Source: a virus. Taken from it: a DNA stretch of 30,356 nt. The position numbers and the translations under genes are program-made. Shown here in pieces: positions 1 through 30,356 of this stretch. The stretch's first letter is position 1, and each line of letters opens with the position of its first letter. The notes beneath the pieces were generated by a model. The model searched no databases. It saw only the letters and a list, made by a program, of their open reading frames with translations, and was not told the origin of the DNA. The stretch lies in the IMG/VR virus record IMGVR_UViG_3300020596_000084, positions 1 through 30,356 of that record; one strand, 5' to 3'.

Positions 1-337
1 CATTGTACAGTTGCAAATCTGTTGCCTGGCTACGCGCGCGCAGCTCAGCTAGGTCGAGCATTGTGGCCGCCTTTGGTGTCGGATCTGCAAGCTGCGACAG
101 TACTTGTCTCGCGCAAAAAATTGCGAAAAGTTTTTGAGACCTGAAATCACTAGACTTGAGATCACTAGACTTGATATCAAGCAAATTTGAAACTACCCAG
201 ATCCGGTCGACTGCCGGACAGGCAGTCTCTTTCAGCACTTCAAGGATTGTGCCGGTCCACTCGCGACTGATATATTTTATCGGATCGTAACACGGCTTTA
301 GCCGCGAGATATCTTTATACGAAATGCTTAAATCCAT
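1..337 (-). CDS. Hypothetical protein B', partial, paralogue of the 746-1294 gene
   Basis: The first 112 codons are visible; the 3' end lies outside the window. The start is the ATG at 335-337, four bases after the TAG of the preceding gene, with AGGAGAT as ribosome site inside that gene's last codons. The N-terminus MDLSISYKDI, then CYDPIKYI, WTGTILEVLK, RIWVV and FCARQVL, matches the 746-1294 protein position by position, so the two are duplicates. Between WVV and FCARQ this copy has about ten extra residues (SSDLKSSDFR-like) that come from a 15-bp tandem duplication at 146-175. Function is unknown. The pattern of an RLF..FCAR block followed by an AE..A segment reminds me of a domain seen in phage and planctomycete proteins sometimes labelled putative immunity protein; that is recall, not a search result. 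Confidence 0.75.
   Translation of the reverse strand, partial: MDLSISYKDISRLKPCYDPIKYISREWTGTILEVLKETACPAVDRIWVVSNLLDIKSSDLKSSDFRSQKLFAIFCARQVLSQLADPTPKAATMLDLAELRARSQATDLQLYN
146..175. repeat. 15-bp tandem repeat inside gene B'
   Basis: Two adjacent 15-bp units (146-160 and 161-175) start ATCACTAGACTTGA and differ only at the last base. The unit is a multiple of three, so it adds residues without breaking the frame, and the paralogue at 746-1294 lacks it. Confidence 0.9.
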
Positions 338-341
338 TCTT

Positions 342-635
342 CTAATCTCCTATCGGCCGTAACTGACCTTTTAAATCGGCTTTTATTTTTTCAAGTTGAT
401 CTTTTGAAAAAGAAAAGCCGCAGTGAGCCGCTGATCGGTCGGCTAACTCAAGTGTTTCCTTGACACGTGGGCTCAGTGTTTCGCATTGTTTAAAATATGC
501 GTTGATAATATCTACGCCTTCTTGATCACCACTGAACCACATCTGGTGCCGCGCCAGGCAGACTAGTTTCATTTGCAGCGCAAGTTCGCTTAGTTCGCTG
601 TCTCTTTTTTTGTTGTCGTGAACGTTTTCTGTCAT
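342..635 (-). CDS. Hypothetical protein A' (97 aa), paralogue of the 1299-1562 gene
   Basis: This small soluble protein has no recognised domain. From residue 17 on it matches the 87-aa protein at 1299-1562 in 62 of 81 positions (my count), with shared blocks LARHQM/QARHQM, GDQEGV, FKQCE, GFSFSKD and LEKIKADLKG. The DNA is nearly identical at the 3' end, so the duplication looks fairly recent. Its N-terminus (MTENVHDNKKRD) has no counterpart in the other copy; that part and the upstream region are instead made of a 21-bp iterated sequence. No good Shine-Dalgarno lies before the ATG at 633-635, so the start is less certain than for the neighbours. The next gene begins four bases after the TAG, so the two are translationally linked. 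Confidence 0.75.
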   Translation of the reverse strand: MTENVHDNKKRDSELSELALQMKLVCLARHQMWFSGDQEGVDIINAYFKQCETLSPRVKETLELADRSAAHCGFSFSKDQLEKIKADLKGQLRPIGD

Positions 636-707
636 ATTGTGAACGCTATACCTTTTTTCGTGAACAGATGCAACCTTTTCGTGAACGATACCCGGTTTTT
701 CGTGAAC
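603..707 (-). repeat. Five-copy GTTCACGA array, exact 21-bp period
   Basis: On the minus strand GTTCAC occurs five times. On the plus strand GTGAAC starts at 618, 639, 660, 681 and 702, so every step is exactly 21 bp, two helical turns. The three upstream copies extend to GTTCACGAAAA; the two at the gene side are GTTCACAATA (spanning the ATG of gene A') and GTTCACGACA. A single further GTTCACGAC lies at 4081-4089 in the operon leader. Between units the sequence is not conserved, and there is no dyad in the core. This looks like a helically phased protein-binding array (operator or iteron type). It overlaps the start of gene A' and could control it. Confidence 0.8.
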
Positions 708-718
708 AGTACCTATTT

Positions 719-746
719 TTCCTCATATCGCACCGCTGGTGGTGCC
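719..746 (-). repeat. Gene-boundary element A
   Basis: Minus-strand order: GGCACCACCAGCGGTGC, then GATATGAGGAAAAATA. It sits directly after the stop of gene B and before the 21-bp array. It resembles the other boundary elements but lacks the ATG, which appears displaced by the array. Confidence 0.65.
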
Positions 747-1294
747 TACTCAAGTAATTCAATCAAGTAAGCGACTTGCTGTTGCGATAGAGTCTTTTTT
801 AGTTTATTGTTCATGTTATTAATGCCTGATTTTTGCGTGATTAGCCTGTGCGTGTACGCAGTTACGCGTTGTTGCGAGATATATAAAGCTACGTTACACG
901 CGATAGCCAGATCCTCGTCAAGATGCTCGTCGTTTGCGTTTTGTTGTTCGCTTTCGATGCGCCGCAAAACGCGCAGCATATGATCCATTGCGGATTCCAG
1001 CTCGTCGAACGACGCTGTGCCGTGAGCGTATTTTTCGGCTACGTCAATAGCTTCAACAGCTTCCGTGCACTCGCCAAGTGTTTTCAGTATTTGCCGCGCA
1101 CAAAAAACTAGGAATAGTCTCTGCGGTTTTTTATTCAGAAACCGTTTAACTACCCAAAGCCGATCTTGCGCGGGGACATGTGCCATTTTCAGCACGTCAA
1201 TAAGCGTGCCTTGCCAGTCGCTATCGACGTATTTTATCGGGTCGTAACAAGGCTCTAGCGCTACGATATCTTTATATGTGATGCTTAAATCCAT
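746..1294 (-). CDS. Hypothetical protein B (182 aa)
   Basis: I chose the ATG at 1292-1294 (MDLSITYKDI) because the duplicate copy at 1-337 starts at the same residue and the spacing to the preceding stop (TAG AAGA ATG) is conserved. A longer reading from 1324 would run into the upstream gene. Visible blocks are EPCYDPIKYV, W.GTLIDVLK, VPAQDRLWVV, RLFLVFCARQIL, then a helical stretch with DVAEKYAHGTASFDELESA, and a C-terminal half without recognised motifs. There is no signal peptide or membrane segment. It is the downstream partner of gene A, and the pair is duplicated as a unit further left. Function is unknown; the weak resemblance to proteins labelled putative immunity protein is a recollection only. 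Confidence 0.8.
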   Translation of the reverse strand: MDLSITYKDIVALEPCYDPIKYVDSDWQGTLIDVLKMAHVPAQDRLWVVKRFLNKKPQRLFLVFCARQILKTLGECTEAVEAIDVAEKYAHGTASFDELESAMDHMLRVLRRIESEQQNANDEHLDEDLAIACNVALYISQQRVTAYTHRLITQKSGINNMNNKLKKTLSQQQVAYLIELLE

Positions 1295-1298
1295 TCTT

Positions 1299-1562
1299 CT
1301 AATCCCCATCCGGCCGTAACTCACCTTTTAAATCTGCTTTTATTTTTTCAAGTAGATCTTTTGAAAAAGAAAAGCCGCTGCGAGCCGCTGCTTGGTCAAC
1401 TATCTCAAGTGTTTCCTTGAAATCAGGACTCAGTTTTTCGCATTGCTTAAAGAATGCGTTGATAATACCTACGCCTTCTTGGTCACCCATGAACCGCATC
1501 TGGTGCCTGGCCTGGCAGACTATCTTCATTTGCAGTCCAAGTTCGTTTGGCTCTTCATTCAT
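1299..1562 (-). CDS. Hypothetical protein A (87 aa)
   Basis: Starts at the ATG at 1560-1562 (MNEEPNELGLQMKIVC) behind a clear ribosome site, GAGGAAAAATAAAA. It is the paralogue of the 342-635 product (62 of 81 aligned residues identical). Predicted small, soluble, mostly helical, with two conserved cysteines (KIVCQARHQ and FKQCEKL). Upstream of gene B with a four-base gap, so A and B probably are co-translated and may act together. The start region (GGAAAAATNAAAATGAAYGA) is shared with the starts at 3849 and 4020. Confidence 0.8.
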   Translation of the reverse strand: MNEEPNELGLQMKIVCQARHQMRFMGDQEGVGIINAFFKQCEKLSPDFKETLEIVDQAAARSGFSFSKDLLEKIKADLKGELRPDGD

Positions 1563-1617
1563 TTTTATTTTTCCTCTTTTTGCATTAGCTGGTGGTGGCG
1601 TCCTTTTTTTCTTCGCT
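1563..1617 (-). repeat. Gene-boundary element D
   Basis: Minus strand: CGAAGAAAAAAAGGACG, CCACCACCAGC, TAATGCAAAAAGAGG, AAAAATAAAAATG. The 5' half matches element C and the 3' half matches element E almost base for base, so it looks like a recombinant of the two. It supplies the ribosome site of gene A. Confidence 0.7.
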
Positions 1618-1630
1618 CGTTAAACAAAAG

Positions 1631-1924
1631 TCATCCGGATTGCTCATCCACTATTTTCACGATAACGCTACTCCAGTCAGCATTTGATGCCTCTCGCAAA
1701 TCAGACAGGCCAATAGTTTCAAACAATCGTTTTATTCTTCCGCTTGTAGATGCCGAAGAGCCGGGGCTTGTCATTTTCCCGTCGAACTCGTGAATTAGGT
1801 CGACTTCGTCAATCGCAAAAGTCAGTTGACCCTTGTATTTTTCCTTTGCATCCTCAAGAGAGGCCGCTACAACGAAGTAGCGCTCTGTCTGGATTTCTGT
1901 TAGTTCTATTCCGAAAATTGGCAT
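1631..1924 (-). CDS. Hypothetical protein (97 aa)
   Basis: The start is the ATG at 1922-1924, directly after the TAA of a 10-codon minigene, so it is probably translated by coupling; no separate strong ribosome site lies closer. The N-terminal part (MPIFGIELTEIQTERYFVVAASLEDAKEKYKG) looks like a small alpha/beta fold with the E..RYFVVAASLEDA pattern common in small phage and prophage proteins that modify or bind nucleic acid ends, but I cannot assign it. The C-terminal half has a Ser/Thr-rich linker (SPGSSASTSG). No membrane segment. Function unknown. Confidence 0.7.
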   Translation of the reverse strand: MPIFGIELTEIQTERYFVVAASLEDAKEKYKGQLTFAIDEVDLIHEFDGKMTSPGSSASTSGRIKRLFETIGLSDLREASNADWSSVIVKIVDEQSG

Positions 1925-1957
1925 TTAGCCCCCTTTATGCGTAACGCTTAAATTCAT
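1925..1957 (-). CDS. 10-codon leader minigene MNLSVTHKGG
   Basis: ATG at 1955-1957, ribosome site GAGGATTAGAAGA, ten codons, then TAA directly abutting the next ATG. Its first residues and DNA (AGAAGAATGAATTTAAGC) match the starts of the B genes (MDLSI.YKD) and of the methyltransferase (MNILSATYT). It is either a coupling leader or the remnant of a third B-type gene start fused to a different gene. Confidence 0.5.
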   Translation of the reverse strand: MNLSVTHKGG

Positions 1958-1965
1958 TCTTCTAA

Positions 1966-2010
1966 TCCTCATATCACACCGCTGCTGGTGCCGTATCTGA
2001 TTCTTCGGTC
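1966..2010 (-). repeat. Gene-boundary element B
   Basis: Minus strand: CGAAGAATCAGATACGG, CACCAGCAGCGGTG, TGATATGAGGATTAGAAG. It overlaps the 3' end of the 59-aa gene and gives the ribosome site of the minigene. Its left half matches element E, its right half matches element C. Confidence 0.65.
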
Positions 2011-2153
2011 GTTAAATTCGGTCTTGCGCGCGATAACACCTCCGGCGTTTCGTTGTAGACGCTGCAAAACCCTGCTTCAAAATGATCCTTTAGGCCAATA
2101 AAATCAAAGTCTGGGCTATTACAAAATGGACAGTTGATGTAATCGTCGTTCAC
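1974..2153 (-). CDS. Small CPFC zinc-binding-like protein, GTG start (59 aa)
   Basis: A GTG at 2151-2153 overlaps the methyltransferase stop as GTGA and has a strong ribosome site, GAGGAGAG, nine bases upstream. The product begins MNDDYINCPFCNSPDFDFI, with Cys8-x2-Cys11, followed by His24 and Cys30 (KDHFEAGFC). Such short CPFC proteins are common in phages; Lar-type restriction-alleviation and Com/Ogr-like zinc fingers begin similarly. A full four-cysteine set is not visible, so zinc binding is uncertain. Position directly behind a DNA methyltransferase would fit a DNA-modification or antirestriction role; that is inference. The last codons run into boundary element B (TAPAAV, TGA). Confidence 0.7.
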   Translation of the reverse strand: MNDDYINCPFCNSPDFDFIGLKDHFEAGFCSVYNETPEVLSRARPNLTTEESDTAPAAV

Positions 2154-3532
2154 TTTCTTCTCTCCTCATATCGCACCACTGGTGGTGCCGTCCTTTTTTT
2201 CTTCGCTTTAGATGGAACTGTCAGATTCGCTTCGACTAATGCTGCGGCGACACAGGGGCTGACTGAGTTTCCGACCATGCGCACCTGCGCTGTCTTGCTC
2301 AATTTCTTACCTTTTAATTCAGGCGCAATAATGTAATTTTTCGGGAAACCTTGAGCAGCAAAGAGTTCATGCGGCTCAAGCATTCGCATTCCTATATCTG
2401 CAATTATGTAATCGACATTTGCGATAGTGACCAGGGCCAAGCGGTCTTTTGTCGTGATTGTGTGCGCCGGTTCGTCGAGTGATTGCCCGCTGCCAGTTGT
2501 GAAATACTTCAGTAAGAAAGCTCGCACTAGCCCAGTTCCACCGCCGGCCATTACTGTACCAAGCGGCTTGTCTAGCACTCGCGGCTCTTGTCCCACTCGC
2601 TCACCGTAACCGGTTTGAATCAGCGTCGGCACCACTAGGCCGTGTGCATCTCGACTAGCTGTAAGTGTTTTAAAAGGCTCATCTAAGCCCTGGCCCCTGA
2701 AGTATTCGCCCTGGTGATTGCAGGTGACAATAAACGGCTTTTTTGCATCGATTACGTACTTCTGGATGCCTTTAGCAATTCGTCTTAAAGTATTGTCAGC
2801 TAGCGGTTTCTTCCGCTGGTAAATCGAAGGGCAAGGCAACGACCAATCAATAATTTCCGCCGCAGTTCGCCAAGGCTTCAGCTGACCATTCTTTACGCCG
2901 ATACTAGTTGGCGCTCCGTGTGTAGCTTCTGGCCAAACAATCGGCAAACCATCGCTTCTCGCAATCAAGAAAAGCCGCTTTCTTATTGTAGGAGCGCCGT
3001 AATCACACGCTTTAAGTATTTTATATTCAACTTTGTAGCCTAGGCGCTCTAAAGCAGTACAAAATGCTTTGAATGTTTTGCCCTTGTTTTTCAGACAAAG
3101 CATTCCTTCTTTAAGCGGTCCCCAAGTGACAAACTCTTCAACATTTTCGAGAAGTATTATTCGAGGCTTTACAGTTGCCGCCCAGCGCACCGCTACCCAA
3201 GCCAGATCTCTGACCTCTTTCGACCTGGGCGCACCACCTTTCGCTTTTGAAAAATGCTTGCAGTCGGGACTGAACCACGCCAACGCCACCGGCTTACCTT
3301 CGGTAATTACCGACGGCACAACGTCCCAAACAGATTCGCAATAGTGTCTGGTCAACGGGTGATTTGCTTCATGCATTACCAGAGCTTCTTGGTTGTAGTC
3401 GATTGCAATATCGACTGTATAGCCAGCGAGCCCAATTCCTGTTGATGCCCCGCCGCCGCCGGCAAAGTTATCTACAATCAATTCTTGAAACAAGCCAAGT
3501 TGGCGAGTATATGTAGCGCTTAAAATATTCAT
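2150..3532 (-). CDS. DNA (cytosine-5-)-methyltransferase, 460 aa
   Basis: Transfers methyl from S-adenosylmethionine to C5 of cytosine in a specific DNA site. The C5-methylase motifs are in order: motif I VDNFAGGGGASTGIGLAG (about 20-37), motif IV FSPDCKHFSKAKGG with catalytic Cys91 (the phage-type SPDC form of the usual PPC), motif VI ENVEEF (129-134), motif VIII APTIRKRLFLIAR, and at the C-terminus MLEPHELFAAQGFP and VRMVGNSVSP (motifs IX and X). The target region carries three LDEP/LDKP..T repeats (LDEPFKTLTAS, LDKPLGTVMAG, LDEPAHTITTK), typical of this family. Complete, so probably active; the target site cannot be read from sequence. The ATG overlaps the upstream stop as ATGA and the stop overlaps the next start as GTGA. 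No cognate endonuclease is next to it, which fits an orphan phage methylase protecting against restriction. Confidence 0.95.
   Translation of the reverse strand: MNILSATYTRQLGLFQELIVDNFAGGGGASTGIGLAGYTVDIAIDYNQEALVMHEANHPLTRHYCESVWDVVPSVITEGKPVALAWFSPDCKHFSKAKGGAPRSKEVRDLAWVAVRWAATVKPRIILLENVEEFVTWGPLKEGMLCLKNKGKTFKAFCTALERLGYKVEYKILKACDYGAPTIRKRLFLIARSDGLPIVWPEATHGAPTSIGVKNGQLKPWRTAAEIIDWSLPCPSIYQRKKPLADNTLRRIAKGIQKYVIDAKKPFIVTCNHQGEYFRGQGLDEPFKTLTASRDAHGLVVPTLIQTGYGERVGQEPRVLDKPLGTVMAGGGTGLVRAFLLKYFTTGSGQSLDEPAHTITTKDRLALVTIANVDYIIADIGMRMLEPHELFAAQGFPKNYIIAPELKGKKLSKTAQVRMVGNSVSPCVAAALVEANLTVPSKAKKKRTAPPVVRYEERRK
2161..2210 (-). repeat. Gene-boundary element C with perfect CACCACNNGTGGTG
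   Basis: Minus strand: CGAAGAAAAAAAGGACGG, CACCACCAGTGGTG, CGATATGAGGAGAG. Here the element lies in frame inside the methyltransferase C-terminus (encoding ...TAPPVVRYEE) and provides the ribosome site for the 59-aa gene. The palindrome 2173-2188 has 7-bp perfect arms around two bases. Confidence 0.8.
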
Positions 3533-4020
3533 TCTTGACCGATTTCTGCTAACGTGACCAGCAGTCGGTTTCGCTCGATTGTTTTCAAAACTCGCTGCTG
3601 CAAGTCAGCGTCACGGCACATTTGCAATAGTGCTGCAAACGTGTCGGGATTTTCGGAAGTGCTCATTTCTATGCGCACGTATTTCGGCTCCTGATTGCTG
3701 CTGGTGGTAACGCAGCAAAATGACACTGTCGCGGTGAGCGGCAGTAGGTCTGGTTTCTGCAAATACTCTGACTCCTGCTTCTGGTGATGCAGCTGCTTTG
3801 TCAGTACTGCTACACGGTCTACTGTAGCGTTGATCTGATGTTCATTCATTTTTATTTTTCCTCTTTTTGCATTAGCTGCTGTTGCCGTATGTGATTCTTC
3901 GATCATTGTGATCAAGTGAGCAAGTCGCTCTACCCACTCCGTTGATAAAGCAGCTTCTTGCCTTAGCGCGGCCGGTAGCGGCAAGATTCGGATTAACGGT
4001 TGTCCAGCCGGGTCGTTCAT
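3529..4020 (-). CDS. Hypothetical protein (163 aa), possibly two genes fused in frame
   Basis: First gene of the leftward operon. ATG at 4018-4020 with ribosome site GGGGAAAAATCAAA. Residues 1-40 (MNDPAGQPLIRILPLPAALR...) and 58-163 (MNEHQINATVDRVAVLTKQLHHQ...) are separated by boundary element E, which here is translated as EESHTATAANAKRGKIK. The internal ATG at 3847-3849 has an excellent ribosome site (GAGGAAAAATAAAA) identical to that of gene A, so a 106-aa product from 3849 is likely made as well, or instead. The C-terminal part has a coiled-coil-like KQLHHQKQESEYLQ segment and an IERNRLLVTLAEI end. Function unknown. The stop overlaps the methyltransferase start (ATGA). Confidence 0.65.
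   Translation of the reverse strand: MNDPAGQPLIRILPLPAALRQEAALSTEWVERLAHLITMIEESHTATAANAKRGKIKMNEHQINATVDRVAVLTKQLHHQKQESEYLQKPDLLPLTATVSFCCVTTSSNQEPKYVRIEMSTSENPDTFAALLQMCRDADLQQRVLKTIERNRLLVTLAEIGQE
3850..3905 (-). repeat. Gene-boundary element E, translated
   Basis: Minus strand: CGAAGAATCACATACGG, CAACAGCAGCTAATGC, AAAAAGAGGAAAAATAAAA, then ATGAATGAA. The 3' half equals element D. Here it is in frame and has no stop, joining two open frames. Confidence 0.65.
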
Positions 4021-4075
4021 TTTGATTTTTCCCCATAGCAGTGACTAGCACCAGCAGTGGTGCCGTTCTTTTTGG
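4021..4075 (-). repeat. Gene-boundary element F
   Basis: Minus strand: ACCAAAAAGAACGG, CACCACTGCTGGTGC, then GGGGAAAAATCAAAATGAA. The same order of palindrome, ribosome site and first codons as at other junctions, but more diverged. It precedes the first gene of the operon. Confidence 0.55.
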
Positions 4076-4080
4076 TTTCT

Positions 4081-4196
4081 GTCGTGAACGTGTCCACTCT
4101 AGAGATAGCTCGTAGCTGCTATCTCTAGAATGAAGGTGTGTTCGACGACGAACTAATTTTTCGGTGGACACGACCGAGTCGTATTTAATTGACTCG
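4081..4196 (-). promoter_or_regulatory. Structured leader of the leftward operon, candidate three-way junction
   Basis: Nested perfect inverted repeats. P1 is CGTGTCCAC (4089-4097) with GTGGACACG (4164-4172), 9 bp. Directly abutting it, P2 is TCTAGAGATAGC (4098-4109) with GCTATCTCTAGA (4118-4129), 12 bp with an 8-nt loop. P3 is GTTCG (4139-4143) with CGAAC (4148-4152). Next to P1 lies CGAGTC (4175-4180) with GACTCG (4191-4196). P1 enclosing P2 and P3 gives a three-way junction. If leftward transcription starts near 4220, this is a roughly 200-nt 5' leader before the first start codon at 4020. It could be a cis-regulatory RNA, or a set of protein-binding dyads in DNA. One GTTCACGAC copy (4081-4089) touches P1. 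Confidence 0.6.
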
Positions 4197-4227
4197 ATAA
4201 CAAAAATTATTGCAAGCGCGCGAGCGA

Positions 4228-4256
4228 AATACAAGAGAGCTTGAAAGTTTTTACAA
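4228..4256 (-). promoter_or_regulatory. Weak candidate promoter for the leftward operon
   Basis: On the minus strand TTGTAA (4256-4251) and TGTATT (4233-4228) are separated by 17 bp, each matching four of six consensus bases. The position fits: it would place the whole structured leader in the 5' untranslated region. The sequence match alone is poor. Confidence 0.25.
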
Positions 4257-4519
4257 TCTATATACAGATGACTGGCACACGTGACAGCACCCGCCGCAGA
4301 AAACAGTCAAAAGCGCCAAAAGCAGCACAGGCGCATAGATACCTCATGTGATAGAGATGTGATGAGATTCGGCGGCTTAGTCTGTTAGTCGCAATAGTAG
4401 CAACGTTTTTTTTGATATATTGTGCATATCTAACGTGTCTTACTCAGTGTGATCTACTCGATATTGATTGTATATTTTTTATCCTCCGGACTTTTTTACC
4501 CCCTTAGCGATATACGCTA

Positions 4520-4563
4520 TATCCTCGATTGCACTTATCTATATCCTCAATTGTACTTATCTA
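4520..4563. repeat. 22-bp tandem repeat, two units
   Basis: Units 4520-4541 and 4542-4563 read TATCCTCRATTGYACTTATC plus TA and differ at two positions. The TATCCTC start links them to the TATCCTCCGGA family. Next to it TAGCGATATACGCTA (4505-4519) is a 5-bp-arm inverted repeat. Confidence 0.85.
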
Positions 4564-4582
4564 TATTGCGATATTTTCACTC

Positions 4583-4616
4583 CAAAAAAAACCTCTCTCG
4601 AAAAATTTTGCGAGGT
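4583..4616 (-). terminator. Weak terminator-like hairpin on minus strand
   Basis: The minus strand reads CCTCGCAAAATTTTTCGAG followed by AGAGG and eight T. The stem is short and A/T-rich and the T run starts five bases after it, so this is only a possibility. Confidence 0.25.
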
Positions 4617-4644
4617 ACCCCATAAATCATTTTGAGAAACACAA

Positions 4645-4659
4645 TTTGCTCTGAGCAAA
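4645..4659. promoter_or_regulatory. Operator-like palindrome TTTGCTCTGAGCAAA
   Basis: Perfect 7-bp arms around one central base. The spacing is too tight for a good RNA hairpin but right for a dimeric DNA-binding protein. TATATAAA follows at 4670-4677, so the palindrome would overlap the -35 zone of a rightward promoter, if one is there. Confidence 0.5.
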
Positions 4660-4741
4660 AAAAGACCACTATATAAAATGTTGTACGTCTACTTGCTCGT
4701 TAGTATTATCAACGTATACGCAATAGATACCAGCAAAATTC

Positions 4742-4804
4742 TATCCTCCGGCTATCCTCCGGATCCGAGGGTAGTTATTGCCCATTCCGGAGGCACGGAG
4801 GATA
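4742..4804. repeat. Long hairpin made from opposed TATCCTCCGG copies
   Basis: TATCCTCCG (4742-4750) pairs with CGGAGGATA (4796-4804), and CCTCCGGA (4756-4763) with TCCGGAGG (4786-4793): 17 bp of perfect pairing with a small internal loop and a 22-nt terminal loop. Confidence 0.8.
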
Positions 4805-4924
4805 GATCACTCCTAATAGTCCTTTTGGAAAATATCAATAATATTGATACTGAAATCAAGGTTTTTACTACTCACTACTAATCGACAAAAGGTTTAGTGG
4901 GCACTTTTATCCTCCGGAATGGGC
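4780..4924. repeat. Perfect 14-bp inverted repeat, 117 bp apart
   Basis: GCCCATTCCGGAGG (4780-4793) and CCTCCGGAATGGGC (4911-4924) are exact reverse complements. The left arm also pairs within the 4742-4804 hairpin, so two alternative structures compete for it. The right arm is followed by TTTTT (4925-4929), terminator-like for a rightward RNA. Confidence 0.8.
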
Positions 4925-5050
4925 TTTTTGGTACTTCGATCAGCCAACCATGCCGTTTTGCGCTGGAAATCTATCCTCCGGAAATTTGAAAAGGCCGTTT
5001 TTCGTGCTATTTTTGACCGTAATTGACTACTCAATCGAGAGGCCAGACTC

Positions 5051-5410
5051 ATGCCTTTTTCACCACTGCACAAATGCAATCACCCGGCCTGTACTCAGAG
5101 CACAGATAAGCGCTTCTGTGCGGCTCACAATAGCGTTAAAGATGAGCATGACTCGCTGTACACCACCTACCGGTGGACAAAGGCCCGTAAGAGCTTCCTA
5201 AGGGCCAACCAGTGGTGCGCGTGTATGGCAGCAGAATGCAAGCATGATGTGATCGTTGGGTGTCTCGACCAGAGCAGTGCCGTGGTTGACCATGTGGTGC
5301 CTCGCACTAAGGGTGGTGCTACGTGGGACCAAGGAAATTGGCAGAGGCTCTGTAAGACATGTCATGATCGGAAAACAAATAGAGAAAACCGTCCACACGT
5401 TTTCTATTAA
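5051..5410 (+). CDS. HNH endonuclease, 119 aa
   Basis: Small HNH nuclease of the kind encoded next to phage terminases; in HK97-like phages such a protein stimulates terminase cutting at cos. The N-terminus has a CNHPACTQSTDKRFCAAHN zinc-finger-like block (9-27). The HNH core is VVDHVVPRTKGG (His81) ... GNWQRLCKTCHDRKT (Asn96, His105), with C101-x2-C104 as probable structural zinc ligands together with the Cys residues near 56-63. ATG at 5051 with AGAGG eight bases upstream. First gene of the rightward block and 355 bp before the small terminase. Its last codons are partly duplicated downstream (5447-5487). Confidence 0.92.
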   Translation: MPFSPLHKCNHPACTQSTDKRFCAAHNSVKDEHDSLYTTYRWTKARKSFLRANQWCACMAAECKHDVIVGCLDQSSAVVDHVVPRTKGGATWDQGNWQRLCKTCHDRKTNRENRPHVFY

Positions 5411-5487
5411 GTCAAGGCATCTTACGTTGAATTAACAAACAAGGCTAATAGAGAATCATTCACATGTCGTCTATTAAGTCAAGGCAT
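5378..5487 (+). repeat. Duplicated 3' end of the HNH gene
   Basis: Copy 1 (5378-5420, covering the last codons and stop) and copy 2 (5447-5487) share AATAGAGAA, a diverged middle, and the exact 18-mer TCTATTAAGTCAAGGCAT (5403-5420 and 5470-5487). Copy 2 no longer ends a gene. Confidence 0.85.
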
Positions 5488-5765
5488 TTGAGTATATTTA
5501 ATAAACACTACGTTTGACTATTGATTATCGATAATCAATGGTCGCGTCATCGCAATGGCAATCCTCGGAGAACCGCACAGGCTGGCACTCTCGGGGCCTG
5601 TCCAATTGGTTAGAAGGGGGTATGGGGGGTCGAAACCGGCTCTCTGTCTGGCTCTAAGCCGCGCGTCTCGACCCCGTTCATTCGCGCATTTTAGAGAGTA
5701 AGGGGGTTTGACGGCAGAATTAATCTCATTTAGACTGCCTGAGCACGCAAGCGAGGCCGAAAAAG
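5411..5765. other. Non-coding region before the terminase genes, candidate cos region
   Basis: No gene seen. It contains the HNH 3'-end copy, a 20-bp palindrome, an inverted repeat GGGGTCGA (5626-5633) with TCGACCCC (5668-5675) enclosing CGGC/GCCG (5637-5640 and 5658-5661), a repeated GGCTCT, and two similar G runs (AAGGGGGTATGG near 5614, AAGGGGGTTTGA near 5700). In HNH-encoding cos phages the packaging site lies beside the terminase genes, so this is the most likely place; the cut site itself cannot be read. Confidence 0.4.
5520..5539. promoter_or_regulatory. Perfect 20-bp palindrome
   Basis: ATTGATTATCGATAATCAAT reads the same on both strands without spacer. It lies directly behind TTGACT (5514-5519), a good -35-like hexamer, but no matching -10 is present at the right distance. 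It may be an operator, or part of the packaging or recombination site. Confidence 0.7.
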
Positions 5766-6263
5766 ATGTCTGGACCGATCCCAAAATCGTACGAAGAAAA
5801 TAAAAAAAATGGTTTTCCTGGCAAGCGCGGGAAAGCTGACAGAAAAAGCATGGATATTTCGATAGCGACAGCAGAGCCAAATATGCCGGCCTGGCTCGAC
5901 TCTGGTGCAAAAGAACACTGGCAAGAAATCGTTCCGTTATTGATCGCGTACCGACTTTGCACCGTCCTTGACGGTCCGGCACTTGGTGCGATGTGCTCGA
6001 AATACAGCCAGGCAGTCAAAGCAGAGCGTGTCTTAAATAAAAAAGGCACTGGTGGTGGTGCTACGTTTTTATCGCCGAACGGCCACATTTGTCAGCGTCC
6101 AGAAGTAAAAATTGCTAAAGATGCTTGGTCAGCTTATTATCAGTGTGCTGAAAAGTTTGGCATGACTCCAGCAAGCCGCGCGCGTATGCGTATTCCGCTT
6201 CCAAAATCGAGTGCAAGTGATCAACCAACAAACAGATCAAGATTTTTTGGTCCCGGCGTGTAA
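5766..6263 (+). CDS. terS: Terminase small subunit, P27 type
   Basis: Recognises phage DNA and delivers it to the large subunit for packaging. The 165-aa length and the pattern P.W....A...W.+I...L (PAWLDSGAKEHWQEIVPLL), a D.....L..Y..A segment (LDGPALGAMCSKYSQAVKAE), and the end FGMTPASRARMR are hallmarks of the P27 family. The N-terminus is basic and Lys/Gly-rich (NKKNGFPGKRGKADRK). ATG at 5766 with GAGG upstream. The 3' end overlaps the large subunit start by 53 bp. Confidence 0.9.
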   Translation: MSGPIPKSYEENKKNGFPGKRGKADRKSMDISIATAEPNMPAWLDSGAKEHWQEIVPLLIAYRLCTVLDGPALGAMCSKYSQAVKAERVLNKKGTGGGATFLSPNGHICQRPEVKIAKDAWSAYYQCAEKFGMTPASRARMRIPLPKSSASDQPTNRSRFFGPGV

Positions 6264-8007
6264 ATTCACGTCGAAACAGCGGCGGCTTTTAAATTACAAT
6301 CTGCCACCGCTGGAGCCACTAGCGATTTACGCGCGAAACCAGTGCAAATTTCTTGAGATCGTAGAGAAGCTAGAGGTCAGAAAAGATGTCGTCTTAGATG
6401 ACGTTACGGTTTGGCGTGACCATGATGGTGTCATCCAGTATTATTTTGACGCGCACGAAGCAGCTCGGTGGATTGATTTCATCCAAGAAAAAGGGAGGCA
6501 CAGTAAAGCAGAATGGCGCGGCCAGCCGCTTATATTGAGTCACTGGCAAGTTTGGCAGACGATGGAATTGTTCGGCTGGCGCGAAATTGGCACGGCGCTA
6601 CGCAGGTATAAATATCTTTTTGAATTTGTGCCGCGCAAAAATGGAAAAACGCTTTGGCTAGCGGCAGTCGCGCTCGGAGTTTTGTTGATTGACGGTGAAA
6701 TGGCACCAGAAATTTACTGCATGGGCAGCGCCAAAGATCAGTCAGACACGCTGTATGCCATGGCTCAGTGCATGTGTGGTACTGATGAAAAGAAAAAGCC
6801 ATTCCCGTGGGCCGACACCGAACTGACAGAGTTGACGGAAGTCGGAGCAAAAGCAATCACATGCGAATTTAACGGTGGCAGCTTCCAGCCGTTACCCTTT
6901 AATGCTGATGCTTTCCACGGCAAAAATCCACACTTAGCGATCGTCGAAGAATATCACGCGCACAAAAATGACACTATGCGCGATGTCGGCGAAGGCGGCC
7001 AAGGCGTGCGCGGTCAGTCACTAGTAATTATTGATACCACCGCCGGTGAAAACCCGGACAGCCCGTGCTTTGAGGAGTTGTTGATCGCGAGAAACGTTAG
7101 AGATGGTGCGCTGGTGGTGCCAAATTACTTGCCGGTAATTTTCGAAGCAGGTGAAGACGATCCTTGGGACAGTTTAGCAACTGCCGCAAAATGTAACCCA
7201 CAATTTGGGCTGTCTCTGAAACCAAAATTTTTCATCGATCAGATACAACAGTGCAAAATAAAGCCGCACAAAAAACGGACATACAAGCAACAGAATTTAA
7301 ATCAATTTGTGGGTGCGCGAGAGGCCGCATTTGATTTTGATGAATGGATAAAAAATAGCAAGCCGTTTGACGTGCGCGATTTTAAAAATATGAAAATGTA
7401 TGCTGGCATGGATCTGGCTTCAGTGAACGATTTAACTGCTTTAGTTGGAGTTTTTTGCCCCGATGGCTTTGACGGAATTTGGTATGCGCACGCTCACTTT
7501 TGGTGCCCTGAAAATGCAGTGACGACAAAAAAAACAGTCGGGAATTACGATCTGTGGAAAGAGCAGGGCTATCTAGTTGCCACTCCGGGCAATGCTACAG
7601 ACTACGATTACGTCGTTGAAACAATAAAAGCGTATGACAAAATGTTTGATATCGACTTGTTGAATTGCGACCGTTATAACGCAATGCAACTAGCCGCGAA
7701 ACTGACTTTAGTAGATGGTCTTCGTATTGAGTTTATTGGGCAAGGATCTGCCACCATGACCGAGCCGATCAAAGAGCTGCAAAGGAGAGTCAAAGATAAT
7801 AGAATTGTCTTTTGCAATCCGATTTTGGATTGGATGGCGAAGACTGTAGTGCTGACCGGGAATGACAGAGCGTGTGCATTTGGGAAGCTTTCAGACGCTT
7901 CGAAGATTGACGGCATGGTGGCACTGGCGATGGCAATAGCGGCCGTTCTCCGGGCTATGAACAACGAAGCAGCGGGACCGGAAGAAAGAGGATTTTACAT
8001 TGTATAA
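6211..8007 (+). CDS. terL: Terminase large subunit
   Basis: ATP-driven motor and nuclease that packages DNA through the portal. The ATPase part has the family's variant Walker A PRKNGKT (141-147) and Walker B LAIVEEYHAHK (242-252). The nuclease part has MYAGMDLASVNDLTAL with Asp401 and NCDRYNAM with Asp487 as likely metal ligands. Length about 598 aa is normal for this group. The GTG at 6211 is the longest supported start and lies inside the small-subunit gene; conserved sequence begins around residue 30, so a somewhat later start is possible. Overlap with the small subunit suggests coupled translation. Confidence 0.95.
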   Translation: MQVINQQTDQDFLVPACKFTSKQRRLLNYNLPPLEPLAIYARNQCKFLEIVEKLEVRKDVVLDDVTVWRDHDGVIQYYFDAHEAARWIDFIQEKGRHSKAEWRGQPLILSHWQVWQTMELFGWREIGTALRRYKYLFEFVPRKNGKTLWLAAVALGVLLIDGEMAPEIYCMGSAKDQSDTLYAMAQCMCGTDEKKKPFPWADTELTELTEVGAKAITCEFNGGSFQPLPFNADAFHGKNPHLAIVEEYHAHKNDTMRDVGEGGQGVRGQSLVIIDTTAGENPDSPCFEELLIARNVRDGALVVPNYLPVIFEAGEDDPWDSLATAAKCNPQFGLSLKPKFFIDQIQQCKIKPHKKRTYKQQNLNQFVGAREAAFDFDEWIKNSKPFDVRDFKNMKMYAGMDLASVNDLTALVGVFCPDGFDGIWYAHAHFWCPENAVTTKKTVGNYDLWKEQGYLVATPGNATDYDYVVETIKAYDKMFDIDLLNCDRYNAMQLAAKLTLVDGLRIEFIGQGSATMTEPIKELQRRVKDNRIVFCNPILDWMAKTVVLTGNDRACAFGKLSDASKIDGMVALAMAIAAVLRAMNNEAAGPEERGFYIV

Positions 8008-8218
8008 ACAGATAAAAGCAAAGACAGCTAAACTGGCCCGGGGCCTCAGAAATAAGCGGTGGACAGAGGCCGATTTGAGAGAAATATTTTTCAGTATCGG
8101 CATGGTATCAGTGTTTGCTGGCGCTTGGCTAATTTTCAATTTGGGAGTATCATTAACGGTGTGCGGTAGCGTATTCTTGTATATCTCGTTGAAATCAACG
8201 AATAATTCTAGGGAGTAA
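8000..8218 (+). CDS. Small membrane protein between terminase and portal (72 aa)
   Basis: The TTG at 8000 overlaps the terminase end and has AGAGGA seven bases upstream. After a basic N-terminus (KQIKAKTAKLARGLRNKRW) there are two hydrophobic stretches (FFSIGMVSVFAGAWLIFNLG and VSLTVCGSVFLYISL), so it probably sits in the inner membrane with both ends inside. Many HK97-like phages carry a tiny membrane protein in exactly this place (DUF1056-like); the role is unknown. Confidence 0.65.
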   Translation: MYKQIKAKTAKLARGLRNKRWTEADLREIFFSIGMVSVFAGAWLIFNLGVSLTVCGSVFLYISLKSTNNSRE

Positions 8219-8223
8219 ATTGA

Positions 8224-9942
8224 ATGGGAATACTTAGCGATTTTTTGGCTGGTAACTCTCAAACGCTGACTAGCTCGTCGTCTCAATACGCTCGGACGTT
8301 ACCTACGCCACAGGCCGCAAGGACCGACACCGGCCTGGACATTGATATAAATATGGCTTTGAAAGTCAGCGCGTGGTATGCGGCAGACCGTATTTTGTCT
8401 GAGCAATTCGCGCTTTGCCCGCTGAAATTTCACAAGCGATTGAAGGGTGGTGGCAGTGAAGTACAGGCCGACAACCCGCTGCACAGGCTGGTCTTATTGA
8501 AACCAAATTTAAGTCAAAACGCTTACGTATTTAAGCAGCACATTTTTTCCCACAGATTTTTCAACGGAAATATGTTTGTTTATAAGCAAATTGATCCGAA
8601 TACTGGATTAGTAAATGCACTGATACCGCTTGCGCCTTGGCGCATACAAGTTAAGCAAAAACTAAATGGCGAAGTGTATTTTGACTACACTGACGCTGAT
8701 GGCAAAATACAGCCGTTAAAAAATTCAGACGTTATACACTGGCCTGGCAAGACGATTGATGGCGTTGTAGGCGTGAGCATGATTACTTACGCAGCTGCAA
8801 GTATTGGTCTCGCGATTAAACAACAACAGCACGAGGAATGGCTAATAGAGAATCGCGCAGAGCCGTCCGGCATCTTAACGATGCAGGGCAAAATGTCTAA
8901 AGAAGCTTACGAATTAACCGCGCTGCAAATGAAAGAACGAAACGAAGGTGGTAAAAACTCTGGGAAAACTTTGATACTAGATAACGGCGCAAAGTATGAA
9001 AGAACGGCGATGACACCGGCTGACATGGAATTGTTGGCTAATAAAAGATTTGGTATTGCTGACTGTAGTAGATTTACTGGTGTACCGGAATCTTTGCTCA
9101 GTGAAAACAGCCATGCTACTTGGAATAATTTGACTGAAGCAAACCGGCACTTCTTAGAGTACGGCCTGAAGTCTCACTTAGTCAGTTATGAAATGGCTCT
9201 GAATGCGAGTTTGATACCAGAAAAAAATCAGGGCAAATATTTTTACGAATTTGATAAATCGGCATTCAGAGAAATGGATGAAGAAAAACGCTCTATTACA
9301 GTTTTAAATCAGCGCTACGCTGGCTTGCTAAGCCGCGATGAAGGCCGATCCGAGTTTAACATGGTGCCTTTGGGCGGCGAATTAGGATCTGAGATTTGGC
9401 GGCCGGAAAATATGGCACCAGCTGATTCGCCGTACAAGCCAAATAATCCGACAGCGGCAAATCAAAACACGGAAATTCCAGCACCAAATGCCGCAAAAAA
9501 AGAAGAAAAAAAGTCAGTAAAAGCGAGTAAAGACGACATAAAAGCGGCATTCTCAGGCATTTTCCAGCAACTTTTCGGCAGGATGCACACGAAAACCACT
9601 CAGCACATGGATCGGCAAGCGAAGAAGATTTTAGGCGCGGCTTTAGTAGAATCAATGACGGCATTTTTCGTCGATCAGTCAGAAACTTATTCAGCTGAAT
9701 TAAAACCGACAGTTATAGGCTTGGCTAAATCCATGGGTGGTGATTTGGATATATCTGTTTTAAAAATGCTTGAAACTGCCACCACAAATTTAGTCGATCA
9801 GTATGCTTCAGATTTGCTAGTCGTTGCCGCGACTTATCAATCTGGTGAAACATTCAAACTGCCCGACACCATCGGTGAACTGGCGGCGGGAAAAATCTTA
9901 GACATTTTAGAAGGACAGAAAAATCATGACGAAAACGTGTGA
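8224..9942 (+). CDS. Portal protein, HK97 family
   Basis: Forms the dodecameric ring at one vertex through which DNA enters and leaves. Recognisable blocks: VSAWYAADRILSEQFALCPLKFHKR near the N-terminus, HPLHRLVLLKPN-like (NPLHRLVLLKPN), GNMFVYKQ, DVIHWPGKTIDGVVGVSMITYAA, NRAEPSGILTM, and RFGIADCSRFTGVPESLL. ATG at 8224 with AGGGAG ribosome site. At 572 aa it is longer than many HK97 portals; the extra part is a Lys/Ala-rich linker (PNAAKKEEKKSVKASKDD) followed by a C-terminal helical domain. Overlaps the protease start by 17 bp. Confidence 0.93.
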   Translation: MGILSDFLAGNSQTLTSSSSQYARTLPTPQAARTDTGLDIDINMALKVSAWYAADRILSEQFALCPLKFHKRLKGGGSEVQADNPLHRLVLLKPNLSQNAYVFKQHIFSHRFFNGNMFVYKQIDPNTGLVNALIPLAPWRIQVKQKLNGEVYFDYTDADGKIQPLKNSDVIHWPGKTIDGVVGVSMITYAAASIGLAIKQQQHEEWLIENRAEPSGILTMQGKMSKEAYELTALQMKERNEGGKNSGKTLILDNGAKYERTAMTPADMELLANKRFGIADCSRFTGVPESLLSENSHATWNNLTEANRHFLEYGLKSHLVSYEMALNASLIPEKNQGKYFYEFDKSAFREMDEEKRSITVLNQRYAGLLSRDEGRSEFNMVPLGGELGSEIWRPENMAPADSPYKPNNPTAANQNTEIPAPNAAKKEEKKSVKASKDDIKAAFSGIFQQLFGRMHTKTTQHMDRQAKKILGAALVESMTAFFVDQSETYSAELKPTVIGLAKSMGGDLDISVLKMLETATTNLVDQYASDLLVVAATYQSGETFKLPDTIGELAAGKILDILEGQKNHDENV

Positions 9943-10579
9943 ACAATTCTCTACTAGAGGCATCCAGCTTTTCGATTCGAAAAACAAAGACGACGGCGGC
10001 CTACCTGTGATTTCGGGTTACGCAGTCAAGTTTAACGCTTATTCCAGTCCCTGGTACGGCATCAAGGTAATAGTTGACCAGAATTTTTTTAACGGCATTT
10101 TAGACGACCCTGATCTGTGTGTGCTGGCGTCGTACACGCATGACACTGACGGCTTAAATATAGTTGCGCGATATCAACCTAGCGCCGGGGTAGAAAAAAT
10201 AAAACTGTCTGTTGACGAAATCGGCCTGAAGTACGAAATGGCACCAGTTAACACACAGCTTGGTCGCGATCTCGTTGAGCAGATTCGATTCGGTAATGTG
10301 CAAGGCGTATCGATGGGTGTTGAGGTCGCTGAGGATGATTGGACGGGCCTAAAGGACGGTTATCAAGTCAGACGATTAGTGCAATGCGGGATGCTCGATC
10401 ACTTCGCATTCACTTCTTGTCCAGCCTTTGCGAGTTCCTCTGCTGGAGTATCAGAATTTTCGATTTCTTCACCAGAAATGAGAGAGTTTTATAAGAGTAA
10501 GCAAAAGGAAAAGGCACCAAATCTGATGCCAGCGGAATATTTTGAAAACAAACTTCGGTTGATTGAGCTTGACAGTTAA
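9926..10579 (+). CDS. Prohead maturation protease, HK97 gp4-like (S78/U35)
   Basis: Cleaves the N-terminal delta domain of the capsid protein inside the prohead. The family pattern is visible: VISGYAVKFNAYS at the N-terminus, SYTHDTD with the likely catalytic His72, a GLKYEMAPVNTQLGRDLVEQIRFGNVQGVSMGV block with likely nucleophile Ser129, and RRLVQCGMLDHFAFTSCPAF, where most relatives have L.EVS..T.PAY. The third catalytic acid therefore appears changed or shifted (Asp158). ATG at 9926 with GAAGGA upstream, inside the end of the portal gene. Next is the capsid gene, as in HK97. Confidence 0.9.
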   Translation: MTKTCEQFSTRGIQLFDSKNKDDGGLPVISGYAVKFNAYSSPWYGIKVIVDQNFFNGILDDPDLCVLASYTHDTDGLNIVARYQPSAGVEKIKLSVDEIGLKYEMAPVNTQLGRDLVEQIRFGNVQGVSMGVEVAEDDWTGLKDGYQVRRLVQCGMLDHFAFTSCPAFASSSAGVSEFSISSPEMREFYKSKQKEKAPNLMPAEYFENKLRLIELDS

Positions 10580-10789
10580 AAAATTCCAGTTTATCATTTA
10601 CGCAAATTGAATCCGGCTCAGCGGTGCAAAGATTTTTTCAAATCGGCACACTGACTGACAAGCAAATAGCCCGCTAGTTTTCACTAAGCGCCGTGGTTGC
10701 AAAAATCGTCTAACACAGACGGTATCAGTAAACCATGGCGCTTTTGGCACGTGTTCACCTGATGCCGCACACGGAAAAGGTGAACACAA
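10580..10789 (+). promoter_or_regulatory. Structured leader of the major capsid gene
   Basis: In this 210-bp gap, stem 1 is AAGCGCCGTGGTT (10686-10698) with AACCATGGCGCTT (10731-10743), 13 bp including one G-U pair, with inner hairpin CGTCT/AGACG (10707-10711 and 10717-10721). Stem 2 is GTGTTCACCT (10751-10760) with AGGTGAACAC (10778-10787), a perfect 10 bp with a 17-nt loop. Stem 2's 3' arm holds AAGGTG, the apparent ribosome site of the capsid gene, so folding would hide it. A 5-bp hairpin GATTT/AAATC lies at 10631-10644. Possible roles: translational control, mRNA stabilisation or processing at the most expressed gene. Confidence 0.7.
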
Positions 10790-12103
10790 ATGTCTCTTGA
10801 ATTAATTAAAGATCTTACAGAGAAGCGAATGAACTGCTTCTCTCAGTTGAAGGCACTTGTAGATTTGCAGGCCGCTGAAAAGCGTGCGTTAACTCAAGTC
10901 GAGCAAGAAACTTTCAGCGCAATGAATGCTGACATGGACAAATTCAAATCTCAAATCGACGCTGAAAAATCTAAATTGGATAACGTCCACTTACTGGAAG
11001 TGCGCGAAGCTGAAATTTATTCGGCTCTAAAAGCCGGTGCAGTTGGCCCTGGTTTGATTATCGGTGACAAGCCAGGCACCACTATTTTGGGCGGCCAGGG
11101 CGAAGGTAACAAGACAGAAGCTGACAAAGCAAAAGAAATTTACGCGAAACAGTGCGAAGGACTAGAGCTTTATTTCCACTCTGATATAAAAAGAAAAGAA
11201 CTAGAGCAATACGATCTCAGACAAGACGTTATGACTCAAGGCGGTTACGCAGTCGTTGCACCAGTGCCTTACGCAACCGAAATTTTGAATGCTTTGCGTG
11301 ATCAATCTGTAATGAGACAGCTTTGCGATATCATGCCAGCTCTTGATTCGCCCGGCGGTTGGGGCCAACTGACGGCAAGCAGCATGGGCAGACCGACTCG
11401 CGTCGGAGAAAGACAGCGTGCCGCATTTGATACCAGCTTGGTATTTGGTCAGCGCGAAATGTTCACTCACGATCAAGAATTGACGCAGAAAATCACAAAT
11501 AAATTGTTGAATAATCCAAATGCAAACATGCTCGGATTAGTCAAAGAGAAGATGACAGAATCGCTTGCTGACGAACAAGAATATGAATTTATTTTGGCAG
11601 ACGGCGTCAAAAAACCACTAGGTTTCATGTATCCGTCGGCTGACGGTGTGCCATCTAGCCGACAGTTCTCGGGTGGTCACGTGAGCGGCACTGCTATTGG
11701 TATCGACAATTTTATTTTGCTAGCAACTAAAGTGCACGAGCGCTTAAGAGCGGGTGGATCATACCTGGTGCATACCGATGTTCAGTACCAAATGCGTATT
11801 CAAAAATCGCTCAGTTCGGGTGATTACTACTGGCAACCGAGCATGGTGGCTGGTGCTCCAGACCGCTTTAACGGCTATCCTGTCTACACTTCAAACAAGA
11901 TGCCAGCAACAATCACTTCAGGTTCTTTAGTTGGTGCTTTTGCAAACTTCAGCGAATACAAAATTCTTGACTCAAGCAGAATACTGATCTCGGTAGAAGA
12001 GCATCTGTACTGGGAAACAAAAGAAACTGGCATTTCAATGACGATGTTTAACGACGGACAGCCACGGCGCGCTGAAGCATTTGCAATCAGCAAGATGCCT
12101 TAA
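10790..12103 (+). CDS. Major capsid protein, HK97 fold
   Basis: Main shell protein. Residues 1-80 form a charged helical region (LTEKRMNCFSQLKALVDLQAAEKRALTQ...) like the scaffolding delta domain removed by the prohead protease. The rest has the family's signature segments: TQGGYAVVAPVPYATEILNAL, SVMRQLCDIMPA, a stretch FDTSLVFGQREMFTHDQELTQKI, MTESLADEQEYEFILADGVKKPLGFM, and YPVYTSNKMPA...VGAFANFSEYKILD. ATG at 10790 lies behind a structured leader. A stable hairpin follows the stop. Length 437 aa is usual for a delta-domain-containing HK97-type capsid protein. Confidence 0.95.
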   Translation: MSLELIKDLTEKRMNCFSQLKALVDLQAAEKRALTQVEQETFSAMNADMDKFKSQIDAEKSKLDNVHLLEVREAEIYSALKAGAVGPGLIIGDKPGTTILGGQGEGNKTEADKAKEIYAKQCEGLELYFHSDIKRKELEQYDLRQDVMTQGGYAVVAPVPYATEILNALRDQSVMRQLCDIMPALDSPGGWGQLTASSMGRPTRVGERQRAAFDTSLVFGQREMFTHDQELTQKITNKLLNNPNANMLGLVKEKMTESLADEQEYEFILADGVKKPLGFMYPSADGVPSSRQFSGGHVSGTAIGIDNFILLATKVHERLRAGGSYLVHTDVQYQMRIQKSLSSGDYYWQPSMVAGAPDRFNGYPVYTSNKMPATITSGSLVGAFANFSEYKILDSSRILISVEEHLYWETKETGISMTMFNDGQPRRAEAFAISKMP

Positions 12104-12122
12104 TCCAGCGACTCTACACACA

Positions 12123-12154
12123 CAGGCGGGGGCCTTGGTGCCCCCACCAGCCTG
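12123..12154 (+). terminator. GC-rich hairpin after the capsid gene
   Basis: CAGGC pairs with GCCTG and GGGGGC with GCCCCC, with a four-base bulge and a 6-nt loop. There is no T run behind it, so it is more likely an attenuator or a 3'-end stabiliser than a full intrinsic terminator. Confidence 0.5.
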
Positions 12155-12176
12155 ATTTAAAAGGAAGGTTTTTACA

Positions 12177-12641
12177 GTGCATAATATAAATCAATTCTCT
12201 CTCGTTGACGATGCTGTTTTTTCGCAAATTATCGATCCGGCGGCAGCAGCTCAGACACTAGTTTCGCTAAATTCTGGTCCTGCGTTTGTAGGCGATTGCG
12301 AAGCATTTGCAATCCTTGCAGCGATAGGCGGTATTGCCGCAACAGGTACCGTCGATTTTAAACTAAAGCACGGAGATCTAGTTGGTGGCGGTGATTTAGC
12401 AGATGCCGAAGGCAGCGCTTTGACTCAAATGACAGCAACAGATGACAATAAATCGTTTCTGTCTGGTGTCATTCGGCCGCGCAAAGCCTACGTTTCGCCA
12501 AATATCACCAGGGCAACTGCTGATAGCGATGTTCGTGGTGTTTGGCTAATTAAATACGGTATGCGTGTCACTCCAGTGACTCAAGGGCTGATGATCAAAG
12601 ACTCTGAAAGCCTTGGCTCACCTGCTTCCGGTACAGCCTAG
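12177..12641 (+). CDS. Probable virion structural (head decoration-like) protein, 154 aa
   Basis: GTG start at 12177 with a strong AAGGAAGG site eight bases upstream. The AILAAIGGIAATGTVDFKLKHGD segment, followed by ALTQMTATDDNKSFLSGVIRPRKAYVSPNITRAT and a VTPVTQGLMI end, matches the small beta-rich proteins that many HK97-like phages carry directly after the capsid gene. Whether it decorates the capsid or belongs to the connector is not shown by the sequence. It lies between two strong hairpins, so its transcript level may differ from that of the capsid gene. Confidence 0.65.
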   Translation: MHNINQFSLVDDAVFSQIIDPAAAAQTLVSLNSGPAFVGDCEAFAILAAIGGIAATGTVDFKLKHGDLVGGGDLADAEGSALTQMTATDDNKSFLSGVIRPRKAYVSPNITRATADSDVRGVWLIKYGMRVTPVTQGLMIKDSESLGSPASGTA

Positions 12642-12661
12642 TTAATTGTTCTCCCCACCTT

Positions 12662-12688
12662 TTCAGGGGTCAGCAGATGGCCCCTGAA
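12662..12688 (+). terminator. Perfect hairpin in the 12642-12707 gap
   Basis: TTCAGGGG (12662-12669) and CCCCTGAA (12681-12688) form 8 perfect pairs, extendable by two (T-G and C-G). No T run follows; possible attenuator or mRNA end protection. Confidence 0.5.
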
Positions 12689-12707
12689 TCACACCTAAAG
12701 AGGTTTT

Positions 12708-13016
12708 ATGCGCGTAGTTTTAAAAAGTAGCGTAGCTTGCCCACCATTTTTTGGCACCACGGATGATGTCATTGACGCGCCGGAAGAACTGGCAGCAATT
12801 TGGATAAAAGACGGCAGCGCTGAATTGCTGAGCGATCGGCAGCAGCGCATTGAAGGCGCGAAAAATAATGCTGGCTTGAATGCTGAAGTCTTAGCTGAAC
12901 CGGCTCCAGCAGCGGGTGAAGACCCTGCTCTAGAAGGTCTAGATTTATTGTTTGGCAAACAAAACGGTGCGTCTGCACCGGCCGCTGACTCCGATTTCAA
13001 GCCTCGCAAAAAATAA
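12708..13016 (+). CDS. Hypothetical head-region protein (102 aa)
   Basis: ATG at 12708 with AGAGG upstream. The N-terminus (MRVVLKSSVACPPFFGTTDDVIDAPEELAAIWIKDGSAELL) resembles the small proteins in this position of HK97-like phages, which often begin with a short beta strand and a DVVDVPE..A..WI..G.AE motif. The rest is an Ala/Pro-rich acidic linker and a basic C-terminus (DFKPRKK), so most of it is probably disordered. No enzyme motif. It lies between the structural protein and the gp6-like connector gene and is probably expressed with them. Confidence 0.65.
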   Translation: MRVVLKSSVACPPFFGTTDDVIDAPEELAAIWIKDGSAELLSDRQQRIEGAKNNAGLNAEVLAEPAPAAGEDPALEGLDLLFGKQNGASAPAADSDFKPRKK

Positions 13017-13028
13017 GAAGAAAACAGA

Positions 13029-13622
13029 ATGCAAGCGTTTACAGTCACTTATCCAGCGCAATTGATCAGCACGGCAGACGCTAAAGTACATGCACGTGTC
13101 GACTATGCGGCAGACGATGCTCTGATCGGCACCTGCTGCCGCATGGCGCAAGATTATATTCAAGCGCACACAGGTCAGCGCGTGGGCGGGCAGACAGTAA
13201 ATCTTCTATTCGATAGCTTCGACGGCACTGAAGTTATTTTAGATCTTGGCCCGATAACTTCAGTTTTATCGATAAAGTATCTCGATAAAGACGGCACTGA
13301 GCAGACCTTTGATCCGGTGAATTACCGGTTTATGCGCGGCTTCCGTTCAATTATTGCGTTAAGGCCGTATAAATCCTGGCCGGAGACTTATGCGATGAAG
13401 CAGGCAGTGACAATACAAGTAAAATGCGGTTGGGTAATTTCCGCTGATACCACGGCTGGTGAGACACAGTTGCCTAACGATCTTTTGAAGCTGGCATTTT
13501 TGCTAGTCAATCACTTCTACGAATATCGGGAATTAGTCCACACCGGATTGCAACTGCGAGAATTTCCGGTGCATTTAGATGCACCAGGTATTTGCGCTTC
13601 GCACGCGAGAACAAACTTGTGA
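13029..13622 (+). CDS. Head-tail connector, gp6-like
   Basis: Adaptor ring below the portal. The N-terminal ISTADAKVHARVDYAADDALIGTCCRMAQDYIQAHTGQRV is the typical helical start (L...E.K.HLR.D...DD..I......A...IE..TG). The middle has the beta part (ITSVLSIKYLDKDGTEQTFDPVNYRF) and the end has LPNDLLKLAFLLVNHFYEYRE, as in this family. 197 aa is the usual size. ATG at 13029; the stop overlaps the next start as GTGA. Confidence 0.88.
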   Translation: MQAFTVTYPAQLISTADAKVHARVDYAADDALIGTCCRMAQDYIQAHTGQRVGGQTVNLLFDSFDGTEVILDLGPITSVLSIKYLDKDGTEQTFDPVNYRFMRGFRSIIALRPYKSWPETYAMKQAVTIQVKCGWVISADTTAGETQLPNDLLKLAFLLVNHFYEYRELVHTGLQLREFPVHLDAPGICASHARTNL

Positions 13623-13978
13623 GCGGCGGCGGCAACGAGTGGATGCCGGTAGGCTGGCTGAACCAACAGTTAGTTTTTAAAACTGCTGTTGAAACGCAGT
13701 CAGAGTCTGGCGCCATGTCTATTTCTTGGGCCGACTCATTCACTTGCTTTGGTGCTCACCGAGATTTAAAAGGCCGTGAAAGAGAAGTGTATGGGCAGGA
13801 AATTTCCGAGGCTCTGGCCGTCTTTGTGATTCGTTACCTGGCCGGTACTCCGGCCGTGAACGGCAGTATTGCTTGGCGTGGTGCGGATTGGGAAATCATG
13901 GCACCACCAGTGGAACTAGGCAACAAACAAGGCTGGCAAGTTTATGCAAAAAGGAGACGCGCAGATGCCGTGGGGTGA
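13619..13978 (+). CDS. Head closure / head-tail joining protein
   Basis: Small beta-barrel stopper that follows the gp6-like adaptor. Fits the family by size (119 aa) and by the order: W-containing N-terminus, WADSFTCFGAHRDLKGREREVYGQEISEALAVFVIRYL, then a WRGADWEIMAPPVELG.KQGWQVYAKRR end. I prefer the GTG at 13619, which overlaps the upstream stop (GTGA) like other junctions here; a TTG at 13592 or the ATG at 13643 are alternatives. Overlaps the next gene. Confidence 0.75.
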   Translation: MSGGGNEWMPVGWLNQQLVFKTAVETQSESGAMSISWADSFTCFGAHRDLKGREREVYGQEISEALAVFVIRYLAGTPAVNGSIAWRGADWEIMAPPVELGNKQGWQVYAKRRRADAVG

Positions 13979-14486
13979 TCACATTCATATCGGAGATCTG
14001 GATCGCTGCTTAGCAGTCTTCGATCAGTTTGGCGAAACTGTCGGACCAAAAGCCGTGAAAGTGGCTTTGACGGCTTGCGCCAAGGTTTTGACTAAAGAGT
14101 TAAAATCACGCGCACCAGTTTTGACGGGCAACTTAAAAGCTAAAATGTCAATAAAGTTTCTGCGCCCGCTCCGTGACGGTGCGCTTACAGGAGTGCTAGT
14201 AGGTGCGTCAATAACGGGTTCTAAGCAAGCGCTAAAAAGCAAAGTAAACCGGCCACCGTTTTATGTCTTGATGATCGAGCGTGGGTATTATGCAGGAACT
14301 CGCGCATTTCGATCATCTTCAAATCAAGAATATGACGCAAACGTGACTCATATGGGCCACAAGTATGTCGCGCCAAACCCGTTTGTACAGCCATCCTTCG
14401 ATGCTGTTTCGGCTAAGTTGCCCGGCATTTTTAAAAAAAGCATTGAAGGCCAGGCCGCCAAAATGGCTAACAAGGCAACACCATGA
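13965..14486 (+). CDS. HK97 gp10-like head-tail / tail completion protein
   Basis: ATG at 13965 has the ribosome site AAGGAG nine bases upstream, which decides against an ATG at 13944. The segment GPKAVKVALTACAKVLTKELKSRAPVLTGNLKAKMSIKF is the typical gp10 signature (...A+++A....+..A+..AP..TG.L+.+I), and the C-terminal FVQPSFDAVSAKLPGIFKKSIEG is also usual. 173 aa. Links the completed head to the tail terminator. The stop overlaps the next start as ATGA. Confidence 0.88.
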   Translation: MPWGDHIHIGDLDRCLAVFDQFGETVGPKAVKVALTACAKVLTKELKSRAPVLTGNLKAKMSIKFLRPLRDGALTGVLVGASITGSKQALKSKVNRPPFYVLMIERGYYAGTRAFRSSSNQEYDANVTHMGHKYVAPNPFVQPSFDAVSAKLPGIFKKSIEGQAAKMANKATP

Positions 14487-14872
14487 GCATAAAAAGCAAT
14501 GTTAGAGCCAAGCTTTTAGCGTCACCACCCGTGGTGGCATTAGTCGGCACTAAAATTTTCTCTGGGAACGTCTCTCAGGGCTCGATTCCATTTATTTTGA
14601 TGAACGTAAAAAATACGGATTTCATCCATTTCGATCGTGGTACTGATCTAACAAAACAGTGCCGAATCCAATTTGATTGTGTGTCTAACAGCTCAGACCA
14701 GGCCGAATTAATTGGTGATGCACTTATTGCAGCGCTGAATAATTCTACCGGCAATCAGAGTAGTAACAAAATCCAAGAATCGCGAGTAACTAATAGACTC
14801 GATGATGACTGGAGCGCGGATGTCGGGCTGTTTCGACATATCGTTGATTTTCAAATTTCGTATACTGATTAA
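14483..14872 (+). CDS. Tail terminator / completion protein, DUF3168-like
   Basis: 129 aa. VRAKLLASPPVVALVGTKIFSGNVSQGSIPFILMNV, then CRIQFDCVSNSSDQAELIGDALIAAL and a final FRHIVDFQISYTD strand follow the DUF3168 pattern of proteins that cap the tail tube at the head end. The sequence coding PPVV near the N-terminus is one of the exact CACCACNNGTGGTG palindromes (14523-14536). Confidence 0.82.
   Translation: MSIKSNVRAKLLASPPVVALVGTKIFSGNVSQGSIPFILMNVKNTDFIHFDRGTDLTKQCRIQFDCVSNSSDQAELIGDALIAALNNSTGNQSSNKIQESRVTNRLDDDWSADVGLFRHIVDFQISYTD
14523..14536. repeat. CACCACNNGTGGTG palindrome
   Basis: CACCAC CC GTGGTG, in frame as P-P-V-V in the tail-terminator gene. One of four exact copies in the window. 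Confidence 0.8.
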
Positions 14873-14895
14873 CACAAAAAAAGGAAGAAATTATC

Positions 14896-15270
14896 ATGCC
14901 ACAAACAGCTTTGACAGTGACTCAACTTAATGCATTTGACGGCGCAGCAGCGGCCGGTGAATTTGCTATAACTGAGACAGCAGCGGATACATCTAACGGA
15001 AATAAATTCACGCTTACAAGCCGCGAAATTTTGATAGCTCGCAATTCTGGTGCTTCAGCAAGAACTATTACAGTTACTTCGTTGCCAGATGCCATCAACG
15101 GCAGATCCGGTGATATCACTACGTACTCAATTCCAGCAGGCGCTTCGGCCGCTGTCCCGCCACTAAAAGCTGACGGTTGGAAGCAGGCTGACGGCTCACT
15201 GTACATCGCAGGCTCACACGCCGAAGTGCTATTTTCAGTGCTTCGTTTGCCTGCTAATTTGCCTCTCTAA
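14896..15270 (+). CDS. Probable virion protein of unknown role (124 aa)
   Basis: ATG at 14896 behind AAGGAAG. The sequence AADTSNGNKFTLTSREILIARNSGASARTITVTSLPDAINGRSGDITTYSIPAGASAAVPP followed by W.QADGSLYIAG.H.EVLFSVLRLP is a beta-rich fold that I recall from many siphovirus clusters, lying between tail completion and tail tube genes. It is likely part of the virion. No enzymatic motif, signal or membrane segment. Confidence 0.65.
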   Translation: MPQTALTVTQLNAFDGAAAAGEFAITETAADTSNGNKFTLTSREILIARNSGASARTITVTSLPDAINGRSGDITTYSIPAGASAAVPPLKADGWKQADGSLYIAGSHAEVLFSVLRLPANLPL

Positions 15271-15285
15271 TCCGAGGCGCACGCA

Positions 15286-15298
15286 CCACCCATGGTGG
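15286..15298. repeat. Imperfect member of the CACCAC palindrome family, non-coding
   Basis: CCACC CAT GGTGG between two genes; same theme as the exact palindromes but with a 3-base centre. Confidence 0.5.
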
Positions 15299-15339
15299 CT
15301 TATAAAGCCGCTTTTAATCACTCAGAGAGGAACTAAATC

Positions 15340-15765
15340 ATGGCAGTAAAAGGATATAATTCAGTCGTTCAAGTCAAAGGCTTGGACGGCGTCTACGTGG
15401 AAATCGCAAAGTGCAAACAGAATGATTTCTTTGACGGCAGTAATGCCACTGTTGATGTAACGCATAACAGATCAACGGGCAGACATGCGGAAAGAGAAGT
15501 AACTTTGCGCGATACTGCGCCGATGAATTTGGATTTGATCTATGACGATTCGTCGCCCACGCACACGCTCACGTCAACTGTAGGCTTGCATTATTTGCTA
15601 GCGTCCGGCGAAACGCGCGGTTTTAAAATGATCACATCTAGCGGCCGTGCTTTTGAGTACAATTGCGCCGTCACTAAATTCAAAGTGAACGCCGCGAATG
15701 CGCAAGGAATCGTTGAAGCAATGGCCGAAGTAACACCGATGGGAGCACCCGTTTCTGGCGCTTAA
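15340..15765 (+). CDS. Major tail tube protein
   Basis: 141 aa. It builds the tail tube around the tape measure. Sequence KGYNSVVQVKGLDGVYVEIAKCKQNDFFDGSNATVDVTHNRSTG...REVTLRDTAPMNLDLIYD followed by GETRGFKMITSSGRAFEYNCAVTKFKVNAANAQGIVEAMAEVTPMGAP has the strand pattern and the end (..G....V...G.P) of siphovirus tube proteins. Strong ribosome site AGAGGA. It precedes the chaperone pair, as expected. Confidence 0.85.
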   Translation: MAVKGYNSVVQVKGLDGVYVEIAKCKQNDFFDGSNATVDVTHNRSTGRHAEREVTLRDTAPMNLDLIYDDSSPTHTLTSTVGLHYLLASGETRGFKMITSSGRAFEYNCAVTKFKVNAANAQGIVEAMAEVTPMGAPVSGA

Positions 15766-15811
15766 TTCTGTTGGTTTTATAACTCAATAATCACTAGAAA
15801 GGGGAATAGCA

Positions 15812-16213
15812 ATGGCTCTCGTGAGACGTGAAGATATTTGGAAAACTGAAGTAAAATATTTGTCAATTAGAATTGACGAGTGGGACGCTGAAGTGCAAGT
15901 TCGTGCGCTTAATTGCGGCGAACAAATGGAACTGGACAAGCTGACAAATGCCGCTAAAGAAAAAAAAGAAGACTTTGACGATATTAGTTTTATTGTTCAG
16001 CGCACTATATATGATGCCGATAAATTGCCGCTATTCCCCCCGGGCGGGGAAGGTTTGGAGCAGCTGAAAGCTACTGGACAGCCCATTATATTTAAGTTGT
16101 ATGCAGCTGCTCGGGAAATTACAGGCATCCCTGACTTCAACAAATTTATGGTGGATTTAAAAAAGATGATCGGCGTAGATTCCACTTCCGACTCTGCGCC
16201 CGTCTCGGAATAG
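15812..16213 (+). CDS. Tail assembly chaperone, G-like (short product)
   Basis: 133 aa, ATG with AAAGGGG upstream. Lambda-type G protein coats the tape measure before tube assembly. Visible: EVQVRALNCGEQMELDKLTNAAKEKKEDFDDISFIVQRTIYDADKLPLFPPGG.G...L..A and FKLYAAAREITGI, which is the normal pattern for this family. The stop TAG is at 16211-16213; a slippery site at 16159-16165 lets part of the ribosomes continue in the -1 frame. Confidence 0.9.
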   Translation: MALVRREDIWKTEVKYLSIRIDEWDAEVQVRALNCGEQMELDKLTNAAKEKKEDFDDISFIVQRTIYDADKLPLFPPGGEGLEQLKATGQPIIFKLYAAAREITGIPDFNKFMVDLKKMIGVDSTSDSAPVSE

Positions 16214-16557
16214 CCCATCCTGATTTTTTGACTGATTATATGTCTTTCAAACAGCTGATCGAGTGGGAAGTATTTCACGAATATGAGCCGTGGGGCACGG
16301 AAGTAGAAGATCATCGCGCTGGCGTTTTAGCCCGATTAATCGCCGAACCAAATCGAAACACTGAGGCATATTCTGAGCCGTTTGACGAATCTGATTTCTT
16401 TACAAGATTAAAACCAAAATATACAGCAGAAGAAAAAGCAGAATACCGGCGAATACAGGCACAGGAAGAAGGCTACAAAGCTGACGCAGAGCACAGTTTT
16501 TTCCAAAAGTACGCAGCAATCCAGCAACAACTAAGGGATAAACAAGCGAATGTCTGA
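15812..16557 (+). CDS. Tail assembly chaperone, GT-like fusion by -1 frameshift
   Basis: Read in frame to the AAG at 16163-16165, then in the -1 frame from 16165. The shifted frame has no stop and runs through GIAHPDFLTDYMSFKQLIEWEVFHEYEPWGTEVEDHRAGVLARLIAEPNR, the typical T-domain, to 16557. Calculated product 248 aa. The downstream frame has an ATG at 16228 without ribosome site and begins in the middle of the conserved block, so it is not an independent gene. The T part recruits tube protein to the tape measure in lambda. It overlaps the tape measure start by 8 bp. Confidence 0.88.
16159..16165 (+). promoter_or_regulatory. Programmed -1 frameshift site A AAA AAG
   Basis: In frame TTA AAA AAG gives the classical heptamer. 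Only a weak GGCG/CGCC pairing is visible downstream, so the stimulator is unclear. Frame relation and conserved continuation support use. Confidence 0.88.
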
Positions 16558-19500
16558 CAACGTCCAAGCGAAGTTATCTCTAGCAGTGACGGCCGATATA
16601 GTAGCCTTCAGAAAAAATCTGGAGACCGCTAAAGCCGCCACTGCCGCTAGTGCCAAGGCTATGGGCACATCCCTATCAGATTTCAAAACCAACGCAGCTA
16701 AGCAGCTTGCTTTAGCTGGCAGAGAAATGGAATTGCTTGATAAGAAAAACGCGATAGTCAGAGCGGGCCTTGAAAAAACTGCACAGAGTGGCCGCACAGA
16801 GTTAGCAAAAGTCGGCGCGGCTTATAAGCTTGCGAAAATGGATTCGGAATCTTTTGCAAAACAAGTGCAGCACGATCAAGGGAAAGTGGGAAAATCTTTT
16901 GAAAGTCTGAAAAATTCAATCAGCTCAATAAAAGCACCACTCGCAGCGATGGCCGTAAGCCTTGCTGCGGCTGTAAGTGTAGGCTCCGTCAAGTCTATTT
17001 TAGAGCTGGCAAGCACCTACAACACGCTGACGCAGCGTATAAAAACTGCGACAAAAGACACCCACGATTTTAATACTGTTTCGCAAGCTCTCTATAAAGT
17101 ATCTAAACAGAATGGCGCGTCTTTGGCTGACACGGTTACAGTTTTCCAGGCTCTCGCGCGTACTGCAAAAGAATTACACGCTACAAACACACAGATGATC
17201 ACGCTGACAGACACGATCCAAAAGTTGGGCGTGATCGGTGGTTCGTCTGCGACAGCCATGTCAGACGGTTTGCGGCAGTTAAGCCAATCATTTGCTGGCG
17301 GCATTGTACGCGCGGAAGAATGGCATTCAGTCGTTGAAAACATGCCGGAAGTGGCTCACCGTATCGCTACTGGCATGAGTCTTAGCGATGGCGAGATCAA
17401 TAAGCTAATGTTATCTGGCAAGCTGCTATCAAAAGATGTGATGGCTTCGCTGCTCAATCAGTCTGCGCAAATCGCTGAAGAATTTGACAAAATGCCGCGC
17501 TCGATCCAACAAGGCTACGAGAGTTTGGCTACTTCAGTGGGTTTGGTAGTTTCTCAAATTGATAAAATAACTGGCGCCACACAATCTGCGGTAGCCATGA
17601 TGGATGCTCTAGGCGAATCATTTAGCCGAATAGGCGAAAATTCGGCGGCGTTTAGCGGTGGCATGGACAGTCGCGTTCAGTACGGGAAAAAAACCGCTTC
17701 ACTCGGACAGCTAGCCGGGGCTAGCGCTAAAACGCTCCCTGAATCTGTCAGCAATAGAGCAGCGGACGCAGGCGATAACTTGTGGCGCCTAATGTCATTC
17801 GGCGTAGGCATGAGCGCAAAAGATCAAGCAGAGCGGAAGCGTCAACGTGATTCAAGTTTAGATAAAAATTTCCGCCTGGCCGCGACCGGCACGCTCGACG
17901 AATTTGACATGCCGGACTACGCAGATTCGGAAGGTCACGCAGCAGCACCAAAAATCAAAAAAGCCTCTACTGGAGACGGTAAAGCAGAAAAAAAACACGC
18001 AAAAGACATCCAGCGTGCTGACGATATGCTGGCGTCTATGCGTGCGCAAAATGTTGAGCTGGAAGCAAAATTAAATAAAGACGACGCAGCAGTCACACAA
18101 GAAAAAGCGCTTCTAAAGCTATCTAAAGACCGCACACTGACTGAAAAGGAAAGAAACGGATACGCTGTTGAAATCAACAAATTAGCAGCGCGGCACGCCG
18201 AACTGATTAAGCAAGAAGCGATACAAAAAGAGCAAGAAAAACTCTCCTCGATTCTTGCAGGGCATCGCCAAAAAATTGCGCTACTGAAGAATGAACTTGA
18301 AAGCAATAAAGAAAATAACGCGCTGCTAGCGGCTGAAAAGCAAATCCAGGACACTGTAAAAGTTGGCATGGCAGAGACTGCCAAGGCGCGTCAAGAAATC
18401 CTTGAAGCGGCTAAGGAAGAGGCTGTCCTGCACGATGCTGTCAAACTGAAAGAGATTGAAGAATCCTACAAGCAGCAACTTGAGTCGTCAAAAGCAAAAG
18501 TCAATTACGCAAAAGAGCTTATTCCAATAATCGAAGCGGAAAAGAAAATCCGAGATGCGATTACAGCCGGTCTTGGAGAAAACGAAGCTGCTCAAAAAAG
18601 AATCCGCGACTTAGCAAAAGAAATGTCCGACGTGATTCTTAAGCAGCAGTTTGAAGCAGAATCGAAGAAGTTAGATAAAGTCGGTGAGTCACTTGCTGAC
18701 GAAAACGAAAAGCTTAAGCAGAAGTTACTGGGTCAAGAAAACCTGGCAAAATTCCTCGACGTTGAACGTGATCTTAGAAAACAGATAGCAGAGTATGTGG
18801 CCGAAGAAGCTAAGCACTTACAAGAAATCAAAAATAATTCCGGCTTAAATGACGACGAAAAAGCCGGGCAAGTCAGTAAAGTAAAATCGGGCTACGAAGC
18901 GTTGCGGGCTCAAGCGACAGAGAAAATCGCTAGCACGAAAACGTGGGCTGACGAAAACATCAAACTGAATGCAGCGCTGACAAAACAAGATGAGATCTTG
19001 CAAAATATCAAAGATAGCGCTGGCAGTTACAAGTCGAAACTGGCTGAATTGGATCTAGCTTATAAAAACGGCAGTATCACGCAAAAACAGTGGTCGAAAA
19101 CAGCTGAAGAACTCTGGAAAACTCAAGTAAAGACTAATACAACAATCGGTGATGCCGTCAAGACGATGGGCACGTCCATGGTACAAGCGATTGCGAACGG
19201 CACGAAATTAACCGAAGTGTTCAAATCCATGGGCAAACAGCTGGCTGTTTTGGCGGCGCAAAAGCTAGTGTTTGAGCCACTTGCGCGAGGTTTGGATAGT
19301 ATAGCTTCGAAAATGTTTGGCACTGGAAAAAACACTCCGAAACCAGTTATGCCGGGCACCAGCGGGCAGGGTCCATACACTGCTAGTGGTGGCGCCGGTG
19401 GTGGCGGAAGTTTGGGCGGCGGCTTAGCAAATGATCCTATCGGCTTAGCTAACGCACTGGGTATACCGGGGCACGAAGATGGCGGCTGGTACGACAGCGG

Positions 19501-21556
19501 GCCGATGCTAGTCGGTGAGCGCGGACCAGAAATTATGTGGCCGTCAAACGGCGGTTACATGCAAAATAACGCAGGTACGCGCGGCAGCGCGACTCGCAAT
19601 AATCCGCGCTTAGAGAGCCTGCTAGCGCAACAAAGAGAGCTAGGTAGACCAGGTGGTGGCAAGTGGGATAATTACACGAACGGTGATCTTAACGCTCAAA
19701 TAAATGCCGAATACAAACGCACTTTTTCGCTAGACGGCGATAACGGAAGATTCGGTCAAGAATTAAGGCGCATTGTCGATCAAACGGCCATGGCAGAGGC
19801 TCGCGGCAGACTGGAAGCTGCTCAGCGCGGTGAAATGGTTTTGAATATGTCTGCTCAAGGATATTTAAATTCTTTTGCTGCGGTGAAAGACGGCTCGATA
19901 TCGACTCAGGGAGCGGGTGCAGAGCAAGCTTATCAAGTCGGGATGGGCAACGGAAATCAACAATACAACGAGTTAATGCGCTCAAAATCGCTCGGAGTAC
20001 ACGTATCCGACAGCATGTTGCAATTCGGCAAAGACACAGACACGCGCTTTGACGAAGGCCAATCGACGCAAGCTATAAAAGCCGATCGGTGGATGAGTTC
20101 CAGCTATAAATCGCAGGGCATTGCCGGCGGTGACACCGCGCTGAGCGTTGACGGTGGCGATTATTCGGCGGCCCAAAACAACGCTTGGGATTTCTTTCAT
20201 AAGGGCAAACAAGTAGGCTACGACGGGCTTAGCAACGATCAAATGTGGCGCACATTCCACGGCAGCGGTTATCAAAGAGCACGTGGATTTGTTGGCGGTC
20301 CTTTAACTGGTGGCAATATAAAAGATTGGAGTGCAGCAAATTACGGTCAAGGTACCGGCATGACAGATTGGACAAAGAACCAGGGTGGGCCTGGCGTCAC
20401 GGAGTGGGACATGCCACCAATGCCGCGCGACTACAGTAAAGATCAGCTTGAGTATCTCTCTCCAGCGCTTGTGCAAAGACGTGGATCTGAGAAACAAATA
20501 GCGCAGCAACTTGGAAGTAATCGCGAAAAACAGTGGGCGGACGAACTGCGGAAACGGCAATCAACAGCTGACAAGAATGGCGCTGGCTACGGCTCCGGCT
20601 ACTTCCCGGAAGACGGCAGTAAATTTCCTGGCAGTAACTATAAAGGAAACGGTCCAAATCGTGTCTTTGACGGACAAAATCCAGGCTCTAACAATAATAG
20701 TCAAAACCCTGATTACAATGCAGTTTTAGATGATCCGGCTCTTGTAAAGGCAATGGGTCGCGGCGGCAAATACGCCAAAGCTACCGGCCCGGCTGGTTCG
20801 TGGGGCACGCTAGAGCCGGACGAGGCCACACTTCGCGCGGGAAACGATCTAGATCATGAAAGACAATTATTTTACGAAGCTAACCCAAAGTATTTTAGTA
20901 TGTCCGACAAGCAAATAAGAAAAGCTATTAAAACAAACAGCTTCAACCCACCCGCAAAACAGCAGTATGACTCGTTTTCAGACGATAAGCCAATCGGTCT
21001 AAATGACGGCACAAAACCCAAAACTTTTGGAATTTTAAATCCTATTTTTGGTGGCGCCGCTGGTGCCCCGGGCCGGTTGTCGAAAACTCAATCAGGCGCA
21101 ACAAATCCATCTTATGATGTTTTCTCCGATACCACTCACTCAAATAATTTTGACCGCAATAACTTCAACCCGATGGCCGCTGGCGCCGTCGAAGCAGGCA
21201 TGGGCTACGACCGAAACAAGCCGACAAGTGGATGGGCAGTGAATCGGGGCAAGCGCGGTTACGCCTCGGGGGGCACCGTGCGCGGTGGCGAACTGGCACT
21301 AGTGGGCGAACACGGACCGGAGCTGATCAGGCCAGCTGCGGCTAGTCAAGTACTCCCAAATGGGAGTAGCGCAGGGCCAGCAACAGCTCAAGCAGTTATT
21401 ACAGTCAATAATCATGCTGGTGTTCAAGTACAGACGACGCCGCGCGCGGGTGGTGGTGCTGAAATAAACATTTTTAAAATGATGGCAATGCAGGTTGACG
21501 AAAATCAGACACTGGGCCGATCTATCGGCCGTCAAAATAGGAGATTCCCGAGATGA
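16550..21556 (+). CDS. Tape measure protein, 1,668 aa
   Basis: Sets tail length and is ejected on infection. About residues 155-320 form the tape-measure domain (QRIKTATKDTHDFNTVSQALYKVSKQNGASLADTV..., GIVRAEEW..VVENMPEVAHRIATGM). About 480-860 is Lys/Glu-rich coiled coil. Around 870-925 comes the usual MVQAIANGTKLTEVFKSMGKQLAVLAAQKLVFEPL segment. Then a LVGERGPE motif (near 988) and, about 600 residues later, a second one, LVGEHGPEL (near 1585), each behind a GGW/GGT segment. The stretch between them is Gly/Asn/Gln-rich and lacks coiled coil, so it looks like a large insertion within a duplicated C-terminal motif. ATG at 16550 with AAGGGA; the stop overlaps the next start (ATGA). Confidence 0.95.
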   Translation: MSDNVQAKLSLAVTADIVAFRKNLETAKAATAASAKAMGTSLSDFKTNAAKQLALAGREMELLDKKNAIVRAGLEKTAQSGRTELAKVGAAYKLAKMDSESFAKQVQHDQGKVGKSFESLKNSISSIKAPLAAMAVSLAAAVSVGSVKSILELASTYNTLTQRIKTATKDTHDFNTVSQALYKVSKQNGASLADTVTVFQALARTAKELHATNTQMITLTDTIQKLGVIGGSSATAMSDGLRQLSQSFAGGIVRAEEWHSVVENMPEVAHRIATGMSLSDGEINKLMLSGKLLSKDVMASLLNQSAQIAEEFDKMPRSIQQGYESLATSVGLVVSQIDKITGATQSAVAMMDALGESFSRIGENSAAFSGGMDSRVQYGKKTASLGQLAGASAKTLPESVSNRAADAGDNLWRLMSFGVGMSAKDQAERKRQRDSSLDKNFRLAATGTLDEFDMPDYADSEGHAAAPKIKKASTGDGKAEKKHAKDIQRADDMLASMRAQNVELEAKLNKDDAAVTQEKALLKLSKDRTLTEKERNGYAVEINKLAARHAELIKQEAIQKEQEKLSSILAGHRQKIALLKNELESNKENNALLAAEKQIQDTVKVGMAETAKARQEILEAAKEEAVLHDAVKLKEIEESYKQQLESSKAKVNYAKELIPIIEAEKKIRDAITAGLGENEAAQKRIRDLAKEMSDVILKQQFEAESKKLDKVGESLADENEKLKQKLLGQENLAKFLDVERDLRKQIAEYVAEEAKHLQEIKNNSGLNDDEKAGQVSKVKSGYEALRAQATEKIASTKTWADENIKLNAALTKQDEILQNIKDSAGSYKSKLAELDLAYKNGSITQKQWSKTAEELWKTQVKTNTTIGDAVKTMGTSMVQAIANGTKLTEVFKSMGKQLAVLAAQKLVFEPLARGLDSIASKMFGTGKNTPKPVMPGTSGQGPYTASGGAGGGGSLGGGLANDPIGLANALGIPGHEDGGWYDSGPMLVGERGPEIMWPSNGGYMQNNAGTRGSATRNNPRLESLLAQQRELGRPGGGKWDNYTNGDLNAQINAEYKRTFSLDGDNGRFGQELRRIVDQTAMAEARGRLEAAQRGEMVLNMSAQGYLNSFAAVKDGSISTQGAGAEQAYQVGMGNGNQQYNELMRSKSLGVHVSDSMLQFGKDTDTRFDEGQSTQAIKADRWMSSSYKSQGIAGGDTALSVDGGDYSAAQNNAWDFFHKGKQVGYDGLSNDQMWRTFHGSGYQRARGFVGGPLTGGNIKDWSAANYGQGTGMTDWTKNQGGPGVTEWDMPPMPRDYSKDQLEYLSPALVQRRGSEKQIAQQLGSNREKQWADELRKRQSTADKNGAGYGSGYFPEDGSKFPGSNYKGNGPNRVFDGQNPGSNNNSQNPDYNAVLDDPALVKAMGRGGKYAKATGPAGSWGTLEPDEATLRAGNDLDHERQLFYEANPKYFSMSDKQIRKAIKTNSFNPPAKQQYDSFSDDKPIGLNDGTKPKTFGILNPIFGGAAGAPGRLSKTQSGATNPSYDVFSDTTHSNNFDRNNFNPMAAGAVEAGMGYDRNKPTSGWAVNRGKRGYASGGTVRGGELALVGEHGPELIRPAAASQVLPNGSSAGPATAQAVITVNNHAGVQVQTTPRAGGGAEINIFKMMAMQVDENQTLGRSIGRQNRRFPR

Positions 21557-21912
21557 GCATCTCTTGGCCTACTGCAAATAGCTTCCCCCAAAACGTCAAG
21601 ATTGGCTCCTCGCGCGGCTACAGAGACAACAATGTGAAGCGTACAGCGATGGAATCTGGCCCTGACAAATTGCGTTTGCGTGACAGGACAATTACGAAAA
21701 CCGTGACTGCTACGCTGTCTCTAAACAAAGTACAGACTTTGCAGCTGGAGACGTTTTACGAGTCGGACACTTCTTATGGCACTCTGCCGTTTCAATTCCT
21801 TGATACCGCCAATGATACCACTTACGACTTCAGATTTTTCCAAGCGCCGTCGTATCAGCACTTGGCGGGTGACCGTTGGGAAGCCTCAATGATTTTGGAG
21901 CAAATGCCATGA
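21553..21912 (+). CDS. Tail-tip protein after the tape measure (119 aa)
   Basis: The protein starts SISWPTANSFPQNVKIGSSRGYRDNNVKRTAMESGPDKLRLRD, continues with a strand pair (TKTVTATLSLNKVQTLQLETFYES) and ends FRFFQAPSYQHLAGDRWEASMILEQMP. This matches short proteins in the lambda M position of many siphoviruses: a small beta domain contacting the distal tail. Function is assigned by pattern and position only. Overlaps both neighbours by ATGA. Confidence 0.7.
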   Translation: MSISWPTANSFPQNVKIGSSRGYRDNNVKRTAMESGPDKLRLRDRTITKTVTATLSLNKVQTLQLETFYESDTSYGTLPFQFLDTANDTTYDFRFFQAPSYQHLAGDRWEASMILEQMP

Positions 21913-22394
21913 GCCTGCTATCAGCCCGGGCTAGAGCGGCTGTACTAGCGGCTCAAACAGACGAATGTTTTTTGTTGTTGTTGGAAATTACACACACTAG
22001 CTTATCTGTGCCGCTCAGATACGTAAATTCTGAAACCGACTTGACTAGCAATTCCATTCTTTATAGTGCGCGCGGATTTGAAGTACCGCTTGCTAGCGAA
22101 ACCAGATCCGGCGCACCTTCGCAAGCGCTATTAATAGACAACACAGACGGTGCAGTCGGCTTAGCGCTGCTGCAAATGGCCCCGACAATTAAGCCAAAAG
22201 CGTCACTGAAAGTGGTTCTTGCGTCTACACCCAATACAGTAGAAAGAACAATTTTTGATTTGATTGTCAAAGATGCCATTTTAAAATCTGATGCTGTCGC
22301 TATGACACTCTCTAACGATGACGTTTTGGGCGGCGTGGTGCCTTGTGACATTGTCAGTCCGGCAAGCCATCCAGGCGCATTTGGAGTGCCGTAG
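21909..22394 (+). CDS. Tail-tip protein, DUF1833 family
   Basis: 161 aa from the ATG at 21909 (ATGA overlap). TDECFLLLLEITHTSLSVPLRYVNSETDLTSNSILYSARGFEVPLASE is the DUF1833 start pattern, followed by RTIFDLIVKDAILKSDAVAMTLSNDDVLGGVVPCDIVSPASHPGAF. It occupies the lambda L-like place between the M-like and NlpC/P60 genes. A longer reading from 21876 is less likely because it would run further into the upstream gene. TAG is followed at once by the next ATG. Confidence 0.85.
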   Translation: MSLLSARARAAVLAAQTDECFLLLLEITHTSLSVPLRYVNSETDLTSNSILYSARGFEVPLASETRSGAPSQALLIDNTDGAVGLALLQMAPTIKPKASLKVVLASTPNTVERTIFDLIVKDAILKSDAVAMTLSNDDVLGGVVPCDIVSPASHPGAFGVP

Positions 22395-22730
22395 ATGAAT
22401 AAATTTGCTAAGTATGTTGGCTTGGACTATTCCAGTTTTGAATGCAGTCAATTAGTTCAACTGGTGCTTGACTCCGAATTTGGTGTCATGGTGCCAGATG
22501 ATTTTAACGTAGATTCTACGCAGTGGGATGCAGTCAGAGAGCCAATTGCAGGCGATGTTATTCTTTTCCAGCGCAGTGGTGTTGTTTACCACTGTGGCTT
22601 GATGATCGATGCAGAATTTTTTCTTCACGCCGATTCCGTGAACGGCGCTGTAGCTGAACGTCTGACTAGTGATAATTATTGGAGCTTACACTTCGAAGGT
22701 TTTTATCGCTTCAGGGGGCAGACACTTTGA
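22395..22730 (+). CDS. NlpC/P60 tail-tip peptidoglycan hydrolase, 111 aa
   Basis: Cysteine peptidase that cuts peptide cross-links locally during DNA entry, comparable to the C-terminal half of lambda K. Catalytic Cys17 in FECSQLVQLVL, His66 in VVYHCGLMID, and a polar third residue probably His78 in FFLHADSVNG. A GDVILFQ segment precedes the His, as usual. At 111 aa it is a bare catalytic domain without the JAB-type part found in lambda K. ATG at 22395 directly after TAG; the stop TGA overlaps a TTG start. Confidence 0.9.
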   Translation: MNKFAKYVGLDYSSFECSQLVQLVLDSEFGVMVPDDFNVDSTQWDAVREPIAGDVILFQRSGVVYHCGLMIDAEFFLHADSVNGAVAERLTSDNYWSLHFEGFYRFRGQTL

Positions 22731-25700
22731 TTAGAGTAGTAGCGGTTTTAAATCCTTTTAAAGACGAAATGACTGTCCAGGAATTTGAGGTAGGGACAGC
22801 CGTTCACGCCATTCTTAAGTCGCTAGCAATCCGGCCAGAGTACAAAATAAAAGTTACCGCTAACGGCGAACCTGTGGACACAAATTATGCCACCACCAGC
22901 GGTGATTTAATTAACATCAAAGTTTCGCCGCGGGGCACAAAAGGGGCCGCTGACCCAAATCTTCAGACCAATTACGGCGATCCGCTTGGATATTCGCGAG
23001 AGGCAAGCGTCATTGACTTGAACGGCGGCTACGGCAAACTTCGCCATATCGCTATGAAATCGGCTTTCCAAGGCACTAGCCGCACCGCCCAAAACTCTGA
23101 TCAGCTCTACAATGCGTACACACCGGCGTATGAAGAAAACGCACCAGATCCACCGCTGGAGTCAGTCACTGATTATGGTGGCAAGAAAGACCGGTTGATA
23201 CCATCTTTGCAAGGTGTCAGCAATCGTGACAATAAATTCGGCCGTGTGAATCGGCTATTTTCGCAAAACGGCTACAAGGTTTTTCCTTATTTGGCCGCCA
23301 ATCAATACACTGAATTGCAAGGCTCTGATCAGTGGGTTTTTGCGGTTTTCGAAATTGGCTACGGGCCGCTAGGACTGGGTGATCACCGAATCGGCGGCCG
23401 CCCGATTGCAGAGCTGGTGCCGGAAGTTGCGACAGAAACTCAGTACGGTGGCATTCCCAGTTATACTGATTTGCCGTTCACTTATTACAAAAATGTCAAC
23501 GCTGAAGAAATTTCAAATGAGCCGCTTTTATACAATGTGCCTCTCGTCAAACAGCCGCCGCAAGGGCAGCAGGGCTCATTCGTAGGAATAGATTTTCAGT
23601 ATGACGAAGGTCTTTATGGTGTCGTCAACGGTGGCCTCGTTTTAGCAGAATGCCGCCACACTATCGAGTATCGACAAGCAAATACAGCGAATCCTTGGAT
23701 ACCATTTGCGCAGCACGTCTACGTTAATGCGACTAACTCGACTTGCCGGTCCGCATTTTCATCGCAGCTGCCAGGGCTAGCGCTATGGGAATTTAAAATC
23801 ACACGCAATTCAATCGATGATACACCGGAACATCCTGAAGTTGTTTCAAGCAGCAGTCTTATCAAAGTACGAACGTGGGTACCTGCGAATCCATTTAACC
23901 CGATCAAAGATATTGCTGGTGTAGCAAAACCAATTGCAAGAATCGCGATACAAGCGCACGGTTCGCAAGGCATCCAAGGCACGCTTGACGAATACTCTTG
24001 CGTAGCGTTTTCTTGGCTCAGGCACTGGAATGGCACGGCTTGGTCAGCGCTTGCGATAACAGCGAACTGCGCGGCAGTTGCATTAGAATTACTGACCGGC
24101 ACGTGCAACTATCGACCAGTACCGGACAGTAAACTTGATCTTCCGGCGTGGAAAATTTTTTACGATTTCTGCGAAACAAACTCTTTTCGGTTCGAAGGTG
24201 TCCTAGACGACGATCAGAAATTAGAGGATCGATTAATCGCAGTGTGCGCGATTGGCCGCGCCGTGCCATTTATTAACAGTGAAGGAAAATATTCAGTTCT
24301 TATAGATAAGCCAGTCACTGTGCCGGACCAAGCGTTTTCTATGAGAAACATTATCAAAGATACTTTCTCAGCAAAAGTAAATTTCTTCGACCCCCCGCAC
24401 TACTTAAAAGTGCAATTTATCAATCCGGCAAAAGACTGGAAGCAGGATGAGCGCTTCGTTTACGACGATGGCTACGACGCAGGAAACGCCACCAAATTTG
24501 AAACTATTCCGCTCACCGGTTGTATGGACGCTACGGCAGCATACAAGCACGGCCGGTATCACTTAGCTTCAAACCGGCTCAGGCCGTGGACATACCAGTT
24601 TGATGTCGATGTCGAAAATTTGGTGTGCTCGATTGGCTCACTTATAAAAGTGGTGCATGACGTGCCATTTTTCGGGTTGGGTCAAGCGCGAATAAAAACT
24701 ATTGCCACCACCGGCGGTGGCGATGTTACGGGCTTTACTATTGACTCCCCGCTGACTATGGAAGCGGCCAAAACCTACGGCGTGGTGATTCGTCAAGCTT
24801 CTGCTGCTAGCTCGTTCTACAGCGGCAGTGTTGTCGCTGTAATTGGCGATAGTAATTTGTCGCTGACTCTTTCTACGCCAATTCCAGCCGCCACCACTGT
24901 AAAGCCGATAGCGGGTGATTTGGTGCTATTCGGCCTTGCGAACAATCCAGCAGTTGACTTAATAGTTTTAGCGATTGAACAAAAAAATGATTTTATTGCG
25001 ACTATAACAGCAGTTGACGCAGCGCCTGCAATCTGGCTAGCTGACACTGGTGTCATACCTGTATTCGTATCAAATATTACTCGACCGGCGCCTGGTGCGA
25101 ATACGACTTTAGCTACACCACAAGTCGTTAGCGTGCGCTCAAATATTGACGTACTGGTGCGTGCGCTAGATGGTAGTCTAAACAATAGAATCTTGATTGC
25201 AATGGAACCGCAACCGAGTTTCGTGTCTGATTTTCAATATCAAGTTAAGCGCTCAAGCGCACTTTTTTGGGGACCGCTATACACAGTCAAAGCTAGTTCG
25301 CTGGAAATTTCGATTGAAGGTGTCGAGGATCTCGCTAACTACGATGTTCAGATCAGAAATGCCACCACTTCTAATAGAGTTTCTGACGTCTGGAACACTT
25401 CAATCACAAATTACACAGTGATTGGGAAATCGGAAAAACCGGCAGACGTAACTAGCTTCCGGCGCCGTAACAGCTCGACGATTGTCGAATGGAATTACAC
25501 GGAACCACGCGACCATGCCGGTTTTCAGGTTCGCATGTGCTTGGGCGATAATCGGAACTGGGACCAAGGCACGATTCTAGCAGGGTTGATCACGTCAACT
25601 CAATACGATCTGGGCGGCTTGGCCAAAGGTCTAAAAACGATCATGGTCAAAGCAGTTGACACGACAAATAATTATTCAGTGACTCCGGCATACATTGGTG

Positions 25701-26503
25701 TAGGGTTTGGCGATGTCGAAATTCAAAATGTAATTATAACGGACACCGCCGAACCACTTTGGACAGATTGGACGATAACAAACGGCACCATATCTGGTGG
25801 CGAGGTAGTTGCTGACAGTGACGGCTCATTGCTTTGGGGACCAGCCGATGTGCTGTACTGGGGCCAAGACACGGCGTTGTACTGGGGTGATAGCTACCTT
25901 GAGCTGACGATATCGCGTGACTACACACCGCCGACTACTGAAATCAAACCGTTCCGAATTTTGCTGGATGAAACAATTATAGCTAGCGGCTGGAGAGTGG
26001 AATATTCCGTCACTGGTGGTGGCTTGTATTGGGGTGATAATGCCACTACGGACACCGAATTATACTGGAACACTGCCACCGGCAGTGGCTCATACTGGCT
26101 CGATCCAGTGTCCGAGCGCCTGCCCATGCCGACTGACGGGCTAGAAGGCGAGTGGCAAAAATATACATTTTATATCGTTGGGTTTGGCGGCTTAGTGCAA
26201 GCGCGCATTTCACACGCTGCTTTAATTCGTGATGTTCCTGATTTGATTTTTGATGTTTCTGATTTTGTTATTACAGCACCAAATGCGGCATCTGGTGCGA
26301 GGCTGGATTTGACCGGCTTGCCGCGCCCGTATAGAGAAATAACAAACGTGCAACTGACTCTAGAATCGGACACTGTGCTGTATCCAAACGCAGTTAGAGC
26401 AGACCGACTAGATAAACTGTCGACCGGACCGCTAGTAAAAATATTTGACTCGACAGGAACTGGAACGACCGGTAGACTGGATGCAACAATAAAAGGTTAT
26501 TGA
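22727..26503 (+). CDS. Tail-tip host-specificity protein, lambda J-like, about 1,258 aa
   Basis: Central tip protein that contacts the receptor. I place the start at the TTG at 22727 (TTGA overlap), because AGGGGG lies at the right distance and the protein then begins IRVVAVLNPFKDEMTVQEF. A reading from 22679 would overlap the upstream gene by 52 bp. N-terminal residues 1-70 look like a ubiquitin-like domain seen in tip proteins (VQEFEVGTAVHAILKSLAI ... DLINIKVSPRG). Then come long beta-rich J-type regions (SDQWVFAVFEIGYGPLGLG, NIIKDTFSAKVNFFDP) and a fibronectin-III-like segment near 900-1000 (KPADVTSFRRRNSSTIVEWNY). A run of LYWG motifs follows at about 1035-1125. Its stop precedes the fibre gene by one base. 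Confidence 0.88.
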   Translation: MIRVVAVLNPFKDEMTVQEFEVGTAVHAILKSLAIRPEYKIKVTANGEPVDTNYATTSGDLINIKVSPRGTKGAADPNLQTNYGDPLGYSREASVIDLNGGYGKLRHIAMKSAFQGTSRTAQNSDQLYNAYTPAYEENAPDPPLESVTDYGGKKDRLIPSLQGVSNRDNKFGRVNRLFSQNGYKVFPYLAANQYTELQGSDQWVFAVFEIGYGPLGLGDHRIGGRPIAELVPEVATETQYGGIPSYTDLPFTYYKNVNAEEISNEPLLYNVPLVKQPPQGQQGSFVGIDFQYDEGLYGVVNGGLVLAECRHTIEYRQANTANPWIPFAQHVYVNATNSTCRSAFSSQLPGLALWEFKITRNSIDDTPEHPEVVSSSSLIKVRTWVPANPFNPIKDIAGVAKPIARIAIQAHGSQGIQGTLDEYSCVAFSWLRHWNGTAWSALAITANCAAVALELLTGTCNYRPVPDSKLDLPAWKIFYDFCETNSFRFEGVLDDDQKLEDRLIAVCAIGRAVPFINSEGKYSVLIDKPVTVPDQAFSMRNIIKDTFSAKVNFFDPPHYLKVQFINPAKDWKQDERFVYDDGYDAGNATKFETIPLTGCMDATAAYKHGRYHLASNRLRPWTYQFDVDVENLVCSIGSLIKVVHDVPFFGLGQARIKTIATTGGGDVTGFTIDSPLTMEAAKTYGVVIRQASAASSFYSGSVVAVIGDSNLSLTLSTPIPAATTVKPIAGDLVLFGLANNPAVDLIVLAIEQKNDFIATITAVDAAPAIWLADTGVIPVFVSNITRPAPGANTTLATPQVVSVRSNIDVLVRALDGSLNNRILIAMEPQPSFVSDFQYQVKRSSALFWGPLYTVKASSLEISIEGVEDLANYDVQIRNATTSNRVSDVWNTSITNYTVIGKSEKPADVTSFRRRNSSTIVEWNYTEPRDHAGFQVRMCLGDNRNWDQGTILAGLITSTQYDLGGLAKGLKTIMVKAVDTTNNYSVTPAYIGVGFGDVEIQNVIITDTAEPLWTDWTITNGTISGGEVVADSDGSLLWGPADVLYWGQDTALYWGDSYLELTISRDYTPPTTEIKPFRILLDETIIASGWRVEYSVTGGGLYWGDNATTDTELYWNTATGSGSYWLDPVSERLPMPTDGLEGEWQKYTFYIVGFGGLVQARISHAALIRDVPDLIFDVSDFVITAPNAASGARLDLTGLPRPYREITNVQLTLESDTVLYPNAVRADRLDKLSTGPLVKIFDSTGTGTTGRLDATIKGY

Positions 26504-26504
26504 A

Positions 26505-28262
26505 ATGACATTGAACGCAGCAGCAAATTATATTTCCAATTCAAGCCGCACAAATCCAGAAGGGAAAGTATGGCAAGAATCGATAGTATCAAGAATAAAA
26601 GAACTGCCTGGTGGCGGGCCGGAAACGGCTAAGACACTAGCGAGTGACTCGTTTGCGGCGCAAGACAACGCGCAAATTTACGTAGTTGGTACCGAATCTG
26701 CTGTCGCTCTTGACGATTTGAAAACAATCACTGTGCCTGCAACGGTCGAAGATGGCTATATTTGCAGGATACGGCTGGCGAATAACGCTCAACAAATTAC
26801 AGTCTGGGAGTCAGTCAGCGGTGACGGTCACATCAAGACGAAAACGGCACCTACGGCCAATACCGCTAGCTTCCGTCTTAAAAACACACGGCAGTTTCTT
26901 GATCTCAAACTAATTCGTGTCGGTGTAAATTATTCTTGGGACGAAATTACTCGCGATGAAACCCTGAGAGTAGAGTCTATGCCAGGCGGCAAAGCTATTG
27001 CTACTCTGACTATTGCGACAAACGCAGCGGCGCCGCTACAGTCGCTTAACAAGTTAATAGTTAGCAGCGGCGCCGCTGACACGCTGAATTTATTGACTCA
27101 GACAGCGCAAAATATTGACGTACAAGAAGTTACTTTGATACCGAATAATGCGGCACACGTCTACACAATCACACACGCGAGTGGTGGCGGCGCCGCAAAC
27201 TCGATGGCCATGTCCGATAGCGCGAATTATTCACTTACCGGCAATAAATGGATTAAGTTTACGAAGACTGGCACCACTTGGGCAGAGATTGCTCGGGGTA
27301 TAAATCTTCAGCTGCCAGTGTCGACTGGTTCGACTGGCTTCTTAGTGCCGGACGGCTCGGGTGGCTGGTCTCAAGGCTCCGTGTCGCCGTCTACATTTGG
27401 TGGCACTGGTCGGCGTACTTGCCCAACTACCGGCACCTTAACTGGTGATTACGAACACACTGGGAACTGGACAACGACCGGCGCTATTGTCGCTATAAAT
27501 TTCAGATTGAAATGCTCCGGTGATATTTCAATTCAGCACAATATCATCGCTAGCACTGAGCTTCTGGGCGGCAAAGTCGGCCCAGTTGCTGCTACTCACA
27601 ATCAAGGATTGATAGGTTCCGGTCTCGGTGGTGGCGGCGGTTCTGGTTATGTAAACGGCGGTGGCGGCGCTGGCCATGGCGGCGTCGGCGGGAATGGCGC
27701 TAAATTTGACGGAACCAGTAGCGTTATGGGGCTTGGCGGGACGACGTACAGCGTCGCTAATCAATTATGCGGCTCTGGTGGTGGCGGCGCTTGCTTGTGG
27801 ACCTCAGGCGGTGGAACTGGCGGCGCTGGCGGCGGTGGCATCTACATCGAGGCTACCGGGTTAATTACGATCGGTAGTTCTGTAACTATCAGCGCACTTG
27901 GTGCCGCTGGCGGCAACGGCACTGGCGGCTCCGATGGTGGCGGCGGCGGTGGCTCTGGCGGCGGAATTGACATGCGGTGCGATGGTGCGTGGACCCTTGG
28001 ATCAGGCTGTACAATATCAGTGGCTGGTGGCTCTGGCGGCAATGGCTGGACCACCGGCAACAGCGCCGGTGGTGGCGGTGGTGGTGGCGGACGGGTCTGG
28101 GTGCGCGCAGGAGGCACAGCAACAACTTCGGGGACGGTGACGGTGTCGGGTGGCGGCGCTGGAACGTCCAACGGTGTGGTATCGGTGGCGGCGGTGGCTG
28201 GTTCTTCCGGTGTCACCGATATTGTCGGCGGTGCAACTTATCCAGCAAGAACTGTGTGGTAA
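26505..28262 (+). CDS. Glycine-rich tail fibre / adhesin, 585 aa
   Basis: ATG at 26505, one base after the J-like stop, with AAGG upstream. Residues 1-370 are beta-rich with repeated strand patterns. From about 374 to the end the protein is dominated by Gly runs separated by short hydrophobic strands (GLGGGGGSGYVNGG, GGTGGAGGGGIYIEA, SDGGGGGGSGGGIDM, AGGGGGGGGRVWV). Such polyglycine-rich segments are known from phage adhesins such as the gp38 of T2/S16-type phages, where they form a polyglycine II helical bundle that carries receptor-binding loops. Placement behind the J-like gene supports a receptor-binding role. DNA here is rich in GGTGGCGG repeats, which may promote variation. Confidence 0.75.
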   Translation: MTLNAAANYISNSSRTNPEGKVWQESIVSRIKELPGGGPETAKTLASDSFAAQDNAQIYVVGTESAVALDDLKTITVPATVEDGYICRIRLANNAQQITVWESVSGDGHIKTKTAPTANTASFRLKNTRQFLDLKLIRVGVNYSWDEITRDETLRVESMPGGKAIATLTIATNAAAPLQSLNKLIVSSGAADTLNLLTQTAQNIDVQEVTLIPNNAAHVYTITHASGGGAANSMAMSDSANYSLTGNKWIKFTKTGTTWAEIARGINLQLPVSTGSTGFLVPDGSGGWSQGSVSPSTFGGTGRRTCPTTGTLTGDYEHTGNWTTTGAIVAINFRLKCSGDISIQHNIIASTELLGGKVGPVAATHNQGLIGSGLGGGGGSGYVNGGGGAGHGGVGGNGAKFDGTSSVMGLGGTTYSVANQLCGSGGGGACLWTSGGGTGGAGGGGIYIEATGLITIGSSVTISALGAAGGNGTGGSDGGGGGGSGGGIDMRCDGAWTLGSGCTISVAGGSGGNGWTTGNSAGGGGGGGGRVWVRAGGTATTSGTVTVSGGGAGTSNGVVSVAAVAGSSGVTDIVGGATYPARTVW

Positions 28263-28265
28263 ACA

Positions 28266-28679
28266 ATGAAAACCTATATTATTTTTCGCAACGGTGCGAC
28301 AAAATCAAACGAAGTCGCTTATTCCGATGACTTGCGGATATCGGCCCCTGATGTCGCTGTCGAGTGGTCGCCTGGCGGTGACAGCGTAGCTGAAAACTAC
28401 ACGCGCAACGGGAAAGCTCTAACGTATACGCCACCAATGGCGCCACCACCGGTACCTGATCTTTTGAAGTTCAATCAGATGTTCAGCTATGCCACTTTAA
28501 TTGAGCGCATTTTCGACAGTGAGCAATACTTGCTTTCGCAAATGGCTCAGAATATCCCAGAAGAGTCAATCCGTAACGCCTGGCTCAGAGAGGCAATCAT
28601 GACGGGCACACGAGAGCAGCAAGCCGCTCTCGTCAATATCGCTATTGCGTGCAACGTCCCACTGCCAGCACCAGAATAA
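28266..28679 (+). CDS. Hypothetical protein, possibly fibre-associated (137 aa)
   Basis: Starts three bases after the fibre stop, with only a weak ribosome site, so probably coupled. MKTYIIFRNGATKSNEVAYSDDLRISAPDVAVEWSPGGDSVAENYTRNGKALTYTPP looks like a small beta N-terminal domain, followed by a Pro-rich linker (MAPPPVPD) and a helical C-terminal half (LIERIFDSEQYLLSQMAQNIPEESIRNAWLREAIMTG). Its place fits a fibre assembly or tail-tip accessory protein. No family recognised. Confidence 0.65.
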   Translation: MKTYIIFRNGATKSNEVAYSDDLRISAPDVAVEWSPGGDSVAENYTRNGKALTYTPPMAPPPVPDLLKFNQMFSYATLIERIFDSEQYLLSQMAQNIPEESIRNAWLREAIMTGTREQQAALVNIAIACNVPLPAPE

Positions 28680-28684
28680 TTTTG

Positions 28685-28698
28685 CACCACCTGTGGTG
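28685..28698. repeat. CACCACNNGTGGTG palindrome, non-coding copy
   Basis: CACCAC CT GTGGTG six bases after the stop of the 137-aa gene. As it lies outside any gene, the motif cannot be a by-product of protein sequence only. Confidence 0.85.
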
Positions 28699-28745
28699 TG
28701 CCCTTACCGCGCCCGTAAATTACAACAACAAAAAAGGAAAATAAC

Positions 28746-29015
28746 ATGTCACTATTCGATCTTGGTAAAAACGCAGTTGCCGCGCAAATTGGCAAAGAAA
28801 TTATCAAAAAAATTCACGAAATAAACCCGGCTGAAATTATGGCTTTGTTAATCAAAGAGGCTCACGCTCTGAATGACGAGCTAGCCGAAGACGGTGACGG
28901 TGACGGTATCGCTGATAGCGTCAATATAAAAAATCATTTGGAAGTCGCAGTAAAAGAATTTTCTGCCGCAGTCAAATTACTTGAAGCTGCCCAAAAAAGA
29001 CAAGCCGGATCATAA
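28746..29015 (+). CDS. Small protein with EF-hand-like DGDGDG loop (89 aa)
   Basis: ATG at 28746 with AAGGAAAA. Predicted mostly helical: helix, MALLIKEAHALNDELA, then EDGDGDGIADSVNIKNHLEVAVKE, another helix. The DGDGDGIADS segment has acidic residues at positions 1, 3, 5 and 9 of a calcium-binding loop of EF-hand or dockerin type, flanked by helices. Calcium binding is plausible but only one loop exists, so it might dimerise. Located between the fibre genes and the lysis genes; role unknown. Confidence 0.75.
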   Translation: MSLFDLGKNAVAAQIGKEIIKKIHEINPAEIMALLIKEAHALNDELAEDGDGDGIADSVNIKNHLEVAVKEFSAAVKLLEAAQKRQAGS

Positions 29016-29026
29016 GGAATGCTGGT

Positions 29027-29152
29027 ATGAGATTGACACTCGAAAATTTAAAAGAACCCGTTAAGCAAACGCCAATTCCGTTGGCACTACTGATGGTGCT
29101 TGTGATGACCCTGGCTTACGGCGCTGTCTTGGTCACTCTTAGACTCCCTTAA
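29027..29152 (+). CDS. 41-aa single-pass membrane protein, holin-like candidate
   Basis: ATG at 29027 with AAGGA upstream, 11 bases after the previous stop. The product begins MRLTLENLKEPVKQTPIP, followed by one hydrophobic stretch (LALLMVLVMTLAYGAVLVTL) and a short RLP end, so it is a small membrane protein with a charged cytoplasmic N-terminus. It lies just upstream of another membrane protein and the lysozyme, as expected of a small holin or antiholin, but size alone does not prove that. Confidence 0.65.
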   Translation: MRLTLENLKEPVKQTPIPLALLMVLVMTLAYGAVLVTLRLP

Positions 29153-29167
29153 AAAAACTGGTGGCAC

Positions 29168-29611
29168 ATGCTCAGGTATCTATTGACGATAGCGGGGATG
29201 GTGGTAGCGGCCTGCCTTGTGCTGCTGTTTGCCATGGTCGGCTTGAATGCGTGGGCTTGTGTCACTGGAACTTTTGCGTATCCGATACCGGAAAGTATTG
29301 TGGCTCTAATAACTAGTGTTTTTTTTGCTGCTACTACTATCTTGACGCTGTCCGGTATTCTTTCAATCCGAGCGGAAAAAATTGAACACAGGAGAGAAAA
29401 ACAGTTTGAAGCAGAAAGGACACCTACTGTCCGCCCTGGCACTTACTTCGTGACACCGGAAGAAAAGCCAAGGTACGAAAAAGCTGCTGAACTAATCGCA
29501 GAAGCTGAAATTATCTCGGACAGCTCACTTGTCTTGACACCACTTTTAGCAGCAAAAGTGGATACGATTAACGACTTGCTCGATGACATTTACCCACTCC
29601 CGGAAGGATAA
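29168..29611 (+). CDS. Two-pass membrane protein of the lysis region (147 aa)
   Basis: Two membrane segments (YLLTIAGMVVAACLVLLFAMVGL and PESIVALITSVFFAATTILTLSGIL) followed by about 75 charged residues (EKIEHRREKQFEAERTPTVRPGTYF...) and an acidic end. Topology and neighbourhood fit a holin or a lysis accessory protein, though the soluble C-terminal tail is long for a holin. The ribosome site is weak (GGTGG). The stop TAA is one base before the next ATG. Confidence 0.7.
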   Translation: MLRYLLTIAGMVVAACLVLLFAMVGLNAWACVTGTFAYPIPESIVALITSVFFAATTILTLSGILSIRAEKIEHRREKQFEAERTPTVRPGTYFVTPEEKPRYEKAAELIAEAEIISDSSLVLTPLLAAKVDTINDLLDDIYPLPEG

Positions 29612-29612
29612 A

Positions 29613-29912
29613 ATGAAAAAAAATATTGTGATACTCTCAGTGGTGGCATTGCTTTTTTTGAGCTCAAATTTACCGGCCGGGGCAAATGCAGTGACAAGAA
29701 GGGCTCTGACCCTGCTTAGAACACCAGTTAAAGTCATCAAGGGTTTTGGCCTAATTGTCGTTATTGCGGCATCAATGATTGATGCCAAAATTGACGAAGT
29801 TATTGAGACAGAGCTAGTAAATGAAATGGTAAAAGAAATGAAAGAGCTGCATAAAAAACTGCCACCACCAGTGGTGCCTGACTCCGAAGATGTCGAATTG
29901 GAAAAGGTATAA
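29613..29912 (+). CDS. Exported small protein with Sec signal peptide (99 aa)
   Basis: I chose the ATG at 29613 because GGAAGG lies before it and it yields a clean signal peptide, MKKNIVILSVVALLFLSSNL, with likely cleavage after PAGANA. The mature part begins VTRRALTLLRTPVKVIKGFG, has a second hydrophobic stretch (LIVVIAASMIDA), then an acidic helical tail with KLPPPVVPDSEDVELEKV. No lipobox, so it is not an Rz1-type outer spanin. The second hydrophobic stretch may anchor it. It precedes the lysozyme and is probably part of lysis, function unknown. Contains one exact CACCACNNGTGGTG copy. Confidence 0.75.
   Translation: MKKNIVILSVVALLFLSSNLPAGANAVTRRALTLLRTPVKVIKGFGLIVVIAASMIDAKIDEVIETELVNEMVKEMKELHKKLPPPVVPDSEDVELEKV
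29863..29876. repeat. CACCACNNGTGGTG palindrome
   Basis: CACCAC CA GTGGTG, in frame as P-P-V-V in the exported protein, the same frame as the copies at 2174 and 14523. Confidence 0.8.
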
Positions 29913-29914
29913 TT

Positions 29915-30356
29915 ATGGCACCTGCACATATGGACGCTAGCAATGAAATTTTAGAGCTAGTCGAATTGTTCGAAGGGCTAGGCCCGAATGTCACCGGCAG
30001 TGGTGTCACAAAACGTGTCCAAGCGTACATGGCACCAGAAGGGCAGCTGACAATTGGACTAGGCCATGTGATCGTCGCCGGTGAAGAAAAGACCTATTTA
30101 GGCGGCCTGACAGTGGCTCAGGCTCACGGCATGTACAAGACTGACCGGAAGCAGTTTCTGCAACGCTCAGCGGCCTTGACTCTCGTGCAAGTGCATGAAC
30201 TGAAAAGACGTGACATTGCTAGATTCACCGGTAACTTAAATAAATGGATGGAAGCAAATAAAGTTAAATTGAGTCAGCGAATGTTCGACGTTTTGATTGA
30301 TCTCTCGTTCAACGCAGGCGAAGGCGCGTGGAACGGCACGCTGAAAAAGAATCTAG
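29915..30356 (+). CDS. GH24 lysozyme (endolysin), 3' end outside the window
   Basis: Cuts the glycan strand of peptidoglycan at lysis. 147 codons are visible. Catalytic Glu20 in ELVELFEG; then an insertion, and YMAPEGQLTIGLGHV with Thr46. Compared with T4 lysozyme (Glu11, Asp20, Thr26), the Asp position (Y.D) is Ala40 here, with Glu42 two residues later. The C-terminal LSQRMFDVLIDLSFNAGEGAWNGTLKKN is the typical family block. No signal or SAR segment, so it depends on a holin. ATG at 29915 with AAGG. Confidence 0.9.
   Translation, partial: MAPAHMDASNEILELVELFEGLGPNVTGSGVTKRVQAYMAPEGQLTIGLGHVIVAGEEKTYLGGLTVAQAHGMYKTDRKQFLQRSAALTLVQVHELKRRDIARFTGNLNKWMEANKVKLSQRMFDVLIDLSFNAGEGAWNGTLKKNL

Follow-up and report, generated by a model that had tools for sequence, protein, structure and literature searches.

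The early region of an unclassified phage contains five copies of the hexamer GTTCAC at exact 21-bp steps on the minus strand, running from 707 to 603 across the start of a small orphan gene, here denoted A1 (on the plus strand, the GTGAAC starts lie at 618, 639, 660, 681 and 702). The simplest inference is that this array is a selected DNA-binding site at a fixed helical phase, and it is almost certainly recognized by a DNA-binding protein. With somewhat less than even confidence, we favor the reading that these are iteron-type direct repeats that bind a replication initiator and lie outside the initiator gene.

The window analyzed here, 30,356 bases, is the complete IMG/VR record IMGVR_UViG_3300020596_000084. 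The record is classed as linear and lacks end repeats, so that the sequence is probably a fragment of a genome; its start falls inside gene B' and its final ORF is truncated at the record end, and thus the early region is incomplete. The rightward genes encode TerS, TerL, portal, head protease, HK97-type capsid, tape measure and a J-like tail protein, a predicted structural and packaging set by which the phage is siphovirus-like. The leftward early operon (4020 to 1) is made up of small orphan genes together with one short gene and the gene for a C5 methyltransferase. A 48-bp leader-plus-start block (3841-3888 and 1554-1601, 94% identical) is found ahead of two small, unrelated genes of this region, and because the first of these copies lies inside the open frame 3529-4020, this frame probably represents two genes. 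The gene pair A-B is duplicated (A at 342-635 and 1299-1562, B at 746-1294 and 1-337); its two copies lie at a distance of 957 bp and are 83% alike over a length of 300 bases. The predicted structure of the A1 protein is all-alpha, with four helices, and a fold search with this model returned no match.

Table 1. Coordinates of the array and of the other features discussed in the text
Feature	Position	Strand or direction	Remarks
Array, five 21-bp units, core GTTCAC(GAAAA)	603..707	(-)	Units 707-687, 686-666, 665-645, 644-624, 623-603
Orphan gene A1	342..635	(-)	97 aa; most upstream in-frame ATG inside unit 4; unit 5 within the coding part
Possible short upstream frame	632..709	(-)	CTG 709, 25 codons; stop TGA overlaps the A1 ATG as ATGA
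Shine-Dalgarno box GAGGAAAAATA, retained	714..724	(-)	~85 nt upstream of the A1 ATG
Junction hairpin GCACCACCAGCGGTGC	730..745	(-)	Upstream of the box; one of a dispersed family in the window
Gene B (MDLSITYK...)	746..1294	(-)	Pairs with A2; lies immediately upstream of the array
B', copy of B	1-337	leftward operon	Placed after A1
Paralogue A2	1299..1562	(-)	87 aa, 74% identical to A1; ordinary leader, no array
Lone GTTCACGACAG	4079..4089	(-)	In the operon leader, as an arm of a strong RNA stem
terS	5766-6263	rightward	5 kb from the array
Palindrome family sites	730-745, 1976-1991, 2173-2188, 4048-4063, 5304-5319, 6046-6061
Palindrome family sites, continued	14522-14537, 15283-15298, 28684-28699, 29084-29099, 29862-29877

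No other run of a hexamer at constant spacing (15 to 60 bp) in the whole window is as long as the array; in 100 first-order Markov simulations of equal composition, the longest such run had three copies in 12 cases, and no run was found in the other 88. The six core columns are identical in all five units, pairwise identity is 70% at unit positions 7-11, and it drops to 28% in the spacer (positions 12-21), compared to 29% expected from the composition. Perfect cores combined with random-like spacers argue for selection of a DNA signal and against a fresh duplication, in which the spacers would still be alike, or a protein repeat, in which six bases would not stay letter-perfect beside random neighbors. 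T-tracts centered at 655.5, 677.5, 698 and 718 are in phase with the array. An earlier note on this DNA had described five GTGAAC copies exactly 21 bp apart with little conservation between them, and both observations hold against the simulated maximum of three copies and the compositional expectation. The conserved core that it reported stands for the six bases only, whereas the full 11-mer GTTCACGAAAA is complete in just three units, with one mismatch at 623-613 and three at 644-634.

The array sits between the ribosome site (724-721) and the sole ATG of A1 (635), directly after the junction hairpin and the ribosome box, both of which are intact. The same box, GAGGAAAAATA, also precedes A2. 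Hence the suggestion in the earlier note that the array had replaced the ribosome site is not correct, the box being kept at 724-714; comparison of A1 with A2 does agree with its other two statements, namely, that the first codons of A1 differ from those of the paralogue and that the array is found at only one of the two genes. The A1 ATG lacks a well-placed ribosome box of its own. In the A1 frame, the units read VHEKPGI-VHEKVAS-VHEKRYS-VHNMTEN-VHDN, but between the stop at 725 and the ATG at 635 this frame contains no ATG, GTG or TTG, only ATA and ATC. With no ordinary start ahead of the units, these heptads would not be translated under ordinary rules, which speaks against a coding heptad repeat of A1.

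On the iteron reading, an initiator of phage replication, similar to lambda O and bearing a winged helix at its N terminus, would occupy one GTTCAC(GAAAA) core in every 21 bp, and since this step makes two helical turns of B-DNA, its molecules, once bound, would be aligned on one face, with the phased T-tracts helping to bend the DNA. The resulting O-some-like complex would then open nearby DNA and load the helicase. Binding could also affect translation or transcription of A1, whose start the array spans. As is characteristic of iterons, the repeats are tandem, direct and near two-turn spacing, with a core conserved in 5 of the 5 units at an exact 21-bp step. The weak point of the origin reading is the position of the array outside any initiator gene: no cognate initiator contains or adjoins the repeats, no initiator was found among the window proteins that were scanned, and the flanking genes A1 and B showed no initiator similarity. 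We infer that an initiator of this phage binds the array, and its gene, if it exists, would lie in the missing part of the genome. The flank of the array is not notably AT-rich (40% GC at 601-800 vs 34% at 4401-4600), and no DnaA boxes were detected beyond chance.

Arrays of the same kind are found inside initiator genes of other phages. A looser pattern, GTTCAC in three copies at 21-bp steps, is present in at least 120 IMG/VR stretches, and many of the arrays among the matches listed are located within ORFs, directly behind a winged-helix-like domain. These in-ORF arrays use different reading frames (VHEMNNN, SPHERxx, SRGEPQR, VHQNEQG, VNTDVQG), and because the frame differs between phages, the conserved feature is a DNA signal. 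In a PHROG scan of eight such array-bearing proteins, seven had at least one replication-initiation or O-like match; of 64 distinct array-bearing ORFs among the matches listed, 12 match phrog_270 and 11 match phrog_678. The N-terminal domain encoded at one locus (L105) shares 60-67% identity with a protein annotated as DNA replication protein O. Exact hexamer runs with a period of 15-40 bp are absent from its four closest named O genes (L309-L312), so that such arrays are not a feature of all O genes. Among the loci compared, the units nearest to those of the window are in L082 (GTTCACGAAATGAACAATAAC twice, then GTTCACGAAAAGGTACGACAA), where the GTTCACGAAAAGGT unit, GTTCACGAAAAGGTACGACAA, has 14 bases in common with window unit 2. 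The L082 product itself has no Pfam or PHROG match, and tblastn of L082 and L043 in phages gave no match; the layout of L082 and its weak similarity to other array-bearing ORFs suggest that it is an initiator.

The same 21-bp search with a control hexamer, TGACTC, returned 72 stretches, in which 7 of 54 ORFs match phrog_270, compared to 12 of 64 for GTTCAC. Since the control also marks initiators, the 21-bp period, more than the letters of the hexamer, appears to be the mark of initiator genes, and GTTCAC as a diagnostic string in its own right is weakened both by this control and by its few matches in bacterial genomes. Arrays outside ORFs have mixed neighbors, including terminase subunits, helicase, primase and invertase. 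A scan for a hexamer in three copies at 21-bp steps detects phage initiator genes and could offer an inexpensive means of locating origins. The earlier note had left the choice between an operator and an iteron set; this general kind of element is supported, and the initiator genes tilt the choice toward iterons.

The main rival to the iteron reading, possible although clearly less probable, is an operator array of a phage transcription regulator, in which cooperative binding on one face would repress or activate A1-B', or would roadblock the leftward transcript. Within the early leftward operon, the array overlies the start of one of two duplicated genes and is missing from the paralogue, and its core is under selection, all of which would suit a regulator; if this is what the array is, it points to an uncharacterized regulator acting on an orphan gene family. 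However, the array is mid-operon rather than at the operon head, no regulator was identified on the fragment, and a search of the minus strand near 600-760, which covered promoters of the sigma-70-like type, found none overlapping or next to the sites, which disfavors a plain promoter operator. An operator could also be expected at other promoters of the phage, and the candidate for such a second site is a single copy in the operon leader (an 8-mer at 4082). The earlier note had pointed to this lone copy at 4081; the 8-mer is genuine, but its significance is not supported, given that 35% of simulated windows (13.5% if the core is required) contain a match to the array as long as its 12 bp or longer, and sequences within one mismatch of TCGTGAAC are about as frequent in the window as expected (20 vs 23). 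A second operator at this position was accordingly rejected.

The leader itself, at 4015-4190 on the minus strand, folds far better than its shuffled versions (z-score -5.1; 0 of 200 shuffles) and includes a long hairpin, CTAGAGATAGC...GCTATCTCTAG, with no Rfam match.

An unlikely alternative is that the array is a relic, that is, an iteron segment of another phage's initiator gene that was recombined in between the ribosome box and A1 and is no longer, or not yet, functional. The A1-frame heptads do resemble NVHEMNN-NVHEMNN-NVHEKVRQ of L082 and DVHEVNN-NVHDMNKK of L146, and the paralogue has no array. Against this, randomized spacers beside perfect cores are unexpected in decaying or freshly moved sequence, and no parent sequence was found: two copies of GTTCACGAAAA at 21 bp occur in no other viral contig of IMG/VR and have two unrelated matches in 257 Gb of genomes (L123 and L124), the first within an ORF and the second an intergenic tandem repeat. 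The L124 repeat, at 6247-6340 in a gammaproteobacterial MAG, comprises roughly four AGTTCACGAAAAACTAAAATT units with a 21-bp period and has a chromosomal gene on either side. Each of these two genomes holds such an array at one place only, so that a dispersed array family was rejected. None of A1, A1/A2, B or TerL had relatives in IMG/VR, and tblastn of the extended A1 and of B against the phage collection gave nothing significant.

Less probable again is a dual role, in which an origin with iterons split from the initiator gene lies over the start of an orphan gene, and initiator binding would both start replication and switch the gene, or would couple its translation to replication, while the second copy of the gene would escape this control. 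What speaks for such a combination of origin and A1 control is the position of the array.

We consider it improbable that the array is primarily a translational element, whereby the ribosome box would drive the short frame from CTG 709 to TGA 634, A1 would be translated by stop-start coupling at ATGA, and the repeats would serve the RNA or the peptide. The geometry is suggestive, in that the distance from the box at 724-721 is ~85 nt to the A1 ATG but 11 nt to CTG 709, which may act as a start codon, and in that the frame ends in ATGA at the start of A1, which lacks a well-placed box; this frame could thereby couple translation to A1. CTG starts are rare, however, RNA folding across the array is nothing unusual (z +1.2), and exact 21-bp phasing with random spacers would be left without explanation. 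Rfam and tRNA searches found no match.

A packaging site with binding repeats for the terminase small subunit is very improbable: some non-ORF arrays in other phages do adjoin terminase genes, but here 5 kb separates the array from terS, and HNH-terS-terL is immediately preceded by a repeat set, TATCCTCCGG, that is a better candidate. That set (4477-4982) comprises five direct and at least two inverted copies in mostly noncoding, AT-rich DNA and is a candidate packaging site, origin or late operator. The same part of the window contains a 22-bp tandem repeat, CTATATCCTCAATTGCACTTAT, in 2.3 copies (4517-4566) and, between the HNH gene and terS, a 38-bp imperfect direct repeat with copies 67 bp apart (5383-5420 and 5450-5487). 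A dispersed palindrome family, GCACCAC-NN-GTGGTGC, yields 30 strand-matches with at most two mismatches, compared to 0.67 expected; many coincide with junctions between genes, in both operons, and are frequently followed closely by a ribosome box, and this family is possibly a more unusual feature of the phage than the array.

Returning to the iteron reading, the array can be compared with three groups of known systems. Plasmid iterons (RepE, RepA and pi-type Rep) are direct repeats about two turns apart that are bound by winged-helix Rep proteins. The window shares this spacing of direct repeats with them but has no rep gene, a different core and a phage context. The arrays inside the O-like initiator genes detected in IMG/VR (L016, L043, L061, L074, L082, L094, L105, L108, L109 and others) have the same 21-bp step as the window, and those of the GTTCAC set have the same core, several with a conserved core and a variable remainder. 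They lie inside the initiator ORF after the winged helix, whereas the window array is outside, and several have a palindromic second half, TGAAC, that the window units lack. Lambda-type origins consist of iterons and an AT-rich tract and are intrinsically bent (PMC7466680), with four 19-bp iterons in the lambda origin (PMC4488673). Like the O-bound lambda origin and the Stx phage origins, which have four and six repeats, respectively, the window has several short direct repeats with an A-tract per repeat, in early-region DNA that would be bent (PMC7466680, PMC4488673). In contrast, the lambda iterons are inside gene O beside the AT-rich tract, whereas the window array is outside an initiator gene with no clear AT-rich tract, and its core, GTTCACGAAAA, differs from the lambda and Stx iterons. 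The array is of a known kind in an unusual location and, if it is an origin, would provide a replication handle for a phage that has no close relative in the collections searched and would exemplify a tailed phage whose iterons are located away from the initiator gene.

Follow-up and report, generated by a model that had tools for sequence, protein, structure and literature searches.

The window analysed here, by which we mean the whole stretch of DNA, is the entire IMG/VR virus record IMGVR_UViG_3300020596_000084 (30,356 bases), which is probably a genome fragment; judged from its sequence, the source is a novel siphovirus, its best terminase match reaching ~34% identity among the matches listed. 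One set of genes reads rightward and encodes an HNH endonuclease, small and large terminase, portal, protease, major capsid, connector and tail proteins, together with a lambda J-like fibre and an endolysin. The leftward set encodes a 163-aa protein, a C5 DNA methyltransferase and small proteins without clear family (two duplicated). The leftward methyltransferase operon and the rightward HNH/terminase operon are separated by an intergenic gap of 1,030 bases (~1 kb), which houses the element described here; the first leftward start codon (4020) lies 69 bases downstream of the left edge of the element. The features of this region are as follows.

2150-3532, minus strand: C5 DNA methyltransferase gene, which comes after the 3529-4020 gene in the leftward operon
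3529-4020, minus strand: gene that opens the leftward operon, with its start codon at 4020 and a 163-aa product of no known family
4048-4063, minus strand: fifth hairpin of the putative leader, GCACCA-CTGC-TGGTGC, a copy of the gene-border module of the leftward operon
4082-4089, minus strand: GTTCACGA motif adjoining P1, with four more exact copies at 616-707
4089-4097 (CGTGTCCAC) and 4164-4172 (GTGGACACG), minus strand: P1, 9-bp closing helix of a three-way junction (9/9 pairs)
4098-4109 (TCTAGAGATAGC) and 4118-4129 (GCTATCTCTAGA), minus strand: P2, 12-bp hairpin (12/12 pairs) with the 8-nt loop TCGTAGCT
4140-4144 (GTTCG) and 4149-4153 (CGAAC), minus strand: P3, 5-bp hairpin with a 4-nt loop (ACGA on the plus strand)
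4175-4180 (CGAGTC) and 4191-4196 (GACTCG), minus strand: P4, 6-bp hairpin with a 10-nt loop
4206-4234, minus strand: promoter-like site TTGTAT-17-AATAAT with TG before the -10 (sigma-70 matrix; predicted start ~4199)

Several neighbouring sequences deserve description in their own right. The reading frame at 3529-4020 has an internal GAGGAAAAATAAAAATG start at 3849, which resembles that of gene 1299-1562 and is preceded by a repeated gene-end module, and possibly represents two genes fused in frame; the structure predicted for its product is too poor (mean pLDDT 51) to make a case for an autoregulator. The module, GGCACCACCAGYGGTGCGATATGAGGA, recurs at gene ends and starts of the leftward operon (730-755, 1583-1608, 1976-2001, 2173-2198 and 4048-4073), forms a hairpin in most copies and partly encodes a C-terminal TAPPVV-like tail. 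A two-gene unit of no known family is tandemly duplicated (2-337, 342-635, 746-1294 and 1299-1562, minus strand), with 300 bp at 83% DNA identity and proteins that are 74% and 50% identical. Upstream of gene 342-635, and overlapping its start, an iteron-like array at 616-707 contains five GTGAAC/GTTCAC motifs at an exact spacing of 21 bp, four of which read GTTCACGA. On the other side of the element, the A+T-rich sequence that precedes the HNH gene (4477-4983) carries TATCCTCCGGA-type repeats in both orientations at no fewer than six sites, which are possible operator, origin or packaging (cosB-like) sites, and between the HNH and small terminase genes there is a 28-bp near-perfect palindrome (5516-5543, GACTATTGATTATC/GATAATCAATGGTC), a possible cos or operator site.

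The preliminary description of this DNA had read P1 to P4 from the sequence as perfectly paired helices of 9, 12, 5 and 6 bp with P2 abutting P1, and this proved correct to the base: no base separates P1 from P2, and all 32 of the 32 pairs are Watson–Crick, with no G-U. It had also held that such pairing is far above chance and had suggested folding both strands against shuffled sequence. When positions 4070-4210 were folded as RNA, the plus strand gave -53.3 kcal/mol (z -6.15) and the minus strand -51.1 kcal/mol (z -6.98), and on neither strand was any of 200 shuffles as stable. A scan of the entire window (1,010 folds of 120 nt, both strands, 25 shuffles each) returned its lowest z at 4081 on the minus strand (-7.2), followed by 10681 on the plus strand (-7.0) and 4081 on the plus strand (-5.5). 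P2 is the only perfect hairpin of at least 10 bp (loop 3-10) within the 30-kb window; a perfect 12-bp hairpin with such a loop was present in 4 of 400 dinucleotide shuffles of the whole window, and a 12-bp hairpin nested in a 9-bp helix in none of the 400. Chance is therefore no serious explanation of the fold, although it should be borne in mind that the window had been read before the feature was chosen. The P3 loop (ACGA on the plus strand) is in addition fully complementary, on both strands, to UCGU of the P2 loop, a coincidence of ~2% that is compatible with a possible loop–loop contact between P2 and P3.

Inspection of the reading frames indicates that the element is non-coding. All but one of the six frames of 4081-4200 hold stops, and the sole open frame, on the minus strand, could start only from a TTG (4234) that precedes the predicted start of transcription; coding sequence was rejected as an identity for the element. 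A tRNA-like identity was likewise rejected, as were a hammerhead-type ribozyme (the sequence lacks a CUGAUGA core and has no Rfam match) and a pair of intrinsic terminators, since P2 and P4 have no T tail on either strand; P3 does have a T-run tail on the plus strand (TAATTTTT) but comprises only 5 pairs.

Promoters were sought with a simple sigma-70 matrix of approximate values. The rightward sites ranked 1, 2 and 5 in the window have predicted starts at ~10604 (the best), 5743 and 5020, directly upstream of the capsid, small terminase and HNH genes respectively, and this position of the top rightward sites argues that the matrix works in this phage. These placements suggest that host-type promoters serve this phage and that no rightward transcript spans 4089-4196, since an mRNA from the likely rightward promoter at 4986-5013 (start ~5020) would not include the element. 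The site at 4206-4234 ranks 52 of all placements in the window and is the best leftward one of the gap, although its match is modest (-35 TTGTAT). Its predicted start at ~4199 is 3-4 bases from the outer edge of P4, which would thus begin at ~+4; the chance of an equally good site within 10 nt of that edge is ~2% (52 sites, both strands, 30 kb). There is consequently modest support for the view, already taken in the preliminary description, that the element lies in the leader of the leftward operon, here predicted to be ~180 nt long (from ~4199 to the first start codon at 4020). No intrinsic terminator-like site was seen on the minus strand within 1-4020, so that none is in view for such a leader to control.

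The behaviour of the four helices in longer predicted transcripts is not uniform. In leftward RNA from 4199, P2 and P4 have pairing probabilities of at least 0.98 at all tested lengths. P1, with a probability of 0.96-0.98 in the isolated element, falls with the position of the 3' end of the leftward RNA, from 0.96 at 4081 to 0.84 at 4040, 0.22 at 4020 and 0 at 4000, because P2 and the P3 strand gain other partners and the 5' arm of P1 is taken up by the beginning of the first gene. The forced junction is then ~3.4 kcal/mol above the optimum. The three-way-junction RNA originally put forward is predicted to fold in the isolated element, but P1 is predicted to be open in the full-length leftward leader, which weakens the case for a static junction on that RNA. 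Either the junction could form first and then open, or the P1 dyad could be unrelated to the leftward RNA.

The second-ranking fold of the window belongs to the capsid gene, before which positions 10569-10789 (plus strand) hold a near-consensus promoter (TTGACA-17-TATCAT) followed by a highly structured leader of 186 nt (z -7.0). Within that leader a helix of 9-10 bp, GTGTTCACC/GGTGAACAC (10751-10759/10779-10787), differs from P1 by one compensated pair and fully hides the capsid Shine–Dalgarno sequence (unpaired probability ~0). By a rough, post hoc count such likeness has a ~1% chance among non-coding helices; it may be due to chance and we treat it as a lead only.

Searches for relatives covered both RNA families and genome collections. 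No match to Rfam 15 at or above the gathering threshold was found in the window, and a relaxed search gave nothing but microRNA-type matches attributable to chance, which stood far below threshold (E 0.7-1.6). No homologue of the element was found in a DNA search of phages and plasmids, nor one in IMG/VR of the exact 21-mer spanning P1/P2. IMG/VR was also queried with the proteins of the first leftward gene, large terminase, portal, duplicated small genes and methyltransferase, and GTDB genomes were searched by terminase alignment. Among the matches listed, terminase relatives from IMG/VR and GTDB reached at most ~34% identity and methyltransferase relatives up to 62%; the methyltransferase-matching loci had no match to any other leftward gene. 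A single-sequence covariance model run over ~2.8 Mb of distant-relative loci recovered only the window itself, and comparison of the gap with these loci by blastn and nhmmer gave nothing meaningful. With no homologue in the collections searched, among the matches listed, there is no covariation for or against the fold. The element is new as a sequence, not as a kind.

Our preferred interpretation, to which we assign a probability of roughly 0.45, is that the element is a structured 5' leader of the leftward (methyltransferase) mRNA that would both protect the 5' end and serve in binding or switching. An mRNA with few unpaired bases at its 5' end undergoes 5'-end-dependent decay more slowly. 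Our working model is that host RNA polymerase starts leftward at ~4199 and that P4 would form at once at the very 5' end, shielding the mRNA from decay of this type. P2, P3 and P1 would fold next into the three-way junction as the leader emerges; P2 and P4 would then persist, while P1 and P3 could open as soon as transcription has copied the beginning of the first gene. The junction would accordingly be a transient, factor-dependent or switch-like element acting in cis on the leftward operon. The simplest effect to be expected of such a leader is 5'-end protection by P4, the junction being additional and either transient or factor-bound. The presence of a second strongly structured leader, that of the capsid gene, in the same genome favours this reading. 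In a more elaborate and very improbable form of the model, the early leader would be bistable, the junction forming first and the 5' arm of P1 then pairing with the first-gene start, and a single factor would recognize the GUGUYCAC/GUGRACAC helix both in this leader and in that of the capsid gene, tying the two operons together at the post-transcriptional level.

Two of the observations that weigh against a leftward leader each point to a different alternative. The first is the complete lack of G-U among the 32 pairs, which would be natural in a DNA dyad but is unusual for an RNA shaped by evolution. In the main alternative, which would agree with the operator complex named in the preliminary description, it is possible, if on balance doubtful, that the arms are dyad-symmetric protein sites acting at the DNA level (operator, origin, or packaging/recombination sites) in a divergent intergenic region, with the hairpins as a by-product; a DNA dyad accounts for the perfect Watson–Crick pairing equally well, and the plus strand remains strongly structured when folded with DNA parameters (-29.1, z -5.6). 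The gap is also crowded with other symmetric or repeated sites (the TCCGGA-containing repeats at 4477-4983), positions 4084-4097 (GTGAACGTGTCCAC) form a near-palindrome of the type GTGRAC-RY-GTYCAC, GTGAAC recurs with 21-bp spacing within 616-707, and GTGRACAC occurs five times in the window, four of them in the two leader helices. However, the arms of P1 are 66 nt apart and those of P2 8 nt, and their sequences differ, which is unlike a repeated operator; DNA sites have no need of the nested arrangement, and no DNA-binding regulator was identified in the window.

The second observation is that the predicted plus-strand fold is steady in all contexts (P1 0.98-0.99 in every flank tested) while the leftward leader loses P1. 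This, with the lower folding energy of the plus strand, would be expected if the functional molecule were a plus-strand RNA, acting either as an antisense small RNA against the leftward leader or as a rightward leader situated far upstream. We consider this unlikely, as the best plus-strand promoter-like site just upstream of 4089 ranks only ~560 and the likely rightward promoter is at 4986-5013. P3 can be extended on the plus strand only, by six weak pairs (three A-U and three G-U), which we do not take as evidence of strand.

An RNA that makes RNA polymerase termination-resistant, as put does in phage HK022, would suit an element directly after the predicted leftward promoter, as putL is, and one that presents a first hairpin and then further hairpins. 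We judge this improbable: positions 4020-4300 had no match to any phage record at E up to 1 (in a collection that may not include HK022), put consists of two irregular stem-loops in ~70 nt (PMC9378689) and not a perfect three-way junction, and the minus strand offers no terminator-like site within 1-4020 to be read through. Least convincing is a relic of a small mobile palindromic (MITE-like) element, since the internal hairpins are indeed flanked by exact 9-bp terminal inverted repeats (4089 and 4172), but the borders show no target-site duplication and no second whole copy was found in the window or in the phage and plasmid collections searched.

Should the element prove to be an RNA leader, it would be a structured one with no sequence relative, from an almost unsampled virus group, and one of two strongly structured leaders in a single phage; RNA-level control of the leftward operon and of the capsid gene would then be directly testable. 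If it is no more than a set of DNA dyads, it belongs to the ordinary regulatory DNA of phages.

Three known types of system allow the proposed leader to be placed. The put RNAs of HK022, the two stem-loops of which bind the beta' zinc-binding domain (PMC9378689), include putL, a structured RNA that comes immediately downstream of a siphovirus's leftward early promoter, a position that the proposed leader would share. The element differs in its size (~116 nt), in its four perfect helices with a three-way junction, in having no sequence match to put and in having no terminators in view. Protection of the 5' end is known for leaders of the ompA/papA type (from literature cited in PMC3997798). If transcription starts at 4199, P4 extended by two pairs would leave 1-4 unpaired 5' bases, as in those stabilizing stem-loops; the present element adds a three-way junction, and its start site is a prediction. 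Finally, among leaders that sequester the Shine–Dalgarno sequence, the capsid leader of the same phage (10604-10789) is comparable in being long (~180 nt) and structured. Its helix covers the Shine–Dalgarno sequence, whereas P1 lies far upstream of the leftward one, but the GUGUYCAC/GUGRACAC helix is common to both, with one C-G to U-A exchange.

Follow-up and report, generated by a model that had tools for sequence, protein, structure and literature searches.

In phage T7, the capsid gene (gene 10) has its own promoter, transcribed by the phage's own polymerase, and a structured leader that favours translation. The late leader of phage lambda, pR'-tR', is under Q control. A structure of Q is available (PMC6606751), and in HK022 the put RNA acts on early transcripts, where it suppresses termination (PMC9378689). 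In T4, hairpins in the initiation regions of genes e, soc, 49 and I-TevI hide the Shine-Dalgarno sequence (SD) on long transcripts, and a late promoter gives rise to short ones (PMC3014915).

The locus analyzed here is part of a viral record in IMG/VR that is 30,356 bases long and is hereafter called, as a whole, the window. The window carries genes for a terminase, a portal, a protease (PF04586), the capsid (PF05065), a connector and the tail, and its protease and capsid genes are separated by a gap of 210 nt. ATG 10790 is a credible capsid start, since the capsids of relatives start at the same place. The features of the gap and its borders, in which P1 and P2 stand for stem 1 and stem 2, are the following:

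10569..10597, + strand: sigma-70-type promoter-like site TTGACA-17-TATCAT (11/12 match)
10615..10671, + strand: 5' leader domain, a predicted hairpin closed by GGC/GCC (fold only)
10668..10674, + strand: AGCCCGC motif, 11 nt 5' of stem 1 (sequence shared with relatives)
10686..10743, + strand: P1, with an outer 13-bp stem 10686-10698/10731-10743 and an inner hairpin 10705-10723 (fold; architecture and outer-stem covariation in relatives; model hit 10653-10746)
10742..10745, + strand: short U-run UUUU after P1, terminator-like but weak (sequence)
10751..10787, + strand: P2, a perfect 10-bp stem 10751-10760/10778-10787 that pairs the SD (fold; SD pairing versus shuffles, p 0.002)
10777..10782, + strand: Shine-Dalgarno-like AAGGTG (sequence)
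10790..12103, + strand: major capsid gene, HK97 fold (PF05065, phrog_10)

This arrangement resembles each of the described systems in part. Like T7 gene 10, it places a dedicated promoter and a structured leader 5' of a capsid gene, but T7 depends on a phage polymerase and has a leader that promotes translation, whereas the leader of the window hides the SD. With lambda pR'-tR' it shares a sigma-70 promoter and a leader ending in a terminator-like hairpin before late genes; unlike that leader, it lies inside the head operon, directly 5' of the capsid gene, and has an SD hairpin added. The likeness to the put RNA is one of layout, two hairpins in nascent phage RNA near a promoter; put acts in antitermination on early transcripts, and one of the hairpins of the window holds an SD. 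As in T4, an SD is held in a hairpin of a phage mRNA that would block ribosome binding on long transcripts; by contrast with T4, no promoter was found beside the helix, which is instead preceded by a promoter-like site and a large bipartite hairpin, and the gene is that of the capsid. The literature searched, with a partial coverage that makes this weak evidence, offered no description of this capsid leader nor of an RNA before a head gene.

Both stems were found where the initial annotation had placed them, and they are well above chance (z -6.2 to -7.7). The region 10670-10830 folds with -59.5 kcal/mol, whereas its dinucleotide shuffles give -35.1 ± 3.9 kcal/mol; z is -6.2, and none of 200 shuffles equalled the native fold. 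For positions -110 to +3, z was -7.7. In a GC-corrected scan of both strands of the contig, 10681-10790 was the most extreme 110-nt segment of the + strand, ranking first among about 3000. The arms of stem 1, of 13 nt, are 92% complementary, the single exception being a G-U pair, and the inner hairpin has 7 bp (10705-10711/10717-10723). Together they give P1 the form of a long rod in two parts, with about 20 bp and an internal loop, a shape compatible with an RNase III site. As regards the features of an intrinsic terminator, a GC-rich stem is present, only four U follow it, and the stem is longer and bipartite. Stem 2 encloses an inner 3-bp helix, and its 3' arm contains five of the six bases of AAGGTG, which stands 7 nt 5' of the capsid ATG.

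Second to this leader in degree of structure on the + strand of the window is a nested hairpin at 4089-4172, in which CGTGTCCAC...GTGGACACG enclose a 15-nt inner inverted repeat. The non-coding stretch 4479-4982, which separates early genes that run leftward from the HNH and terminase genes that run rightward, contains five or six copies of the 12-mer (T/C)TATCCTCCGG(A/C), direct and inverted, which look operator- or iteron-like. Two small proteins of 97 and 87 amino acids, encoded at 342-635 and 1299-1562 (- strand), are clearly alike (e.g. FSFSKD.LEKIKADLKG.LRP) and probably represent a duplicated gene.

Searches with the capsid, the terminase, the leader DNA and the stem patterns revealed no close relatives in phages, plasmids, IMG/VR or GTDB genomes. 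The best full-length capsid identity in phages, IMG/VR and GTDB genomes was about 30% at most, and the eight contigs that matched the exact stem 2 pattern included no capsid leader like that of the window. Distant capsid relatives mostly have gaps of less than 30 nt, and a subset of them has long leaders. These occupy a gap of 120-260 nt 3' of the protease gene, often with a TTGACA promoter near -220, and show a bipartite hairpin, a U-run, in many cases an SD-holding hairpin, and then the capsid start. Use of the long-leader capsids as queries brought many more loci with the same order. Terminator-like hairpins of -10 kcal/mol or lower were present in 27 of 61 gaps of at least 60 nt (7.2 expected), and those of -15 kcal/mol or lower in 22 of the 61 (3.3 expected); hardly any U-run is present in loci L334, L364 and L328, and that of the window is short. 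The leader was the most structured + strand segment of its locus in 15 of 22 cases and among the top three in 19, a ranking that is descriptive, as the 22 include some leaders first noticed for their folds. In Chymera and RHph_Y3_1, two annotated phages whose capsids are related, the gaps measure 56 and 95 nt and contain no such long leader. Loci L066, L081, L068, L187, L295 and L339 have gaps of 60-110 nt with a plain terminator-like hairpin and a T-run directly 5' of the capsid SD, perhaps a simplified version of this control. A 124-aa tail-region protein of the window (14896-15270) is 50% identical to one in locus L052, and despite this the L052 capsid went undetected with the window capsid as query.

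The promoter-like site at 10569-10597 is the only 11/12 sigma-70 match on either strand of the window. It is located at -221 relative to the capsid start, with its -35 hexamer falling within the final protease codons, and its position predicts a transcript start near 10604. Such sites are enriched before long leaders: matches of at least 10/12 were found in 7 of 36 distinct leaders of 120-260 nt, compared to 0.1 expected from shuffles, and matches of at least 9/12 in 11 of the 36 (0.9 expected). An exact TTGACA was present in 14 of the 36, compared to 7 of 206 controls with short gaps. Judging from gap and position, the TGA stop of the protease gene seems to lie inside TTGACA in several relatives, which implies a higher chance rate of the hexamer (about 1 in 64 per TGA stop), still below the level seen. 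The motif AGCCCGC stands 10-12 nt 5' of the bipartite hairpin in L371, L378, L434, L328 and L320, making six leaders with the window, and is missing or changed in other members of the group.

Covariation among relatives, which the initial annotation had named as a check on the stems, was found for the outer stem of P1. In an alignment of 14 distant leaders, from which the window was left out, 92.9% of the cells of this stem were paired and 6 of 11 pairs had changed on both sides, with 17 two-sided changes compared to 5.7 in shuffles (0 of 500); sliding the partner arm lowered pairing to 32-59%. Stem 1, not stem 2, is the best conserved part. The initial annotation, which had the stems and the SD, had missed this, as well as the promoter-like site and the AGCCCGC motif.

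A covariance model of the motif and P1, built from ten leaders with the window left out, gave as its best match in the window the leader itself (10653-10746), with 14.1 bits against 7.7 for the next. The match is weak, with an E of 0.22 per 60 kb (both strands); scaled to a 210-nt target, E is about 8e-4, likewise weak by itself. In a second, broader model that took in more divergent members, the window score fell to 8.4 bits; this model pointed to L415 (E 5e-8), in which reading revealed a TTGACA-18-TATACT site (11/12-type) 224 nt 5' of an in-frame GTG start, followed by P1, a U5 run and a hairpin around GGAGGAGGG. The L415 capsid (1767-3386) has a long N-terminal extension from GTG 1767, and was missed by the start-finding rule and exposed by the RNA model. 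In whole virus records, a single strong model match (E < 1e-8) was observed in 15 of 20, at the capsid leader where coordinates are known. In Rfam 15, no family reached the gathering cut-off for the window and ten related loci, and matches to the leader were at chance level only. The window, with its 210-nt gap, its 11/12 promoter at -221 and AGCCCGC 11 nt before stem 1, is a candidate member of this group of capsid-leader RNAs on the basis of layout, promoter, motif and the weak model match.

Concealment of the capsid SD, as proposed in the initial annotation, is strongly predicted in the window. It turns up again in distant phages with a comparable capsid leader, though not universally: in several long leaders the SD is open. 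Opening the capsid start region would cost 18.4 kcal/mol, the highest value among the 27 gene starts of the window; the second highest, 14.9, belongs to a doubtful TTG start. The first tests, which took all 36 long leaders together, showed no significant excess of SD pairing relative to shuffles; p was < 0.05 in 5 of the 36 versus 1 of 80 short-gap controls, in which the SD tends to be less paired than in shuffled sequences. When the region was cut after the U-run, p for SD pairing was 0.002 for the window, L266 and L328, 0.008 for L341, 0.015 for L363 and about 0.03 for L391 and L322. For 15 relatives not chosen for P2 the combined p was 0.0015, with hand-set borders and mononucleotide shuffles. 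As the cut was set by hand once the folds had been seen and the shuffles were mononucleotide, this test is supportive, not decisive, and SD hiding by P2 is regarded as recurrent, not universal. A CGGTGCA...CGGCACAC pairing common to the window and L266 was set aside, chance not being excluded. The further proposal that upstream translation opens the helix is not supported, since the protease stop is separated from stem 1 by 106 nt and from stem 2 by 171 nt, and a 21-codon frame (10735-10800) that crosses stem 2 lacks an SD and is not conserved among relatives; leader-peptide coupling through this frame was therefore rejected.

The stems with their excess over chance, the promoter enrichment, the P1 covariation of relatives and the recurrent SD pairing were established by computation. 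The reading that we favour, at a confidence about evenly balanced, is that the 210-nt gap constitutes a capsid control module with its own promoter, a structured mRNA leader and a two-part gate. A sigma-70-type promoter would produce a capsid mRNA with a leader of about 185 nt, made up of a 5' domain ending in AGCCCGC, bipartite P1 with its U-run and, in the window and in many relatives, P2 pairing the SD. P1 would act first, through transcription attenuation or as an RNase III processing stem, and P2 would act second by blocking ribosome binding. With such a two-step gate, transcripts made at the wrong time would yield little capsid, and output would rise once the gate is opened, perhaps by a phage antiterminator, an RNA-binding protein or an RNase.

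Parts of the same evidence agree with other accounts. The unit from promoter to U-run could yield a short stable RNA of its own, of ca. 110-155 nt, either a small RNA of the phage or a late leader comparable to lambda pR'-tR', with the capsid made by read-through and P2 silencing stray read-through. Most members do have a promoter and a terminator-like end, and P1 is conserved better than P2; however, the single strong model match per virus record falls at the capsid leader where coordinates are known, U-runs are often short and P2 adjoins the capsid start, so that we consider a separate RNA unlikely. Substrates of RNase III are expected to be long bipartite rods with an internal loop, as is the ca. 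20-bp P1, and the U-run is not strictly kept. P1 could thus be an RNase III site in a leader that mainly gives the abundant capsid mRNA a stable 5' end, to which P2 adds stability, the SD being used via re-opening or processing. A pairing of about 19 kcal/mol at the SD would nevertheless be costly for an abundant protein, and most members do carry a U-run; we see little probability in this account.

Two further explanations appear more remote. In a lock of the T4 gene e type, concealment of the SD by P2 would be confined to long read-through transcripts, and the SD would be open on shorter ones made from a late promoter next to P2. Such a lock has its precedent in T4 genes e, soc, 49 and I-TevI (PMC3014915). 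It would fit the pairing of the SD in a helix and the drop in opening cost from 18 to about 5 kcal/mol when the 5' end is at 10760 or later. Against it, a scan for sigma-70-like sites, which would miss phage-specific promoters, found none between 10600 and 10778, and the promoter-like site that was found is upstream of the whole structure; such a lock is very unlikely. That P2 is not universal and that the window has no near relatives are points in favour of the stems being chance folds or DNA-level inverted repeats, either an operator or a relic, with no role as RNA. The z of -6 to -8, the P1 covariation of relatives and the promoter enrichment speak against this, and half-sites show no clear excess elsewhere in the window, a result on which a DNA operator with half-site GTGTTCACC was rejected; we give this explanation, too, a very low probability.

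The control module thus remains the preferred reading, and the similar folded leaders before the capsid genes of distant phages suggest an undescribed control switch for shell production. More tentatively, and with the chances rather against it, these leaders could form an undescribed and widespread class of phage leader RNA at the protease-capsid junction of HK97-fold phages of many bacteria, acting as a two-step capsid gate, or else as an independent small RNA that capsid expression or assembly requires. Capsid protein is needed in far more copies than the products of neighbouring genes, and how phages with one long head operon control ratio and timing is known for few models. If true, a dedicated promoter and a folded gate in a capsid leader, recurring in distant phages, would be a simple and testable answer, and a new RNA control part.
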